Source: Effusibacillus pohliae DSM 22757
GTDB taxonomy: Bacteria > Bacillota > Bacilli > Tumebacillales > Effusibacillaceae
Length of the DNA stretch: 64,000 nt
Direction: 5' to 3'
Assembly (NCBI RefSeq): GCF_000376225.1
Contig: NZ_AQXL01000135.1
Span: forward strand, 1-64,000
Part shown: in pieces, positions 1-64,000 of the stretch
Position numbering within the stretch: the first letter of the stretch is position 1
Layout: each line of letters opens with the position of its first letter
Notes under the pieces: generated by a model
What the model was told of the DNA's origin: nothing
The model's input: only the letters and a program-made list of their open reading frames with translations
The model's database searches: none
Translations under genes and position numbers: made by a program

Positions 1-203
1 CCGGCGGTAACAGAAGCCTGATGCTTGCAGCGCGTGCATTGATACAGCTTACGGCTTTCCAGAAAGTAGAACGCAGCGTGCTCGCATTTGGGGCAACAGA
101 AGCCGTTCGGCCAGCGGATCTGAAACAGATGCTCGCGGCATACGTCATCCGAATGAAATTTCTCTTGAAATCTCTTTAACGTCATCGCTTCTTGTTGAGC
201 CAT
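1..203 (-). mobile_element. IS1595-family transposase, N-terminal part (runs off the window)
   Basis: Reading leftward from the ATG at 201-203, the frame stays open to the edge. It begins MAQQEAMTLKRFQEKF and contains a zinc ribbon, with CCPKCE followed about 20 residues later by CTRCKH. This N-terminal layout (short helix, then two CxxC knuckles) is typical of IS1595-group transposases. Only 67 residues are visible, so whether the DDE/H catalytic domain is intact cannot be judged. No terminal inverted repeat could be defined. The element ends just upstream of a sigma-54 controlled catabolic locus. Confidence 0.75.
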
Positions 204-433
204 GCCAACCACTCCCGAACATTCGTTTGCATCTAGTATAACAAACAAATGTTCGCATGTGAAGGATTTGCTGAGGTAACTTGATATTCAAATAATAAAA
301 TTCACTAAACCATCCGAATGGTAGGTTGATCAGTGATTCAAGAGAATGATGCAAATTTGCATATATGATGTAAAGCTGCATCATTAACGGCCGCCGATTC
401 GCGATTCCGGCAATCGTTTCGGCATTCAAGAAA
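204..433. other. Intergenic region upstream of the sigma-54 locus
   Basis: This AT-rich spacer lies between the transposase fragment and the first sigma-54 promoter. I see no gene in it. Its notable content is the two dyad sequences annotated separately at 349-381. The end of the insertion element presumably lies in its left part, but I could not define an inverted repeat. Confidence 0.5.
349..381. promoter_or_regulatory. Candidate enhancer (UAS) dyads for the sigma-54 activator
   Basis: A perfect 14-base palindrome, ATGCAAATTTGCAT, at 349-362 is followed by a degenerate copy, ATGTAAAGCTGCAT, at 368-381. The dyads are 19 bases apart start to start, roughly two helical turns. They lie about 55-100 bases upstream of the -24/-12 promoter at 434-450, where bacterial enhancer-binding proteins usually bind. 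Assignment to the activator at 3288 is inferred from position only. Confidence 0.5.
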
Positions 434-450
434 TTGGCATACATTTTGCA
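434..450 (+). promoter_or_regulatory. Sigma-54 (-24/-12) promoter for the dehydratase operon
   Basis: The sequence TTGGCATACATTTTGCA has GG at 436-437 and GC at 448-449 with exactly 10 bases between, the hallmark of a RpoN promoter (consensus TGGCACG-N4-TTGCW). It lies 115 bases upstream of the dehydratase start at 565, and the gene for a sigma-54 activator is two genes downstream. Confidence 0.8.
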
Positions 451-564
451 ATGTCTAATTCTGCAATCTCTACGGCAATCAACCGTCTTTCGGGCCGAGA
501 TGCAGAGATTCGCACCGGAAAACGTCCTACTTGTACAAATTTCGAGCAGGAGGGGACACCCATC

Positions 565-2010
565 ATGATGACAGCTGGGCAGTATATCGAAAGCCTGAGA
601 CAGCAGAAGAAAGAAGTGTATTTTATGGGGGAACGGGTGGAAAACGTGGTGGACCACCCGGCCATGCGTCCCCACATCAACGCGGCGGCCGTCACGTATC
701 AGCTGGCCACCGACCCTGAGTTCGCACACTTGGCATCCGCTATCTCTCATTTGACGGGGCGCCGGATCAATCGCTGGACACATATTCCCCAGAATCAGGA
801 AGATCTTGTGAAAAAGACGATGATGCTACGGGTAGCGGGGCAAATTACTGGAACCTGTTTCCAGCGGTGTGTCGGCATGGATGGGTTGATCACCCTCTAC
901 ACCGTCACCTGGGACATGGATCGCAAGCTTGGCACCGACTACCATGAACGGTTCAGGAAATTTTTAATCGAAACGCAGGACAACGACTACATGACGGATG
1001 GAGCGATGACCGACCCAAAGGGCGACCGGTCGAAACGGCCTTCCGAACAGCACGATCCGGATCTCTATGTACGGGTCGTGGAAAAGCGGGCAGACGGAAT
1101 TATCGTCCGCGGCGCAAAAATGCACCAGACGGGTGCCATCAACTCGCATCAAATCCTGGTGATGCCGGGTATGGGCATGACTCCGGCCGATCAGGACTAC
1201 GCGGTATCGTTCGCGGTTCCGGCAGACGAAAAAGGGGTGATTTATGTATTCGGCCGGCAGGTGAATGACAGCCGGAAATGGGAGGGGTCGATCGACCAGG
1301 GGAACGCCAGATACGGCGTGGTCGGCGGCGAAGCGCTGATCATCTTTGACGATGTGTTCGTGCCTTGGGAACGGGTGTTTATGTGCGGAGAGACGGAATT
1401 CACCGGCACGTTGGTCGACCGTTTTGCGTCTTATCACCGGCAGAACTACGGCGCTTGCAAAGCAGGGAACCTGGACGTACTGATCGGCGCGACCCTGGCG
1501 GTTGCCGACATGCACGGGGTGGTGAAGGCGGGCCATGTACGGGAAAAATTGGCCGAGATGGCACATTTGGTGGAAACGATGTACAGCGGGGCGCTTGCCT
1601 GCTCCTACAACTGTTCGCAACTGGATTGCGGTGTGGCGTTTGTCGATCCGGTGTTGGCAAACTCGTCCAAGTTCAACACGGCCCGCTATTATCCGGAAGT
1701 GACCCGGCTGGCCCAGGACATCGCAGGAGGGTTCATCGCCACGCTGCCGTCGGAGAAGGAACTTGAAAATCCCCGGGTGTCCCCGTTTATCCACAAATAT
1801 TACAAGACGGGGGAGCAGGTGGACCCGCTTGAACGGATCAAAATGGGGCGGCTGATCGAAAACATGACCGGAGCAACGCCGATTGTCGAATGCATGCACG
1901 GAGCCGGTTCGCCGCAGGCTCAGAAAGTAGTCATCCAGCGGTCGATCGATTGGCAGAGCAAACGCCGGTTGGCGGAAGCGATTGTCCATGCTCCGGGAGA
2001 TGGCGAATAA
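565..2010 (+). CDS. 4-Hydroxybutyryl-CoA dehydratase / vinylacetyl-CoA isomerase-like flavoenzyme (HpaB fold)
   Basis: The 481-residue product belongs to the HpaB/acyl-CoA dehydrogenase-fold superfamily. Unlike the 4-hydroxyphenylacetate hydroxylases it carries the [4Fe-4S] ligands of AbfD: Cys98 and Cys102 in TCFQRC, and His291 and Cys298 in YHRQNYGAC. These match Cys99, Cys103, His292 and Cys299 of the clostridial enzyme with a constant offset of one. Known AbfD converts 4-hydroxybutyryl-CoA to crotonyl-CoA and is oxygen sensitive. The start is set by AGGAGGGG at 549-556; an upstream in-frame extension lacks a ribosome site and would overlap the promoter. An M20 hydrolase follows 20 bases later. 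The dehydratase chemistry is well supported, but the natural substrate is not proven. Confidence 0.85.
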   Translation: MMTAGQYIESLRQQKKEVYFMGERVENVVDHPAMRPHINAAAVTYQLATDPEFAHLASAISHLTGRRINRWTHIPQNQEDLVKKTMMLRVAGQITGTCFQRCVGMDGLITLYTVTWDMDRKLGTDYHERFRKFLIETQDNDYMTDGAMTDPKGDRSKRPSEQHDPDLYVRVVEKRADGIIVRGAKMHQTGAINSHQILVMPGMGMTPADQDYAVSFAVPADEKGVIYVFGRQVNDSRKWEGSIDQGNARYGVVGGEALIIFDDVFVPWERVFMCGETEFTGTLVDRFASYHRQNYGACKAGNLDVLIGATLAVADMHGVVKAGHVREKLAEMAHLVETMYSGALACSYNCSQLDCGVAFVDPVLANSSKFNTARYYPEVTRLAQDIAGGFIATLPSEKELENPRVSPFIHKYYKTGEQVDPLERIKMGRLIENMTGATPIVECMHGAGSPQAQKVVIQRSIDWQSKRRLAEAIVHAPGDGE

Positions 2011-2029
2011 CGGGGAGGGGGAGCGGCTG

Positions 2030-3172
2030 ATGGAAGCGGTGGAGCTGTTGAAAGAAACGATCCGGATGAAAAGCGTCAATCCGCCGGGTGACGAGGAGCC
2101 GGTGGCCCGGCTGCTGCAATCGGTGCTGCAAAAAAGCGGTATTGAAACGGAAATCCGGAAGCTGGCGCCCAACCGGTGCAACCTGGTGGCCAGAATCCGG
2201 GGAACTGGCAGCAAAAGCAACCTGATTTTCAGTGGACATATGGACACTGTCCCACCCGGCGACATCGCATGGGAATTCGATCCGTACGGTGCGGTGGAGA
2301 AGGACGGGCGGATCTATGGGCGGGGTGCCTCTGACATGAAAAGCGGCCTGACAGCGATGGCGGTAGCTATGACGGAAATTGCCAGATCGGGGGTTGCGTT
2401 GCAAGGAGATTTGATCTTGGCAGCCACGGCGGGTGAAGAGGTGGATTGTTGCGGAGCCCGGGCGCTGGTGGAGGAGGGGCTGCTGCAGGGAGCGGCGGCG
2501 TTGGTGATCGGGGAGCCCAGCAATGGCCGCATTTTTATCGCGCACAAAGGCGCCCTGTGGCTGGAAATCACCGCTTACGGCCGGACGGCACACGGCTCCA
2601 TGCCGGAGCAGGGAGTCAACGCGATCGAGCATATGAATCGGTTTATCAACGCTTTGCGCAATCAGTTCCGCTTCCGGTACGAAGCGGATGAAATGCTGGG
2701 AGAGCCGAGTGTGAACCTGAGTGTCATTTCCGGCGGTGTCAAGACCAATGTGGTACCGGATACATGCCGGCTGCAGATCGACATTCGAACGGTGCCGGGA
2801 CAAAATCATCGGGAAATTGTGGAGGATATCCGGCGGTTGCTGACAGAAATGAAAGAACAGGCTCCAGCCAGATTCGAGGTGGCCGTCCTCAACGACAAGC
2901 CGCCCGTACGCACACCAGTTGACCACCCGGCGGTAAGACTGGCGCTGGCAACGGCAGAGGAGTTGTTCCAGCAAACATTCGCTCCGGCCGGCGTTCGATA
3001 CTTTACCGACGCTTCGGTATTTGTTCCCGGATCCGGGGGAAGCCTGGCAGTGATCATCTACGGGCCGGGGGATGAAAAACTGGCCCACCAGCCGGATGAA
3101 TATGTGGAAATCCAGAAATATCAAGATAGTATCCGCTTTTACAAGGAACTTGCGCTGCGTTTTTTGACGTAA
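2030..3172 (+). CDS. M20-family amidohydrolase (ArgE/DapE/carboxypeptidase-like)
   Basis: This 380-residue zinc aminoacylase-type enzyme removes an acyl or amino group from an amide bond. Metal and catalytic motifs are FSGHMDTVPPG, GRGASDMKSG and ATAGEEVDCCG, with a later YFTDASVF segment as in ArgE/DapE/ACY1 relatives. The dimerisation domain occupies about residues 165-285. The start ATG at 2030 follows GGGGAGGGGGA. It lies 20 bases after the dehydratase, so the two are probably co-transcribed from the sigma-54 promoter. Its role may be to liberate the acid that the pathway oxidises or dehydrates, but the substrate cannot be read from sequence. Confidence 0.85.
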   Translation: MEAVELLKETIRMKSVNPPGDEEPVARLLQSVLQKSGIETEIRKLAPNRCNLVARIRGTGSKSNLIFSGHMDTVPPGDIAWEFDPYGAVEKDGRIYGRGASDMKSGLTAMAVAMTEIARSGVALQGDLILAATAGEEVDCCGARALVEEGLLQGAAALVIGEPSNGRIFIAHKGALWLEITAYGRTAHGSMPEQGVNAIEHMNRFINALRNQFRFRYEADEMLGEPSVNLSVISGGVKTNVVPDTCRLQIDIRTVPGQNHREIVEDIRRLLTEMKEQAPARFEVAVLNDKPPVRTPVDHPAVRLALATAEELFQQTFAPAGVRYFTDASVFVPGSGGSLAVIIYGPGDEKLAHQPDEYVEIQKYQDSIRFYKELALRFLT

Positions 3173-3190
3173 GAACACGAGAAAGAAACG

Positions 3191-3222
3191 GCCTTCCTGC
3201 CGAGCAGGAGGGCTTACTTTTA
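3191..3222 (+). terminator. Rho-independent terminator after the M20 gene
   Basis: A 10-bp stem (GCCTTCCTGC with GCAGGAGGGC, one G-U pair) with a short loop is followed by TTACTTTT. It closes the dehydratase/M20 unit before the regulator. Confidence 0.7.
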
Positions 3223-3287
3223 TGTTAATACATAAAATGTTCTGATAATATAAAAGAAACAGGGATTGTTGGTGGGAGGGATGACGC

Positions 3288-4610
3288 TTGTTCCCAAAAG
3301 AATTGAAGCTGGTTTTGGAATCCTTGTTCGATGGCATTTACATTGCGGATCGCCACGGAACGGGCGTTTTTGTAAACCGTGCCTATGAGCGGATCACCGG
3401 CATCCCCCGCGAGAAGCTGCTGGGAAAGACGATGCGGCAAGTGGTGGAAGAGGGCATTGTATCCAATTCGGTGACGCTGAAGGTGTTGGAAGAGGGGAAG
3501 CCTGTCACCATCCGTCAGCGGGTGGAAACGGGAAAAGAGATTCTGGTCACTGGTAACCCCGTTTTTTCCGCGGAAGGTGAATTGCTCTGGGTGGTAACGA
3601 ATGTCAGGGATGTGTCCGAACTGTCGATGCTATATGAACAATTGCAGTCCAATCAGGCGGAGCTTTCCAAGCATCAGCGGGATGAAAGCGTGATTGCGGT
3701 CAGCGCAAGCATGAATGAAATCATCACAGAAGCGAAGCGGGTGGCGCAGACCGATTCGACGGTCCTGCTGTTGGGAGAATCGGGCGCGGGCAAGGAAGTG
3801 ATCGCCAATCTCATCCATCAGAACAGCCCGCGGGCCAAACGGCCGTTCGTAAAAATCAATTGTGCGGCGATACCCGCCGGATTTTTGGAGTCCGAACTGT
3901 TCGGTTACGAGGGCGGTTCTTTTACAGGAGCGAGAAGAGATGGGAAGCCGGGGCTGTTTGAGATTGCCGATGGCGGCACGGTGTTTCTCGATGAAATCGG
4001 CGATATGCCGTTCGAGTTGCAAGCAAAACTGCTGCGCGTTTTGCAGGATTACGAATTCTACCGGATCGGCGGCACGACACCCCGGAAGGTGGATGTGCGG
4101 GTGATTTCCGCTACCCATCAGGATCTGTCGCAAAAAATCAAGGAAAAAACGTTTCGCGCCGACCTTTTTTACCGGCTGAACGTCGTGCCCATCCAGATTC
4201 CTCCGTTGCGTGAACGAAAAGAGGACATCCCGGTGCTGGCCTATCATTTTCTCAGCCGATACAACATTCAACACAGAAAAAATGTGGGGATCGATCCGAA
4301 AGTCATCCAGATTTTCCAGCAATACCGGTGGGAAGGAAATGTACGAGAACTGGCCAATTTGATGGAACGGCTTGTCATTACCGCCAAGGGATCGTTTATT
4401 ACGGAACAAGACCTGCCTGCCACGATGGTCCGAGCCAATGACATCCCTCCGAAAAAGGGACTGAAAGGGTATTTGGAAGAAGCGGAAAAGCGTTTTTTGG
4501 AACATGCGCTGCGCGAACACCGGAGCATGCGGCGGGCAGCCCGCGAAATCGGGATTGACCAGTCGACATTTGTCCGAAAAGCGAAAAAATACGGATTGCA
4601 GGTCAACTGA
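3288..4610 (+). CDS. PAS-domain sigma-54-dependent transcriptional activator
   Basis: A 440-residue enhancer-binding protein. An N-terminal PAS sensor domain spans about residues 8-110. The AAA+ domain spans about 135-365, with Walker A GESGAGKE, the sigma-54 contact loop GSFTGA (a variant of GAFTGA) and Walker [13 protein letters not shown]-terminal TyrR/Fis-like HTH ends in [20 protein letters not shown]. The start is TTG at 3288 after GGGAGGG; the ATG at 3281 is out of frame. The gene sits between two transcription units that both have -24/-12 promoters, so it very likely controls both. The PAS ligand is unknown and may be a pathway metabolite. Confidence 0.92.
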
Positions 4611-4624
4611 CCGTTCTCTGCCTG

Positions 4625-4640
4625 TGGCACGTTTCTTGCT
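4625..4640 (+). promoter_or_regulatory. Sigma-54 (-24/-12) promoter for the SDR-ligase-asparaginase operon
   Basis: TGGCACG-TTTC-TTGCT is an exact match to the RpoN consensus, just after the activator stop codon. Transcription would begin near 4652, downstream of the ATG at 4646. That makes the GTG at 4712, with its strong ribosome site, the real SDR start. Confidence 0.9.
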
Positions 4641-4711
4641 TATGTATGGCTTGTGTAAAGGAGACGAAAGGAAGCCGACTGGAAAAAATCAGAACGGGAG
4701 GAGGCAGGAAG

Positions 4712-5482
4712 GTGCAGATCGAGTTTCCGAATTTTTCGTTGCAGGACAAAGTCAGTCTTGTCACCGGAGGCAGCAAGGGAATCGGATTCGGCATGGCGGC
4801 GGGATTGGCCAAGGCCGGCTCCGATCTGGTGATCGTCAGCCGCAACCGGCAGGAGTTGGTCCAGGCGGCGCATGAGCTTTCCGCCTACGGTACTAAGGTG
4901 GTTCCGATTCCATGCGATGTATCGGTCTCCGGGGAAGTTCGATCGATGGTGGAAAGAGCGGTTGCCGAACTGGGCAGGATCGATGTGCTGGTCAACAATG
5001 CAGGCATGAACATCCGCAAGCCGCTTGCCGAATATGAGGAAGCGGATTGGGACCGGGTGCTGTCGATAAATCTCAAGGGAGTCTTCTTGGTTGGACGGGA
5101 AGTGGCAAAAACGATGATCCGGGCGGGGGGCGGTTCAATCATCAACATCTCCTCGATTTTTGGCAGCGTGGGGATGCCCTTGCAAACGGCGTATGCCGCC
5201 AGCAAGGGGGGGATTAACCAGCTGACCCGTGTATGGGCGAACGAACTGGCGCCGCATAACATACGCGTCAACGCCATCGCGCCCGCCTATATCGAAACCC
5301 CGATGACCTCTGGCTGGCTGCAGGATCCTGACCGGCTGCAGCAGATTGTGGGCAGCACCCCGGCCGGAAGGCTGGGCCAGCTGAAGGATTTGATCGGCCC
5401 GGTGATATTTCTCGCTTCTGATGCGTCGGAGTACGTGACCGGTCACATTCTGCACGTCGACGGCGGTTGGACCGCTAAATAG
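4712..5482 (+). CDS. Short-chain dehydrogenase/reductase
   Basis: A 256-residue classical SDR with the NAD(P) motif TGGSKGIG, NNAG, the catalytic Ser in NISSIFG and YAASK. It resembles gluconate 5-dehydrogenase and 2-deoxy-D-gluconate dehydrogenase-type enzymes, which also cover hydroxy-acid dehydrogenases. GTG at 4712 is chosen because GGGAGGAGG lies 8 bases before it and because upstream codons precede the predicted sigma-54 transcript start. It is the first gene of a three-gene operon. With a dehydratase acting on a hydroxyacyl-CoA, a hydroxy-acid/semialdehyde interconversion is a reasonable guess but not demonstrated. Confidence 0.88.
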   Translation: MQIEFPNFSLQDKVSLVTGGSKGIGFGMAAGLAKAGSDLVIVSRNRQELVQAAHELSAYGTKVVPIPCDVSVSGEVRSMVERAVAELGRIDVLVNNAGMNIRKPLAEYEEADWDRVLSINLKGVFLVGREVAKTMIRAGGGSIINISSIFGSVGMPLQTAYAASKGGINQLTRVWANELAPHNIRVNAIAPAYIETPMTSGWLQDPDRLQQIVGSTPAGRLGQLKDLIGPVIFLASDASEYVTGHILHVDGGWTAK

Positions 5483-5493
5483 GGGGGCTGCGC

Positions 5494-7077
5494 ATGGAAC
5501 AGCGATTTGAACAGGTGGTACGATTTGGACGCCAACTGCATGTGTATGAAAATCGGCCGCGAAGCCTGTATCAGTTGTTGGCGCAGTCGGCTGACCGGCA
5601 ACCGGAACGGATTGCCTTGATTTATGAAGAACAACGGATCTCTTACGGCGAGTTGTTGGGACGGGTCAACCGTGTCGCGGAACATCTCGTCCATTTCTGG
5701 CAATTGAAAAAGGGTGACCGGATTGGGATCGTACTGCCCAATCTCCCCGAATTTTGCGAACTGTTGCTGGCGGCCGCCAAGGCGGGCGTGATCGCCGTCT
5801 TGTTGAACACGCGGCTGGCTGCCGAAGAACTGCGTTTTATGGTGGAGCATTCCGGTTGCCGGATCGTCTTTTACCACAAAGATTTCGAAGAGAAAATCGG
5901 TCGGCTACGGGAACGCTTCCCGCAGGTCAGGTTTGTTGCGATCGGCGATCCCACAGGGGGCAGTTCCCAATCGTATGAGCAGGTGGTTGTCCGGGAGCTT
6001 CCGATCACCGTTGAAGATTCGGCTGACGAAACCGCCCCCTGTTACATCATGTATACGTCCGGGACGACGGGCACGCCGAAAGGAGCGATCGCCTGCCATT
6101 TGAACATTATCCACAGCGCGATCAACTACCGTGAAGTTTGCGGCACTTCACACGAGGATCGTACGATTGTCGCGGTTCCCCTGTTCCATGTGACCGGGTT
6201 GATCGGCCAACTAGTCCACATGCTTTTGGCAGGTGGGACGTCGGTTTTGGTTCGGGAATATTCGACGGGCCATTTTTTGCAAACCTCGATTGCCCATCAA
6301 GTCACGTTTATGTTTAATGTTCCAGCCATCTACAAGCTGCTGTTGCTTCAGGAGGAACTGCTGCAACTGACCAGCCTGCGGCTCGCGCTGTACGGCGGGG
6401 CTCCCATGTCTCCGGACACAATCCTTCAGTTGCGGGAGATCTTTCCTCGGCTCGATTTGCGCAACGCGTACGGTGCCACCGAAACTTCGTCGCCGACCAC
6501 TTTGATGCCTGCGGGGTGGGAGATGGAGAAAGTGCGTTCCGTAGGGATTCCGGTTCCGGGGGCGGATTGCAGGGTGATCGGCGACGACGGACGCGAGTGC
6601 GGACCGGGTGAGGTGGGTGAATTGTGGATTGCAGGCCCGATGGTCATCCCGGGCTACTGGGAGAATGATGCGGCGAACCGCCATTCGTTTGCGGAAGGAT
6701 ATTGGAAATCAGGCGATATGGCAATGATCGACGAGGACGGCTATGTGTACATCATGGACCGCAAAAGAGACATCATCAACCGCGGCGGAGAAAAAATCTA
6801 CAGCGTGGAGGTGGAGAATGTTCTCTGCAGCCATCCGAACATTTTGGAGGCGGCGGTGGTGGGAGTACCGGACGAGATCTTTGGCGAGCAGGTGAAAGCG
6901 TTTGTGGTTCTGAAGCAACCGGGAGCGGTGACGCCGCATGAGATCCAACAGTTTGTCAAGCAGCATCTGGCAGACTACAAAGTTCCCGAATATGTGGAAT
7001 TTATTGATTCGCTGCCGCGTAATCCCGGCGGAAAGGTGCTGAAGCAGGCGTTGCGCGAGAAAGGGAGGAGCTCATGA
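5494..7077 (+). CDS. AMP-forming acyl-CoA synthetase (class I adenylate-forming)
   Basis: A 527-residue ligase that activates a carboxylic acid as an acyl-adenylate and then as the CoA thioester. Motifs are the P-loop YTSGTTGTPKG, GATETSS, KSGDMA, the hinge MDRKRDIINRGGEKI and the C-terminal catalytic Lys in NPGGKVLK. It starts 12 bases after the SDR and overlaps the asparaginase by four bases (ATGA), so translation is coupled. It would supply the CoA ester needed by a CoA-ester dehydratase such as the one at 565. Chain length and substrate cannot be called. Confidence 0.9.
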   Translation: MEQRFEQVVRFGRQLHVYENRPRSLYQLLAQSADRQPERIALIYEEQRISYGELLGRVNRVAEHLVHFWQLKKGDRIGIVLPNLPEFCELLLAAAKAGVIAVLLNTRLAAEELRFMVEHSGCRIVFYHKDFEEKIGRLRERFPQVRFVAIGDPTGGSSQSYEQVVVRELPITVEDSADETAPCYIMYTSGTTGTPKGAIACHLNIIHSAINYREVCGTSHEDRTIVAVPLFHVTGLIGQLVHMLLAGGTSVLVREYSTGHFLQTSIAHQVTFMFNVPAIYKLLLLQEELLQLTSLRLALYGGAPMSPDTILQLREIFPRLDLRNAYGATETSSPTTLMPAGWEMEKVRSVGIPVPGADCRVIGDDGRECGPGEVGELWIAGPMVIPGYWENDAANRHSFAEGYWKSGDMAMIDEDGYVYIMDRKRDIINRGGEKIYSVEVENVLCSHPNILEAAVVGVPDEIFGEQVKAFVVLKQPGAVTPHEIQQFVKQHLADYKVPEYVEFIDSLPRNPGGKVLKQALREKGRSS

Positions 7078-8051
7078 AAAAAATCCTGATCATTACAACT
7101 GGCGGCACGATCGCGATGGGGCAGGACGAACGGCAAATCGTCCAGATGATGGGGGAGAATGTGCTGCTTTCGGGTAAATCGCTGCTCGACCCGTACGCGG
7201 AAACCACTTTTTATGAATTTGCCAACTTGCCGAGTGTCCATCTAACGGTGGGGGATTATCTGAAGCTGCGCGAACTGATCTTGAAAAAGTGCGGCGACTA
7301 CGATGGGTTCGTGATCACGCACGGAACCGACATTCTGGAGGAAACCGCTTATTTTCTCGATCTGACCCTGCATATTCCACAACCGGTGGTTATCACCGGG
7401 GCGATGCGTTCTTCCAACGAACTGGCAAGCGACGGATTGTTGAATCTGCAGCAGTCGGTGCAAACGGCCGTAAGCGAAGAATCCCGCGACAAAGGCGTGT
7501 TGGTCGTTCTGAACGGGGAGATTCACGGGGCGAGATTTGTGCAGAAGATGCATACCAGCCACGTGGAAACCTTCCAATCTCCCCAGCTCGGCTCCTTTGG
7601 GGTGGTGGACAAAGCGGGCGTACGCTATTTTGTGCGGCAGTGCAAGCGGGACTACTATTCGATCCAGCCGGATCAGTTGACGGCTCGGGTGGCGATGGTG
7701 AAGGCGGGATTCGCGGTGGACGATTCGTTCCTGCAATTTGCGCTAGACAGCGGAGCGAAGGGAATTGTGATCGAAGCGATGGGATTGGGCCATGTTCCGC
7801 CGGCGATGATTCCGGGAATCGAACGGGCGGTGGCGGCATCCGTGCCGGTGTTGGTGTGTAGCCGTTCGCCGCGTGGATCGGTGGCGCCCGTTTACGGTTT
7901 TGTCGGAGGAGGAAGGGATTTGTACGAGCGGGGAGTGATTTTCGCGCCGGATCTTCCCGCCCACAAAGCGCGAATCAAACTGATGGTCGTTCTGGCGGCT
8001 GCCGCCGGACGGGAGACTGTGGAAGAGGTCCGCAAGGCTTTTGGGATGTGA
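7074..8051 (+). CDS. Type I L-asparaginase family amidohydrolase
   Basis: A 325-residue enzyme with both catalytic threonine motifs, TTGGTIAMG near the N-terminus and THGTDILEET, as in AnsA/AspG. It lacks a signal peptide and is cytoplasmic. It overlaps the ligase stop by four bases. Placement in an operon with a CoA ligase and opposite an M20 amidase suggests that side-chain amide hydrolysis belongs to the same catabolic route. General asparagine or glutamine deamidation remains possible. Confidence 0.9.
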   Translation: MKKILIITTGGTIAMGQDERQIVQMMGENVLLSGKSLLDPYAETTFYEFANLPSVHLTVGDYLKLRELILKKCGDYDGFVITHGTDILEETAYFLDLTLHIPQPVVITGAMRSSNELASDGLLNLQQSVQTAVSEESRDKGVLVVLNGEIHGARFVQKMHTSHVETFQSPQLGSFGVVDKAGVRYFVRQCKRDYYSIQPDQLTARVAMVKAGFAVDDSFLQFALDSGAKGIVIEAMGLGHVPPAMIPGIERAVAASVPVLVCSRSPRGSVAPVYGFVGGGRDLYERGVIFAPDLPAHKARIKLMVVLAAAAGRETVEEVRKAFGM

Positions 8052-8209
8052 CCGGACACCGTTTTCCATCGGTATAGCCGTTGCGGCCAGCATTTATAGC
8101 GGAGTTGCTGGATTTGGCCTTCGTGACCATTGACGCTTTGTTCGCGTACAGCACGTGACTTGGGGCGGCGGGGTTCGAAACGAGCAGACAGGACGGGAGG
8201 TTCGAGGAC

Positions 8210-9121
8210 CTACCCGTTTTGCTGTTTCAGCTGCTCAATCGCCGCCGCCATGTCTTCGGCAAGCGGAGCTTCCAATTCCAGCGGTGCGCCCGTCCGCGGG
8301 TGTGTGAACGAGAGGCGGAACGCGTGCAGCGCCTGCCGTTTGATCAGCAGAGAGGGATGACCGTACTGGCGGTCTCCTAGTACCGGATACCCGTGATGGG
8401 CCAGATGCACGCGGATTTGGTGGGTTCTCCCTGTTTCCAGCGACAGTTCCAGCAGACTGGCCCCCTTCCATTTTTCACGGAGCCAAAAATGGGTCACAGC
8501 CGGTTCTCCGTCCTGACGCACTTTGCGTTTCACCGGATTTTCCGGGTCTCTTCCGATCGGATAGGCAAGCGTCCCCTGTTCCTCTTCCACTTCTCCTTCC
8601 ACCAACGCGAGATAGCGGCGCATCAGTTTCCGTTCCCGCAACTGCCGGTCGAGATGCTGATGGGCAAACGCCGATTTGCCGACGATCAGGATGCCTGACG
8701 TGTCGCGGTCCAACCGGTGCACCAGCCGCACCGGCGCGGCCAGTCCCTGTTCCCGCATATGCCAGGCGATTCCGTTCGCCAGTGTGTCGGTTTGTCCGGA
8801 ATGAATCGGGTGGACGTTGATACCGGCCGGCTTGTTGATGACAAGGATTTCCTGGTCTTCATATAAAATGCCAAACGGAATCGGCTGCGGCAACAGCGTT
8901 TGCCGGTTGGACACCTCGGCCGCCACCTGCACCACGTGGCCCGCTTTCACCGGCCGTTTGAGAAACGTCGGTTTGCCGTTGTAGAGAATTCCCTTCGTGC
9001 GGGTGAGCTTTTGGATCATGCGCCGCGAAATTTTCATCTGACCGGTCAGAATCTCCTGCAGCGCCATTCCCTCTTGCTCCGGCTGAATGATATATTCAAT
9101 CCAAGGGCGATTTTCTTTCAT
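8210..9121 (-). CDS. RluA-family pseudouridine synthase (RluD-like)
   Basis: A 303-residue enzyme that isomerises uridines in ribosomal or other RNA. An N-terminal S4-like segment (about 20-75) precedes the catalytic domain with HRLDRDTSGIL, which holds the catalytic Asp, and GRTHQIRVHLAHHGYPVLGD. The ATG at 9121 has no neighbour sharing its direction. Which of RluA, RluC or RluD it represents cannot be decided from the sequence alone. Confidence 0.88.
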   Translation of the reverse strand: MKENRPWIEYIIQPEQEGMALQEILTGQMKISRRMIQKLTRTKGILYNGKPTFLKRPVKAGHVVQVAAEVSNRQTLLPQPIPFGILYEDQEILVINKPAGINVHPIHSGQTDTLANGIAWHMREQGLAAPVRLVHRLDRDTSGILIVGKSAFAHQHLDRQLRERKLMRRYLALVEGEVEEEQGTLAYPIGRDPENPVKRKVRQDGEPAVTHFWLREKWKGASLLELSLETGRTHQIRVHLAHHGYPVLGDRQYGHPSLLIKRQALHAFRLSFTHPRTGAPLELEAPLAEDMAAAIEQLKQQNG

Positions 9122-9203
9122 CTGATGACCTGCTTTCTGTCAGACTCAAGACGGATCGTACCATAATCGGGCAGATTTGACAAAGGGATGGGGAGTGCGA
9201 GAC

Positions 9204-9644
9204 ATGCAGTCATGGGCATTTGTCGGGTTGATGATCGTAGCCGGGGTGATGATCGGGTTCCAGTCGCCGATTAACGCCACGTTATCGAGAAAAGTGGGCA
9301 TCTTTGAGTCCGCTTTTGTTTCGTTTTCCGTCGGGACACTGACGCTGCTGATGGTTGTGGCGCTGCTGGGCAAAGGAAATCTGCGGGAAGCGGCACATGC
9401 TCCCGTTTGGCAATTTTTAGGGGGAGTATTGGGGGCGATTTATGTGACGGCGATCATCGTGGGGGTGCCGCAGATCGGGGTCACCACCGTGATGGTGGCT
9501 GTGTTGGCCGGGCAACTGGCTACCGGCTTGTTGATTGACCAGTTCGGCTGGTTTGGCGTGCAGCAGCGGCCGATCGATTGGCAGCGGGCTGCCGGAGTGG
9601 CGTTGCTGTTCGTCTCCATCTGGCTGATCTACGGAAAAAAATAA
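9204..9644 (+). CDS. Small DMT-superfamily membrane protein (DUF606/YdcZ type)
   Basis: A 146-residue protein with about five hydrophobic helices. Its N-terminus, a glycine-rich MIGFQSPINATLSR, is typical of the half-size DUF606 transporters in the drug/metabolite family. The start ATG at 9204 follows GGGGAG. It stands alone here, whereas half-size DMT proteins often pair with a second copy. If functional it probably homodimerises. Substrate unknown. Confidence 0.7.
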   Translation: MQSWAFVGLMIVAGVMIGFQSPINATLSRKVGIFESAFVSFSVGTLTLLMVVALLGKGNLREAAHAPVWQFLGGVLGAIYVTAIIVGVPQIGVTTVMVAVLAGQLATGLLIDQFGWFGVQQRPIDWQRAAGVALLFVSIWLIYGKK

Positions 9645-9727
9645 TTTTTCGGCAAAAGAGATAGACAAATTTTTAAAAAAATCATATATTTAGAATAAAT
9701 TATTTAAACGATCGGGAGGGAGTGTAG

Positions 9728-10615
9728 TTGGAGTTTGTCACGATTCAGGAGCTGGCTCGCATGACCGGCGTCTCGACAGCCACGATTCGTCTTGACATAA
9801 AATCGGGTAAACTGCCCGTGGCGGATCAGGGCAAGCGGGGAAGGGGCAACCCGACGCGGATCCGGATCGAAGATCTGGCGGCCGCCGACCGGGCTCAATA
9901 TCGGCAGCTTGCCCGCCGGTTCTTGGAGAGCGGGACCTTGCAGCCGCTTGCCGAGGAACAGGAAAAAGAGAGGTTCAGCGTCAACGAGTTGGCCCTGCGC
10001 ACAGGATTGTCGCCGCAGGTGGTGCGCAAAGACATCATCGACGGCAAACTGAAAGCGGAAGGCGGCGGCAGGCGGGGCAGTCCTTATTACATCCCGGCAG
10101 AGAACCTGGCGAACGCCGAACGGATTGAGTACCGTCGTTTGGCGGAGAGCCAGCGGTCGACGGGCGATGAAATGTTGGAGAAACTGCAAAGCGAAGTCTG
10201 TCTGCTGAAAAAGGAAGTCGAGCGGCTGAAAGAACGGTTGCAAGCGTTCGAAAGCCAAACGGTGGCCAGCCAGACGGCGGCAGCTAGCCAAACAAACGCG
10301 GCAAACGGCGGCCCGGAATTGGCCAACGGTGACCCGCAAATCGCCCATTCAGCCAACGGCAAGCCGGGAAGGATCGTTGAGGTCGAAATCGACTCGGTGG
10401 TGCTGCCCCATATTTTTCAGGGGTATTATGTGAGTGACGAGAAGTTGAAGCGCTTGAAAACCAAGGTACAGAACGGCGAACCACTGGATTGTATCCAGAT
10501 CCGCCGGTTGGACGACGGATCTTACGTGCTGCGGCGCGGAATCGCCCAGTATCATGTGGCGCGGGAACTCGGGTTGACCAGCCTGCCTGCATACGTCGAG
10601 AGTTCTGAAGAATAA
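9728..10615 (+). CDS. Double-HTH (MerR-like) protein with coiled coil and ParB-like C-terminal domain
   Basis: A 295-residue protein of unusual design. Two tandem HTH units start around residues 3 (TIQELARMTGVSTATIRLDI) and 82 (SVNELALRTGLSPQVVRKDI), each followed by a wing with a GR-rich turn. A leucine-zipper coiled coil covers about 155-178, then an Ala/Gln/Asn-rich linker. The C-terminal ~75 residues resemble a ParB N-terminal domain (LDCIQIRRLDDGSYVLRRGI, then a segment ending in PAYV). The TTG start follows GGGAGGG. It is monocistronic and ends in a strong terminator. It probably binds DNA as a dimer; no known family was recognised for the full architecture. Confidence 0.65.
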   Translation: MEFVTIQELARMTGVSTATIRLDIKSGKLPVADQGKRGRGNPTRIRIEDLAAADRAQYRQLARRFLESGTLQPLAEEQEKERFSVNELALRTGLSPQVVRKDIIDGKLKAEGGGRRGSPYYIPAENLANAERIEYRRLAESQRSTGDEMLEKLQSEVCLLKKEVERLKERLQAFESQTVASQTAAASQTNAANGGPELANGDPQIAHSANGKPGRIVEVEIDSVVLPHIFQGYYVSDEKLKRLKTKVQNGEPLDCIQIRRLDDGSYVLRRGIAQYHVARELGLTSLPAYVESSEE

Positions 10616-10619
10616 GAAC

Positions 10620-10652
10620 AGTCCCTTCTTTTCAGAGAAGGGACTGTTTTCT
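10620..10652 (+). terminator. Terminator after the HTH/ParB-like gene (possibly bidirectional)
   Basis: AGTCCCTTCT pairs with AGAAGGGACT across a short loop and runs into TTTTCT. The antiporter-like gene on the other strand ends at 10706, so the hairpin may serve both directions. Confidence 0.85.
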
Positions 10653-10705
10653 GCTAGATCCAGGATACGCTTTGTTCCGGGCGGTCATCTCATATCGGCA
10701 GTTGC

Positions 10706-11986
10706 TTACATCAAGTATCGAAGATACACATATACAGTGCTGATCAGGATCGACAGGATCATCAGCGGAAATCCGATCCACAAAAATTTCAGGAACGAAA
10801 TGGGCTGCCCCTCTTTCGCCGCCAGTCCGGCGACGATCACGTTGGCACTGGCGCCGATCAGGCTGCCGTTGCCGCCTAGACAGGCTCCCAGCGCCAGGCT
10901 CCACCACAGCGGCTCCAGATTGGCAAGCCCCATCGTCCCCATTTCTTTGATCATCGGGATCATCGTTGCCACAAACGGAATGTTGTCGACGAACGCGGAT
11001 GCGATGGCGCTCAGCCAGAGGATCAGCATCGCTGTTGCCGTCAAGTTACCTCCCGTTAAATCGATGGCCTGCTGCGCCATAGTGGAGATGACGCCCGTTT
11101 CCATCAAACCGGAGACGAGGGCGAACAGCCCGATGAAAAAGAAGATCGTGGTCCATTCGACTTTCGCCAGCGAATCCTCCAGTTCGTGCTCACCCGTCAG
11201 CATCAGCAGCAGAAATGCGCCAAACAGCGCCACGGTTGCCGATTCCAGATGCAGCAGCTGGTGCAAAAAGAACCCGCCGATCGTGACAGCCAGCACGAAC
11301 AGGCATTTTTTCAGCAAGCGGATGTCTGTCAGTTCGTCTTTTGCGTTCAACTCCATGATGCTCGCTTGAAATTCTTTCGCCGTTTGAATTTGCTTCCGGT
11401 AGAACACGACCAGGATCGCAATCGTCACCAGCAAAATCAGGGCTGAGACGGCTGCCAGGTTGGCGATAAAGTCCATGAAACTCAATTCAGTCACGGCGCT
11501 GCCGATCATGATGTTCGGCGGATCGCCGATCAGCGTGGCCGTTCCTCCGATATTGGAGGCGAGGATCTCGCTGATCAAAAACGGGATCGGCGGTACGCGC
11601 AACTGCCGGGTGATGCTGAATGTGACCGGGACCATCAGCAGCACGGTCGTCACATTGTCGAGCAACGCGGATGCCACCGCGGTGATCAGGCTGAGCGAGA
11701 TGAAAATTTTCACCGGGTCGCCATTTGCCCGCTTGGCGGAAAGAATTGCCAAATATTTGAACAATCCTGTTTTCCCCGTGACGGTGACGATGATCATCAT
11801 CCCGACGAGCAATCCGAGCGTATTGAAGTCGATATGATGCAGGGCCGTCTCCTGGTCGACGATGCCGACGACCACCATCAGAATCCCGCCTGCCATTGCG
11901 ACGATCGTGCGGTGGATTTTTTCGCTGATGATCAGCGCATAGGTGAGCAAAAAGATGCCGATTGCCAAAATCGCTTGCTGTTCCAT
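10706..11986 (-). CDS. ArsB/NhaD-family ion transporter
   Basis: A 426-residue polytopic membrane protein with about 11-12 helices, including ALLDNVTTVLLMVP and NIGGTATLIGDPPNIMIG. The second half repeats the pattern with AFVDNIPFVATMIPM and GGNGSLIGASANVIV. This inverted-repeat layout defines the IT superfamily (ArsB arsenite pumps, NhaD sodium/proton antiporters and relatives). The start at 11986 follows GAGGAGGAA. A CPA-type antiporter lies just upstream on the same strand, which favours a cation or proton role over arsenite; no ars genes are nearby. Confidence 0.82.
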   Translation of the reverse strand: MEQQAILAIGIFLLTYALIISEKIHRTIVAMAGGILMVVVGIVDQETALHHIDFNTLGLLVGMMIIVTVTGKTGLFKYLAILSAKRANGDPVKIFISLSLITAVASALLDNVTTVLLMVPVTFSITRQLRVPPIPFLISEILASNIGGTATLIGDPPNIMIGSAVTELSFMDFIANLAAVSALILLVTIAILVVFYRKQIQTAKEFQASIMELNAKDELTDIRLLKKCLFVLAVTIGGFFLHQLLHLESATVALFGAFLLLMLTGEHELEDSLAKVEWTTIFFFIGLFALVSGLMETGVISTMAQQAIDLTGGNLTATAMLILWLSAIASAFVDNIPFVATMIPMIKEMGTMGLANLEPLWWSLALGACLGGNGSLIGASANVIVAGLAAKEGQPISFLKFLWIGFPLMILSILISTVYVYLRYLM

Positions 11987-12025
11987 CAAGTTCCTCCTCA
12001 AAAACAAAATCTGCCACAGCGGATT

Positions 12026-13282
12026 TTACGCCGATCCGCCAGGACCCGGTTGATTTTCGGCAAGCACCCCCAGTTTTCTTGCGACCCAGCCGGTGGTGCT
12101 CGCTTGCAAGACGATCGTGATCAGGATCGCCAGAAACGTTACGGCGGCGATTGCATCCAGATGGGCAATCCCCGTGCCGGCCAGGATTCCCAGCAGGGCG
12201 GCCGGAATCACGCCGGTTTCCCGCACCCAAAACATAAACGCGATTTCATTCCATTTCCACTTGGCTTTCCGATCTGGCAGAGTGCAGGCCAGGACAGTCA
12301 GCGGCCGCGCCAGCAACATGAAGACGGCGATCACAGCGAGGCCTGGATACAGGTAGGCCGCCAGCGTTGCAAAATTGACCTGTGTGCCCAGCAAAACAAA
12401 AATCAGCATGCGCATCATCAACGTGATTCCTTCATAAAAATGGCCCACTGCATTCAATTTTTCATCGTTTACGGGCAGGCGGAGCGAATGGTGATTGCCC
12501 AAGATCACGCCGGACACAAAAGTGGCCATAAATCCGGACAGGTGAAGCTGATCGGCGATCGCATAAGAGGCGATGGCGGAAGCTGTATAGGCGACAGCAG
12601 GATACTCCCGGAAAAATCCGAACCGGGTTTCCGACATGAACAGCGCCGTCAGCCAGCCGGCTACCAAGCCGACGACAACGCCGCCAAGCGCCGATCTGAA
12701 AAACTCGGCCACACTGTCCGCCAACGAGAATGTTTGCGTCCCCATCGCCAAACCCAGCACGGTGAAGGTGAGAATGGAACCGGTTGCATCGTTGAACGCG
12801 CTTTCGCTCTCCACCGTTTGCTTGATCCGCTCATCAATCGGCACCTGGCGAAAAACGGGAATCAGTGTAGCCGGATCTGTCGACGCGATAATGGCCGCCA
12901 ACAACCATGCGTAAATGATCGGCAATTTCAGCAAGTACATCGCTGCCGCCGCCGTAACGGCGGCTGTGATAACGACACCCGGAACGGCCAGCAGCAGGAT
13001 GGTCGGCCAAACGTGCTTCAGCACTTGAAAGCTGATCGCCCGCCCTCCGTCAAACAGAATCAAAGCGGCTCCCAATGTGACAATGAATTGGTCGGCGGTC
13101 GATTCAGCCGGCAAAAGGATGATATGCAGCAAGGGCCCGGCCAATACGCCGGCCAGTATGTAAATGGCCACATCCGGTATCTTCAGGTGCTGGGCCAATT
13201 TACCCGAAAACATTCCGGTTACGAAGACGATCGCAATGATCCAGAAAACCTTATGTACCTCCAACACTGCCGTCGATTCCAT
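12026..13282 (-). CDS. CPA1-type cation:proton antiporter
   Basis: A 418-residue protein with about 12 transmembrane helices. Family features are a conserved STDPATLIPV segment, ESESAFNDATGS in helix 6 and an RETGVIPAALLG helix near the C-terminus. It exchanges sodium or potassium for protons. The start at 13282 (MESTAV) was chosen because the upstream extension contains no hydrophobic character. It is 39 bases upstream of the NhaD/ArsB-like gene and probably co-transcribed with it. No C-terminal regulatory (TrkA) domain is present. Confidence 0.85.
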   Translation of the reverse strand: MESTAVLEVHKVFWIIAIVFVTGMFSGKLAQHLKIPDVAIYILAGVLAGPLLHIILLPAESTADQFIVTLGAALILFDGGRAISFQVLKHVWPTILLLAVPGVVITAAVTAAAAMYLLKLPIIYAWLLAAIIASTDPATLIPVFRQVPIDERIKQTVESESAFNDATGSILTFTVLGLAMGTQTFSLADSVAEFFRSALGGVVVGLVAGWLTALFMSETRFGFFREYPAVAYTASAIASYAIADQLHLSGFMATFVSGVILGNHHSLRLPVNDEKLNAVGHFYEGITLMMRMLIFVLLGTQVNFATLAAYLYPGLAVIAVFMLLARPLTVLACTLPDRKAKWKWNEIAFMFWVRETGVIPAALLGILAGTGIAHLDAIAAVTFLAILITIVLQASTTGWVARKLGVLAENQPGPGGSA

Positions 13283-13393
13283 GCTGCGACTTCCCTTCTC
13301 CGGTAGATTTGCTACCTCCAATATACCACAGCACGTGTAGAATGGAGAAATTTCGTCCACACTTTACAAATAGGCAAGGATCGGTTATGATTT

Positions 13394-13412
13394 GATATCG
13401 AGAATCATTTTC
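13394..13412. promoter_or_regulatory. Fur-like box upstream of the 132-residue gene
   Basis: GATATCGAGAATCATTTTC matches 15 of 19 positions of the classic Fur consensus GATAATGATAATCATTATC. It lies 21 bases upstream of the ATG at 13433, inside the expected promoter zone. Zur or PerR boxes share similar sequence, so the exact regulator is an inference. Confidence 0.65.
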
Positions 13413-13432
13413 AATTATTTGAAGGTGGGCGT

Positions 13433-13831
13433 ATGCTTGTCGAGAAGCGGATCGAGAAACTGGTGGAACAATTCCTGCTTCCGCCTGACGCAACGGGCAA
13501 GATAGCGGTACTGCCTGCATTCGGCAGTTTTAGCGCGGAAAAGTGCCTGAACCATGTTTTGGCAAATTGGTCGTTCTCGGCGCCTGTTCTGTCGCAGGCG
13601 TTGCGCAGCATGTCGGGAGAGGTCTGGATCAGCGCACAAACATTCGCCCGTGTTGGGGACCTGTTTCGTTCTGTGGTGCTGCTGGAGACGGTCGAGGACT
13701 GCCGGAACATGACCCAGAATGACTTGGTACATATGCTGTGCGCGGTGGTGGACGAGATCGAAATGGAACTCGAGTCGCTTCGGCAAGAGGGAGTTGAATT
13801 GGCTGCCTTCGACGATTTTTTAACCGTTTAG
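13433..13831 (+). CDS. Unknown 132-residue cytoplasmic protein, probably Fur-controlled
   Basis: I do not recognise this family. The product is soluble and mainly helical, with three well-spaced cysteines (EKCLNHV, EDCRNMT, MLCAVVDE) and an acidic C-terminal stretch. No signal peptide or membrane segment is present. The ATG follows AAGGTGGG. A Fur-like box lies immediately upstream and an encapsulin iron-storage operon with a second box is 1.5 kb away, so a role in iron handling is suggested by context alone. It ends 37 bases before the S4 gene and the two may be co-transcribed. Confidence 0.55.
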   Translation: MLVEKRIEKLVEQFLLPPDATGKIAVLPAFGSFSAEKCLNHVLANWSFSAPVLSQALRSMSGEVWISAQTFARVGDLFRSVVLLETVEDCRNMTQNDLVHMLCAVVDEIEMELESLRQEGVELAAFDDFLTV

Positions 13832-13868
13832 AAGCCTGTTACACATATTCGAGAGGAGCTTGATCGAT

Positions 13869-14474
13869 ATGGCAAGACGAACTGGAGCCAAACACAAACT
13901 GTGCAGACAAGTGGGGTATCCGCTGTGCGGGCTGGCCAAATGCCCGGCGCACAAACGCCCCTATCCGCCGGGGCAACATGGGCCGACGAAACGGGCAAAA
14001 CGCAGCGAGTATGGGATCCAACTGTTGGAGAAGCAGAAGCTGCGCTACATTTACGGGGTTCAGGAGAAGCAGTTTCGCCGCTATTACGAGGAGGCAGCGC
14101 GGCGGAAAGGCATCACCGGCGCCAATCTGTTTGAGCTGCTGGAGACTCGTTTGGACAATATTGCCTACCGCCTGGGATTCGCCCGGACGCTCGACGGCGC
14201 CCGCCAGCTTGTCACGCACGGCCACGTGACGGTCAACGGAAAACGGGTGAACATCCCCTCGTACTCGGTGAAAGTGGGGGAGACCATCGGCCTGACCGAA
14301 AAAGGCCGCGAACTGCAAGTGGTGAAAGAAAGCCTGGAAAATCGGCCGGTGCTGCCGCCGTACCTGTCGTTTGACGAAACGACGCTGACCGGCGTACTGA
14401 CCCGCAAACCGGAACGGACCGAAATCCCGGTCGACGTGAACGAAACGCTGATCGTGGAGTTCTATTCGCGTTAA
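13869..14474 (+). CDS. rpsD: Ribosomal protein S4 (zinc-binding, C+ type)
   Basis: A 201-residue 30S subunit protein that nucleates 16S rRNA folding. Its N-terminus has a possible His-Cys-Cys-Cys metal site (His9, Cys12, Cys20, Cys25), whereas Bacillus subtilis S4 lacks these ligands. The core is canonical: RPYPPGQHG, LEKQKLRYIYGV, LDNIAYRLGFA, GHVTVNGKRVN in the S4 domain and the final IVEFYSR. The ATG at 13869 follows GAGAGGAGC. The gene is outside the ribosomal operons and sits between Fur-like boxes, so it may be a metal-responsive paralogue; a genome-wide check for a second rpsD is needed. Confidence 0.93.
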   Translation: MARRTGAKHKLCRQVGYPLCGLAKCPAHKRPYPPGQHGPTKRAKRSEYGIQLLEKQKLRYIYGVQEKQFRRYYEEAARRKGITGANLFELLETRLDNIAYRLGFARTLDGARQLVTHGHVTVNGKRVNIPSYSVKVGETIGLTEKGRELQVVKESLENRPVLPPYLSFDETTLTGVLTRKPERTEIPVDVNETLIVEFYSR

Positions 14475-14546
14475 TCGTGAAACAAAATCGAGCGATTCCA
14501 CATGAAGTGACTTGAAATTCTGGCAACCCATTGTGTCGGAGAAATA

Positions 14547-14590
14547 AAAGCCCGGTAGGATATCTCCATGATATCGTTCCGGGCTTTTTG
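14547..14590 (+). terminator. Terminator after rpsD
   Basis: AAAGCCCGG pairs with CCGGGCTTT. The loop itself contains a small palindrome (GATATC twice), and TTTTTG follows the stem. Confidence 0.85.
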
Positions 14591-14761
14591 TTCGAAAAAA
14601 CCTATGGGCACAAAACAAAATGTTTGGAGTAAATAGTCAGATAAGGAAAAGCAGTCAATTATTTTATTTTCCACGAACGCAAACTCGATGAAATCAAAGC
14701 GATGACTTATCACTTGAACCGGGGGAGCGGGGCGATCGCGACCTGTCACAAAATGGCCCGT
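14591..14761. other. Spacer between rpsD and the divergent 151-residue gene
   Basis: No intact gene is visible. One plus-strand frame reads about 40 residues with protein-like composition (…ERKLDEIKAMTYHLNRGSG…) but has no start or stop context and runs into the opposing gene. It could be a gene remnant; I cannot name the family. Confidence 0.3.
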
Positions 14762-15217
14762 TTATGCCCCCACGACCGACAGCACAGGTTTCTCCGGCGG
14801 CGGGGCGGACAGTTCCTTCACCGATTGGACGCCGATGTCGTCCAGCAGGATCTGCAGTTCTTTTTCATACGAGCAGCGGGCAGCTCCCTTGCTGATCTCG
14901 AGCAGGCGCAACGCGCGTGCCCGTTTTTGTTCGCGTGCCCATTTTTGGTACGCCTGGTTGTTGACGTCGCGGATCTTCTTGTGTTCCGGGCTGACGATGA
15001 CGCTCACCTGGTCCACGTTGACGATGCGCACCGTTCCTTGTTCATCCATAAACCCCAGCGCGTAAAACCGGTTGCCTGTATAATCCACGCGGGTGATCAC
15101 CGCATTGGCAAAAGACGTGCCGTCCGCCAGCGTGATTGAAGCCGCTTCGATGCACCCGCCGATCTCCTTCGTTTTTTCCAATCCGTTGTAAAAATCGATC
15201 CAACCGAACAAGTTCAT
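14762..15217 (-). CDS. Unknown 151-residue protein divergent from the encapsulin operon
   Basis: I do not recognise this family. The first 80 residues look like a compact beta-rich domain (ADGTSFANAVITRVDYTGNR, then QVSVIVSPEHKKI). A basic helical segment follows (KWAREQKRARALRLLE), then a proline-rich tail. Two cysteines are present and there is no signal peptide. The start ATG at 15217 follows GGGGGGC. Its promoter region is shared with the mini-cargo/encapsulin operon and contains a Fur-like box, so co-regulation by iron is likely. The C-terminus does not resemble the encapsulin loading tag. Confidence 0.55.
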   Translation of the reverse strand: MNLFGWIDFYNGLEKTKEIGGCIEAASITLADGTSFANAVITRVDYTGNRFYALGFMDEQGTVRIVNVDQVSVIVSPEHKKIRDVNNQAYQKWAREQKRARALRLLEISKGAARCSYEKELQILLDDIGVQSVKELSAPPPEKPVLSVVGA

Positions 15218-15233
15218 GTTGCCCCCCTGACTC

Positions 15234-15252
15234 GGTAATGAGAATCAATATC
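15234..15252. promoter_or_regulatory. Fur-like box between the 151-residue gene and the encapsulin operon
   Basis: GGTAATGAGAATCAATATC matches 16 of 19 positions of the Fur consensus and continues into a further ATTTTCC half-site. It is 17 bases from the minus-strand start at 15217 and about 100 bases from the cargo start at 15349, so it can control both directions. Confidence 0.72.
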
Positions 15253-15348
15253 ATTTTCCAATATTCTAGCAGGAACAGCGCGGATTGTATATCCTCAGAA
15301 AAAATTGGCAAATCTGCTAGGGAGATGTTTCTGGAAAGGAGCAGAGTC

Positions 15349-15672
15349 ATGAATCCGTCTGAACAACTGATCCGGCTGGCGGAAGGGCAAAAGCGGAATA
15401 TGGAGCATTTCGTCGAGCATATGCAAGTGATTCTCCATCATGTAGAAGACAATCTGACGAAAGAACTGCTTTCCCATCTGGTTGAAGAAGAAGAAGAGCG
15501 GGCGGCCGCGATCACCGAACTGATCGAACGTTTGCGCGAGTGGCAAACGGACGGTGCTGCTGGCGCTGGAAGCGCGGGTGCAGCAGAAGACGGTCGGTCG
15601 GTCGGCGCCGATGCTGTTCAATCGACCGGCGGCGACCGGCGGTTGACCGTCGGCAGCCTGATTCAATATTAG
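15349..15672 (+). CDS. Encapsulin cargo: half-length IMEF-like iron-binding protein with C-terminal loading tag
   Basis: A 107-residue protein with three parts. Residues 1-66 form two long helices rich in His and Glu (His20, His24, His30, His31, His43 and the run VEEEEER). Residues 67-96 are a Gly/Ala/Ser linker. Residues 99-106, LTVGSLIQ, match the cargo-loading peptide of family 1 encapsulins. From memory, the Quasibacillus IMEF cargo is about 200 residues, has a similar EEEE(Q)R helix and ends in TVGSLIQ; here only the first helical hairpin remains. The ATG follows GGAAAGGA. The encapsulin shell gene starts 41 bases downstream. A dimer or higher oligomer would be needed to make a ferroxidase-type bundle. 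The tag is certain; the IMEF relationship is likely. Confidence 0.82.
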   Translation: MNPSEQLIRLAEGQKRNMEHFVEHMQVILHHVEDNLTKELLSHLVEEEEERAAAITELIERLREWQTDGAAGAGSAGAAEDGRSVGADAVQSTGGDRRLTVGSLIQY

Positions 15673-15713
15673 TCCAATTCCATATTTAGCGATTGACCAG
15701 GGAGGAGCTTTCC

Positions 15714-16559
15714 ATGGCGACAGTGCGTGTGTTTGATGCGGATATGCCGTTGACCGGCGATGAGCTTGAGCGTTTGCAAAACGTGGTGATCGAAGCCGCC
15801 AGGCGGCAGTTGGTGGGCAGACGGATCCTGGAGTTGTACGGCCCGTTGGGAGCCGGCATGCAAGGAGTTCCGGCCGACCGGTTTGATCATGTCGAACTCG
15901 CCGCAGTTGATCAGCTCGGCGAGGAAGAACAGGATGCGTTTGGCACCGGCCGGCGGGTGCAACTGACGATCCCCATTTTGTACAAGGATTTTATTTTGCA
16001 TTGGCGGGATATTGAATTGGCGAGACAACTGGGCTCGGAGATCGATTTCAGCGCGGCGGCTGGCGCGGCGTCGGTTGTGGCCGCGAAAGAGGATGACCTG
16101 ATTTTTAACGGGAATCAGGAGTTTGGCATCGAAGGCTTGACCAACGCAACCGGGCGGCTGACCCACCTGATCGAGGATTGGACGGAATCGGGCAGGGCGT
16201 ATTCGGATGTGGTGCAAATGACGACCAAATTGATCGAAAACGGGCAGTTCGGTCCCTACGCGATGGTCGTACACCCGGCCCTGTACGCAAAAATGCTGCG
16301 GGTGCATCAAGGCACCAACGTGCTGGAGATCGAGCATATCCGCGAGCTGGTGACGGCGGGCGTCTACCAATCGCCGGTGATTAAGGAAAACAGCGGTGTC
16401 ATCGTGTCGGTGGGCAGGCAGAATTTTGATCTTGCAATCGCGGAAGATCTGTCTGTTTCCTATCTGGGAGCGGAACGAATGAATTACCCGTTCCGGGTGT
16501 TCGAATGCCTGGTACCCCGGGTGAAGCGGCCGCACTCCATCTGTTCGTTCTCCACATAG
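15714..16559 (+). CDS. Encapsulin shell protein (family 1, linocin-M18-like)
   Basis: A 281-residue HK97-fold capsid protein that self-assembles into an iron-storage or redox nanocompartment. Diagnostic segments are the N-terminal arm, GRRILELYGPLGAGMQ, DLIFNGNQEFGIEGLTN, a DVVQMTTKLIENGQFGP helix and the C-terminal LGAERMNYPFRVFECLVPRV. The ATG follows GGGAGGAGC. It is the second gene of a two-gene operon after the tagged cargo, and the operon lies behind a Fur-like box. Its length matches the Firmicute IMEF-type shells, which form large T=4 particles; the actual T number needs structural work. Confidence 0.95.
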   Translation: MATVRVFDADMPLTGDELERLQNVVIEAARRQLVGRRILELYGPLGAGMQGVPADRFDHVELAAVDQLGEEEQDAFGTGRRVQLTIPILYKDFILHWRDIELARQLGSEIDFSAAAGAASVVAAKEDDLIFNGNQEFGIEGLTNATGRLTHLIEDWTESGRAYSDVVQMTTKLIENGQFGPYAMVVHPALYAKMLRVHQGTNVLEIEHIRELVTAGVYQSPVIKENSGVIVSVGRQNFDLAIAEDLSVSYLGAERMNYPFRVFECLVPRVKRPHSICSFST

Positions 16560-16593
16560 TTTTGAATAATTATAAATAAGAAGGTATTCCAGA

Positions 16594-16645
16594 TTGAGAT
16601 TTTTCCTCAATTGGTATACAATAACTGTGGGGAGACGACCCCACA
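16594..16645 (+). promoter_or_regulatory. Sigma-A promoter and 5'UTR dyad of the Sec-peroxiredoxin gene
   Basis: TTGAGA at 16594-16599 and TACAAT at 16617-16622 are spaced by 17 bases. A perfect 7-bp inverted repeat, TGTGGGG-AGACGA-CCCCACA (16626-16645), covers the predicted transcription start. It could be an operator or a protective 5' hairpin; the cognate factor is unknown. Confidence 0.7.
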
Positions 16646-16672
16646 ACTACATATCAGAGGAGGGAATGGCAA

Positions 16673-17179
16673 ATGCCAAAAGGTGCAACCGAGACGAAAA
16701 CCTTGAAAGTCGGCGACAAGGCGCCTGATTTCACTTTGAAGGCGCACGGCAACCGGACCATCACCTTGTCCGACTACCTTGGCAAGAAAAACGTATTCAT
16801 CGCGTTCTATCCCCTCGACTGGACGCCGGTCTGAGGTGCCCAGATGCCTTCGTACGAGGACGATCTGTCCAAGTTCGAAGAGTATGATACCCAAGTTTTG
16901 GGTATTAGCGTAGACAGCATTCCGAGCCATGAAGCATGGCAGAAATCGATCGGCGGCATTTCCTATCCGCTGTGCTCCGATTTCTATCCGCACGGGGAAG
17001 TGTCGAAAAAATACGGCGTGCTCCGGGAAGACCCGAACGCACCGGCGTATGGCGCAAGCGAGCGGGCATTGTTCATCATTGACAAAGAGGGGATCATCCG
17101 CTTTATCGATGTTCACCCGATCGACAAACAGCCGGATAACGAAGAACTGTTCGATGTCCTGCGCAAAATCAACAGCTAA
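16673..17179 (+). CDS. Selenocysteine-containing peroxiredoxin (AhpC/TSA, BCP-like)
   Basis: A 168-residue thiol/selenol peroxidase. The frame contains TGA at 16832-16834 exactly where the peroxidatic residue belongs (DWTPV-Sec-GAQ, Sec54; cysteine homologues read TPVC). After it the frame continues with normal peroxiredoxin sequence to TAA. The only cysteine, Cys101 in YPLCSDFYP, may be the resolving residue. The ATG at 16673 follows GAGGAGGGA. selA and selD are in the same window, supporting recoding rather than a pseudogene. It reduces peroxides and lies directly after the encapsulin operon, though with its own promoter. I could not model the SECIS hairpin confidently. Confidence 0.93.
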
Positions 17180-17181
17180 CG

Positions 17182-17240
17182 CGTGCAGCTTTTGCACGTA
17201 CAAGCCGAAGAAGAGCATATGCAGTGCATATGCTCTTCTT
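17182..17240 (+). terminator. Tandem hairpins after the Sec-peroxiredoxin
   Basis: The first is a short stem, CGTGCA/TGCACG. The second is a perfect 15-bp stem (AAGAAGAGCATATGC and its complement) with a 3-base loop. The T-tract is poor (TTGCTACCTTTT), so this may be a processing or partial-termination site. Confidence 0.55.
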
Positions 17241-17314
17241 TGCTACCTTTTGTACGGAATATGCTGCAACGCTTCGCGTCACTTTGATGGGAATAGTATG
17301 GGAGGTGTCTGAAG

Positions 17315-18010
17315 ATGGAAATGTCGCGGAAAGCGATTCCCTATACGCCGAATCCATTGGCCCTCAAGGATATGACGATCATGATCGTCTCCACGGCGGG
17401 CGCTCACCTGAAAGAGCAGGATCCGTTTGATACGGCGGGGGATGTGACCTACCGGGTGATTCCCGGCGATGTGAAGGCGGAAGATTTCACGGTTACGCAC
17501 GGCGCTCCGAAGGAGCATTACAACACGGATGAACCGAAGAAAGACATCAACTGCATTTTTCCGATCGACCGGCTGCGCGAACTGGCCGCGGAAGGGTTTA
17601 TCAAAGGTGTGGCGGAAAAGCATATCTCGATGATGGGCTACGCGATGCGGCTGAATCAGATCAACCAGGAAACGGTGCCGGCGATCGCGAAAGAAGTTAC
17701 CCGTTCCAAAGCCGATGCTGTTCTTTTGACAGCCGGCTGACCCCTCTGCCATCGTACCGTGGTCACGGTACAAAGGGCGATCGAGTCGCAAGGTATCCCG
17801 ACAGTGCTGATCACGCTCGATCCGGAACAATCCGGTCTGATGCGCCCGCCGCGGGCGATTCACCCGGAAGGGTTCAGATTCGGGCATTCCACCGGAAAAC
17901 CGTTCGACAAGGAAACCCAGACAGCGGTGGTGAAAGCGGCGCTTGAGCAGCTTGTGATCAAACAGGAGCCGGGACAGATTCACAGCCTGCAGTTTCCGGG
18001 GTATCAATAA
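17315..18010 (+). CDS. Selenocysteine-containing GrdB-family protein (glycine/sarcosine/betaine/proline reductase B-like)
   Basis: A 231-residue product read through TGA at 17738-17740 (Sec142). The motif is LTAG-Sec-PLCHRT, a U-x-x-C-H redox pair as in the selenoprotein B / PrdB superfamily. The sequence on both sides of the TGA is continuous and family-like (AYTPNP-type start, IPTVLITLDPE after it). It is shorter than GrdB (about 430 residues) and has no GrdA, GrdC or proprotein partner nearby, so it is a stand-alone member of unknown substrate. The ATG follows GGGAGGTG. It sits next to another Sec redox enzyme, which hints at a shared oxidative or detoxification role. Confidence 0.88.
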
Positions 18011-18399
18011 TTTGAGAACGCATGGGACAATTCGAAAACGGGCCTGCGTAATATCTTGTTTCAAAGATTAACGCTGGCCCGTTTCGGTTTTGCCGTTTGT
18101 TTGATTGTCCAAGTGTTGAATGGGCGGATCCAGAGGATCTCAAACGGTTATTTTGCTAGAAAATTCGAGAAAAACAGAGAGAGTGCATGGCCAATCGGAA
18201 AAACGAAAAAAAACAAAAATGCAAACGCTTGCATGAAACGGCCGGTTCCCCTATAATTCTTGTTGAGAAGTGGCACAATGATAACTTTTTACGTGGCAGA
18301 CGGTGACCTGTCTGCTTTGGATGAATGCAAACGATTGCCTGCTTGTGGCGTGGTTTGCAAAGTCCGGTCTAGTCCAGTTCTAGAAAGGGGAGTCATGCA
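18011..18399. other. Intergenic region: terminator then promoter of the maltodextrin operon
   Basis: At 18033-18090 AAACGGGCC pairs with GGCCCGTTT over a long loop, followed by GGTTTT, and probably ends the GrdB-like transcript. The remainder is AT-rich control DNA holding the sigma-A promoter and two LacI-type operators listed separately. No gene is apparent. Confidence 0.6.
18220..18339 (+). promoter_or_regulatory. Maltodextrin operon promoter with two LacI/cre-type operators
   Basis: TTGCAT (18229-18234) and TATAAT (18252-18257) are 17 bases apart. Operator 1, TGCAAACGCTTGCA (18220-18233), overlaps the -35. Operator 2, TGCAAACGATTGCC (18326-18339), lies 106 bases downstream, suiting repression by looping. 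Both also fit the CcpA cre pattern. Confidence 0.75.
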
Positions 18400-19668
18400 T
18401 TGAACAAGATGAAAAAAATGTTGGGATTGACAATGGCGGCCTCATTAGCCCTCACCGGTTTGGTTGGGTGTTCTGGTTCGCAGTCGGCGGGGCAGCCGCA
18501 ACAGGCACCCCAAAACACTCCGGTCACACTGAAATTCTGGAACACCATGGATCCCTCGGAAACGAAGGTTTTGCAAACGATTGTTGACGATTTTATGAAA
18601 CAGAATCCGAATATCAAGATTGACATGCAGAATGTCCCGTTTTCTGACGCCCAGAGCAAGTTTAAAATTGCCGCACAGGCCGGCGACGGGCCCGATGTGT
18701 TGCGTTGCGAAATTGCCTGGACGCCGGAGTTTGCCGCACTGGGTTTGTTGAAGCCGATTGACGACAAAGTCTCCGAGGAAGACAAGAAAGATTACTTGCA
18801 GGCACCATTCAATTACAACGTGTATCAGGGCAAAATTTACGGAATTCCGCAAGTGACCGATGCGCCAGCCATGCTGTACAACAAACGGCTGTTAAAAGAA
18901 GCTGGTGTGGAACCTCCCAAAACGATGGAGGAGTTCAAGACAGCGGTGAAAAAATTGACTCAAAACGGTCATTACGGATTCTATCTGAGCGCCGATTCTT
19001 ACTTCTTCCAACCGTTCCTGTATGCGTTTGGAGGCGGAACCATCACGGATTCAAAGGAAATTTTGATTAACAAGCCGGAATCGATTGAAGCTCTCAAATT
19101 TATGGTTGGTTTGAAAAACGATAAAGTCACACAAACGAATTTTGACTTTGCGAACCAGTACAAAAACATGATGACAGATTTTAAGGACGGGAAAGTGGCG
19201 ATTATCTTTAACGGACCTTGGGCAACCGCCGATATTTTGACGGGCAAAGAGTTCCAGGATCCGTCCAATCTGGGAGTAGCGCCGATTCCCGCAGGACCGA
19301 AAGGACAAGGATCGCCTGTTGGGGGACACAACTATGTGATTGCAAGTTCTTCAAAATATCCGAATGAGGCTTACAAATTCATAGAATTTATGAACAAAAA
19401 AGAGAATCAGGTGAAACTTGCCAAGGAATTGCGGTTGTTACCGACCCGCAAATCGGCTTACGAGGATCCGGCTCTCAAGTCCGACCCGATTTTCGCAGGG
19501 TTTGCGGAACAGATGAAAGTAGCGAAAAACCGTCCCGTGATTCCGGAAGGCGGCCAGATTTTCAAGGATTTCACGCCGCAAATTGAAGCGGTGGTGGCAG
19601 GCAAGGCATCGCCGGAACAGGCGCTGAATAATGTGGCCGACGCGTGGACGAAGCTGTTGAAAAAATAA
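18400..19668 (+). CDS. Maltodextrin/cyclodextrin ABC transporter substrate-binding lipoprotein
   Basis: A 422-residue family 1 solute-binding protein. A short basic N-terminus and hydrophobic stretch end in the lipobox LVGC, so the mature protein is lipid-anchored outside the membrane. MalE-like segments are KFWNTMDPSETKVL, AIIFNGPWATADI and the C-terminal EALNNVADAWTKLLKK. The TTG start at 18400 is placed by AAAGGGG; the ATG at 18394 runs straight into a stop. It heads a malEFG-type operon under two LacI-type operators, next to CGTase and glucoamylase genes. Confidence 0.93.
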   Translation: MNKMKKMLGLTMAASLALTGLVGCSGSQSAGQPQQAPQNTPVTLKFWNTMDPSETKVLQTIVDDFMKQNPNIKIDMQNVPFSDAQSKFKIAAQAGDGPDVLRCEIAWTPEFAALGLLKPIDDKVSEEDKKDYLQAPFNYNVYQGKIYGIPQVTDAPAMLYNKRLLKEAGVEPPKTMEEFKTAVKKLTQNGHYGFYLSADSYFFQPFLYAFGGGTITDSKEILINKPESIEALKFMVGLKNDKVTQTNFDFANQYKNMMTDFKDGKVAIIFNGPWATADILTGKEFQDPSNLGVAPIPAGPKGQGSPVGGHNYVIASSSKYPNEAYKFIEFMNKKENQVKLAKELRLLPTRKSAYEDPALKSDPIFAGFAEQMKVAKNRPVIPEGGQIFKDFTPQIEAVVAGKASPEQALNNVADAWTKLLKK

Positions 19669-19764
19669 TGAACCGGAGTGGGGAGGTTGTCTCTCCCCCC
19701 TCCTTTTCCACTTTTTTTGGGCATGAACCAGGGGTGCGGTTTGTGCCAGAAGGGGGTTTTACAA

Positions 19765-20676
19765 GTGAAATATATTCAGGCCATCAAGCAAAACAAGGTA
19801 GCTTACTTGTTTCTGTTGCCGGCCATGCTCGTGATGCTTTGCTTGGTGTTTATTCCGCTTGTTCAGGGAATTTATTACAGTCTAACCAATATTGATCAGT
19901 ACAATATGGGGAACCGGTTTGTCAAAGCCAGTTATCGATTTATCGGATTGCAGAATTACATCTCGATTTTTTCCGGGGAAGGATTTGCGGAGTTTTCCAA
20001 AGTTTTTAGACAGACATTGATTTGGACGTTTGTCAACGTGTTTTTTCACTTTGTGATCGGATTGGGATTGGCGCTCCTCCTGAACCGACACGTTCGTGGC
20101 CGGGCGATCTATCGCACCCTATTGCTGATTCCTTGGGCGGTGCCTTCTTTTGTATCCGCGTTTGCCTGGCGTTGGATGTTCAACGGTCAATATGGTTTCA
20201 TCAATCTGATGCTTGCAAAGCTGGGCCTGCAACCGATCCCCTGGTTGTCTGATCCGTTCTGGGCGATGACCGCGGTGATCATCACGAACATTTGGCTGGG
20301 ATTTCCGTTTATGATGGTGACAATGCTTGGCGGGCTGCAATCGATATCCAAGGAATTATACGAAGCGGCTTATGTCGATGGGGCGAACCGTATCCAACAG
20401 TTTTTTCGCATCACATTGCCCCAGCTGCGCCCCACTATATTTGTAGCCACCTTGTTGGGAGTCATCTGGACGTTTAACATGTTTGCGGTGATTTATCTGA
20501 TTACTGAAGGCGGGCCGTATAATTCGACGCAAATACTTGTCACTTATGCGTATAATAAAGCTTTCTCATCCTGGCAGTTGGGGGAAGCAACCACCTATGG
20601 AGTGATTATCCTGTCCATGCTCTTGGCGTTCAGTTTCTTTTATACCCGTCTTTTAAAAATGGAAAAGGAGCAGTAG
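19765..20676 (+). CDS. Maltodextrin ABC transporter permease (MalF-like)
   Basis: A 303-residue inner-membrane protein with six predicted helices and the EAA cytoplasmic loop EAAYVDGANRIQQFFRITLP that docks the ATPase. It forms the channel with the MalG-like partner 10 bases downstream. GTG at 19765 with AGAAGGGGG upstream is preferred; a longer in-frame ORF would add a non-hydrophobic leader. No ATPase gene is in the operon, so a shared MsmX-type ATPase encoded elsewhere is likely. Confidence 0.92.
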   Translation: MKYIQAIKQNKVAYLFLLPAMLVMLCLVFIPLVQGIYYSLTNIDQYNMGNRFVKASYRFIGLQNYISIFSGEGFAEFSKVFRQTLIWTFVNVFFHFVIGLGLALLLNRHVRGRAIYRTLLLIPWAVPSFVSAFAWRWMFNGQYGFINLMLAKLGLQPIPWLSDPFWAMTAVIITNIWLGFPFMMVTMLGGLQSISKELYEAAYVDGANRIQQFFRITLPQLRPTIFVATLLGVIWTFNMFAVIYLITEGGPYNSTQILVTYAYNKAFSSWQLGEATTYGVIILSMLLAFSFFYTRLLKMEKEQ

Positions 20677-20686
20677 GGGGAGCTGT

Positions 20687-21529
20687 ATGGAACATCGAAT
20701 TTCGAAAGCGGAACGTTTTTTTGTCCACCTGACCCTGATCTTGTTTGCTGTCATTTCTGTGTTTCCGTTTTTTTGGCTTGTGTCAACATCATTTAAATTG
20801 CCGTCTGACGTGTTTTCATCGGAGATCCAGCTGCTGCCCCCTCATTTTACTTGGGACAATTACAAATATTTGCTCACGATGCAAAATCATCTTTTTTTAC
20901 AATGGGTGTGGAATTCGGTGCTGGTTGCGCTGTTAACCACGTTTGTCGGCGTGTTTCTTGCCGCTACGAGCGCCTATGCGTTATCACGTTTCAACTTTCC
21001 AGGAAAAAGGGCCAGCCTCTTTTCTTTCTTGGTAACCCAGATGTTTCCCGGGGCAATTCTGATCGTACCCTTGTATAACATCGTGAAGAATTTGGGTTTG
21101 CTAAATTCCTACGTCGGACTGGTACTAGCTTACACTGCGACGGCTTTGCCGTTTTCCGTATGGATGCTGAAGGGGTATTTTGACACGATTCCTTATGAAT
21201 TGGAGGAAGCCGCCAAAGTGGATGGGATGACCACCTGGGGAACGTTCTACCGGATCGCATTGCCTTTGGCGTTGCCGGGGATTGCGGTCACCGCGTTTTT
21301 TTCGTTCATTACCGCATGGAACGAATTTATGTTTGCATTAACGTTCATGAACAAGCAAGAACTGTTCACACTGCCGGTCGGGTTGCGCACGTTTGTGTTC
21401 CAATTCCGAACGGATTGGCATTATGTGTCGGCGGGGGCGGTGCTGATCACACTACCTGTCCTGGTGTTCTTTGTGTTGGCCCAACGATGGCTGATTTCCG
21501 GGTTGACGGCTGGTGGAACCAAGGGGTGA
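20687..21529 (+). CDS. Maltodextrin ABC transporter permease (MalG-like)
   Basis: A 280-residue six-helix permease with the EAA motif EEAAKVDGMTTWGTFYRIALP and the C-terminal LISGLTAGGTKG ending typical of MalG. It follows the MalF-like gene by 10 bases, which indicates one operon. A strong terminator comes right after the stop. Confidence 0.93.
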   Translation: MEHRISKAERFFVHLTLILFAVISVFPFFWLVSTSFKLPSDVFSSEIQLLPPHFTWDNYKYLLTMQNHLFLQWVWNSVLVALLTTFVGVFLAATSAYALSRFNFPGKRASLFSFLVTQMFPGAILIVPLYNIVKNLGLLNSYVGLVLAYTATALPFSVWMLKGYFDTIPYELEEAAKVDGMTTWGTFYRIALPLALPGIAVTAFFSFITAWNEFMFALTFMNKQELFTLPVGLRTFVFQFRTDWHYVSAGAVLITLPVLVFFVLAQRWLISGLTAGGTKG

Positions 21530-21545
21530 TCGGATCGGCGGAAAT

Positions 21546-21580
21546 GAAGGCCTGCGGCAGAATGCGGGCCTTCTGTTTTT
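21546..21580 (+). terminator. Terminator of the malEFG-type operon
   Basis: GAAGGCCTGC pairs with GCGGGCCTTC across an 8-base loop, followed by TGTTTTT. Confidence 0.88.
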
Positions 21581-21601
21581 GGGAATTATAATCAGAGTAT
21601 A

Positions 21602-21658
21602 TTGAAAGTTTCGCACTCTTTTCGTATAATTGTTTTAGGTATAGTGCAATCGATTGCA
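21602..21658 (+). promoter_or_regulatory. CGTase promoter with downstream LacI/cre-type operator
   Basis: TTGAAA (21602-21607) and TATAAT (21625-21630) have 17-base spacing. The perfect palindrome TGCAATCGATTGCA (21645-21658) lies just after the expected start point, where bound repressor would block transcription. Confidence 0.85.
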
Positions 21659-21682
21659 TTACGAAAGGGGGCAATCAATGCA

Positions 21683-23842
21683 ATGAAAAAGAAAACGCTT
21701 TCATTATTTGTGGGACTGATGCTGCTCCTCGGTCTTCTGTTCAGCGGTTCTCTTCCGTACAATCCAAACGCCGCTGAAGCCAGCAGTTCCGCAAGCGTCA
21801 AAGGGGACGTGATTTACCAGATTATCATTGACCGGTTTTACGATGGGGACACGACGAACAACAATCCTGCCAAAAGTTATGGACTTTACGATCCCACCAA
21901 ATCGAAGTGGAAAATGTATTGGGGCGGGGATCTGGAGGGGGTTCGTCAAAAACTTCCTTATCTTAAACAGCTGGGCGTAACGACGATCTGGTTGTCCCCG
22001 GTTTTGGACAATCTGGATACACTTGCAGGTACCGATAACACTGGCTATCACGGATACTGGACGCGCGATTTTAAACAGATTGAGGAACATTTCGGGAATT
22101 GGACCACATTTGACACGTTGGTCAATGATGCTCACCAAAACGGAATCAAGGTGATTGTCGACTTTGTGCCCAATCATTCAACTCCTTTTAAGGCAAACGA
22201 TTCCACCTTTGCGGAAGGCGGCGCCCTCTACGACAACGGAACCTATATGGGCAATTATTTTGATGACGCAACAAAAGGGTACTTTCACCATAATGGGGAC
22301 ATCAGCAACTGGGACGACCGGTACGAGGCGCAATGGAAAAACTTCACGGATCCAGCCGGTTTCTCGCTTGCCGATTTGTCGCAGGAAAATGGCACGATTG
22401 CTCAATACCTGACCGATGCGGCGGTTCAATTAGTAGCACATGGAGCGGATGGTTTGCGGATTGATGCGGTGAAGCATTTTAATTCTGGGTTCTCCAAATC
22501 GTTGGCTGATAAACTGTACCAAAAGAAAGACATTTTCCTAGTGGGGGAATGGTACGGAGATGACCCCGGAGCAGCCAATCATTTGGAAAAGGTCCGGTAC
22601 GCCAACAACAGCGGTGTCAATGTGCTGGATTTTGATCTCAACACGGTGATTCGAAATGTGTTCGGTACATTTACGCAAACGATGTACGATCTTAACAATA
22701 TGGTGAACCAAACGGGGAACGAGTACAAATACAAAGAAAATCTAATCACATTTATCGATAACCATGATATGTCGAGATTTCTTACGGTAAATTCGAACAA
22801 GGCGAATTTGCACCAGGCGCTTGCTTTCATTCTCACTTCGCGGGGAACGCCCTCCATCTATTACGGAACCGAACAATACATGGCAGGCGGCAATGACCCG
22901 TACAACAGGGGGATGATGCCGGCGTTTGATACGACAACCACCGCCTTTAAAGAGGTGTCAACTCTGGCGGGGTTGCGCAGGAACAATGCAGCGATCCAGT
23001 ACGGCACCACCACCCAACGTTGGATCAACAATGATGTTTACATTTATGAGCGGAAATTTTTCAACGATGTCGTATTGGTGGCCATCAATCGAAACACGCA
23101 ATCCTCCTACTCGATTTCCGGTTTGCAGACTGCCTTGCCAAATGGCAACTATGCGGATTATCTGTCAGGGCTGTTGGGGGGGAACGGGATTTCCGTTTCC
23201 AATGGAAGTGTCGCTTCGTTCACGCTTGCGCCTGGAGCCGTGTCTGTTTGGCAGTACAGCACATCCGCTTCAGCGCCGCAAATCGGATCGGTTGCTCCGA
23301 ATATGGGAATTCCGGGTAATGTGGTCACGATCGACGGGAAAGGTTTTGGAACGACGCAGGGAACCGTGACATTTGGCGGAGTGACAGCGACTGTAAAATC
23401 CTGGACATCAAACCGGATTGAAGTGTACGTGCCCAACATGGCCGCCGGTCTGACCGATGTAAAAGTCACCGCGGGTGGAGTTTCCAGCAATCTGTATTCT
23501 TACAATATTTTGAGTGGAACGCAGACATCGGTTGTGTTTACTGTGAAAAGTGCTCCTCCGACCAACCTGGGGGATAAGATTTACCTGACGGGCAACATAC
23601 CGGAATTGGGAAATTGGAGCACGGATACGAGCGGAGCCGTTAACAATGCGCAAGGGCCCCTGCTCGCGCCCAATTATCCGGATTGGTTTTATGTATTCAG
23701 CGTTCCGGCAGGAAAGACGATTCAATTCAAGTTTTTCATCAAGCGTGCGGATGGAACGATTCAATGGGAGAATGGTTCGAACCACGTGGCCACAACTCCC
23801 ACGGGTGCAACCGGTAACATCACTGTCACGTGGCAAAACTAG
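21683..23842 (+). CDS. Secreted GH13 cyclodextrin glucanotransferase-like amylase
   Basis: A 719-residue secreted enzyme with the CGTase domain order: signal peptide (about 1-33), (beta/alpha)8 A/B domains, C domain, an IPT/TIG-type D domain ([19 protein letters not shown]) and a C-terminal CBM20 starch-binding domain. Catalytic residues are the nucleophile in GLRIDAVKH, the acid/base in LVGEWYG and the stabiliser in [10 protein letters not shown]. It attacks starch to give cyclodextrins or maltodextrins for the adjacent importer. The start is ATG at 21683; ATG at 21678 is out of frame. Five-domain length fits CGTase or maltogenic amylase; product specificity is not readable. Confidence 0.9.
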
Positions 23843-23855
23843 AAGTCTTTTTCGA

Positions 23856-23888
23856 AATAAGGCCGCCCCGTTAAGAGGCGGCCTTATT
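23856..23888 (+). terminator. Terminator after the CGTase gene
   Basis: AATAAGGCCGCC pairs perfectly with GGCGGCCTTATT around a 9-base loop. It is followed by an AT-rich stretch rather than a long T-run. Confidence 0.82.
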
Positions 23889-24043
23889 CAAATTTCAGGA
23901 TATGCATCTGCTTGCCGCATCCCGGCTTGGAATCTGAGACTTGGAATCTGAGGAAAACCAAAGAAACAACAAAGAAATGGATAGGCAGGCGCCCGAATTT
24001 TTTGATATGCTAAAAAATAATCGCGCAAGGGGGAGTAGTACAT

Positions 24044-25483
24044 ATGGAAAACCGTCTGTACATCAATGGAGAATGGCGGGATGCTGCTGAACGCCGGCAA
24101 TTTCCGGTGGTCAACCCGGCGACCGGACAAGTGATCGCCCATGTGGCGGACGCAACGGCGGATGATGCGCAAGCGGCGGTCGAAGCGGCCGTGCGGGCGT
24201 TTCGCAGTTGGTCGAAAGAAACCGCGCGAACTCGGTCTGATCTGCTGTACAAGTGGTACCATCTGATCGCGGCGCATGCGGACGAACTGGCAGATCTGAT
24301 CACCACCGAACAGGGCAAGCCGCTGCGGGAAGCGAAGGGGGAGGTGCTGTACGGGGCCGATTTTGTCCTATGGTACGCGGAAGAGGCAAAGCGGGTGTAT
24401 GGCGATCTGATTCCCGCTTCTTCCCCTACGAAACGGCTGCAGGTGCTGCATCAACCGGTCGGGCCGGTGGTGGCGATCACGCCGTGGAACTTCCCGGCGG
24501 CGATGATCACCCGCAAAATCGCTCCTGCGTTGGCGGCGGGCTGTACGGTGATCGTCAAACCGTCCGAGGAGACGCCGCTGACGGCCATTCGTCTGGTGGA
24601 ACTGGCGGCGGAAGCCGGCTTTCCGAAGGGGGTTCTCAACCTCGTCACTTCTTCCGATCCGCGGCAGGTGGGTGAGGTGCTGCTGGGCAGCCCGCTGGTG
24701 CGCAAGATCACGTTTACCGGCTCGACGGAAGTGGGCAAATTGTTGATGCGGCAGGCGGCTGATTCGGTTAAACGGGTGTCGCTGGAACTGGGTGGTCACG
24801 CGCCGTTCCTCGTGTTTGCCGACGCGGATCTGGACAAGGCGGTGGATGGGGTGATCGCATCCAAGTTTCGCAATGCCGGCCAGACGTGCGTGTGCGCCAA
24901 CCGGATTTTGGTGGAGGAGTCGATTCTGGCGGAATTTACGGAGAAATTCCGGGCGAAAGTGGAACGGATGAAAGTCGGCCAGGGGCATCAGGAAGGCGTC
25001 GAGATCGGACCGCTCATCAACCAGGCGGCGGTGGAAAAGGTGGAACGGCACATTCAGGACGCGCTGCAAAAAGGGGCGCGTTTGGTCTGCGGCGGCCGGC
25101 GGCTGCAAGGTTCCGGCTACGAAAACGGCCACTTTTTCGAACCGACGATTCTCGCCGGCGTCACCGACGATATGCTGATCTCGCGGGAAGAGACGTTCGG
25201 TCCCGTCGCGCCGATCTATTCCTTTCGGACGGAGGAGGAAGCGGTCGAACTGGCCAACCACCCGGATTACGGATTGGCCGCTTACATGTTCACCTCTGAT
25301 CTGGGGCGGACGGTTCGCGTCTCGGAGAACCTAGAGTTTGGCATCGTCGGGGTGAACGATCCGCTGCCGGCCGTTGCCCAGGCGCCGTTCGGCGGCTACA
25401 AACAGAGCGGGTTGGGCCGCGAGGGCGGCAAATACGGACTGGAGGAATTTCTGGAAACGAAATATGTATCGATTCAAATTTAG
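24044..25483 (+). CDS. NAD(P)-dependent aldehyde dehydrogenase (succinate-semialdehyde DH-like)
   Basis: A 479-residue ALDH superfamily enzyme. Motifs are ITPWNFPAAMITRK, the cofactor segment FTGSTEVGK, the general base in LELGGHAP and the nucleophile in NAGQTCVCANR, which is GabD-like. The AKG-type C-terminus (KQSGLGREGGKYGLEEFLETKY) also fits GabD. It is flanked by terminators on both sides and so is monocistronic within the sugar locus. A succinate-semialdehyde role could link to 4-hydroxybutyrate metabolism at 565-8051, but this is only a context idea. Confidence 0.88.
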   Translation: MENRLYINGEWRDAAERRQFPVVNPATGQVIAHVADATADDAQAAVEAAVRAFRSWSKETARTRSDLLYKWYHLIAAHADELADLITTEQGKPLREAKGEVLYGADFVLWYAEEAKRVYGDLIPASSPTKRLQVLHQPVGPVVAITPWNFPAAMITRKIAPALAAGCTVIVKPSEETPLTAIRLVELAAEAGFPKGVLNLVTSSDPRQVGEVLLGSPLVRKITFTGSTEVGKLLMRQAADSVKRVSLELGGHAPFLVFADADLDKAVDGVIASKFRNAGQTCVCANRILVEESILAEFTEKFRAKVERMKVGQGHQEGVEIGPLINQAAVEKVERHIQDALQKGARLVCGGRRLQGSGYENGHFFEPTILAGVTDDMLISREETFGPVAPIYSFRTEEEAVELANHPDYGLAAYMFTSDLGRTVRVSENLEFGIVGVNDPLPAVAQAPFGGYKQSGLGREGGKYGLEEFLETKYVSIQI

Positions 25484-25491
25484 GGGCAAAT

Positions 25492-25540
25492 AAGGATCAA
25501 CGTTCCTCTTTACGGAAGGGGTTGATCCTTTTTTTTTTTC
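25492..25540 (+). terminator. Terminator after the aldehyde dehydrogenase
   Basis: AAGGATCAAC pairs with GTTGATCCTT and an 11-base T-run follows. It is the clearest intrinsic terminator in the window. Confidence 0.93.
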
Positions 25541-25926
25541 GACACACTGCACACGCACGCTCGGAAGCGTGGTGGTGGATGAAGGACAGCCTTTTGCCAC
25601 GCATGCTTAATAATCTCAAAGCTCATTGACGAAACCTGACTGGCTGGATTATAGTTAAAGTACAAACGTTTGAATCCTAGAAATTCAATAAAAATGCGGG
25701 TTTTTTCGATTAAGGAATGCATACGATTGCACATAGTAAATACTTTGGGCGGTGCTCAAATCCTCCAAAACCTGACGCTGTCGGTCGGTGATTTTCATGG
25801 TGTTGCAAAAATGGATCGCTTGCGGGCTTGTAACCGGTTCTGTGAAAGGATAAAATTTTAGTTGTATTTGGAACCGCTAGTATCGTTTGATGACCCTGCG
25901 TGGGGGGCGGAAGGAGGTGCGTCCCG
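25541..25926. promoter_or_regulatory. Control region of the LacI gene with two operator-like dyads
   Basis: This 386-base spacer has no convincing gene. It carries CAAACGTTTG within 25661-25674 and TGCATACGATTGCA at 25718-25731, both of the same class as the operators at the maltodextrin and CGTase promoters. This points to autoregulation of the LacI-type gene that follows. A 37-codon minus-strand frame at 25685-25798 lacks a ribosome site and was not called. Confidence 0.6.
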
Positions 25927-26982
25927 TTGAACGTTACCATAAAAGATGTGGCGGTTAAGGCAGGTGTATCGCCTTCCACCGTGTCGCGCGTGATCTCCAA
26001 TCACCCGCGGATCAGCGAAAAGACGAAGCGGCAGGTCCGCCAGGCGATGGAAGAGTTGGGGTATCATCCGAACTTTTTGGCTCGCAGCCTGGTGAAAAAA
26101 AGCGCGGATGCGATCGGCGTGCTGATTCCCAGCACGACGGAGGAATTTTTCATGAATCCGTTTTTTCCCGAAGTGTTGCGCGGTATCAGCGATGTGGCCA
26201 AGCGGGAAGGGTTCGATTTGCTGCTGTCGACATCCGATTCCGGCAAGGAGGATGTCAGGTCGTTGAAACGAATGATTCACGGCAAGCGTGTCGACGGCGT
26301 GCTGCTGCTTTCCTCGCGGATGCAGGATCCGCTGTTGGATGTGTTGCGGGAACATCCGTTTCCGGCAACGCTGCTCGGACGGCCGCACGATGACAACGTC
26401 CCGATTTCTTGGGTGAACAACGACAATGTGGACGCTTGTTACCGAGCTACCCGTCATCTGATCGGCCTCGGACACCGGCGGATCGGTTTTCTGTGCGGTG
26501 ACCAAGCCTTGTTGGTGACACAGGACCGGATGCAAGGATATGAGACCGCGCTGAAAGAAGCGGGTCTCCCGGCCGACCGCAAATTGATCTATTCCAGCCC
26601 GTTCATGGAACAGGGAGGCTATTTGGGCATGATGCGGTTGCTCGCCCTGTCGGAACGGCCGACGGCGGTGGTGGCATCGGATGATGTGCTGGCGTTCGGG
26701 GCGATGCGGGCTGCCGGTGAACTGGGATACCAGATTCCGGATGACATTGCGATCATCGGGTTTAACAATGTGAAACTGGCCGAGATGTCAAACCCGTCGT
26801 TGACCAGTATGGACGTGCATATTTACGAGTTGGGGGCGGCTGTTGCTGAACTGCTGATCGAACAGTTGCGCAACCCAGAAGCGGCGGCCAGATCGGTGAT
26901 CATTCCGAGCGATCTGGTGATCCGCCACTCGTGCGGCGCCTGGAACCAACTGTCGGCTCCAAGACGCGAATCGCTACCATAG
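25927..26982 (+). CDS. LacI-family regulator of starch/maltodextrin use
   Basis: A 351-residue repressor. The N-terminal HTH and hinge helix are TIKDVAVKAGVSPSTVSRVI, with the minor-groove Leu in the LARSLVKK hinge. The periplasmic-binding-like effector domain covers about 60-335. The TTG start at 25927 follows GAAGGAGGTG. It lies inside the alpha-glucan cluster and the neighbouring promoters carry CG-centred LacI-type dyads, so it is most likely the local MalR. CcpA could bind the same sites. Confidence 0.9.
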   Translation: MNVTIKDVAVKAGVSPSTVSRVISNHPRISEKTKRQVRQAMEELGYHPNFLARSLVKKSADAIGVLIPSTTEEFFMNPFFPEVLRGISDVAKREGFDLLLSTSDSGKEDVRSLKRMIHGKRVDGVLLLSSRMQDPLLDVLREHPFPATLLGRPHDDNVPISWVNNDNVDACYRATRHLIGLGHRRIGFLCGDQALLVTQDRMQGYETALKEAGLPADRKLIYSSPFMEQGGYLGMMRLLALSERPTAVVASDDVLAFGAMRAAGELGYQIPDDIAIIGFNNVKLAEMSNPSLTSMDVHIYELGAAVAELLIEQLRNPEAAARSVIIPSDLVIRHSCGAWNQLSAPRRESLP

Positions 26983-26992
26983 TGTTCCACGT

Positions 26993-27016
26993 ACGCCCGG
27001 CGGCAGGGCGTTTTTT
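26993..27016 (+). terminator. Terminator after the LacI gene
   Basis: ACGCCC pairs with GGGCGT across a GC-rich loop, followed by six T residues. Confidence 0.82.
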
Positions 27017-27278
27017 CCGCGGGTTCAATGCAAACGTATGCATTAAGTGAAGCGGGCGGATCGATGGCGGGAGGGAACAGACTAGGTACAGAAAGTGAAC
27101 ACGTATCGGACCGTAGCTTTTGGCTACATCGGTTCCGACAGTTGTTCGGTTGCTTTCGGGCGGCTATCGAATCGCCGACGAAAGCGGATGCGAAGCGCTG
27201 CGGATGGAGGCGTACTGAGCGTATATCATTTTGCTGGACGACCAGCAGGCAAGGCTAAAAGGAAAGGTTGATGGGAAT
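27017..27278 (+). promoter_or_regulatory. Leader of the glucoamylase gene with a LacI/cre-type operator
   Basis: TGCAAACGTATGCA at 27029-27042 belongs to the operator class used by the cluster. The following ~235 bases show no recognisable gene and probably form a long leader. No confident -35/-10 pair was found. Confidence 0.55.
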
Positions 27279-29210
27279 TTGGCACACATACAGCAAAAAC
27301 CGTATCTGATCGATTCGATCATCGGAAATGGACGTATTTTGGCCGCCTTGACGAAAAACGGAGAACTGGTGCGCGCGTTTTGGCCAACGATCGATTATGC
27401 GCAGCATGTGAACCGGTTTTGGGCCGGGATCCGGGTGAACGGCTCGCCGATCGCCTGGCTGAGCGGCGATCGGTTTACACATGAACATGGCTATCTGCCG
27501 GATACTAACATCGTGCGGACCGTTGCCCGGACGCGCGACTTCCCGGTGGAGGTGGAAACGACCGATTACGTGGTGCCGGACGAGGACGTGATCGTGCGTC
27601 ATTACCGGGTGACGAACACGGGCGGTGATACGATCGAGACCGATCTGGTCTGCGTTTCCGATTTTCAGATGGAGGAAAGCCCGCTCTACCAATCTGTTTT
27701 GTATGACGAACAGGCGCAGGCGATTGCCCATTACCGCCGCTCCTGCTGGGCGATGGTGGGCGGACAGACAGCCCCGTTCGGCTTCCAGGTGGGAAATGTG
27801 GAAGCCCATCTGGATGAACGGCGGTTTGAAGGCGGTGCGGTGACGCTCGGTTCGGATGCGGCGCAGGTCTGGACCAGTGTGATCCCGGCAGGCGGGCACG
27901 CTGTGTTCACGATCTACATCGCATTCGGAAAAAATCGTCGGGAAGCAGGCGAGCGGCTGGCCCGGGTGCGGCAGGCGGCGCACTGGCAGCTGTTAGCCAG
28001 AACCGAGCGGCATGCAGCCGAATTCCTGGCGCGCGGCCGCCAGGTTGTTACCGGAGACGAGCGGCTGGATGCCCTCTACCGCCGGTCTTTGCTTGTATTC
28101 AGCCTGATGGCCGACGCGGTGTACGGAGGGCTGATCGCCGCGCCGGAATTTGACCCGTTTTACACGCGATGCGGCGGTTACGGGTACTGCTGGGGGCGCG
28201 ATGCGGGCTATATCACGGTGGCGATCGACAAAGCGGGCTATCCGGACATCGGCCGCAGATTCTACCGATGGGCGATGCGGGCACAGGAAGCGGACGGGTC
28301 GTGGGACCACCGGCATTATATGAATGGGGATCTGGCGCCGAGTTGGGGCTATCAGGCGGATGAACCGGCTTCGATTCTGTGGGGAATGTGGCAGCATTTC
28401 CGGATCACGCAGGACGAGGCGTTTCTGCGCGAATGTTGGCCGTCGATGCGGCGGGGAGCGGATCATCTGCTGGCGACGATCGATCCGGACACGGGGTGTC
28501 CCCGGGCGAGCATCGACCTCTGGGAAGAACGGTTCGGGCAGCATACGTATTCGTCGGCCGCGGTGGCGGCGGCGCTCCTGGCGGCGGCGGAGGCGGCCCG
28601 CCAGCTCGGGGAAGCGGAGTTGGCCGAGCAGTACGGTGCGGCGGGTGAGCGGATCCGGGGGGTAGTGGAAACGCTGTACAATCCGGAAAAGCAAAGCTGG
28701 TACCGGGGCATCCGCCTGCACATCAGCCGGCAGGAGTTCGAGCGGCGAAAAGCGGCGGGCGAGCCGGTGCGGATGATTGTCGACCGACACGGATACACCC
28801 GGTATGTGGCCGATTTTGACCCGGTTGTGGATGCATCCCTGCTCGGGCTGTCCTACCCGTTCGAACTGTTTGACGCCCATCATCCGCTTGTCGTCCAGAC
28901 GGCCGAGGCGGTGAGGCGGTATTGCACACAGCCGGAAGTCGGCGGCATTCGCCGGTATGAAAACGACCATTATGCGGGCGGCAACCCCTGGGTGCTGTGT
29001 ACGCTGTGGTCGGCACTGGAAGCGAATCGGCGCGGCGAAGCGGACAAAGTACGGGAAGCGCTGGAGTGGGTGTTGGCCAACCAGACCGCGACCGGACTGC
29101 TGCCGGAACAGGTGGACAAAGAAAAAGGCGGCCCCGCCTGGGTGGTGCCGCTCACCTGGTCGCATGCGATGTATGTGCTGACAATTCTCGAACATTACGG
29201 CAGTTTATAA
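27279..29210 (+). CDS. GH15 glucoamylase / glucodextranase-family glycoside hydrolase
   Basis: A protein of about 643 residues without a signal peptide. The N-terminal beta-sandwich (to about 270) precedes the (alpha/alpha)6 catalytic domain. Visible motifs are YCWGRDAGYI, DLWEERFGQHTYSS (the acid Glu) and GGIRRYENDHYAGGNPW (the base Glu region). It releases glucose from the ends of imported maltodextrins in the cytoplasm, completing the pathway with the CGTase and MalEFG. TTG at 27279 after AAAGGAAAGG is preferred; a start at 27231 would add 16 residues and cannot be excluded. The stop overlaps the response regulator end by six bases. Confidence 0.88.
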   Translation: MAHIQQKPYLIDSIIGNGRILAALTKNGELVRAFWPTIDYAQHVNRFWAGIRVNGSPIAWLSGDRFTHEHGYLPDTNIVRTVARTRDFPVEVETTDYVVPDEDVIVRHYRVTNTGGDTIETDLVCVSDFQMEESPLYQSVLYDEQAQAIAHYRRSCWAMVGGQTAPFGFQVGNVEAHLDERRFEGGAVTLGSDAAQVWTSVIPAGGHAVFTIYIAFGKNRREAGERLARVRQAAHWQLLARTERHAAEFLARGRQVVTGDERLDALYRRSLLVFSLMADAVYGGLIAAPEFDPFYTRCGGYGYCWGRDAGYITVAIDKAGYPDIGRRFYRWAMRAQEADGSWDHRHYMNGDLAPSWGYQADEPASILWGMWQHFRITQDEAFLRECWPSMRRGADHLLATIDPDTGCPRASIDLWEERFGQHTYSSAAVAAALLAAAEAARQLGEAELAEQYGAAGERIRGVVETLYNPEKQSWYRGIRLHISRQEFERRKAAGEPVRMIVDRHGYTRYVADFDPVVDASLLGLSYPFELFDAHHPLVVQTAEAVRRYCTQPEVGGIRRYENDHYAGGNPWVLCTLWSALEANRRGEADKVREALEWVLANQTATGLLPEQVDKEKGGPAWVVPLTWSHAMYVLTILEHYGSL

Positions 29211-29888
29211 CCGATACCGATTGACCGGGCGGCCGATGGAGCCATACTGGATCTCCAGTTGGATGTCGCCCTTTTTTTGCAGATATTCCAGATAGCGGCG
29301 GGCGGTAACGCGGGCAAGTCCGGTTCCCGCCGCCACTTCTTCCGCCGACTTCGGTTCCGTTTGCTTCGCCAGGTAGTGCAGAATCTGCTGCAAGGTGCGC
29401 TGGTTGAGCCCTTTTGGCAGATTGGTGGCGTTCTGCGGTTCCGGATGGGCCAGTCTCATGCCAGTGATCACGTCCATATCCGCCTGTTCCAGTTGCCGGT
29501 CGGCCTGCAATTTGCTGTGGATGTAGCGATACTGGTCGAGGGCGGAGCGAATCCGCTCGAACCGGAACGGTTTGAAAATATAGTCGACGGCGCCAAAGCG
29601 CAAAATCTGCTGGATGTGTTCCGGTGATCGATTGGCTGTCAAGAGGATTACGACGACCGGCAGTTCTCGTCGGCGGATGTCTTTCAGAATGGACAGGCCG
29701 TCCCGGTCAGGCAGGAAATAGTCGAGCAGCACCAGATCCGGTTTTGCCCGTTCGATCACCTGAACCGCTTCCGCACCGGTGAACGCTTTGCCGACTAGTT
29801 GATAACCGGCAATCCGGGCGACAAATTCACTGTTCACTTCCATCACCATCGGATCGTCCTCGACGATCACCAGCCGAATCGGTTCCAT
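29205..29888 (-). CDS. DctR/CitB-type response regulator
   Basis: A 227-residue regulator. The receiver domain spans about 1-120, with the acidic pocket IVEDDP, the phosphoacceptor Asp in LVLLDYFLPDRDG and the Lys in FKPFR. The C-terminal HTH (EEVAAGTGLARVTARRYLEYL) is the CitB/DctR sort. It follows the kinase gene by one base, so the pair is co-translated. It probably activates the dicarboxylate symporter gene at 32736, in front of which direct repeats lie. Confidence 0.93.
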   Translation of the reverse strand: MEPIRLVIVEDDPMVMEVNSEFVARIAGYQLVGKAFTGAEAVQVIERAKPDLVLLDYFLPDRDGLSILKDIRRRELPVVVILLTANRSPEHIQQILRFGAVDYIFKPFRFERIRSALDQYRYIHSKLQADRQLEQADMDVITGMRLAHPEPQNATNLPKGLNQRTLQQILHYLAKQTEPKSAEEVAAGTGLARVTARRYLEYLQKKGDIQLEIQYGSIGRPVNRYRL

Positions 29889-29889
29889 T

Positions 29890-31524
29890 TCAGCTCTCCT
29901 CCATTTCCGGGGACCGGAGGCTGCCCTCCACTTCCCACGCAGGGCCGGGCAGGATCACGACAAACCGGGTGCATGTCCCAGGGTTCGATTCTACTTCGAT
30001 CTCGCCGCCGTGCAGATCGACGAGCTGTTTTACAAGGTAGAGTCCGATGCCTTGGCCGTTCGGTCCCTTTGTCGTGAAGCCGTAATCGAAGATTTTGGCC
30101 TGTACATCCGGCGGGATTCCGATCCCGTTGTCGGTCACCTGAATCTCCACGCCGTCCTCATTTCCTTCCAGGAAGAGCTGCACCCGCTTGTCCGGGCGGG
30201 TGGCTCTGGCAGCCGCATAGATCGCGTTTTCCAGCAGATTGCCGAGCACCAGAAGCAGGTCCGCCTCTTTCAGATTGGCTGGCAACACGGACAACGAACT
30301 GCGCGGATCAACCTGCAGTGCCACCCCCTGTTCCCGAGCGTGACTGATCTTGCCGAGGATCAGGCCGGAGATGCTGTACACCTGGATCCGCTGTGTCAAA
30401 AAGCGGGTTTCGTCTTCCTTTTCCTGGTTGAAGCGGAGAATTTTCTCCATCACTTCTTCATACCGTTCCAGCTGGATCAGGCCGGCGATTGTGTGCAGCT
30501 TGTTCAGATACTCGTGGTTTTGCGCCCGCAGGGCGTCGATAAACTTTTTGACGCCGGTCAGTTCTTCGGCCAATTGATAGACTTCCGTCCGGTCCTGAAA
30601 CGTGGACATGGCGCCGACGATTTGCCCATTGACCTTGATCGGGACCCGGTTCGTCAGAATAACCGTGTCGTGAATCCGGCGAAGCTGCCTGTATTGCGGT
30701 TGTCCGTCACGCAAAACCTCGGGCAGCCGGCTGTCGGGGATCACCTCACGAATCGGTTTGCCGATCACATCTTGCGTCACATGCATCATACGGGCCGCCT
30801 GCTTGTTAAAAACGGTGATCCGCTCGTCCTGGTCAATCGCGATGATCCCTTCCGCGATCGATTCGATCACCGCTTCCCGCTCTTCAAACAGGTGGGCGAT
30901 GTCGACCGGTTCCATATTGAACATCTGCCGCTTGATCCGGTTGGCCACCCCAACCGCACCGAGAATCGCGAACGTGCCCCCGAGCAGCAGGGACAGATAG
31001 AGGTCCAGCCGGTAGTCCCAGACCATTTGCCAAAATGAGGGGACGAGCACTCCGACCACCACAACACCGAGTTGCCTGGCTCCCTCCTCGTCCATCACCG
31101 GCACGAACGCTCGAATCGAGCGGCCTTTGACGCCTTTGGCATGCGACACATAGGATTGTTCGGCCAGGGCCGGCCCCTCGTCGCCGCCTTCGAAGCGGGT
31201 ACCGATCCGATCTTCCAGCGGATGGGAATACCGCTTTTTGTCCATGTCGAACACGACTACATACTCCACATCGGTCGCCAACCGGACCCGTTCGGCGTTC
31301 GGCTGGATGATTTGCCAGCCGTCAGGCCGCTGCAATCCTTCCCGAATGACCGGCGACTGGGCAAGCGACTGTCCGATCGCCATCACCCGTTTTCCCAGTT
31401 CCTGTTCGTACGCGGCGGTCATCCGGCGCAGCATGATCAAACTGCTTGCGCTGACGGAAAAAAAGACGATGATCGAGACGATAACCGCAATTCTTGTCCG
31501 CATGGTAAGCCGTTTTCGTTTCAT
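29890..31524 (-). CDS. DctS/CitS-type membrane sensor histidine kinase
   Basis: A kinase of about 544 residues. Transmembrane helices flank an extracytoplasmic sensing domain (about 35-170), then come a PAS domain with ITVFNKQAARMM (about 215-320), the phosphoacceptor His in AQNHEYLNKLHTIAGL and an ATPase domain with LLENAIYAA, DNGIGIPPD and GQGIGLYLV. This is the architecture of the DcuS/CitA family, which sense C4-dicarboxylates or citrate. The start at 31524 is chosen because the next possible ATG (31503) trims only basic residues. It is followed directly by the response regulator. Confidence 0.93.
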   Translation of the reverse strand: MKRKRLTMRTRIAVIVSIIVFFSVSASSLIMLRRMTAAYEQELGKRVMAIGQSLAQSPVIREGLQRPDGWQIIQPNAERVRLATDVEYVVVFDMDKKRYSHPLEDRIGTRFEGGDEGPALAEQSYVSHAKGVKGRSIRAFVPVMDEEGARQLGVVVVGVLVPSFWQMVWDYRLDLYLSLLLGGTFAILGAVGVANRIKRQMFNMEPVDIAHLFEEREAVIESIAEGIIAIDQDERITVFNKQAARMMHVTQDVIGKPIREVIPDSRLPEVLRDGQPQYRQLRRIHDTVILTNRVPIKVNGQIVGAMSTFQDRTEVYQLAEELTGVKKFIDALRAQNHEYLNKLHTIAGLIQLERYEEVMEKILRFNQEKEDETRFLTQRIQVYSISGLILGKISHAREQGVALQVDPRSSLSVLPANLKEADLLLVLGNLLENAIYAAARATRPDKRVQLFLEGNEDGVEIQVTDNGIGIPPDVQAKIFDYGFTTKGPNGQGIGLYLVKQLVDLHGGEIEVESNPGTCTRFVVILPGPAWEVEGSLRSPEMEES

Positions 31525-31538
31525 AGTCTCTGTCTCCG

Positions 31539-32555
31539 TCAGGGGGTGAGATTCAACTCGCGAAAGAAATCCTGCCCGAGCCTTTGCTGCATGTCTGCAT
31601 ATAGCGGCTGGTAGAACTGTTTCCATTTTGCTTTCTGCGTTTCCGTCAGTCGCTCGATCTGAATGCAGCGGCAATTGTAGATCTCTTGCAGTTTCGCCTG
31701 TTCCAGTTTGACCGCCTGCGTCCGTTCCCAGTTCGTGACTTCCCTCATCGTTTCCAGGATCACGGATTGCACGCCGGCGGGCAGCCGGTTCCAAAACGTC
31801 CGGTCGATCACCACCAGATAGCCGAGATAGCCGTGATCGCTCAACGTCATGTAGTTTTGCACCTTGTAAAACCGTTTGCTGTAGATATTGGAGATCGTAT
31901 TTTCCTGGCCCTGGATTTTGCCCTGTTCGAGCGCCAGGTATACGTCGTTAAAATTCATTTCGATCGGGCGGACCTGCAGCAAATTGAACTGTTGGCCGAG
32001 CACGGCGCTCGGCATGATCCGCATCGTCAACCCGGCCATATCCTGCGGTTCGCGGATCGGACGCAGATTGTTGGTAAACTGCTTGAAGCCGCTGTCCCAG
32101 GCGGCGAGCAGAAGCATGTTGTGTTTTTCCAATTTGCGGGCGATCGCCTGTCCGATCTGTCCGTCAAATACCCTGTGGTACCCGTCGAGATCCGAATACA
32201 GGTAAGGCAGGTCGAACGCCCCCAACTCCGGTACCAGATTGCTCAGTTTGGAGAGTGCCGGGGCGATCATTTGCACATGTCCCTCCGCCAGTGCGTTCAG
32301 CTCTTCCGAATCTTTGTATAGGGAACCGTTCGAAAACACTTGCACTTCCACTTTGCCGTTCGTCCGTTCTTTCATCAGCTTGGCGAACAGGCGGGCGGCT
32401 TGTCCCTTCGGCGTATCTTCGCCGACCACGTGCGAAAAGCGAATCACGATTTTGTCCGATTCGCTGACCTGTTCGTGATCGACGGCTGTCGGAGCGCAAG
32501 CGGCAAACAATCCGAGAAACAGCAGACAGGTCAGAAAAAAAGCGCCGACGCGCAC
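31539..32555 (-). CDS. DctP-family TRAP-type dicarboxylate-binding lipoprotein (DctB-like sensor partner)
   Basis: A 338-residue extracytoplasmic binding protein with a lipobox LFAAC after a hydrophobic N-terminus. It shows the TRAP-specific folds [17 protein letters not shown] and [10 protein letters not shown]. No TRAP membrane subunits are nearby. As in Bacillus subtilis DctB-DctS-DctR, it most likely assists the kinase as a ligand receptor rather than feeding a transporter. GTG at 32555 is favoured by GAGGTGAT at 5-base spacing; GTG at 32564 is an alternative. It leads the dctB-dctS-dctR-type operon. Confidence 0.88.
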
Positions 32556-32607
32556 TTGGATCACCTCGCTTCATCCCTGTTCATCATCTCATATTTGGAG
32601 GTTCAGT

Positions 32608-32635
32608 TCAAAAGATCAAAAAGACCAAAAGGAAC
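32608..32635. repeat. Three 8-9-base direct repeats upstream of the dicarboxylate symporter
   Basis: TCAAAAGA, TCAAAAAGA and CCAAAAGGA are arranged head to tail, between the divergent sensor operon and the symporter gene. Their place and spacing fit a response-regulator binding site (DctR), which is an inference. Confidence 0.5.
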
Positions 32636-32735
32636 TATATGTTCGAATTCTTCCGATTCGAAGTCAAATATGATTCAATACATCAATAGAAAAAACATTT
32701 CGTCATGTAAGCGATTTCGAAAAGGGGGATCAGGA

Positions 32736-33998
32736 GTGAAAAAGAGATTCGGTTTCAAGAGCCTCACCGCGCAAGTCTTGACTGCCATCGTTTTGGGTAT
32801 CTTATTCGGCCAGTTTTTTCCGAAATACGCAGTCGACTTGAAAGTTCTGGCTGACATTTTCATCAAATTGATCAAGATGGTGATCGCCCCGATCATTTTC
32901 CTGACCGTGGTGACGGGAATTGCGGGGATGGGAGACATGAAGAAGCTCGGACGGGTCGGCGGCAAGGCGCTGATCTACTTCGAGGTCGTATCCACTTTCG
33001 CGTTGGCGATCGGTCTGATCGTGGTCAACATTGTCAAGCCTGGTGTCGGTGTAAACGCTTCCGCCGCGAAAGGCGATATCAGTACGTATACCAAGCAAGC
33101 GGCGGAAGCAAGTCATGGGGTAATGGATTTCATCATGAGCATCATCCCGGACAATTTGATCGGGGCATTGGCAAAAGGGGAGCTGCTGCCGATTTTGTTC
33201 GTCGCCGTTCTGTTTGGCGTGGCCTTGGCATCGATGGGGGAGCGGGCCAAGTCGGTGATTGATTTGTTTGAAAAAATGACGGAGGGTATTTTCCGAATTG
33301 TCAACATGGTGATGAAAGTCTCCCCGATCGCCGCGTTTGGGGCGATGTCTTATACGATCGGCAAATTCGGCATCGGAACCCTGTTCTACCTGGGCAAATT
33401 GATGGCCTCCGTCTATCTGACGATGGCTTTGTTTATCGTGGTGGTGCTCGGTCTGATCGCAAAATTCTACGGGTTCTCGATTTTCAAGTTTATCGCTTAT
33501 ATCAAAGAGGAAATTCTCCTTGTCTTGGGGACATCCTCATCCGAATCCGCCTTGCCGCGCATGATGGAACGGCTGCAAAAATACGGCTGTTCCAAAACCA
33601 CAGTCGGCCTTGTGCTGCCGACCGGTTATTCGTTTAACCTGGACGGAACCGCGATCTATCTGTCGATGGCTGCGATGTTCATCGCTCAGGCATATGGTGT
33701 TCATTTGTCGGTTGGACAGCAGTTGACTCTGTTGGGAATTCTGATGCTGACTTCGAAGGGTGCAGCCGGCGTGACAGGATCCGGATTCGTTACGTTGGCC
33801 GCCACGCTGACCGCATTCCCGATGGTGCCGGTGGCCGGAATCGCGCTGCTCTTGGGCGTAGACCGCTTCATGTCGGAAGCGCGGGCGATCACCAATCTGA
33901 TCGGCAACGGGGTAGCTACGGTAGTGATTTCCAAATCGGAAAAAGAGTTTGGTACGGAGGCTGCGGGTTCAGTGCAAGAGACTCAGTTGCCGGCATAA
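32736..33998 (+). CDS. C4-dicarboxylate:cation symporter (DAACS family, DctA/DctP)
   Basis: A 420-residue sodium or proton symporter for succinate, fumarate or malate. It has the family core: [18 protein letters not shown] (the serine-rich re-entrant loop), [19 protein letters not shown] and a long C-terminal hydrophobic half. The GTG at 32736 follows AAAGGGGGA with a 6-base spacer; the longer in-frame reading extends into the divergent gene. It lies opposite the DctB-DctS-DctR system, which most likely regulates it. Confidence 0.93.
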
Positions 33999-34007
33999 AC
34001 GGTTAGT

Positions 34008-34036
34008 GGAGGAATGCCCGAATGTGGCATTCCTCC
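34008..34036 (+). terminator. Hairpin after the symporter gene
   Basis: GGAGGAATGCC pairs perfectly with GGCATTCCTCC around a 7-base loop. The T-tract is weak (TGATTTAG). Confidence 0.6.
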
Positions 34037-34090
34037 TGATTTAGTGCTAAAATTGAATGAAGAGTCATTCAGTTTTAGGAGGATCCCGCT

Positions 34091-35074
34091 ATGCCGAACA
34101 CCATTCAATTGGAACGACCCTGTCGAGACGTCGTCTCGTTCGCGATTCCGACCCCTTTTCCGGTGGGGGATGTCAATGTGTATCTACTCGAAGGAGACAG
34201 GCTGACGCTGATCGACACCGGCCCGCGAACGGACGAAGCCTGGGACGTGCTGATCAGCGGCTTTCAAGCCGCCGGCTACCGATTGTCCGATTTGAAACAG
34301 ATCGTGCTGACCCATTTTCATGAGGACCATACGGGGCTGGCCTACCGTTTGCGGCAGGAAACGGGCGCAAAAGTGCTCGCCCATCCGGGAACGGCCGTTT
34401 GGCTGCGGGAGGAGCCTTGGTTTGTCGAGTGGCGAAACCGATTTTTCAGGGACCTGTACGCACGGGCCGGTTTGCTTCCAACGCAGATCGAGCTGATTAT
34501 GACCGCTTACCAGGCGTTGCGAACATTCGGCCATCCGTGTGAAGTGGATGAAGTGTTGGCAGACGGAGCCGTGCTGCCGTCGCATCCTGACTGGCGGGTC
34601 GTGTACACTCCGGGTCATTCGCAGACCCAATTGTCGCTGTATCGGGCGGCCGATCAAACGATGATCCTGGCGGATCACCTGATCGCGCATATTTCGTCCA
34701 ACGCATTCCTGGAACCTTCCGTCCGGCCGGATGAGGAGCGGGTCAAGCCGTTGATCCAGTACCGGGCGGAATTGCAAAAATTGAAGCGGCTGCCGATCCG
34801 GCTCGGGTTGCCGGGGCATGGCGAGCCGATTTTTGAGCATGCGGCTTTGATCGACAAGCGGTTCGAATCACAGGAACGGCGGGGGGAAACGATCGTGGAA
34901 CTGCTGGCGGAAAGAGAACGAACCGCTCTTGAGCTGGCGTTGGAACTGTTTCCGAAGCATCAGGATCAGCTACCGCTTGTTTTGTCGGAGACGATCGGGC
35001 ATCTTGACTGGCTGGAAGCGGAGGGCCGGATCACCAAAACAACCCGCGATGGCGTGGACCGATTCTCCGCGTAA
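34091..35074 (+). CDS. Metallo-beta-lactamase-fold hydrolase with C-terminal helical domain
   Basis: A 327-residue zinc or iron hydrolase. The signature THFHEDH is followed by the second-shell residues in HPGTAVW, TPGHSQTQLS and ILADHLI, and the final histidine of LPGHGEP. The last ~70 residues form a winged-helix-like domain (BLACT_WH) as in LACTB2-type proteins. ATG at 34091 has GGAGGA upstream. Many members act on lactones, thioesters or RNA; no substrate can be assigned here. It is flanked by a terminator and a spacer, so it seems monocistronic. Confidence 0.85.
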   Translation: MPNTIQLERPCRDVVSFAIPTPFPVGDVNVYLLEGDRLTLIDTGPRTDEAWDVLISGFQAAGYRLSDLKQIVLTHFHEDHTGLAYRLRQETGAKVLAHPGTAVWLREEPWFVEWRNRFFRDLYARAGLLPTQIELIMTAYQALRTFGHPCEVDEVLADGAVLPSHPDWRVVYTPGHSQTQLSLYRAADQTMILADHLIAHISSNAFLEPSVRPDEERVKPLIQYRAELQKLKRLPIRLGLPGHGEPIFEHAALIDKRFESQERRGETIVELLAERERTALELALELFPKHQDQLPLVLSETIGHLDWLEAEGRITKTTRDGVDRFSA

Positions 35075-35320
35075 CGGGGCTTCCGTCCTGTTGATTGGCA
35101 TCCCCGGCAGCCGCCAGCAGGAGACTCGCCGGAGAAAAATGCCTTCCTTAATCCACCCGTTTTGGATAGGCTCTTTATTGCAAAAAATTGTTTTTGCTGA
35201 CATATGCCTATAACTGCGGTACATTTAGGTGAGGAAAGTTGATGTCTGGAAAGCAACAAACTTTGCACAACGAGCGTCAATAAAGAGGGTCTGCGGCAAA
35301 CAGGCGAAGGGGTGGTAGCA

Positions 35321-36427
35321 ATGTCCTATTACCGGGCCCGTATCTCAAAATTGCTGGCGTGGATGGAAACAGCCAAGATCGATCTGGCGATTGTCACATC
35401 GCCGGCCAACGTGATGTACCTGACCGGATTTTACGGCGATCCGCACGAGCGGTGGATGGGGGTGGTCGTTCCCCGGCAAGGCGAGCCTTTTTTGTACGTG
35501 CCGGTGCTTGACCGGAACAAGGCGGAGGCGGTGTGCGATCTGCCCGTGCATACGCATGGTGATGAGGATGACGCTGTCAGGCTGCTGCTTGAACTGTTGG
35601 GGTGCGATCCGGCCGGAATCGGGCGGATTGCGATTGAGAAAACCCACATGTCGGTGGCCAGGTCGGAACAGGTGCAGGCCCATTTTTCCGGTTCGATCTT
35701 TGTCAACGCGGAGGAGCGGTTGACCGCGATGCGCCTGCAAAAGGATGAGCAGGAACTGGCACTGATGCGGCGCGCTGCCCGATTGGCGGACGAAGCGGTG
35801 GCTTTTGCCTTCAGCCAGATTGTGCCGGGCCGCATGGAATATGAAATCGTGCAGGCGATCGAATCGTTTGCGAAACGGCAAGGAGCTGACCGGATGGCGT
35901 TTGACACGATGGTGCTGGCCGGCGAGAAAAGCGCTTTGCCGCACGGGGCACCCGGTACGCGCGAGATCCGCCGGGGGGATCTGTTGTTGATCGACCTGGG
36001 CATTGTCTGGCAGGGGTACTGCTCGGACATCACCCGCACGGTCGCCGTCGGCGAAGCCAGCGATCGGCAGCGGGCAATCTATGAGGCGGTGCGCAAAGCG
36101 AATGAAGCTGCAATCGCGGCGGTCAAGCCGGGAGTGGAAGCGGCTGCCGTCGACCGGGCGGCCCGGGACGTGATCGCGGAGGCCGGATTTGCCGATTCTT
36201 TCACCCACCGGGTGGGGCACGGCCTTGGCATCGAGATCCACGAACCGCCGTCCGTTCACGGAAAAAATGGGCAGCGGCTGCTGCCGGGAACAGTGTTTAC
36301 GATTGAGCCCGGCATCTACCTGGCTGATGTCGGCGGTGTTCGCATCGAAGATGACGTACTCGTCACCGAATCGGGCGCCGAGGTGTTGACCGCCTATCCG
36401 AAAGAGCTGCAAATTTTGCCTTTCTGA
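35321..36427 (+). CDS. M24-family Xaa-Pro aminopeptidase/dipeptidase-like protein
   Basis: A 368-residue pita-bread-fold metalloenzyme. The N-terminal creatinase-like domain covers about 1-130. The metal ligands are visible in LLIDLGIVWQGYCSDITRT (two Asp), RVGHGLGIEIHE (His), FTIEPGIY (Glu) and VRIEDDVLV (Glu). ATG at 35321 is preferred over the GTG at 35312 since it keeps a 7-base gap to GAAGGGG. It is monocistronic and cleaves X-Pro peptides or related compounds in the cytoplasm. Confidence 0.9.
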   Translation: MSYYRARISKLLAWMETAKIDLAIVTSPANVMYLTGFYGDPHERWMGVVVPRQGEPFLYVPVLDRNKAEAVCDLPVHTHGDEDDAVRLLLELLGCDPAGIGRIAIEKTHMSVARSEQVQAHFSGSIFVNAEERLTAMRLQKDEQELALMRRAARLADEAVAFAFSQIVPGRMEYEIVQAIESFAKRQGADRMAFDTMVLAGEKSALPHGAPGTREIRRGDLLLIDLGIVWQGYCSDITRTVAVGEASDRQRAIYEAVRKANEAAIAAVKPGVEAAAVDRAARDVIAEAGFADSFTHRVGHGLGIEIHEPPSVHGKNGQRLLPGTVFTIEPGIYLADVGGVRIEDDVLVTESGAEVLTAYPKELQILPF

Positions 36428-36523
36428 CCGTTATCTGTCGAAATCATCTTATCATTTGAACGGCAACCGGATGGAATCGTAATCTGATGCCGGAGCTGTC
36501 CAGTTGCTTCTGCATGGGGGACG

Positions 36524-37684
36524 TCAAAGGTGAAAACCGGCCAAAATGCCGAACCCGAGCAGACCGAACAGCGCGGATGCAGCCAGCAGGCGGTGCGCCC
36601 GAAACGGCTGCTGCGGCAATCCGACCGCCGCCGCGGCCAAAAATCCGCCAGCCAGTCCTCCGATATGTCCCGAGTTGCTGATGTTCGGAATCATCAGGCC
36701 CAACAGCAGGTTGATCGCCAACGTCGTCCAGATGGCGCTGCCCATCGTTCGGCGGAAGAACTCCCTGCGCTGCGTTCCAAAGTAGAGGAGGGCGCCGAGA
36801 ATTCCGAAAATGGCGCCCGAGGCGCCGACGGCCGGATACGGCGACGCGGCGAAGCTCGCCACATTGCCTGAAATGCCGGCCAGCAGGAAAATCAGCAAAA
36901 ACCGGTTGCTGCCAAAAATCCACTCCGCATTCCGCAACGAATACAAAGCGAAAGCGTTGACCAGCAAGTGCAGGACATTCAGATGCAGGAACATCGGGGT
37001 GACCAGCCGCCAATATTCGCCCGCCAGAATCCGTTCGTTCACCTTCGCGCCAAACCGAATCAAGACGGCGGACGGATCCCCCGCCCCGGCCGCCCACATC
37101 CAGGCGAACAGACCGATCATGATTGCCAGCAGGGAATAGACCGCTTTCGAGGATGTCTCCACGAATACGTTGCGCCATTCTGTGTCCCGCCGCTCCAACG
37201 TCTCCAGAATTTGTTGCTGCAGTTCCTGTGGCGGGAGCGGTTGATCGGTACGGTCGGCGGCGGCCAGCACGGTCGATTCCGGCAGGATGCCTTTGCTGAT
37301 CCAGGGAAGGTTGGAGGCGAACCGTTTGCTTTCCAGATCGAGCCAGGCGGTGTACACCGCTATATCAGGCGCCATTTCATGCCGCTCCAGCGTTTTCAAA
37401 GTCTGTTGTAGCCGTTCGTCGGGAGCGGTCGGAAACGTGATCAGTTGAACTACCGTGATGCCGCTCAGAGGGTGTTCGCTCAGGATGTCGCGGGCGCGGG
37501 CGAAGGAACTGTCCAGAAGCGCCTGCACCGGTTCCGGGAAGCCCCGCACCAGCCGAAGCAGCACTCCCCGCCGCCCGTCCGATTTGAACAGAGACGTTTC
37601 CGGAAACAGCACGCCCGGCGGAAACCATGCGTACCCCTCTTTTTGAATTAGCTCGCGGGCCAGGACCAGTTCAAATGATTCCAT
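36524..37684 (-). CDS. Rhomboid-family intramembrane serine protease
   Basis: A 386-residue protein with a soluble N-terminal domain of about 160 residues and about seven membrane helices. Catalytic residues are Ser in GASGAIFG and His in SGHIGGLAGGF, with the oxyanion Asn/His region HLNVLHLLVN. It cleaves membrane-spanning substrates; B. subtilis GluP (YqgP) has the same layout and also handles magnesium-transporter turnover. The start at 37684 (MESFEL) is taken; the ORF allows seven more residues. Confidence 0.92.
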   Translation of the reverse strand: MESFELVLARELIQKEGYAWFPPGVLFPETSLFKSDGRRGVLLRLVRGFPEPVQALLDSSFARARDILSEHPLSGITVVQLITFPTAPDERLQQTLKTLERHEMAPDIAVYTAWLDLESKRFASNLPWISKGILPESTVLAAADRTDQPLPPQELQQQILETLERRDTEWRNVFVETSSKAVYSLLAIMIGLFAWMWAAGAGDPSAVLIRFGAKVNERILAGEYWRLVTPMFLHLNVLHLLVNAFALYSLRNAEWIFGSNRFLLIFLLAGISGNVASFAASPYPAVGASGAIFGILGALLYFGTQRREFFRRTMGSAIWTTLAINLLLGLMIPNISNSGHIGGLAGGFLAAAAVGLPQQPFRAHRLLAASALFGLLGFGILAGFHL

Positions 37685-38029
37685 GCATTCTCCACTCCGT
37701 TTCACTCCCAGTTTCTCTTATTCGGCCGGTTTGTGCAAGGCCTGGTCCGAAACCTGGCGGACCGTATTGGGGAATGCACCGTCACAAGCCTCTTTCATGC
37801 AATGCGGTGGGAGAGCAAACTGCCTGATTCCCCGGCAGGGCCGAGGGCTTTGCAAGCGGTGCAGGGTTTGCTATACTGTATTTTGTAAGGATCGTCACAT
37901 ACGAATCGAAAACATTCGCATATACTACGATTAGAACAAGGTACTCGCTTGGAGTTTGCGAATGTGTTGCCGTTAGTTGGTGATACTAGCAAGCGGTATG
38001 GTTGATCCATTGTTATGGAGGTGTCTGCG
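37685..38029 (+). promoter_or_regulatory. Intergenic region before nfu with candidate promoter
   Basis: TTGCAA (37850-37855) and TATACT (37872-37877) are spaced by 16 bases and face the nfu gene, leaving a leader of about 145 bases. Some short dyads are present, but no known riboswitch pattern was recognised and no gene is seen. Confidence 0.45.
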
Positions 38030-38263
38030 ATGGAAGATTTGCGTGAACGCGTGCAGAACGCACTGGATAAAATCCGCCCGGGCCTGATGGCGGACGGCGG
38101 GGATGCGGAACTGGTGGATGTCGATCCGGAAAAAGGCATTGCCACCATTCGCATGGTGGGCGCATGCGGCGGTTGCCCGATGTCAACGATGACGCTGAAA
38201 ATGGGAATTGAACGCACCATTCGCGCGGCCGTTCCCGAAATCAAGGAAGTGATCGCCGTTTAA
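38030..38263 (+). CDS. NifU C-terminal-domain (Nfu) iron-sulfur carrier
   Basis: A 77-residue single-domain Nfu protein with the cluster-binding GACGGCPMS (CxxC). It carries [4Fe-4S] clusters to target proteins. ATG at 38030 follows GGAGGTG; the earlier ATG at 38015 overlaps that ribosome site. It is monocistronic and 78 bases upstream of the thioredoxin gene. Confidence 0.93.
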   Translation: MEDLRERVQNALDKIRPGLMADGGDAELVDVDPEKGIATIRMVGACGGCPMSTMTLKMGIERTIRAAVPEIKEVIAV

Positions 38264-38341
38264 TGGCGGAGGGAACATCGTTCCCGCGATGGTTCAATTT
38301 TGAATCTAGCTGGTTTTTTTGGCATACAGGGAGGTCCTCAC

Positions 38342-38668
38342 ATGGCTGCAAATGCAGTGGTGAAAATCACCGATCAAACATTTGAACAAACGATCCGATC
38401 CGACAAGCCGGTGTTGGTCGATTTTTGGGCGGAATGGTGCGGTCCCTGCCGGATGCTCGCACCGATTTTGGACGAGGTTGCGGCCGAATATGGCGAAAAG
38501 CTCACCGTTGCGAAACTGAACGTCGACGAAAATCCGGCTACGTCGCAAAAGTTCGGAATCATGTCGATTCCGACCATGCTGGTCTTTAAAAACGGCCAAG
38601 TCGTGAAGACTCTTGTCGGTTACATGTCCAAAAAGGACCTGCTCGACAAGTTGGCGGATGTAATGTAA
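38342..38668 (+). CDS. trxA: Thioredoxin
   Basis: A 108-residue thioredoxin with the redox motif WAEWCGPCRM and the cis-Pro segment SIPTML. It reduces disulfides and may reduce the resolving cysteine of the Sec-peroxiredoxin. ATG at 38342 follows GGGAGGTCC. A terminator follows directly. Confidence 0.96.
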   Translation: MAANAVVKITDQTFEQTIRSDKPVLVDFWAEWCGPCRMLAPILDEVAAEYGEKLTVAKLNVDENPATSQKFGIMSIPTMLVFKNGQVVKTLVGYMSKKDLLDKLADVM

Positions 38669-38683
38669 TGGTTGACCACACAA

Positions 38684-38716
38684 GAGTCGTGCCCAGGGCG
38701 CGGCTCCATTTTTTTA
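38684..38716 (+). terminator. Terminator after trxA
   Basis: GAGTCGTGCC pairs with GGCGCGGCTC (three G-U pairs), then CATTTTTTT. Confidence 0.82.
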
Positions 38717-38758
38717 ACTCAAACTTTTTCATATCTGCTGGGGGTCGGAGGGATCTGG

Positions 38759-39613
38759 TTGTTAAAGATTGGCGCAAACGTTTCGATTGCAAAGACGGGC
38801 ATGCTGGCTGCCGTTGAAGAGACCATTTCGTATCATGCAAATACTTTCATGATTTACACCCGCTCAAACCGCGGGGGCAAGGCCCGGCCGATCGAGGAGT
38901 TTAACCGGGATGAAGCGGCGGAGCTGATGAAGCAGCACGGGATTGTCGATCCGGTTGTGCATGCTCCCTACTTGATCAATCTTGCGTCACCGGTTGAGAA
39001 CACGTGGGAGTATGGGGTGGAATTGCTGCGGGAAGACATTCGGCGCACATCCTATCTGGGGATCAAATATCTCGTGTTCCATCCGGGCGCGCATGTTGGA
39101 CAAGGGGCCAGCTACGCGGTCAAGCGGATCGCCGAAGGGTTAAACGCGATCCTGACCGGGGACGAAGACCTGTTTGTCTGTTTGGAAACGATGGCGGGGG
39201 ACGGTTCAAAAGTCGGCAACAGCTTCGAAGAGATTGCGGAAATCATTTCACTCGTTAAGCACAAAGACCGTCTGGGCGTCTGCGGTGACACCTGCCATAT
39301 GTATTCGTACGGCTATGACATTGTGAACGATTTTGACGGGGTGATGCAAAAATTTGATGACATCATCGGCCTCGACCGGCTTAAAGTGTTTCATATCAAC
39401 GATTCGAAAACCCCGTTCGGTTCCCGCAAGGACCGGCACGAGAACATCGGCCTCGGGTCGATCGGCATTGAAGCGATGAAACGCATTGTCTACCATGATT
39501 TGTTAAAGGACATGCCGCTTATTCTGGAAACGCCGGAAGGGCGCTACAAAGAAGAGATCGCGCTGCTGCGGGGCGAAATCGAGCGGCCGGGCTATCTTGA
39601 TTCGCGCCGTTAA
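38759..39613 (+). CDS. nfo: Endonuclease IV (AP endonuclease)
   Basis: A 284-residue TIM-barrel enzyme that nicks DNA at abasic sites using three zinc ions. Metal-site segments are [43 protein letters not shown] and FHINDSK followed by DRHENIG. The start is TTG at 38759 ([10 protein letters not shown]) after GGAGGG; the upstream in-frame extension runs through the trxA terminator. Confidence 0.95.
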
Positions 39614-39746
39614 ATTCTATGGATCACCATTCCCTGCTGCCCTTCAACGTTCACAGTTTTGTCAGCGGAAAGCCTGTTCATTCCGCCAGCGATGGTATAT
39701 AATGTGTTCGAGCAACCAGTACACACAACGATTTGGAGGAAGCAGC

Positions 39747-39977
39747 ATGTTTCAACAAATTGGGTTTCCCGGTTTGGTGCTGATTTTGATTATCGCGCTG
39801 ATCGTGTTTGGACCGAGCAAGCTGCCGGAACTCGGCCGCGCGTTCGGCCGCACGTTGCGGGAATTTAAAGATGCGACAAAAGGACTGGCGGATGACGACG
39901 CTTCCACCATCTCAAAGACGGAAGTGAAGCCGGAAGTTAACCAGCTTAAACCGGAACCGGCTGAACCGAAAAAATAA
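39747..39977 (+). CDS. tatA: Twin-arginine translocase subunit TatA
   Basis: A 76-residue protein with one N-terminal membrane helix ending in [21 protein letters not shown], the TatA/E amphipathic helix. An acidic/lysine-rich tail follows. It forms the pore for folded, cofactor-bearing proteins. ATG at 39747 follows TTGGAGGAAG. No tatC lies beside it; tatC is expected elsewhere. Confidence 0.94.
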
Positions 39978-39985
39978 ATCGCGAC

Positions 39986-40018
39986 AAACGCTCGGTAAAC
40001 CGGGCGTTTTGCTTTTCC
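39986..40018 (+). terminator. Terminator after tatA
   Basis: AAACGCTCGG pairs with CCGGGCGTTT over a TAAA loop, followed by TGCTTTTC. Confidence 0.85.
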
Positions 40019-40349
40019 CGATGCTGTTGACAAGGAGACAGGGATTTCATTTTGACAGATTTGGCAGACGGTTGTAAAATATAGAAAAATGGTCAACCTG
40101 TGAAACTCGCTGGTTGGCTATTGCGGAACGTTTGCTAGGTTGGTGCTGCTATAACGGATGGTTGTAGGAGTATTTACCGGCATAAAACAATCTCTGGTTC
40201 GCCAGAAGTTTGTTTTATGTCGGTTTTCATTTTTTTGGGGAAGTGCCAGCCTCATCGTATCGGGAAAGTGGGTGAGAGAGCAGTTTGGTACCTGTTGGCT
40301 GCAACCGGTGGTCAGAAAAATCTCGAAATGGGAAAGGAGTCATCCAAAC
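40019..40349. other. Leader region of the OFA transporter gene
   Basis: About 330 bases without a gene. It holds the duplicated UUCG-capped palindrome (listed at 40177-40223) with a T-run after it. The palindrome lies inside the presumed leader of the transporter gene and could act as an attenuator. No clear -35/-10 pair was fixed. Confidence 0.5.
40177..40223 (+). repeat. Copy 1 of a 47-base UUCG-capped palindrome
   Basis: CCGGCATAAAACAA pairs with TTGTTTTATGTCGG over a small internal loop, closed by CTGG-TTCG-CCAG. A run of TTTT and then TTTTTTT follows. A second copy at 42073-42119 is identical over 43 consecutive bases. Confidence 0.88.
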
Positions 40350-41615
40350 GTGCAACAAGTGAAAAATCGTTGGCTGATTGCGGCGGCGGCCGTCGGCATC
40401 CACATCTCGATCGGCTCGGTGTACGCCTGGAGTGTGTTCACAAAGCCGCTGATGAAGCAATTCGGCTGGAATCTGCAGCAGGTGTCGTTGACATTCAGTA
40501 TCGCCATTCTGTTCCTCGGGCTATCGGCCGCCTTCCTCGGCCATTTTGTCGAGAAACACGGACCGAGGCGATCGGGCACGCTGTCGGCGATATTTTTCGG
40601 ACTCGGCATCATCGGTTCCGGTCTGGCGGTGAAACTCGGATCGCTGCCGCTTCTGTATCTGTTTTACGGCGTGCTGGGAGGAATCGGGCTTGGCGTCGGG
40701 TATATCACACCGGTCTCGTCATTGGTCAAATGGTTTCCTGACAGGCGTGGACTGGCTACCGGTTTGGCGATTATGGGATTTGGTTTCGCTTCGCTGATCA
40801 GCAGTCCGATTATGGCACGGTTGATTCAGTCGGTCGGCATTGCCGAGACATTCTTTGTTCTGGGAAGCGTTTATTTCGTCATAATCTTTTCCGCCGCCCA
40901 GTATCTGTCGCCGCCGCCGGAAGGCTGGATGCCTCGCGGGTTTCAGGCACAGGTGGAGTCCGGTGCCAAAAAGGTGAACCAGGATCTCTCGCAGTTGACT
41001 GCCAATGAAGCGGTCAAAACGCGGCGGTTTTGGTACCTGTGGATCATGCTGTTCATTAATGTGACTTGCGGGATCGCGATTCTTTCTGTCGCCTCGCCGA
41101 TGGCGCAGGAGATTGCCGGCATGACGCCGATCGCTGCTGCGACGATGGTCGGGTTATTGGGATTGTTCAACGGAGCGGGGCGGATAGGCTGGGCATCCGT
41201 TTCCGACTACATTGGCAGGCCGAATGTGTACACCGCGTTTTTCGTGCTCCAAATCATTGCATTTTTTCTGTTGCCGTCCTCCACGAATGCGCTGCTGTTT
41301 CAAGTTCTGCTGTTCCTGATCATGACTTGTTACGGCGGCGGCTTCGCTTCGATCCCCGCCTACATAGGGGATCTGTTTGGGACGAAGCAGTTGGGGGCGA
41401 TTCATGGATACGTGTTAACCGCCTGGTCGGCCGCCGGACTGGCGGGACCGATTTTCACCTCTTGGCTGCGGGAAACGACCAACAGCTACACCGGCACTTT
41501 GTATGTGTTTGCGGTCATGTTTTGCGCAGCATTGACCGTTTCGTTGCTGATCCGGTTGGACATCAAACGTCTGCGGGCCGGTAACCATCCCCGCAAGTTC
41601 GATCTGGCGGGGTAA
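40350..41615 (+). CDS. OFA-family major facilitator (oxalate/formate antiporter-like)
   Basis: A 421-residue 12-helix transporter. OFA features are an N-terminal GIHISIGSVYAWSVFTKPL helix, GGIGLGVGYITPVSSLVKWFPDRRGLATG after helix 4 and a SVSDYIGRPNVY inter-half loop. Members carry oxalate, formate or other monocarboxylates. GTG at 40350 follows GGAAAGGAGT; an earlier in-frame extension crosses the palindromic repeat. The formate dehydrogenase, FdhD and MobA genes nearby suggest a formate-related substrate. Confidence 0.85.
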   Translation: MQQVKNRWLIAAAAVGIHISIGSVYAWSVFTKPLMKQFGWNLQQVSLTFSIAILFLGLSAAFLGHFVEKHGPRRSGTLSAIFFGLGIIGSGLAVKLGSLPLLYLFYGVLGGIGLGVGYITPVSSLVKWFPDRRGLATGLAIMGFGFASLISSPIMARLIQSVGIAETFFVLGSVYFVIIFSAAQYLSPPPEGWMPRGFQAQVESGAKKVNQDLSQLTANEAVKTRRFWYLWIMLFINVTCGIAILSVASPMAQEIAGMTPIAAATMVGLLGLFNGAGRIGWASVSDYIGRPNVYTAFFVLQIIAFFLLPSSTNALLFQVLLFLIMTCYGGGFASIPAYIGDLFGTKQLGAIHGYVLTAWSAAGLAGPIFTSWLRETTNSYTGTLYVFAVMFCAALTVSLLIRLDIKRLRAGNHPRKFDLAG

Positions 41616-41708
41616 GCGGCACTGACTAGGTATAACGTACCTTTTTTTACCGGATTTGTTTTTGTATACTGATAGATAGGATCTGCTCAATCGGGGTGAA
41701 TTGGCGGA

Positions 41709-42062
41709 GTGAAGAACAAAGAGGCGCTGTTCAATGAGATCGTCCGGCGGGTTCGCAAGGATCATTTCGGTAAAGGGCCGGAGAAGATCAAAACCACTTT
41801 TGTCGACAATATGGCGATCTCGATACTGCACGGGAACCTGACTCCGACCGAAAAGTTCATTGCCCAGACGCCGCAAGGGGCGGATATGATCCACACGGCC
41901 CGCACCAAAATGATCCAGCGGGTGTACGCCGACAAGGTACCGGAAGGCATGGAGGAAGTAGTCGGGGCCAAACTGTTGTATCTGTTTTCCGATTTTAAGG
42001 TGGAAGAAGATATGGCGGTATCCGTGTTTATTTTCGACCGCAAAATCGATGTCGATGAATAG
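41709..42062 (+). CDS. DUF2294 protein (copy 1)
   Basis: A 117-residue soluble protein of the DUF2294 family. Hallmarks are GKGPEKIKTTFVDNMAI and LTPTEKFIAQTPQG, then RTKMIQRVY and a C-terminal DMAVSVFIFDR. It is paralogous to the protein at 44328 (GRGPTKITTTF, LTPVEKFIAS). Function is not established; in this window both copies flank formate dehydrogenase genes. GTG at 41709 is used, with GGGGTGA nine bases before it. Confidence 0.85.
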   Translation: MKNKEALFNEIVRRVRKDHFGKGPEKIKTTFVDNMAISILHGNLTPTEKFIAQTPQGADMIHTARTKMIQRVYADKVPEGMEEVVGAKLLYLFSDFKVEEDMAVSVFIFDRKIDVDE

Positions 42063-42072
42063 CCTCGAATTG

Positions 42073-42119
42073 CCGGCATAAAACAATCTCTGGTTCGCCA
42101 GAAGTTTGTTTTATGCCGA
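42073..42119 (+). repeat. Copy 2 of the 47-base UUCG-capped palindrome
   Basis: CCGGCATAAAACAA...CTGG-TTCG-CCAG...TTGTTTTATGCCG followed by ATTTTTT, just after the DUF2294 gene. Same orientation as copy 1; only a T/C and the last base differ. It would work as a terminator here. Confidence 0.9.
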
Positions 42120-42202
42120 TTTTTTATGCTTCACCCAATTCGCCTGCACATCTGGAAAATAACTGCCGGCAGCGAACAACCGGACAATTGTAGTAACAAT
42201 GA

Positions 42203-42670
42203 ATGCAGGAACTCGATTTCTTGAAAAAATTTCACCAAAGGGTGATCCTTTTGTTCACAAGACGCTCCCCCAACCCGTACAAACTGCTGCTGGAAGCGAA
42301 ATACCTGGCGCAGGACAACTCCTACCAATACCGTGCCATTCTTCGGTATTTTTACGAACAGCAGCAACGATACTGAAACCGGCTGAACCGGAGGAGATTT
42401 ACCGCGCGGTTCGGGAGCGGATGGATCCGCAAGACGCCGCCGCGTATACGGAAGAGCTGCTGCATCAGGACTTGCAGCAGCTGTATGGGTGGGGGAAACC
42501 TGGTTCGGAGACAATCAAGGTATCCAAGATCGAAGATTTCAAGAAAAAAAGGTACTGGTACCAGGCGAGCCTACACCATTCGCCTGAAACGGCTGGTGGA
42601 AGAACTGGAGAGCCTTGGCGAATCGTACGGCGGATCGCTGGAAGTCACCCAGTTCGAGATTTAACTACAT
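42203..42670 (+). pseudogene. Wadjet JetA (TIGR02677/DUF2397) remnant, frameshifted and truncated
   Basis: From ATG 42203 the frame reads MQELDFLKKFHQRVILLF... through YRAILRYFYEQQQRY and hits TGA at 42374. A shifted frame then continues with EEIYRAVRERMDPQDAAAYT and DLQQLYGWG, KIEDFKKKRYWYQ, and later VEELESLG in yet another frame. This order matches the start of JetA of type I Wadjet plasmid-defence systems. At least two frameshifts and loss of roughly two thirds of the protein make it nonfunctional. Confidence 0.72.
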
Positions 42671-42917
42671 CATGAACCCGCAGGCGTTGTGGGGCGATTA
42701 CGACACCGTCTCCAGCCTGTCGATCTGCCAGTTGATCCGCCCGAAAAACGCGGACTACGTAACCGTCGTTCGCTATCGATGGGATGGTCTGGTTTTGCAG
42801 TTGCTGGATGGTGAAAGCGGGGGGCCGGGCACCCAGGAGTCAGAATCCGCAGAGTTGGCAACGTTGGACAGAGAGGTGGCTGCCGGAATCGATCAGGAAG
42901 GTGGGGGCGATGAGTAA
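42671..42917 (+). pseudogene. Wadjet JetC (TIGR02680, SMC-like) C-terminal remnant
   Basis: The open frame ...LWGDYDTVSSLSICQLIRPK...DYVTVVRYRWDGLVLQLL... ends at TAA 42915-42917. It has no start of its own and joins directly onto JetA sequence. It overlaps the ATG of the JetD-like remnant at 42909 by 9 bases, the usual JetC-JetD coupling. I assign JetC by position and C-terminal resemblance; everything between JetA and this tail (JetB and most of JetC) has been deleted. Confidence 0.55.
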
Positions 42918-43320
42918 TGGGCAGGACAAAGAGACATTGCGGCAAAAGGAAACGTTGCGGCAAGCGGTTCATTATTTTCGGACACAAAAAAAACGGGTAC
43001 GACCGGTTGTTTTCGGAGCTGTACCGAAAATACCGCAGTATTGGACGTTTTGGCGGAAAGATCAAGCTGAAGAATTTGTCGTTCCCGGAAGCAGAGGCGC
43101 TGACCGGTTTGTTGAACCGTTTTTTTGAAGCCGGTTCGGACGTCACCATCTCGGCAAAAGATGTGGAACAGGCGATTGGGCAAACCCGCTTTGGCAGCGT
43201 TGGCTTAAAGGCGATTCTCGAAGAATATATGGGGCAGCCTTTGCAGACAAAGAAAGCCGAGCGAGCGGACAGGGAGGCGAGATGGCAAACGTTTGGGCGG
43301 GAACTGTGCCTCGCATACAA
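42909..43320 (+). pseudogene. Wadjet JetD (TIGR02679, Toprim-type nuclease) N-terminal remnant
   Basis: ATG 42909 reads MSNGQDKETL...AVHYFRTQ, then a run of A residues (near 42984) shifts the frame. The other frame continues with GYDRLFSELYRKYRSIGRFGG, KLKNLSFPEAEALTG, DVEQAIGQTRFGSVGLKAIL and the MGQPLQTKK segment. These are the conserved N-terminal features of TIGR02679, the Toprim nuclease subunit. The C-terminal Toprim domain is missing, so nuclease activity is lost. An unassigned ~20-residue fragment follows before fdhD. Confidence 0.68.
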
Positions 43321-43421
43321 ACTGACAAGTGATTCGACCGGTGCCCAGCGGTCTATCAGGAATCGTTTTACGAGCAGCTTTATATGGACATCAGGCAGCG
43401 AATCGTGAGATGAACCAAGAG

Positions 43422-44207
43422 CTAGTGAATGATGCGCTGAGCATGCGTGTAGACGTTCAGTTTCTGCCCCCGCACAAAGCCGACGACGGTGATGCCGAGT
43501 TCGTCCGCCATTTGCAGGGCGAGGTCTGTGGGGGCAGATTTAGAGATGAGGATGCCGATTCCGATTTTGGCCACCTTCAACAGCACTTCCGACGATACCC
43601 GGCCGCTGAAGACGATCAGTTTGTCATGCAGGGAAAACCGGTTTTGCAGCCAGTGTCCGTAAATTTTGTCTAACGTATTGTGCCTGCCAATGTCGGTCCG
43701 CACGATCAGGAGCGAGTCTCTGTCGCAGAGGGCAGCATTGTGGACCCCGCCCGTGTTTTGAAAATGGGAGGAGCTTTGCTGCAACAACTCCATCAGATAC
43801 AAGCATTGCTCGATCGTCACCTGCGCCTTGCTCGTGACGGTCTTGGCCGTTTTTACATCGTTGTGAAAATAGAACGACTGCCGACTTTTGCCGCAGCAGG
43901 AACCGATAAACCGCTTCGAGAAAAACTCCGCGGCGACCGGCTGCTTGTTGCCGATCTCCACATAGGCAAAGCCGCGCTTTTCATCGATTGTGACCGACTC
44001 GATCTCGTCCGGAAAGCGTATAATCCCTTCGGACGCCAGGAATCCGATCGCCATATCGCGCAGGTCGGATGGCGTGCAAACGAGCGTGGCAAACTCGCTG
44101 CCGTTCAACACAATGGTGAGCGGGTATTCGGTCACGATCTCGTCCATCTGCTCGACAAGCCCGCCGCCGTCGTATTTGAGAATCGTCTTTTTGGTTGTGG
44201 CATCCAT
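43422..44207 (-). CDS. fdhD: Formate dehydrogenase accessory sulfurtransferase
   Basis: A 261-residue protein that passes sulfur from the cysteine desulfurase to the molybdenum cofactor of formate dehydrogenase. It has the FdhD hallmarks GFLASEGIIR, the cysteine pair in GSCCGKSR (redox cysteines), GGVHNAAL and the IGRHNTLDKIYG loop followed by SGRVSSEVL. ATG 44207 follows GGGAGAGG. It is oriented opposite to the formate dehydrogenase gene and separated from it by a DUF2294 gene. Confidence 0.95.
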   Translation of the reverse strand: MDATTKKTILKYDGGGLVEQMDEIVTEYPLTIVLNGSEFATLVCTPSDLRDMAIGFLASEGIIRFPDEIESVTIDEKRGFAYVEIGNKQPVAAEFFSKRFIGSCCGKSRQSFYFHNDVKTAKTVTSKAQVTIEQCLYLMELLQQSSSHFQNTGGVHNAALCDRDSLLIVRTDIGRHNTLDKIYGHWLQNRFSLHDKLIVFSGRVSSEVLLKVAKIGIGILISKSAPTDLALQMADELGITVVGFVRGQKLNVYTHAQRIIH

Positions 44208-44327
44208 TGGTCTTCCACCTCTCCCTTTTCAGCAGACGATGCGACCGATATTGTGATGTGTGACGTTTCATGCTATTATATTTTTAAGAGTAAATACGAA
44301 ATTCCAAATCGTCAACAGGTTGGCACT

Positions 44328-44693
44328 ATGAACAAATACGAAGCCGAATTCAGCAATTTGGTGCGGGCGTATCGCAAGCGGCATTTGGGGAGGGGCCCGA
44401 CCAAAATCACCACCACGTTTTGCAAGAACTGGGCGATCTGCGAGATGGAGGGCAACCTGACGCCAGTCGAGAAGTTCATTGCCAGTGCCGATGGAGGCAA
44501 ACAGATTCTGCGCTCGGCCCGAACGGAGTTGGTGAAGCAAATCTATCGCAAGCACCCTCCGGTCGAAATGGAAAAACTGCTCGGGGCCAAGTTCGTGGAT
44601 TTGTTTGTCGATATCGATTTGGAACGGGATTTTGGGATGTCGATCTTCGTGTTCGACCAGAATATTGAGCAAAAATTTTGCATGGATGAATAG
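44328..44693 (+). CDS. DUF2294 protein (copy 2)
   Basis: A 121-residue paralogue of the protein at 41709. Shared motifs are GRGPTKITTTF, GNLTPVEKFIAS and FGMSIFVFDQN. It ends just before a strong terminator and the formate dehydrogenase gene, so it shares the module but probably not the transcript. Function unknown. Confidence 0.85.
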   Translation: MNKYEAEFSNLVRAYRKRHLGRGPTKITTTFCKNWAICEMEGNLTPVEKFIASADGGKQILRSARTELVKQIYRKHPPVEMEKLLGAKFVDLFVDIDLERDFGMSIFVFDQNIEQKFCMDE

Positions 44694-44729
44694 GCAGTTG
44701 GCACTTGGTAGCGAACCTGCTAAAGACTA

Positions 44730-44797
44730 ACCGCCGTGAAATCCCTCTTTTTTTCTCCTTTCGCGTGGAAAAAGAGGATTTTGCGGTGGTTTTTTGT
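44730..44797 (+). terminator. Long terminator hairpin upstream of the formate dehydrogenase gene
   Basis: ACCGCCGTGAAATCC...CTCTTTTT pairs with AAAAAGAGGATTTTGCGGTGG, followed by TTTTTTG. The stem is about 20 bp with small bulges. Confidence 0.85.
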
Positions 44798-44834
44798 TTC
44801 TGGTTCATATCATCTGGCACAGGAGTGATGTTGC

Positions 44835-47186
44835 ATGGGAAAGACAAAACATACCGGCCCGATTCGGCTGCCGAAGCTACCTGACCCGAAACTGTGGGTC
44901 AGCCCCGTACCGTTTGGACTCGGCAAAATCAAACCGCATCACATTCGGGACACCTTGAAGGTTGCCTGGGAGAACCGGGACAATCTCGCTTATGCGGCGC
45001 GAATTTTGACGCAGGGGGTGTGCGACGGGTGCGCGCTGGGAGTAGCTGGCCTGCATGACCAAACCTTGAGCGGTCCGCATCTTTGCACGACCCGTTTGAA
45101 TGTACTGCGTTTGAACACAATGCCGGCGATGAAACCGGAGGTGATTCACGCCGATATCGACGAACTGAGAAGAATGGACTCTACTGCCCTCCGCAAATTG
45201 GGCCGTATCCCGTATCCGCTCATCCGCTGCAACGGGGAGCGCAAGTTCCGGCGCATTTCCTGGGATGAGGCGCTGGATCTGATCGCCGATAAAATCAAGC
45301 GGATCGATCCGAAACAACTCGCCTTTTATCTGACCTCGCGCGGAACGCCGAATGAATCGTATTATGTGGCGGCGAAAGTGGCCCGGTTTCTGGGAACTAA
45401 CAATATCGACAATGCCTCCCGGATTTGCCACTCGCCGTCGAAGACGGCGCTGAAGCGGTCGCTTGGGATCGGCGCGTCAAGCTGCAATTACAAAGACTGG
45501 ATCGGCACCGATGTGCTCGTGTTCTGGGGAAGCGTCGCCGCCAACAACCAGCCGGTCTCGACCAAATATATGTATGCGGCGAAACGCAAGGGAACCAAAA
45601 TCATCGTGATCAACCCGTACCATGAACCGGCGATGGAAAAGTATTGGATTCCTTCCATTCCGGAATCGGCTTTGTTTGGCACGAAAATCGCCGACGATTT
45701 TTACCAGGTGAACATCGGCGGCGACATCGCGTTCATGAACGGTGTGATGAAGCACTGGTTCGAGATGGAGGAACGACAGCCGGGGTCGGCCATTGACCAC
45801 GAGTTCGTACGGGAACATGTGAACGGTTTCGAAGAACTGCGAGATCACGTGACGAGATACGATTGGGAGACGCTGGAGAAATCATCCGGCTTGTCGCGGG
45901 AGCGGATGTACGAATTCGCAAAACTGCTGGCGGAAGCGAAATCGGCGGTTTTCGTCTGGTCGATGGGGCTGACGCAGCACCGGTTTGGTACGGACAATAT
46001 TTCGCAGGTGGCCAACCTGGCGCTGTTGCGCGGGTTTTTGGGCCGCGAACACTGCGGTCTGATGCCGATCCGGGGCCATTCCGGGGTGCAGGGATCGGGC
46101 GAGATGGGAGCCGACCCGTTCAGCCTGCCCGGCGGCGACTTCAAAAGCACGGACATCGAACGGATCGAGCAGGTGTGGGGATTCGAGTTGCCGAAGTGGC
46201 AAGGCGACATTGTCGGCGTGACGCTGGAAAATGCGCTGCTGCCGGAGGATCACGAGCGGAAGCTGAAGCTGTTCTACACATCGGGAGGGAACTTCCTGGA
46301 GACGATGCCAGACCCCGAATTTGTCCGCGAGTGCTTGGAAAATGTGGACATTCGCGTGCATCAGGACATTATTTTCAACACATCGACGCTGGTGGACGCG
46401 AAAGAAGCGGTGATCGTGCTGCCGGCGATGACCCGGTACGAGATGCCGGGCGGCGTAACGTCCACCTCGACCGAGCGAATGGTCTACTTTTCCCCGGAAA
46501 TCAAGGGACCGAGGATTGCGGAAGCTCGTCCTGAATGGGAGATCTATATCGACCTCGCCGCCCGTGTGAAACCGGAGCAAAAGCACCTGATCTGGTTCCA
46601 CAACACACAGGAAATCCGCGATGAGATCGCGAAAGCGGCTCCAAATTACGACGGCATCCAGCATCTGAAAAAACAGGGGGATGTGTTCCAGTGGGGCGGC
46701 GCCTGGCTGTGTGAAGGCGGGGTCTGCCCGACGCCGGACGGGCGGGGGAATCTGATTCCGATCGAGTTACCGGAACTGCGGAAACCGGAAGGACAATTTT
46801 ATGTGACCACCCGCCGCGGCAAACAATTCAACTCGATGATCTACAGCGAAACCGATCCGTTCAACAACGCGGACCGCTATGACGTGTTGATTAACCCGGC
46901 GGACGCGGAAACGCTTGGCATCCGGGAAGGCGAAGCGATCGTGGTCTACAACGAGCATGGAACGTTTCACGGCCGCGCCAAGTTTGAGAACGTGAGACCG
47001 GGCAACATCGAGGTCCACTGGCCGGAAGGGAACGTGCTGATTCCGAAAGGCGTCTACGAACAATACGCGGGCATCCCGGAATACAACACCGCAGTCATTG
47101 TGGAAAAAGCGGAGACCTATCACGCTTACAAAGACACCCGGTATGTGGAAAAGAGAATCGAAGAACTGGAGATGAGCGCGGGCTAA
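44835..47186 (+). CDS. FdhF/YdeP-type molybdopterin oxidoreductase (formate dehydrogenase-like)
   Basis: A 783-residue cytoplasmic enzyme of the FdhF/YdeP subgroup, without a [4Fe-4S] ferredoxin-like N-domain but with VCDGCALG near residue 57. Catalytic-domain landmarks are RICHSPSKTALKRSLG, HSGVQGSGEMGADPF, FYTSGGNFLET and the C-terminal domain reading NPADAETLGIREGEA. No in-frame TGA occurs, so it is cysteine or otherwise non-Sec. FdhD, MobA and an OFA transporter sit nearby, supporting formate oxidation, although YdeP itself is of uncertain function. ATG 44835 follows AGGAGTGATG. Confidence 0.85.
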   Translation: MGKTKHTGPIRLPKLPDPKLWVSPVPFGLGKIKPHHIRDTLKVAWENRDNLAYAARILTQGVCDGCALGVAGLHDQTLSGPHLCTTRLNVLRLNTMPAMKPEVIHADIDELRRMDSTALRKLGRIPYPLIRCNGERKFRRISWDEALDLIADKIKRIDPKQLAFYLTSRGTPNESYYVAAKVARFLGTNNIDNASRICHSPSKTALKRSLGIGASSCNYKDWIGTDVLVFWGSVAANNQPVSTKYMYAAKRKGTKIIVINPYHEPAMEKYWIPSIPESALFGTKIADDFYQVNIGGDIAFMNGVMKHWFEMEERQPGSAIDHEFVREHVNGFEELRDHVTRYDWETLEKSSGLSRERMYEFAKLLAEAKSAVFVWSMGLTQHRFGTDNISQVANLALLRGFLGREHCGLMPIRGHSGVQGSGEMGADPFSLPGGDFKSTDIERIEQVWGFELPKWQGDIVGVTLENALLPEDHERKLKLFYTSGGNFLETMPDPEFVRECLENVDIRVHQDIIFNTSTLVDAKEAVIVLPAMTRYEMPGGVTSTSTERMVYFSPEIKGPRIAEARPEWEIYIDLAARVKPEQKHLIWFHNTQEIRDEIAKAAPNYDGIQHLKKQGDVFQWGGAWLCEGGVCPTPDGRGNLIPIELPELRKPEGQFYVTTRRGKQFNSMIYSETDPFNNADRYDVLINPADAETLGIREGEAIVVYNEHGTFHGRAKFENVRPGNIEVHWPEGNVLIPKGVYEQYAGIPEYNTAVIVEKAETYHAYKDTRYVEKRIEELEMSAG

Positions 47187-47201
47187 GAGTTTGTGCTGCC
47201 C

Positions 47202-47232
47202 AACGTGCATATTGCACGTTGGGTTTTGTTGT
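47202..47232 (+). terminator. Terminator after the formate dehydrogenase-like gene
   Basis: CCCAACGTGCA pairs perfectly with TGCACGTTGGG around TAT, then TTTTGTTG. Confidence 0.88.
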
Positions 47233-47440
47233 GTAAACAAAGCCGGCAACTGGAAGGCTCTATGTCTATGCGGATGACAAGTTCCTTACAAGCTTAGCGG
47301 TGGCAGTTCAAGAAAAAAGGGAACCGAACAAGTGAAATGGAATATAGGTAAAAGGAGCGCTTCGTTCGTGAAAGATGAAAACATGTGTAATGGCGAGAAA
47401 AACGAAGAAAACATTAATTCTTTGAGGGAGGTGCAGGTCA

Positions 47441-48208
47441 TTGGCAGCAGGGGGATGCTGCGCAAAGTACGGAATCATCATCCTGGCAGGCGGAAAATCC
47501 AGCCGCATGGGAATCGACAAAGCATTGTTGACGATCCGCGGCAAACCGGTGATTGCGCGGATTCGGGACGAACTGAAACAAGCGGTTGTCGGCGGGCCAG
47601 CGGCGGTGTCCGGTAGTCAGGGAGTGGCCAGCGGTCACGAAGCAGAGGGAAGGCACAAAAAGGAGGAAAGTCGGGTCCCCTTTGTGATCGTTGCCAATGA
47701 TCCTGCTGCGTACCGGTTCCTGGGGGAAAAAACGGTAACGGACCGTTATCCGGGCCGCGGGCCGCTGGCCGGCATCGAAGCCGGATTGAGAGCCTCTGCC
47801 TATGAGTGGAACCTGGTGGTTGCTTGTGACATGCCGTTGGTGACGGGGCAGGCGGGCCGTTTCTTGTTGGAACAGGCGGTCGCCGCGGAGCGGCCCGTTC
47901 AGGTGGATGCGGTTGTTCCGGTGATCGACGGGCGATTACAGCCGCTGTTCGCCGTTTATCACAAACGCTGCGCCGACCGGATCGAACGGTTGCTGCAGGC
48001 GGAACAACTGAAAATGACCGATTTGCTGGAACAGTTGCGTGTCAAACGGGTAACGGAAGCCGATTTTCCGGCTGAGATCGACACGGGCCGCGTGTTCATT
48101 AACATGAATCGGCCGGATGAATACGAACAGGTTCAACAAATGGTAGACGCAGGTTGTGGCGGGCCAGTTCGAACGGATCGACGCCGCAGATCGCGGCCGC
48201 CGGGATGA
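47441..48208 (+). CDS. mobA: Molybdenum cofactor guanylyltransferase
   Basis: A 255-residue enzyme that links GMP to molybdopterin to make the MGD cofactor needed by the upstream oxidoreductase. Nucleotide-binding ILAGGKSSRMGIDKALL and VVACDMPLV are present, with RYPGRGPLAGIEAG between. The TTG at 47441 follows GAGGGAGGTG. The natural C-terminus is probably near the RPDEYEQVQ segment; the final ~25 arginine-rich residues read into a decayed gene on the other strand and may not be native. A 250-base leader precedes it, with no riboswitch identified. Confidence 0.9.
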   Translation: MAAGGCCAKYGIIILAGGKSSRMGIDKALLTIRGKPVIARIRDELKQAVVGGPAAVSGSQGVASGHEAEGRHKKEESRVPFVIVANDPAAYRFLGEKTVTDRYPGRGPLAGIEAGLRASAYEWNLVVACDMPLVTGQAGRFLLEQAVAAERPVQVDAVVPVIDGRLQPLFAVYHKRCADRIERLLQAEQLKMTDLLEQLRVKRVTEADFPAEIDTGRVFINMNRPDEYEQVQQMVDAGCGGPVRTDRRRRSRPPG

Positions 48209-48505
48209 GTGCCCAGGGAATCAAGGTGCCGCCGCCAATCCAGACCGCCGCGATCTGGCCGAGCGCGGTGAGCGTGGCGATGCCGTTGTAAAAGAAGGCG
48301 GCGATCGGGATGACCGGACCGAACACTTTGAACCCGAATTCGAATCCTTTTTCCCGAGCGAACCGGTCGCCCGCAGCGAAATCGCAAAAATGCCAATGAT
48401 GCAAACCAGACTCGTGTGACGCCGCAACACCATCACACCGATGATCAACAAAATAAATAGGAGATAGACCCAGTGCAGCGAGAGCAGCTGAACACCGATT
48501 TTCAT
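48160..48505 (-). pseudogene. Internally deleted, frameshifted remnant of a polytopic membrane transporter
   Basis: From the ATG at 48505 the product starts MKIGVQLLSLHWVYLLFILLIIG... through a first membrane helix, then frame is lost. In the next frame it resumes with KGFEFGFKVFGPVIPIAAFF, jumps to ATLTALGQIAAVWIGGGTLI and PWALIPAAAICGVDPFELAR. These pieces look like the two ends of a roughly 450-residue permease-type protein whose middle has been removed. Its end overlaps the 3' end of mobA. The family name was not recalled with certainty. Confidence 0.55.
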
Positions 48506-48601
48506 TCCCTGCCTTTATAGAATTACGGGCAGGCCGCCCGGCTTCACACAATGATGCCGGCGAACGACCTATGACGGTTGGTAGGAAAAGCGGTTTCTGG
48601 C

Positions 48602-48629
48602 AAAAAAAGGTCTCCGCATCTGCAGAGAC
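48602..48629 (-). terminator. Terminator of hemL (minus strand)
   Basis: On the minus strand GGTCTCTGC pairs with GCGGAGACC and TTTTTT follows. A partial copy of the same hairpin arm lies at 48672-48697. Confidence 0.78.
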
Positions 48630-48720
48630 CCTGTAAGACAACGAGATGGGACTGCCGCTATAGACGGTTGTCCGGCTCTGCATCGGCAGAGACCCTGTCA
48701 CAACCCTGCTGCCCCGGTTT

Positions 48721-50019
48721 CTATTGTTTCGGCAATTTCGCGAACGCCCGGCGTGCTGCTGCGATCGTGTAGTCGATATCGTCCCGCGTATGGGCGGTGG
48801 AGATGAACCACGCTTCGTATTTGGAAGGTGCGAGGCAGATCCCCTCGTCCAGCATCAGCTTGAAAAATCGGCCGAATTGCTCGCCGTCGGTCGCCTGCGC
48901 ATCCGCGTAGTTGCGTACCGATTCGGTACGCCCGAAGTAGACCGTCAACGCCCCCTTCATCCGGTTGATCGTGATCGGGTGACCGGATTCCCTCGCCGCG
49001 TTCCACAATCCTTCTTCCAGAATCCGCCCCAGTTCGTCCAGGCGCTCATACGTTCCCGGCTCCTGCAGCGTTTCCAGGCAGGCGATCCCGGCCGAGATGG
49101 AAGCCGGATTGCCGGCCATCGTGCCGGCCTGGTAGGCGGGCCCGAGGGGGGCGACTTTTTCCATGATGTCCTGCCGACCGCCGTAGGCGCCGATCGGCAG
49201 GCCGCCGCCGATGATTTTGCCGAGCGCCGTCATGTCCGGGTATACCTTCAGCAGATCCTGCGCCCCGCCGTAGTGGAAGCGGAAGGCGGTGATGACTTCG
49301 TCATAGATCACCAGCGCCCCGTGCTTGTGTGCCAGCTCATTCACACCTTCGAGAAAACCGGGTTCCGGCGGCACGATCCCAAAATTGCCGACGATCGGCT
49401 CGACCAGCACGGCCGCCACCTGTTCCCCCCAGTGATGCAGCGCCTCTTCCAACCCCGACAGATCGTTGAACGGCACCGTGATCACTTCGTTTGCGATCGA
49501 TTGCGGGATGCCGGCCGAATCGGGGATGCCCAGCGTCGACGGCCCCGAACCTGCCGCCACCAGCACCAGATCGGAGTGGCCGTGGTAGCAGCCGGCGAAT
49601 TTGATGATTTTGTCCCGTTTGGTGTAGGCGCGTGCCACACGGATGGTCGTCATCACCGCTTCCGTGCCGGAATTGACGAAGCGGATTTTTTCAAGCGACG
49701 GGATCGCCGTCTGCAGCATCTTGGCAAAATCGATCTCCAGCGTCGTCGGGGTCCCGTACAGCACCCCGTTTTCCGCCGCCCGGGCGATCGCCTTTGCCAC
49801 ATGCGGATGGCCGTGGCCGTGAATCAGCGGGCCGTACGCTGCCAGGTAATCGATATACCGGTTGCCGTCCACGTCCCACAGATAAGCACCTTTGCCCCGT
49901 TCCATAAACACCGGTGCGCCGCCGCCGACCGCCTTGAACGCGCGGGACGGAGAGTTGACGCCGCCGACGATGTACTCCTGCGCTTCCTCGTAGTAGCGCT
50001 CCGAATTTGTGCGATTCAT
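48721..50019 (-). CDS. hemL: Glutamate-1-semialdehyde 2,1-aminomutase
   Basis: A 432-residue PLP enzyme making 5-aminolevulinate for haem and sirohaem. It has the class III aminotransferase core: [10 protein letters not shown] (Asp for PLP), the lysine in [18 protein letters not shown] and the N-terminal [10 protein letters not shown] gate. Start at 50019 ([10 protein letters not shown]) follows GGGAGGGATC. It stands alone, without the other hem genes. A paralogue (gsaB) is common in Bacillota, so which copy this is cannot be told. Confidence 0.95.
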
Positions 50020-50225
50020 CGCGATCCCTCCCATCTCCGATATGGTACCAATGTTTTCAGCGCCCGTCCACAGAATGGGGTGCGGGCCCGCGTGATTGCA
50101 GCGGAGACGGCCGGAAAGGTGGACGGGAAGGCGAAGGTCAATTTTTCGATGCAATTCGACAATAAAAAATCGTATATTTTGACGATTCGGTATTTTCGAC
50201 TTGCCGGTATAATGATCCAAGAAAG

Positions 50226-50240
50226 TTGCAATCGTTGCAA
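50226..50240. promoter_or_regulatory. LacI/cre-type dyad upstream of the ADH remnant
   Basis: TTGCAATCGTTGCAA lies after a TATAAT at 50208-50213, of the same CG-centred class as the operators in the starch cluster. It precedes a gene that is now a fused remnant. Confidence 0.5.
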
Positions 50241-50257
50241 GAAAAAGGGGGCATTCT

Positions 50258-50447
50258 ATGCGAGCGGCCGTGCTACGAAACTATGGGGAGAGAATCATTG
50301 TCGAGGAAGTGGAATTGCGGGAACCGCAAAAAGGGGAAGTCAAAGTCCGGATGAAAGCGGCCGGCATCTGCCACAGCGACCTCCATGTGATCACGGCCGA
50401 TTTGCCGCTGCCGGTGCCGATTGTGCTGGGCCATGAGGGAGCCGGTG
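50258..50447 (+). pseudogene. Zinc alcohol dehydrogenase, N-terminal fragment
   Basis: The first ~62 residues ([32 protein letters not shown] and VLGHEGAG) are the start of a medium-chain zinc alcohol dehydrogenase, with the structural and catalytic zinc cysteine/histidine patterns. The frame then passes abruptly into aldehyde dehydrogenase DNA in the wrong frame. The rest of the enzyme, including the cofactor domain, is gone. Junction near 50443-50450, at a short GGTG identity. Confidence 0.8.
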
Positions 50448-51557
50448 AAGGGGGAAACGCTGCCATTTTCCCTGACCGGTGCCCCGCCCGAACATTTCGT
50501 GTTTACGCTAAAGGAGCCGATCGGCGTGGCGGGACTCATTACACCCTGGAATTTCCCGTTGCTGATGCCCGCCTGGAAAATCGCTCCGGCGCTGGCCGCA
50601 GGCTGCAGCATGGTGTTGAAACCGGCGCCGCAGACGCCTCTCACCGCTTTAAAACTGGCGGAAATCTGCGAAGAAGCAGGCGTTCCTGCGGGTGTGGTCA
50701 ACGTCGTTCCTGGCGGTGATGAAGCAGGTAAAGCTTTGGTAGCTCATCGGGAAGTGCCGAAAATTGCGTTTACGGGAGAGACAGCGACAGGCCGCCATAT
50801 TTTGGCGTCCGCCGCCCCACATATCAAGCGCGTGACTTTGGAGTTGGGCGGCAAGTCCCCCAATATCGTGTTCAATGACGCAAATTTGGAGGAGGCGGCC
50901 CAGAGCGCCCTGTTCGGCATCTTCTTCAACTCCGGCCAGGTATGCCAGGCTGGCAGCCGGATTTTTGTACAACGGGAATCTTACGAGCCCTTTCTGGAAG
51001 CGCTTTCTTCGATGGCCCGCAAGTTGAAGGTCGGGCAGGGAACCGACCCAACCACCGATTTGGGGCCGGTCATCAGCGAGGAACAGTTGAACAAGATCGA
51101 AAGCTACATCGAACGGGGAAAACGGGATGGTGCCGAATTGCTGGTGGGAGGCAACCGTCCGACCCATTTGCCAAAAGGCTATTTTATCGAACCGACGATC
51201 TTTGCCGGTGTCCGGCCGGACATGGCGATCGCTCGCGAGGAAATTTTCGGTCCCGTGGCAGCTGTGCTTCCTTTCAGCGATGAGGAAGACGTCATCCGGC
51301 AGGCGAATGACACGATTTACGGGCTGGCGGCGGCCGTATGGACCCGGGACATCAAACGGGGGCTGCGGCTTGTCAAGCGGATCCAGTCGGGAACCGTGTG
51401 GGTCAACACCTACCAGGTACTGACGCCGACGGCGCCGTTCGGGGGGTACAAGCAGAGCGGTCTCGGCAAGGAATTGGGGGAACGGTCGCTGGAAGCCTAC
51501 CTGGAAACCAAATCGGTGATCGTCGATCTCAATGAGAAACCGATGATGTTCTTTTAA
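50448..51557 (+). pseudogene. Aldehyde dehydrogenase lacking its N-terminal ~110-120 residues
   Basis: The remainder reads KGETLPFSLTGAPPEHFVF, GLITPWNFPLLMPAWK, FTGETATGRHI, LELGGKSPN (base Glu), FFNSGQVCQAGSR (catalytic Cys) and FGGYKQSGLGKELG. It is open to TAA at 51557 but has lost the first part of the NAD domain through fusion to the ADH fragment. An internal ATG at 50433 is in this frame without a ribosome site, so little expression is expected. Deletion by recombination of adjacent adh and aldh genes is the simplest explanation. Confidence 0.82.
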
Positions 51558-51611
51558 CAAGAGGAGTTTAGAAACAGGGGTTTATCAAAGAAGTGCATTG
51601 GGGTGAGGGGT

Positions 51612-53039
51612 ATGAAACATTTTGGGAATGCGGTGCGAAAAATTCTCGTCGTTGTGGCTTTGACCGGGATTTTGTTGCCTGTTCCGTATGCTCATGCAGC
51701 TTTTGGTTGGAGTTCCGGTTTGCTGAACCAGCCGGGTAACCAATCAGAGGGTATCTTGACACTTTTGAATCCGGTCACTGAACTGGCCAACGGTGTCCTG
51801 AATTCGACATCGACCATTGTCAACGGAGGATTGAACCAGGTCACAAACACGGTGAACAGCACGTTGAATTCGGTCTCAAACGCTACCGGCGGGCTTTCGA
51901 ACCTGTCAAACGGCGGTGGCGGATTGCTTGATCCGGTCAACAACCCGTTGAACGGTGTGCTCTACCCGGCCACGCAAACGGTCAACGACGCATTAAACAA
52001 TTTGACAGACTTGCTTACACCGAATCCATCGGACACCGGCGCCACCATCAGTTTGTCTAAGATGGCTGATGCGGATACGGTGGCCCCGGGAGGCACGATT
52101 ACGTACCGGATCGCCATTAACAATGTCAGCAACACAAAATTCCGGAATCTTCAGCTATTTGATCAGCTGCCGGAGCAGGTGAACTTTGTGGCAGCTCCGG
52201 GAGCATCGTATGATGCCGGAACCCGCACGGTAGTCTGGAATCTCGGTGATCTGGCGGCACAAACCGGAAGCATAAAAACATTGTTGGTACAGGTTCTCAA
52301 TCGGATTCCGCCGGGTACGGTCATCCAAAACCGCGCGGTGCTGAAAGCTGGCAATCTGCAGGTTTCGTCCCAGCCCAGTTCGGTCACAGTCGGCGCCAAG
52401 CAACATTCCGCCTTTATCGATGGTTATCCGGATGGCACATTCCGGCCGGAACATTTGACGACACGGGCCGAAATGGCAACGATCGTGGCTAGGATCAAAG
52501 GATTAAAAGCGGCGAAACAGATCCGGCAATTCTACGATCTGGATGCCAACCATTGGGCATTTCCGTATATTCAAGCTGTGGTTGAAGCCGGTATCTTTTC
52601 GGGTTATCCCGATGGAAACTTCCGGCCGGACCAGCCGATCACCAGAGCCGAAATGACTTCCGTCGTGTTGAAGATGAATGGAATTACGGTGATCCACCTG
52701 CAAGACGGAGACAGTTTGCCCGGACAGTTTGCCGATGTCCAACCTTCCCATTGGGCACATGACGCGATTCAAACCGCGATTCTTTTGTCCTACGTGGCGG
52801 GTTACGGAGACGGAAGTTTCCAGCCGGACAAAGGCATAAAACGGGTGGAAGCGGTAGTGATGATGAACCGCGCATCCGGCCGCGGTCCCCTGGTGGACGG
52901 GGATACAATTGTGGAGCAGCATTTTTCGGACGTGCCCCGCACTTATTGGGGGTTCGGCTGGATCGAGGAAGCGGCCAAACAGGAGCATCTCGGGGTACAC
53001 AGCGGGCAAGGAGAGCGGTTGATACGGTATGCCAATTGA
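51612..53039 (+). CDS. Secreted S-layer-homology protein with a DUF11-like domain
   Basis: A 475-residue exported protein. The signal peptide (about 1-30, ending PYAHA) is followed by a Leu/Asn/Gly-rich region with NPVT/NTVN-like repeats, a DUF11 domain (about 140-245, TVAPGGTITYRIAINNVS) and three SLH domains (FIDGYPDGTFRPE, FSGYPDGNFRPDQPITRAEM, VAGYGDGSFQPDKGI). The SLH repeats bind pyruvylated wall polymers. The start is ATG 51612 or GTG 51603. It is probably a cell-surface structural or adhesin-like protein. Confidence 0.85.
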   Translation: MKHFGNAVRKILVVVALTGILLPVPYAHAAFGWSSGLLNQPGNQSEGILTLLNPVTELANGVLNSTSTIVNGGLNQVTNTVNSTLNSVSNATGGLSNLSNGGGGLLDPVNNPLNGVLYPATQTVNDALNNLTDLLTPNPSDTGATISLSKMADADTVAPGGTITYRIAINNVSNTKFRNLQLFDQLPEQVNFVAAPGASYDAGTRTVVWNLGDLAAQTGSIKTLLVQVLNRIPPGTVIQNRAVLKAGNLQVSSQPSSVTVGAKQHSAFIDGYPDGTFRPEHLTTRAEMATIVARIKGLKAAKQIRQFYDLDANHWAFPYIQAVVEAGIFSGYPDGNFRPDQPITRAEMTSVVLKMNGITVIHLQDGDSLPGQFADVQPSHWAHDAIQTAILLSYVAGYGDGSFQPDKGIKRVEAVVMMNRASGRGPLVDGDTIVEQHFSDVPRTYWGFGWIEEAAKQEHLGVHSGQGERLIRYAN

Positions 53040-53271
53040 CAGGGAGTGATTCGCGCCATGATCCATCTCTCTGAAAGTAAAAAAAGCGGATTTTTCCGCC
53101 GCGAAAAGGGAGACCTGTTTGTTGGCGGCAGGCCTGACGAACGTACTTTTCCCAGTTGACCGGCATCGCACAGCGGTTAGACCTGGCTAACGCCAATTTG
53201 AACTCGCTGAGCAACACATTGTGTGCTTTGTTTTCGCAGTACAAAAGACACGAGTGCGGGGAGGTGGGAAA
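53040..53271. other. Spacer between the SLH gene and the R2lox operon
   Basis: No convincing gene is seen. Small frames near 53064 and 53156 have protein-like stretches but overlap the next ribosome site and lack clear starts. A small hairpin (GCGGATTTTTCCGC) could help terminate the SLH transcript. Confidence 0.4.
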
Positions 53272-53598
53272 ATGGCTCATGTATTTGTTAACATGTACCG
53301 GCTGATCGTAGAAACCAGCAATGAGCCGCTAATCAGGCAAACGGTGTCGATTTTGCTGGAATTGGCGGAACAAATGGCCGTTTCCGGTTTCCAACGAATC
53401 GTGGAAATCATTTCTAAGCTGGACGGGAATGGGAATCAAACGTTGTTTGCTTGCCTCGACCGTTGGATTCCCAGATTCGATGAGACGATTGGCGGCCACC
53501 GGGAAGCGGCTGCCTTGTTGGGGATTGACGTCGATGACATCAAAGCGCATATCATCAATGATTACATTCAAAAAATCGGACAGATCGGACTGATCTGA
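53272..53598 (+). CDS. Unknown 108-residue helical protein preceding R2lox
   Basis: A soluble, mainly helical protein with no signal peptide (RQTVSILLELAEQMAVSG, then GFQRIVEIISKL). Not recognised. ATG 53272 follows GGGGAGGTGGG. It lies 27 bases upstream of the R2lox start in the same direction, so the two are almost surely co-transcribed; an assembly or substrate-binding partner is possible. Confidence 0.55.
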   Translation: MAHVFVNMYRLIVETSNEPLIRQTVSILLELAEQMAVSGFQRIVEIISKLDGNGNQTLFACLDRWIPRFDETIGGHREAAALLGIDVDDIKAHIINDYIQKIGQIGLI

Positions 53599-53625
53599 GA
53601 CAGACCAAAACGGAGGATGAGAAAC

Positions 53626-54465
53626 ATGGCGGGAAAACTGGCGACCGTATTGGATGTAACGGAGACAAAACCGTTTGATTTATACCAGAAGGCGAAACAA
53701 TTTGGCAAATGGGATCCTCAGAAAATCGATTTCTCCAAGGACGCTCAGGATTGGAAACGGCTCGATGCGGACGAAAAGGAACAAATCCGGAAGATCTGCT
53801 CTTTGTTTTATCATGGCGAATTGTCGGTGCACGAAAACCTGGCGATGTATTTTATTGCAATGCCAAGATTTGATCAAAAGGCATTTCTGACCACCCAGAT
53901 GCATGAGGAAGCGAAGCATGCCGAGTTGTTTGCGTATTTCTTCCAAAGCATCGGGGAACAATTTGACACCTCCACCTACATGATTCCCGAGTTTGTCAGC
54001 GTGTTGGAAGCCGATCTGGACCGGCGTTCCCGTGCTCTGCTCGACGCTATAAACGGACCGGATGAGGAACGGGAGGCGGCACTCGTGGATGCTGTTACCC
54101 ATTACATGGGCGTGGTTGAAGGACTGCTGGCGGAATCCGGCTACTACGCGCTGGAGGAAATGGCGAAAAGGCGGGGCATTCTGCCGGGGCTGATGGAAGG
54201 CATCAAACAGCTGCGAATCGACGAGGGGCGGCACATCACGTTCGGGATGGATTTTCTGAAGGAGGCGATCGAGCGGAATCCCGCTTGCGTAGAGCGAATT
54301 AACGCTGTATTTGACCAGTATCTGGCGAACATTCATATTACGATTAGCTATGTGCTTGACCCGAATCCCGTGGGAATTGACAGCGACAAATTTTTGGAGT
54401 ATTCCCTGCAGCAGTACCGGAACCGTCTGGAAGCGATCGGCATTGCGGAACCTGCTGCCAATTAA
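53626..54465 (+). CDS. R2-like ligand-binding oxidase (R2lox, Mn/Fe)
   Basis: A 279-residue ferritin-fold oxidase. All metal ligands are in place: Glu65 in GELSV, Glu95 and His98 in EEAKH, Glu165, Glu200 and His203 in IDEGRH. Val68 and Tyr160 (THYMGVVE) correspond to the residues that form the ether crosslink in Geobacillus and mycobacterial R2lox. It binds a long-chain ligand and activates oxygen at a Mn/Fe site; its physiological role is not settled. ATG 53626 follows CGGAGGATG. Bacterial R2 subunits of ribonucleotide reductase have a different tyrosyl site, so R2lox is preferred. Confidence 0.92.
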   Translation: MAGKLATVLDVTETKPFDLYQKAKQFGKWDPQKIDFSKDAQDWKRLDADEKEQIRKICSLFYHGELSVHENLAMYFIAMPRFDQKAFLTTQMHEEAKHAELFAYFFQSIGEQFDTSTYMIPEFVSVLEADLDRRSRALLDAINGPDEEREAALVDAVTHYMGVVEGLLAESGYYALEEMAKRRGILPGLMEGIKQLRIDEGRHITFGMDFLKEAIERNPACVERINAVFDQYLANIHITISYVLDPNPVGIDSDKFLEYSLQQYRNRLEAIGIAEPAAN

Positions 54466-54479
54466 AACGGACACAAACC

Positions 54480-54512
54480 AGGCCTTAACCTCTTCGGCAG
54501 GTTAAGGCCTTT
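54480..54512. terminator. Bidirectional terminator between R2lox and the LuxR gene
   Basis: AGGCCTTAACCT pairs perfectly with AGGTTAAGGCCT over a CTTCGGC-containing loop. Both strands show short T/A tracts beyond the stem. Confidence 0.85.
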
Positions 54513-54602
54513 GCGTTCGACAGCGGTTGTGGCGACGTGGTGTCGTTGGAATGCAACCGACCGATTGGTCTTCTCATCCGTTACGGCAGTTTGTTGGCGG
54601 GT

Positions 54603-56126
54603 TTATTGGATAACGCCTTGCCTGACTGCGAGCGCCACTGCCTGCGCCTTGTTTTTCGCTCCCAGTTTTTGCGTTATGGAGGAGATATGGTGGCGAACGG
54701 TAAATTCGCTGATATGTAGGTGGTGGGCAATTTCTTTCATTGTCAATCCCTCTGCCATCAGGGCCAACACTTCGATTTCTCTTGCCGTCAGCGGATGGGC
54801 CGCCACTGCCTGTTCCGCAGGGGGCAGAGCGGGAATCGGGGGGCGGCGGAGGGATAAAAAGTGTTTAAACATTTTTCCCGCGTCGCTGCCAAATATTTTC
54901 GCCTTTGCAAGCGTGTTAGGATCGATTTGAAAATACACGTTCTCCCCGCAATCCGCGATCACGGTGGCGACCACCTGCGAATCATTCAGCAACGGAATAA
55001 CAACAGTCGAAAGCAGACGAAACTGCTCCACATATTGTCGGGGAAATTCGTTCAGCGCTTTGGCGGTGTAATAGGGCTGTTTGGTCAATACAGCTTTGTT
55101 GATCGCGGGAACCCGTTCCACTTTTTCTGTGATCGATTGAATTTGCCGCACGTCCACCTGAAAGCCTGTGATCCCCTGGCCGTAATTGTTCGAATTGTAG
55201 GCAAACACGGCACATCGCCGAAATGGCAAATGGGTGACAAACCCGGTGGCAATTCGAGCAGCCAATTCGTGAAAATCGCGGCTTCTGATCAGGCTTCTGT
55301 TAAATTGGGCGATTGACATGTATTCATTCCGTTCATGCAGCTTTGTTTCAATATATTCTTTCAATCGAAGCTGCTGGGTGACGATTGGTATGATGGTTTC
55401 CGGGTGGTGCAAAGGAGAGGTTTGTACGTAGCATAGATACAGAATTTGGCTGTTCCAGACGAACGGGCAGAGTGTCACATTTTTTTCGCAAGCCGGCCCG
55501 TGCAGCAATTCGGTGATTTGCCCCGCTAGCTCACGTACCGACGCTGCTACCAGGCTTGCGACCATAGGACGCAGGGAGAGCCATTGTTTTTCGTACAGCG
55601 GGTTTGGATTCCAGTGACGGACGCGGAAGATGCCCGAGTCCTCTGCCAGAATCGCCAGCCAAGGCAGGGTTTGCACGGCCGGCCATGAAAACACCGGGGA
55701 CAAAAACCCTCCGTTGCGGTTGGCGGAGTCATCCCAATGCCCATTTTCAAGGATGAAGTTTTTCCACCTGCTGAACAGCGAACGGATGCACTGCCATTCG
55801 GAAAAATCGGCCTTCTGTTGACCGTCTGACAATACCGCCAGGCAAACCTGTTCCAGACTGTCGAGCCAGCCGGCGCACAAGAAGGGATCGGGCGGTGACA
55901 AAAACTGCAGAATCCATTGGTAGTAGAAATTCTGAATCATAGAGTCGATCTTTGCCTCCTGCAACATGGGCAACGATTTCAGAAAAAAGTCCAACAGCCA
56001 TTGGGACTCCGGTTTGCCCGCCGGTGCCTGTTCTTCCCACAGGAGGATCAGCAATTTTTCCTTTTCGGCCAGCTTCCTCCCGCACTTTTGAAATAAATCT
56101 GTCAGCGGGATTCCGTTGTTCATCAT
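54603..56126 (-). CDS. GAF-domain LuxR-family transcriptional regulator
   Basis: A 507-residue protein. An N-terminal helical region and a GAF-like sensor (about 265-420, FRRCAVFAYNSNNYGQ) lead to a C-terminal LuxR HTH (LTAREIEVLALMAEGLTMKE, EFTVRHHISSITQKLGAKNK). ATG at 56126 is used. It converges with R2lox and may regulate neighbours on either side, but no site was identified. The signal sensed by the GAF domain is unknown. Confidence 0.85.
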   Translation of the reverse strand: MMNNGIPLTDLFQKCGRKLAEKEKLLILLWEEQAPAGKPESQWLLDFFLKSLPMLQEAKIDSMIQNFYYQWILQFLSPPDPFLCAGWLDSLEQVCLAVLSDGQQKADFSEWQCIRSLFSRWKNFILENGHWDDSANRNGGFLSPVFSWPAVQTLPWLAILAEDSGIFRVRHWNPNPLYEKQWLSLRPMVASLVAASVRELAGQITELLHGPACEKNVTLCPFVWNSQILYLCYVQTSPLHHPETIIPIVTQQLRLKEYIETKLHERNEYMSIAQFNRSLIRSRDFHELAARIATGFVTHLPFRRCAVFAYNSNNYGQGITGFQVDVRQIQSITEKVERVPAINKAVLTKQPYYTAKALNEFPRQYVEQFRLLSTVVIPLLNDSQVVATVIADCGENVYFQIDPNTLAKAKIFGSDAGKMFKHFLSLRRPPIPALPPAEQAVAAHPLTAREIEVLALMAEGLTMKEIAHHLHISEFTVRHHISSITQKLGAKNKAQAVALAVRQGVIQ

Positions 56127-56399
56127 CCTCTCCCCCTTGTATCGGTATTTGCAACAACATGCGGCCGAACATTCCGGATCGCTTAAGATTCGATGCCTGT
56201 TTACTCTTTATGGTGACAAAACATTCAAAACAATGCAAGAATTTATTTCCGATATATCGTTTTGATCCCATTGAGGGCCAAAAAAATAGACAAAAAACCG
56301 TGAAATCTCCCAAATGTTATGAATGTAGGGTAAATTATCAATAAATCGGAGAGTAGATGGGAGTTTGAAACGCGCAAAGGATTTGATTACGCGATCGAA
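56127..56399. other. AT-rich promoter region between the LuxR gene and the subtilase remnant
   Basis: AT-rich spacer of about 270 bases. It probably contains the LuxR gene promoter and the lost 5' part of the subtilase. No gene could be defined. Confidence 0.4.
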
Positions 56400-56876
56400 A
56401 ATTGGCCGATTTTTCCTCGCGGGGGATTCCGGGCGACCCGATCTATCATCCGACAATCACCGCTCCCGGTGTGGATATCGTCTCGACAGGGCGTCTACCG
56501 GCTGCCCCGCATATTGCCGGAGTAGCCGCTTTGATGCTGGAGGCGAAGCCGGAGTTGCAGCCTGATGTGGTCAAGGACATTTTGGTTCGGACCGAGCGTT
56601 GACGGTACGCCCTTGGCTGCATCCGATTCCCACAACTTTGCGATCGGCCGGAATGCGGTCAGCACCACCGTGCAGATTGAATGGACCACACCGGGAGTCG
56701 TATGTATAGATCCCAACAAGCAATTGGCCGGACAATCCGCCCAGGGTGCCACCACGAGCGAACAGACAACGGTCCCCAATCCGGCGGCCGGCGCCTGGAC
56801 GGCGGAAGCGCGTGGCTGGCTGAGCGCTACGGAACAATACAAAGGAACCGCGACTGTTGAGTACATTTTAGAATAG
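56400..56876 (+). pseudogene. Decayed subtilisin-family (S8) protease fragment
   Basis: The 5' part reads [29 protein letters not shown] and directly [20 protein letters not shown]. The catalytic Ser segment normally found between VSTG and PHIAG (GTSMA) is missing. A frame change near 56600 leads into a C-terminal beta domain ([14 protein letters not shown] to YKGTATVEYILE). N-terminal catalytic Asp and His are absent. It is a dead protease gene. Confidence 0.8.
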
Positions 56877-56888
56877 GACTGATCAGGG

Positions 56889-56936
56889 GAAGACTCCGGG
56901 AAGCCAGGTGATAGTTGCCAGGCTGCCGGGGTCTTC
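56889..56936 (+). terminator. Terminator-like hairpin after the subtilase remnant
   Basis: GAAGACTCCGG pairs with CCGGGGTCTTC over a long loop. The T-tract is short. Confidence 0.55.
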
Positions 56937-57038
56937 TGTCGGCTGGACCCGGGAATTTTTCCGCAAACGGACATTTAGCGGCAGCACGCTGCGAATTCTA
57001 TGGCAGAAGGATGGGAGCGAGGAGAGGAGTTGACCGGT

Positions 57039-57791
57039 ATGAAAAAATGGGCCAAAATCACGCTGTTGGCGGCGCCGCTTGTCCTTGGCAGTTCCTTCTA
57101 TGCGTTTGCAGACGAAAAATCGACCGGGCAGGCGGCGATTACAATCGAGCAAGTGAAACCAGCGGAACCGGCAACCGCCAATACCAGCACTACCACCGCA
57201 ACAACCGGAAGCACTTCGGCGTCTTCCCAGGCGGAGTTTCCGAATCCGTTTTTGGTGCAGCAGGAACCCCAGCAGACTCAAACGAACGGGGAACAGTCCG
57301 CGACTACGACGACCGGGCAGCGGTCGGCGGCTGCGCAATCTGCTGCGAATCAACCGTTGTCGATCGACCAGATCCGCAAGCTGCAAATCAACGCGAAGTC
57401 GGACCGTGGCGATTTGAAGCTGGAATATCAACTGGAAGGGAACGGAACGCCGAGGTTGAACGGCGAGATCGGGGATGTGAAGGTACACCTGTCGGGCGAC
57501 AAGGCAAAAGAGATGACCAACCAATTCCTCACCCGCTGGCAGCTGCTCGATAATCTGCAGCAAGTGCTGGCCGATCCGAACGGGACACTGCACGCACAAG
57601 CGATTCTCGCGCTGCAGGAGTTTGAACTGGAAACGGTCGGCGGCAAGCGGATTGAGCTGGATCAAGAGAAACTGAAGGCGATCGTGGAAGGCAAGCAGGA
57701 AACGAAGGGCAAGGAGAAGGAAGCGAAGGAGAAGCGCGAAGACAAAGGAAAACACAAAGGGCACCAAAAGAACGACAAGGATGATGACTGA
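57039..57791 (+). CDS. Secreted 250-residue protein of unknown function
   Basis: A signal peptide (MKKWAKITLLAAPLVLGSSF, cleaved near YAFA-DE) precedes a Thr/Ser/Gln-rich linker, a compact domain (about 115-220) and a highly charged Lys/Glu/Asp/His C-tail ending DKDDD. No known domain recognised. ATG 57039 follows GGAGAGGAG; a TTG at 57030 is possible. The charged tail may bind calcium or another metal, which is only suggested by composition. Confidence 0.7.
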   Translation: MKKWAKITLLAAPLVLGSSFYAFADEKSTGQAAITIEQVKPAEPATANTSTTTATTGSTSASSQAEFPNPFLVQQEPQQTQTNGEQSATTTTGQRSAAAQSAANQPLSIDQIRKLQINAKSDRGDLKLEYQLEGNGTPRLNGEIGDVKVHLSGDKAKEMTNQFLTRWQLLDNLQQVLADPNGTLHAQAILALQEFELETVGGKRIELDQEKLKAIVEGKQETKGKEKEAKEKREDKGKHKGHQKNDKDDD

Positions 57792-57866
57792 TCGTTTGGG
57801 AAACAGCCTGCGCTTTGCCAACGGCCGGACGGAAATGCGCTTGCAGCAGGTTCGACCGGACTGCGG

Positions 57867-57900
57867 GGCTCCGCCAACCGGCGGGGCCTGTCGTTTTTTT
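57867..57900 (+). terminator. Terminator after the secreted protein gene
   Basis: GGCTCCGCC pairs with GGCGGGGCC over AACC, followed by TGTCGTTTTTTT. Confidence 0.83.
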
Positions 57901-57971
57901 CGCGCCTGGCCACATTGTTATTGACTGAATTGTACCGCAAATGTCAGAATGGAAGGAGGAGGGGGAGAAAC

Positions 57972-58259
57972 GTGAAGATCACAGGAAAAATCGTGCGGAA
58001 ACGGGCGTACTTCGACACGGACGACCGAACCATCAATTGTATCGCGTTCCTCGAGATCGATGACGGATTGCTGGTGAACGGAGACAAAATCAAAATTATC
58101 CCTGTGCTTGGCGAGGATTCGCTGATTCCGCAAGCGAGCGGAGAAAACGTGGAGATCGAGGGAGAGATCGTGTTCAAGCAGATCGTTACCTCCTCCGGCA
58201 AGCGAAATTCCTCACCGATTCCCATTTTGCAACCGACGCGCATCCACCAAGTCAGCTAA
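57972..58259 (+). CDS. Unknown 95-residue protein
   Basis: A small, probably beta-rich cytoplasmic protein (KITGKIVRKRAYFDTDDRTI, FLEIDDGLLVNGDKIKIIPV). Not recognised. GTG 57972 follows GGAGGAGGGGGAG. It is flanked by terminators on both sides and so is transcribed alone. Confidence 0.7.
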   Translation: MKITGKIVRKRAYFDTDDRTINCIAFLEIDDGLLVNGDKIKIIPVLGEDSLIPQASGENVEIEGEIVFKQIVTSSGKRNSSPIPILQPTRIHQVS

Positions 58260-58262
58260 ACC

Positions 58263-58290
58263 AAGCCGCTGGATCGATTCAGCGGCTTTT
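58263..58290 (+). terminator. Terminator after the 95-residue gene
   Basis: AAGCCGCT pairs with AGCGGCTT over a 10-base loop, followed by TT. Confidence 0.78.
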
Positions 58291-58364
58291 GGCATGTAGG
58301 TGATCTGGACGGTACTGACGGCTTGCTGCATCAAGGCTAATGGTGGTGTTGGCCGATGCGGTGA

Positions 58365-59162
58365 TCAATGTGCGTGATGGTGTTCCTGCTGATGCGGAGC
58401 TGGTTCATGCTCATTCAGACCCAGCCCGTGGAACGCAAATGCGCCGATCAGAAACAGGATGACTCCGAGCAGGACGAACAGCGAATATTTCCGGTTTTCC
58501 GTCGCGTTGACGGCAGGTAGCAGATCGGTGCCGCCGACATAGAGGAAGACGCCGGCCGAAAAGGCAAGGGCGACGCCAATCAGCGCCTCCGAATGCGCGA
58601 ATTCGCCGAGCCAGACGACGGAGAGCGCGCCCAGCAGTGTGGACAGGCCGAGATACACGGACGAGAGCAACGCTTGTCTGCGAGAGCCGTTGCTTGCCAG
58701 CGTGATCGAGGCGATTGTCAACCCATCCGGGATTTTGTGCACCAACACCGCCAAGAACACCAGCGCCCCCAGCCCAAGATCCACTTCAAAACTGGAAGCG
58801 ATCGCTACCCCGTCAAAAAACGTATGTGTCAACATGCCGATCAGAATGCCGATACGGGAGCTGTGATGATGTCCGCCATGCGTCTCTTCCCCAAAATGAA
58901 AATGGGTGGCAACCACATGCTGAAACAGGTAGACGGAGAGGAACCCGAGCAATACATAGTATCCGTTTGATTCGGCCACAGCGAGGCTTTCCGGAAGCAG
59001 ATCGACGACGGCGATCGCCAGCAAGAATCCGGCCCCTAACGCCATGAACGAATTGAGTGCGTTGCGCGACCAGTTTTTGCGGGCTGTAATCAACACTCCG
59101 CCCAATATGTTGGCGATCGACGTGACGATGACCAACAGCAGGATATAAGTGCTCTCCGACAT
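58365..59162 (-). CDS. ZIP-family metal transporter
   Basis: A 265-residue protein with eight predicted helices. The ZIP signature helices carry the metal ligands: HTFFDGVAIASSF and HKIPDGLTIASI. A His-rich cytoplasmic loop (HFHFGEETHGGHHH) and a His-rich C-terminus are present. It takes up zinc, iron or manganese. The ATG at 59162 follows GAAGGAGT. Its place next to selA is not obviously meaningful. Confidence 0.93.
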   Translation of the reverse strand: MSESTYILLLVIVTSIANILGGVLITARKNWSRNALNSFMALGAGFLLAIAVVDLLPESLAVAESNGYYVLLGFLSVYLFQHVVATHFHFGEETHGGHHHSSRIGILIGMLTHTFFDGVAIASSFEVDLGLGALVFLAVLVHKIPDGLTIASITLASNGSRRQALLSSVYLGLSTLLGALSVVWLGEFAHSEALIGVALAFSAGVFLYVGGTDLLPAVNATENRKYSLFVLLGVILFLIGAFAFHGLGLNEHEPAPHQQEHHHAH

Positions 59163-59410
59163 AAATAGGACTCCTTCCGATTTTGCATTCCTCTACCATT
59201 ATAAACAGCTTGCCGGCACAGTCAATTACAGATTGAACGCAAAGAAAGCCTGTGAACGTTGGCTGACAGGCTTGCCCGCGGCCGGAGTGGCCGCGTTCCC
59301 GCAATCAATCACCGGATGTGCTTTCCCGTTTTTCGATCGTGAGATTGGATGTTTTGGGCAGTTCATGTAAAATAGGTATCAACTGCATTTCCGATTGTTG
59401 AGGTGAGGAT

Positions 59411-60823
59411 ATGCCAGCCGAGGCGAAGACCGATCTTTTGCGCAAGCTGCCGGCTGTTCACAGGCTGCTGGATCATCCTGCCAGCCGCCGGTTGATCGAA
59501 TCCTACTCGCACGACCTGGTGTCGGAAGCGATCGCTCATACGGTGTCGGAGGTGCGGAAGGAGATTTTGTCCGGCCGCCGGACGAGCGAAATTGCGGAGG
59601 AGGAGTTGCTTGACGCAGCCGAACAGTACCTGCGCCAGCAATTTCAGCCCCATTTTCGTCGGGTGATCAATGCCACCGGTGTCGTCTTGCACACCAATCT
59701 GGGACGAGCCCCGCTGGCAGAAACGGCGCTGGAAGCGATCGAACGTACGGCAAGAGGGTATTCGAATCTGGAACTGAATCTGTCGACCGGCGAGCGCGGT
59801 TCCCGTTACGACCACGTGGAGGAACTGATCTGCAGGCTGACGGGCGCGGAAGCGGCGCTGGTCGTCAACAACAATGCGGCAGCCGTGCTGCTGGTGTTGC
59901 GAGAGTTGGCGAAGGGCAAAAAGGTGATCGTCTCGCGCGGCCAACTGGTGGAGATCGGCGGTTCCTTCCGGGTATCGGAAGTGATGAAGGAGTCGGGGGC
60001 GCTGCTGGTGGAGGTGGGCACCACCAACAAGACGCATGAACGGGACTATGAGCAGGCGATCGATGAAGAGACCGCCCTGATCATGCGGGCCCATACGAGC
60101 AATTTCCGGATCGTCGGCTTCACCTACCAGCCGCCGCTGGCCGAGCTGGTGGCACTGGCCCACCGACACGGGGTTCCGGTGTACGAGGATCTTGGTTCCG
60201 GCTCGCTCATCGACCTGCGAAAATTCGGCATCGGCGACGAGCCGACGGTCGGTGCGTCGATTGCGGCCGGAGTGGATGTCGTGTCGTTTTCCGGGGACAA
60301 GCTGTTGGGCGGCGCCCAGGCGGGGATTATTGCCGGCAAAGCCGAATACATTAGACGGATCAAGAAAAACCAGTTGACCCGCGCCCTGCGCGTCGACAAG
60401 CTGACGTTGGCCGCGCTGGAAGCGACGCTGCTCTTGTATTTCGATGAAAAGCGGGCGCTTAACGAGATCCCCACGCTCTATTTGCTTACCCGGCAAAAGG
60501 AAGAATTGCACCGGCAAGCGGAGCGGTTGGCGGAAGGGCTGCGGGCCGTTTTCCAGGACAAAGCGGCGGTCGAAGTGGTGGAGGGGATGTCGCAGGTGGG
60601 CGGCGGCAGTTTGCCGACCGAGGATCTGCCGACCTATCTAGTGGCGGTGAAAACGGCTCCGTTTTCCCTGAACGTGTTGGAACACGCGTTGCGGCATGTC
60701 GAGTTGCCGGTGATGACGACCATTCGAAAGGAGGCTTTGCTGTTCGATGTCAGAACGATTTTTCCCCGAGAAATTGACGAATGCATCAACAGCGTCCGGG
60801 AAGCCTGCAAGCGGCTCGGGTGA
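59411..60823 (+). CDS. selA: L-seryl-tRNA(Sec) selenium transferase
   Basis: A 470-residue PLP enzyme that turns Ser-tRNA(Sec) into Sec-tRNA(Sec) using selenophosphate. The fold-type I core is clear: GVVLHTNLGRAPL, NNNAAAVLL, EDLGSGSLIDL and the PLP lysine in FSGDKLLGGAQAGII. ATG 59411 follows TGAGGTGAGG. selD begins four bases after its stop, so they are translated as a unit. The two Sec enzymes at 16673 and 17315 depend on it. Confidence 0.97.
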   Translation: MPAEAKTDLLRKLPAVHRLLDHPASRRLIESYSHDLVSEAIAHTVSEVRKEILSGRRTSEIAEEELLDAAEQYLRQQFQPHFRRVINATGVVLHTNLGRAPLAETALEAIERTARGYSNLELNLSTGERGSRYDHVEELICRLTGAEAALVVNNNAAAVLLVLRELAKGKKVIVSRGQLVEIGGSFRVSEVMKESGALLVEVGTTNKTHERDYEQAIDEETALIMRAHTSNFRIVGFTYQPPLAELVALAHRHGVPVYEDLGSGSLIDLRKFGIGDEPTVGASIAAGVDVVSFSGDKLLGGAQAGIIAGKAEYIRRIKKNQLTRALRVDKLTLAALEATLLLYFDEKRALNEIPTLYLLTRQKEELHRQAERLAEGLRAVFQDKAAVEVVEGMSQVGGGSLPTEDLPTYLVAVKTAPFSLNVLEHALRHVELPVMTTIRKEALLFDVRTIFPREIDECINSVREACKRLG

Positions 60824-60827
60824 CGCG

Positions 60828-61880
60828 GTGACGCCGGCGGAGGCGATCCGCCTGACGCTGTTGTCGGAAAAAGCCGGCTGAGGCTGCAAAATCGGTCCGG
60901 CGGACCTGGCTCAAGTGTTGAGCCACTTACCAAAAAACATTCCAGACGCAAACCTGCTCGTCGGCCTTGATACATCCGACGATGCAGGGGTGTACAAGCT
61001 GACGGATGAACTGGCGATCGTACAGACGGTCGATTATTTTACGCCGATTGTGGACGATCCGTACATGTTCGGGGCGGTGGCGGCCGCCAACGCGCTGTCG
61101 GATGTGTACGCGATGGGCGGCAAGCCGCTGACGGTGTTGAACATCGTCGGGTTCCCGGTCAGCAAGCTGGACAAGAAGATTCTGGCGGAAATCCTGCGCG
61201 GCGGCGCCGACAAAGTGCGGGAAGCGGGAGCGGTGATCGTCGGCGGTCATTCGATCGACGATTCCGATCCGAAGTTCGGCATGGCGGTTACCGGCATCGT
61301 CCACCCGGACAAAATCTGGACCAACGCCGGAGCGTGCCCGGGCGACCGGCTGGTGCTGACAAAACCGATCGGTGTCGGCATTGTGACCACGGCCATCAAG
61401 CGGGCGAAAGCCACACCGGAAGCGATCAGGCAGGTGGAAACGGTGATGGCGACACTGAACAAGGCGGCATCGGAGACGGCGCAACACTTCACGGTGCATG
61501 CGTGCACCGACGTGACTGGCTTCGGCCTCCTTGGACACACGGCGGAAATGGCCCGCGGCGCCTGCGTCGGCATCGAAATCGACGCGAAAGCGGTGCCGAT
61601 GCTGCCGGATGCGTATTCGCTGGCGGAGCTAGGCATCATCCCGGGGGGCACGTTCCGCAACTATGAGTGGCTGGCGGACGACGTGGAATATGCAGAGTCG
61701 GTTGACGAAGTTACGCGCAAGATTTTGTGCGATGCGGTGACTTCCGGCGGGCTGCTGCTGTCCGTGCCGGCGGAAGAAGCGGATGCACTGGTTGACGCCC
61801 TGAAGCTCAACGGCGTCGAGTGGGCAACCGTCATCGGCCGCGTGGTGGAGGAACATCCGAAGAAAATTGTGGTGCGGTAA
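60828..61880 (+). CDS. selD: Selenophosphate synthetase, selenocysteine-containing
   Basis: A 350-residue enzyme that makes selenophosphate from selenide and ATP. The frame reads through TGA at 60879-60881 as Sec18 in EKAG-Sec-GCKIGPADLAQ, where other SelD proteins have Sec or Cys. Glycine-rich ATP sites and GFGLLGHTAEMARG follow. GTG 60828 is four bases after the selA stop and is the only plausible start before the Sec codon, although its ribosome site is weak; coupling with selA compensates. Confidence 0.95.
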
Positions 61881-61910
61881 CGATGAAAACGTGGTAGAAG
61901 TAGCTGTGGG

Positions 61911-61945
61911 ACAGGTCAGAGGATAAACGTTCTCTGGCCTGTTTC
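61911..61945 (+). terminator. Terminator after selD
   Basis: ACAGGTCAGAG pairs with CTCTGGCCTGT over a loop, followed by TTCATTATTTT. Confidence 0.78.
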
Positions 61946-62046
61946 ATTATTTTCCCCGAAAGTGCGTGAACTCAACTGGAATAAATCCGAACAAACCGGT
62001 TTGACCTCCCATACACTGTAAAAAAAGCTGAGAGGTGGGACGGAAA

Positions 62047-62739
62047 TTGGCGATACTGATCTGCAACGACCCGGGACACGGAGGTACCGATCCTGGTGCG
62101 CAAGGCAACGGGCTGCAGGAAAAAACGGTAGTGCTGGAGATTGCCCTGAAAGCGAATGAAAGGTTGAAAGCTCACGGTTTTCAAACGATTATGACGCGAA
62201 CGGACGACACATTCATAGGGCTTTCCGAGCGGGCGGACATGGCGAACCGCGCGCACGCCAACTATTTCATCTCCTATCACCTGAACGCGGGAGGCGGCAG
62301 CGGATTTGAATCGTATGTGATGGACGGCTATGACAATGGTGAAACCGGTCGCATTCGAAGCGTGATCCACAGCCGTGTAGCTGAATATTTTGTGAGCAAT
62401 GGGCTGCCCGACCGCGGGAAGAAACAGGCTGATTTTGCCGTTTTGCGGGAAACGGTTATGCCGGCCGTACTGCTGGAACTGGGATTTATCGATAATGGAG
62501 CCGATGCGGAGAAGCTGAAAGATGCGGTATTCAAGAGCGGACTGGTGGAAGCGATCGTCAGAGGGGTATGCGAAGCGTTTGGCGTTCCTTATGTACCGCC
62601 GACACCGCCCTATCTGGGCTACCGGGTAATTGAAGACGGCGTGCAAACGGGAACGTACAGGGAACACAACAATATCCTGGCTGCCATTGACCGGGCGTTG
62701 TCCAGGGGGGTATCGGAAATTATTGTGCGGAAAGTGTGA
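62047..62739 (+). CDS. N-acetylmuramoyl-L-alanine amidase (Amidase_3)
   Basis: A 230-residue zinc amidase that cleaves peptidoglycan between MurNAc and L-Ala. The zinc ligands are visible: His in DPGHGGTDPGA, the Glu in LQEKTVV, His in SYHLNAGGG and the catalytic Glu in LLELGFIDN. No signal peptide is present, so it may be spore- or phage-related or released by lysis. TTG 62047 after GAGAGGTGGGA is preferred; the GTG at 62035 overlaps that ribosome site. The C-terminal ~45 residues resemble a short wall-binding tail (GYRVIEDGVQTGTYRE). Confidence 0.88.
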   Translation: MAILICNDPGHGGTDPGAQGNGLQEKTVVLEIALKANERLKAHGFQTIMTRTDDTFIGLSERADMANRAHANYFISYHLNAGGGSGFESYVMDGYDNGETGRIRSVIHSRVAEYFVSNGLPDRGKKQADFAVLRETVMPAVLLELGFIDNGADAEKLKDAVFKSGLVEAIVRGVCEAFGVPYVPPTPPYLGYRVIEDGVQTGTYREHNNILAAIDRALSRGVSEIIVRKV

Positions 62740-62744
62740 AAAAA

Positions 62745-63823
62745 CTACACCCGGTAACAATGCGGTAACCGGGTCCCTTTATTTTTTGCAGGTGGATTTC
62801 TCCGGTGCTTGATCCATAACCTGGCTCGCTCCTGGCTGTCCAAGCGAGGACAGGTCAGACAGGGGCGGTTGCCCGGGAACTGGTACCACAAACAGCAGGT
62901 GGAACGCACCCGCACCGACTCGGGCGGAGTGAGCGCATGCAGCCGTACGGTCTGATAGGTCGAGCGAAGAGGCGGCGCTTCAAATCCCCGACTGGTATGC
63001 AATGCTTCCAGGTGTTGCTTCAATTCGGGTGTGGTGCGGGAAGCCCCTTGGTACTGTTCGTTCAAATATCCCACATAGTTGCCGACGTTTCCCCACATAA
63101 TCGCCAGAGACAGGCCGAATTCGCCAGCGATTCGGTCGATCAGCCGGCCCAGATTGCCATCGAACACCGCTTGCAACACTTTTGCCCGCAGCTTGTCCGA
63201 GGCGGACTCGCATGGATGACGATCTGCGCTTCCGTCTCGTCTGATTTTGGTCCCCGGCTTGTCCAAGGTAGGCGCCGGGGTACGCGAACCGTTGCGGGAG
63301 GCCGCCGGTGGCAAACCGACAGGTCGAACCATTCGACCGATTCTAGAAACCGGATGGCGACCGGCAGATGTTCCCTCAGTCGAATCGCAGTCTGTTCAGC
63401 GTCCGCCAGGATGCCGATGTTGGCTGACAGCAGCGGATGCAGGACGGAAGCGAGCAGAACGCTTGCGTAGCGCTTTTGGAACAGGGAAGCGGCTGCCAAC
63501 CGGTTGCTGGAATTCATCCGGTCGGCGACGCGTTCCACCACCAGCCGCAACGTGTTGCCCGCAAGCAGTTGCTGCACCGAAACGGTTTCGCTCGCGTCCA
63601 GCTCATGCTGGGCAATGGCCGCCTGCGAGGAAGCGGTACGGATCGGGCGGAAAGTTCCGGAGGAGCCTGTATCGCTGCCGTCCGCCGGCTCGGGCGAAAC
63701 GGAACGGGGGCGGTTGGCCGTCCTTTGTGATTGGGCGTCCACCGGCTCCACCTCAAGCGGAATCTGGAGACCCCGCTTTAGCAACTCGACTTGGATTTTT
63801 GACAGAGTAACGGTTTGCTGCAT
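62745..63823 (-). pseudogene. Siderophore-iron reductase FhuF-like, frameshifted
   Basis: From the ATG at 63823 (GAAGGGAGG upstream) one frame gives an N-terminal half with ASLFQKRYASVLLASVLHPL. A second frame, from about 63330 on, gives DGNLGRLIDRIAGEFGLSL and the C-terminal [2Fe-2S] site STCCLWYQFPGNRPCLTCPR. These are the two halves of one FhuF/IucA-C-like ferric reductase, with the frame change near 63240-63330. A sequencing error is possible; otherwise the gene is dead. It would release iron from hydroxamate siderophores. Confidence 0.75.
62750..62788 (+). terminator. Terminator of the amidase gene (overlaps the end of fhuF)
   Basis: CCCGGT pairs with ACCGGG over an AACAATGCGGTA loop, followed by TCCCTTTATTTTTT. 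Confidence 0.65.
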
Positions 63824-63872
63824 GACGGGCCTCCCTTCAGCCTGTACTCCATCCTCCACCGCTTCCGATGGT

Positions 63873-64000
63873 TCAGACAGCCGCCGCCTGTTTTCGCGTG
63901 ACGATTCTCCCTTTCCCATACGGGATACAGAGCGGCGTTCCGTAGATCGGATCCTGCGTGAGCTGACAGTCCATCCCGAACACGTCCCGCACCAGTTCTT
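63873..64000 (-). CDS. C-terminal fragment of an unidentified gene (runs off the window)
   Basis: Reading in from the right edge, 42 residues end at the TGA at 63873-63875 (DVFGMDCQLTQDPIYGTPLC and a basic tail). I cannot assign it. It lies 50 bases upstream of the fhuF-like gene on the same strand, so a siderophore-related partner is possible. Confidence 0.5.
   Translation of the reverse strand, partial: ELVRDVFGMDCQLTQDPIYGTPLCIPYGKGRIVTRKQAAAV

Follow-up and report, generated by a model that had tools for sequence, protein, structure and literature searches.

What might a tagged protein with a single helical hairpin, about half the length of the IMEF cargos, do in an encapsulin shell? This question is raised by a locus of Effusibacillus pohliae DSM 22757, lying in a window of 64,000 nucleotides (the whole stretch of DNA analyzed). 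The cargo ORF runs on the forward strand from an ATG at 15349 to a stop codon at 15670-15672 (15349..15672), is preceded by a good ribosome-binding site (AAAGGAG) just 5' of the ATG, and encodes 107 residues with the C-terminus ...DRRLTVGSLIQY; the last nine are LTVGSLIQY. Spacing between the cargo and encapsulin genes, both on the forward strand, is 41 bases. ORF, translation and shell match agree with a preliminary description of the locus, which placed a 107-residue cargo ending in LTVGSLIQ directly before an encapsulin gene. The cargo ORF is genuine and not a chance ORF, because the same tagged short form precedes the encapsulin gene in two other genomes, one from the same genus (G002; shell identity 86%) and one from another family of the same order (G011; shell identity 78%). 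Conservation of the short form in these three genomes from two families also rules out a frameshift truncation of a full-length cargo, a check that had been suggested at the outset.

An AlphaFold2 model of the cargo built with a 29-sequence alignment contains one hairpin, most of which has a pLDDT of about 98, formed by helix 1 (residues 3-31; 15355..15441, +) and helix 2 (residues 35-72; 15451..15564, +). The remainder is disordered in the model and comprises a low-complexity linker (15565..15642, +; pLDDT about 43-52) and the C-terminal loading tag LTVGSLIQ (15643..15666, +). This alignment-based model replaces a single-sequence AlphaFold2 run, which gave one long helix. Neither the translation nor the model has a four-helix unit in one chain, and the layout first described, one hairpin followed by a low-complexity linker and the tag, is borne out. 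The composition is indeed rich in His and Glu, and the metal ligands are not assignable from sequence alone. A Foldseek search of the PDB with the model found nothing at E<=0.001; near the top, with E above 0.2 and beside unrelated helical hairpins, were ferritin-like hairpins such as those of EncC and IMEF, an outcome to be expected of a bare hairpin. The best PDB sequence matches of the cargo are the first hairpin of IMEF (6n63; E 0.006) and EncC (E 0.007).

The encapsulin gene (15714..16559, +) encodes a family 1 shell protein of 281 aa that, by profile and PDB matches, is closest to the shells of T=4 IMEF systems. Translation probably starts from the ATG at 15714, after GGGAGGAG, the TTG at 15693 given in the ORF list being less likely. 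The protein scores 278 bits against NCBIfam encap_f1 (NF041155; cut-off 100), which places it in family 1, and 214 bits against PF04454, and the nearest solved shell is the T=4 IMEF shell of Q. thermotolerans (6nj8; E 1e-94). The residues TVGSLIQ were built into the cryo-EM map of the Q. thermotolerans shell (PMC6668986), and the core of the cargo tag is letter-for-letter identical to them; the C-terminal targeting peptide on the adjacent cargo reads LTVGSLIQ in the window and LSVGSL or LSVGSM in the relatives. By homology, the tag would be expected to carry the cargo into this relative of the T=4 IMEF shells.

By its sequence, the cargo is IMEF-like and closest to the first IMEF hairpin, in keeping with the original view of a half-length IMEF relative: it has 107 residues and one hairpin, whereas IMEF proteins (iron-mineralizing encapsulin-associated Firmicute; PF24309, TIGR04536, PDB 6n63) have about 176-216 aa, a four-helix unit and a di-iron ferroxidase site at a dimer interface. 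The cargo scores 26.9 bits against the Pfam IMEF model PF24309, just below the cut-off of 27.0, with residues 12-69 aligned to model positions 6-63, and 24.2 bits against the NCBIfam IMEF model TIGR04536, far below the cut-off of 100. In the HMM comparison with IMEF and EncFtn that had been proposed, the cargo thus stays below the cut-offs of the curated IMEF models, and also below those of EncB and TIGR04535.

In profile comparisons the short hairpin aligns without gaps to both halves of IMEF, to helices 1-2 with a probability of 97% over 60-64 columns and to helices 3-4 with a probability of 68% (25 sequences) or 81% (40 sequences) over 48-55 columns; IMEF helices 1-2 and helices 3-4 gave no match to each other (0.1-0.4%). 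The score of the short hairpin against helices 3-4 was 28.5, compared with a maximum of 18.3 among 300 heptad-preserving column shuffles, and a smaller sequence set gave 26.4 observed and a maximum of 22.6 among 400 shuffles. The register of this alignment was identical in 21 of the 21 pairs tested. When the short cargo of G011 was compared with one fused IMEF by BLASTP, it matched both helices 1-2 (E 2e-10) and helices 3-4 (E 4e-6, 62 residues ungapped), and an HMM of IMEF helices 3-4 ranked the short cargos 1, 2 and 3 among 3558 reading frames, at modest E values of 0.01 to 0.28. EncFtn profiles match neither IMEF half, so that the bridging of the two halves is no general trait of ferritin-like hairpins. 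When the FxEH heptapeptide is masked, the match to helices 3-4 becomes weak, with z values ranging unevenly from -0.5 to 6, which makes it conceivable that the likeness to helices 3-4 may have arisen by convergence on the FxEH motif.

The F21-x-E23-H24 segment of helix 1 is kept in all three short forms and in the second halves of IMEF, where helix 3 reads HNFxEH; the full HxFxEH is found in G011 alone, FxEH being common to the three. H43 and E46-E47-E48 in helix 2 show no variation among the short forms or in helix 2 of IMEF (HHIxEEEE). According to a review, IMEF builds its iron site from two His residues and two Glu residues that act as bridges, located on helices 2 and 3 (PMC11202242), and the cargo shares the conserved residues of helices 2 and 3, where these FOC ligands lie. 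With the turn at residues 32-34, E23 or H24 comes level with H43 in the antiparallel hairpin, and one short chain thus probably carries both IMEF ligand sets near each other. Cargo E48 corresponds to EncFtn E62, and R51 of the window copy to the EncFtn ligand H65 (motif numbering ours); the window and G002 copies lack ExxH, the ferroxidase motif of EncFtn, and have E48-x-x-R51 in its place, and H51 occurs in G011 only.

The proposed genome survey for short forms beside encapsulins was carried out across the class, where a shell match was found in 54 of 399 genomes. Of the 48 encapsulin loci examined, 43 distinct ones encode full-length IMEF as a fused gene and three have the short form; the other two encode a split IMEF (G079 and G275), in which helices 1-2 and helices 3-4 are encoded by tandem half-length genes, each with a C-terminal tag (L073, about 1444-2025, +; L086, -). 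The half-genes end ...SPWSVGNLRFKGE and ...RRFTVGNMINRSSTL in G079 and ...SKWTVGDLRSNKGGSHE and ...KQWTVGTLSRLEDRS in G275, where they overlap by a few bases at ATGAATAA. Like the short cargo, the split forms are half-length tagged hairpins 5' of an encapsulin gene, but they are two distinct half-genes, one per IMEF half, whereas the short cargo is a single hairpin resembling both. A phylum-wide search with a profile of the short cargo found no further short form; among its matches were an IMEF (L035), an EncFtn beside an encapsulin (L036) and one with no encapsulin within the stretch examined (L037). Scans of genome contigs with the cargo and with the shell alignment gave no confirmed relatives. 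In another genome (G095; L023 / L087, 947-2395, -) IMEF cargo, tag and encapsulin share a single open frame, 483 codons long and uninterrupted by any stop, which is either a genuine fusion of cargo and shell or an error in the sequence. To judge from the open-licence literature, in which no short or split IMEF was found, both an IMEF-lineage cargo with one hairpin and the split IMEF forms are new.

Between the cargo gene and a divergent gene lies a Fur-box-like site, TGAGAATCAATATCA, which matches TGATAATnATTATCA at 12 of 14 positions (15239..15253, +). Fur-like sites were also found upstream of many IMEF operons (13/14) and upstream of G011 (12/14), and no clear site was seen at several further loci, G002 among them. 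The divergent gene (14762..15217, -) is conserved, encodes 151 aa without a Pfam match and also stands beside the encapsulin operons of both G002 and G011; the fused-IMEF operon L005 adjoins a gene of similar appearance. No intact Ftn, Bfr or Dps was found in the genome of the window, the sole ferritin-family match being a C-terminal fragment of Dps (L038, 1486-1677, +; G000:C108) with no N-terminal part upstream, probably a remnant gene. Genomes with IMEF are mostly without Ftn and Bfr, and most of those retain Dps (PMC6668986). IMEF operons have a tagged ferredoxin, and likewise the short-form operon of G011 is flanked by a 2Fe-2S ferredoxin with the N-terminal tag MSKKLTVGSLIE (L004, 145-537, -). 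Similar tagged ferredoxins occur in L072, L076, L079 and L080, and none was found in the genome of the window.

Directly 3' of the encapsulin gene is a peroxiredoxin gene (16673-17179, +) whose codon 54, at the peroxidatic position, is an in-frame TGA (DWTPVUGAQMP), and the peroxiredoxin gene of G002 is apparently interrupted at the same place. As the genome of the window encodes tRNA-Sec and SelB, this is very likely a selenocysteine peroxiredoxin; the RNA 3' of its UGA folds just mildly better than shuffles (z -1.8). A GrdB-like gene (glycine/sarcosine/betaine reductase selenoprotein B; 17315-18010, +) is present as two ORFs, the first of which ends ...LLTAG before the stop, and is probably another selenocysteine gene.

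In our view the short protein is fairly probably an IMEF-lineage cargo with one hairpin that is loaded by its tag and pairs into a di-iron ferroxidase, IMEF being a diverged duplication of such a hairpin. The loading tag would direct the cargo into the shell, where two or more hairpins would pair to give a four-helix bundle or a larger oligomer. Pairing would bring E23/H24 of helix 1 near H43 and E46-E48 of helix 2 and so form the putative di-iron site, at which, by homology, iron would be oxidized and then stored as mineral in the shell. With one hairpin per chain, the initial suggestion that oligomerization is needed for a four-helix metal site seems sound, and the cargo is most likely an IMEF-lineage ferroxidase obliged to oligomerize inside the shell. 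The preliminary description went further in seeing here a new design for encapsulated iron storage; this is overstated, because EncFtn already forms its ferroxidase site by pairing single hairpins (PMC5012862, PMC11202242), but it holds for the IMEF lineage.

Alternatively, the short protein might be regarded as an ordinary EncFtn-type cargo, a two-helix FLP with a tag, in a Bacillota genome. It has the size and layout of EncFtn / FLP-TP (TIGR04535, EncB, EncC; PDB 5da5, 7s8t), with a two-helix hairpin, a disordered linker and a C-terminal tag, and it would share the need for pairing to build a four-helix iron site. EncFtn hairpins assemble into a decamer, a pentamer of dimers. There are also weak NCBIfam matches to EncB and TIGR04535 and a partial profile match at helix 2, and EncC is among the top sequence and fold matches. 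The scores are nevertheless far below the cut-offs (TIGR04535, 18.1 vs 125; EncB, 26.2 vs 90), no third helix is predicted, arginine replaces the histidine of ExxH in the window and G002 copies, the set of conserved residues is that of IMEF, and the shell groups with IMEF shells. A classical EncFtn identity is largely refuted by these comparisons, and we consider it quite unlikely. That the cargo is loaded but is no ferroxidase, e.g. that it serves as a scaffold or binds some other metal or ligand, is unlikely: its ligand set matches neither EncFtn nor IMEF exactly, but the invariant His/Glu set is common with IMEF, and both the Fur-like site and the lack of any other intact ferritin found in the genome speak against this reading. 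The existence of split, separately tagged half-genes in G079 and G275 allows the short cargo to be read as one half of a two-protein system, with a partner for helices 3-4 encoded elsewhere. In the split loci, however, the halves are adjacent, no gene for such a partner was found in the window or in the nearby stretches around the three short-form loci, and the short form itself bears the FxEH of the missing half, all of which makes this arrangement very unlikely.

The history of the IMEF-lineage hairpin was approached through a tree of the shells with EncFtn-type shells as the outgroup. The short-form shells form one clade (100/100), as do the split-form shells (99/95), and the shells of fused IMEF group apart with modest support (68/66); owing to a long branch, the depth of the short-form shells in the tree is unsure. 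Together with the single-hairpin cargos of the outgroup, the tree mildly favours a single hairpin first and fusion later. The simplest history, for which there is support short of a settled case, derives IMEF from such a hairpin by tandem duplication and divergence, the two-gene (G079, G275) and fused forms probably coming later. More tentatively, the short cargo itself may survive as a descendant of the hairpin that was duplicated and later fused into IMEF, in which case the single, two-gene and fused forms would record the steps. The reverse course, which we regard as doubtful, is a secondary reduction in which helices 3-4 of an IMEF were lost, helices 1-2, linker and tag were kept, and helix 1 then gained an FxEH that stands in, within a homo-oligomer, for the ligands lost with helix 3. 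Such a loss would fit the fact that IMEF helices 1-2 show the strongest likeness, one that spans the full hairpin, and that the match to helices 3-4 rests largely on the FxEH segment. It fits less well with the 62 ungapped residues over which BLASTP finds helices 3-4, with the constant register of that alignment, with the single hairpins of the outgroup EncFtn cargos and with the shell tree, on which the short forms are not nested within fused IMEF.

He et al. proposed that the four-helix ferritin fold came from gene duplication of an EncFtn-like hairpin (PMC5012862). With a bridging hairpin and split half-genes at hand, this proposal becomes testable with natural proteins of one shell lineage. 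The short cargo is at the same time a minimal candidate ferroxidase for shells whose relatives include the largest iron-storing encapsulins. If it does descend from the duplicated hairpin, the extant forms beside related shells would show how a four-helix ferritin-like fold was built from a hairpin.
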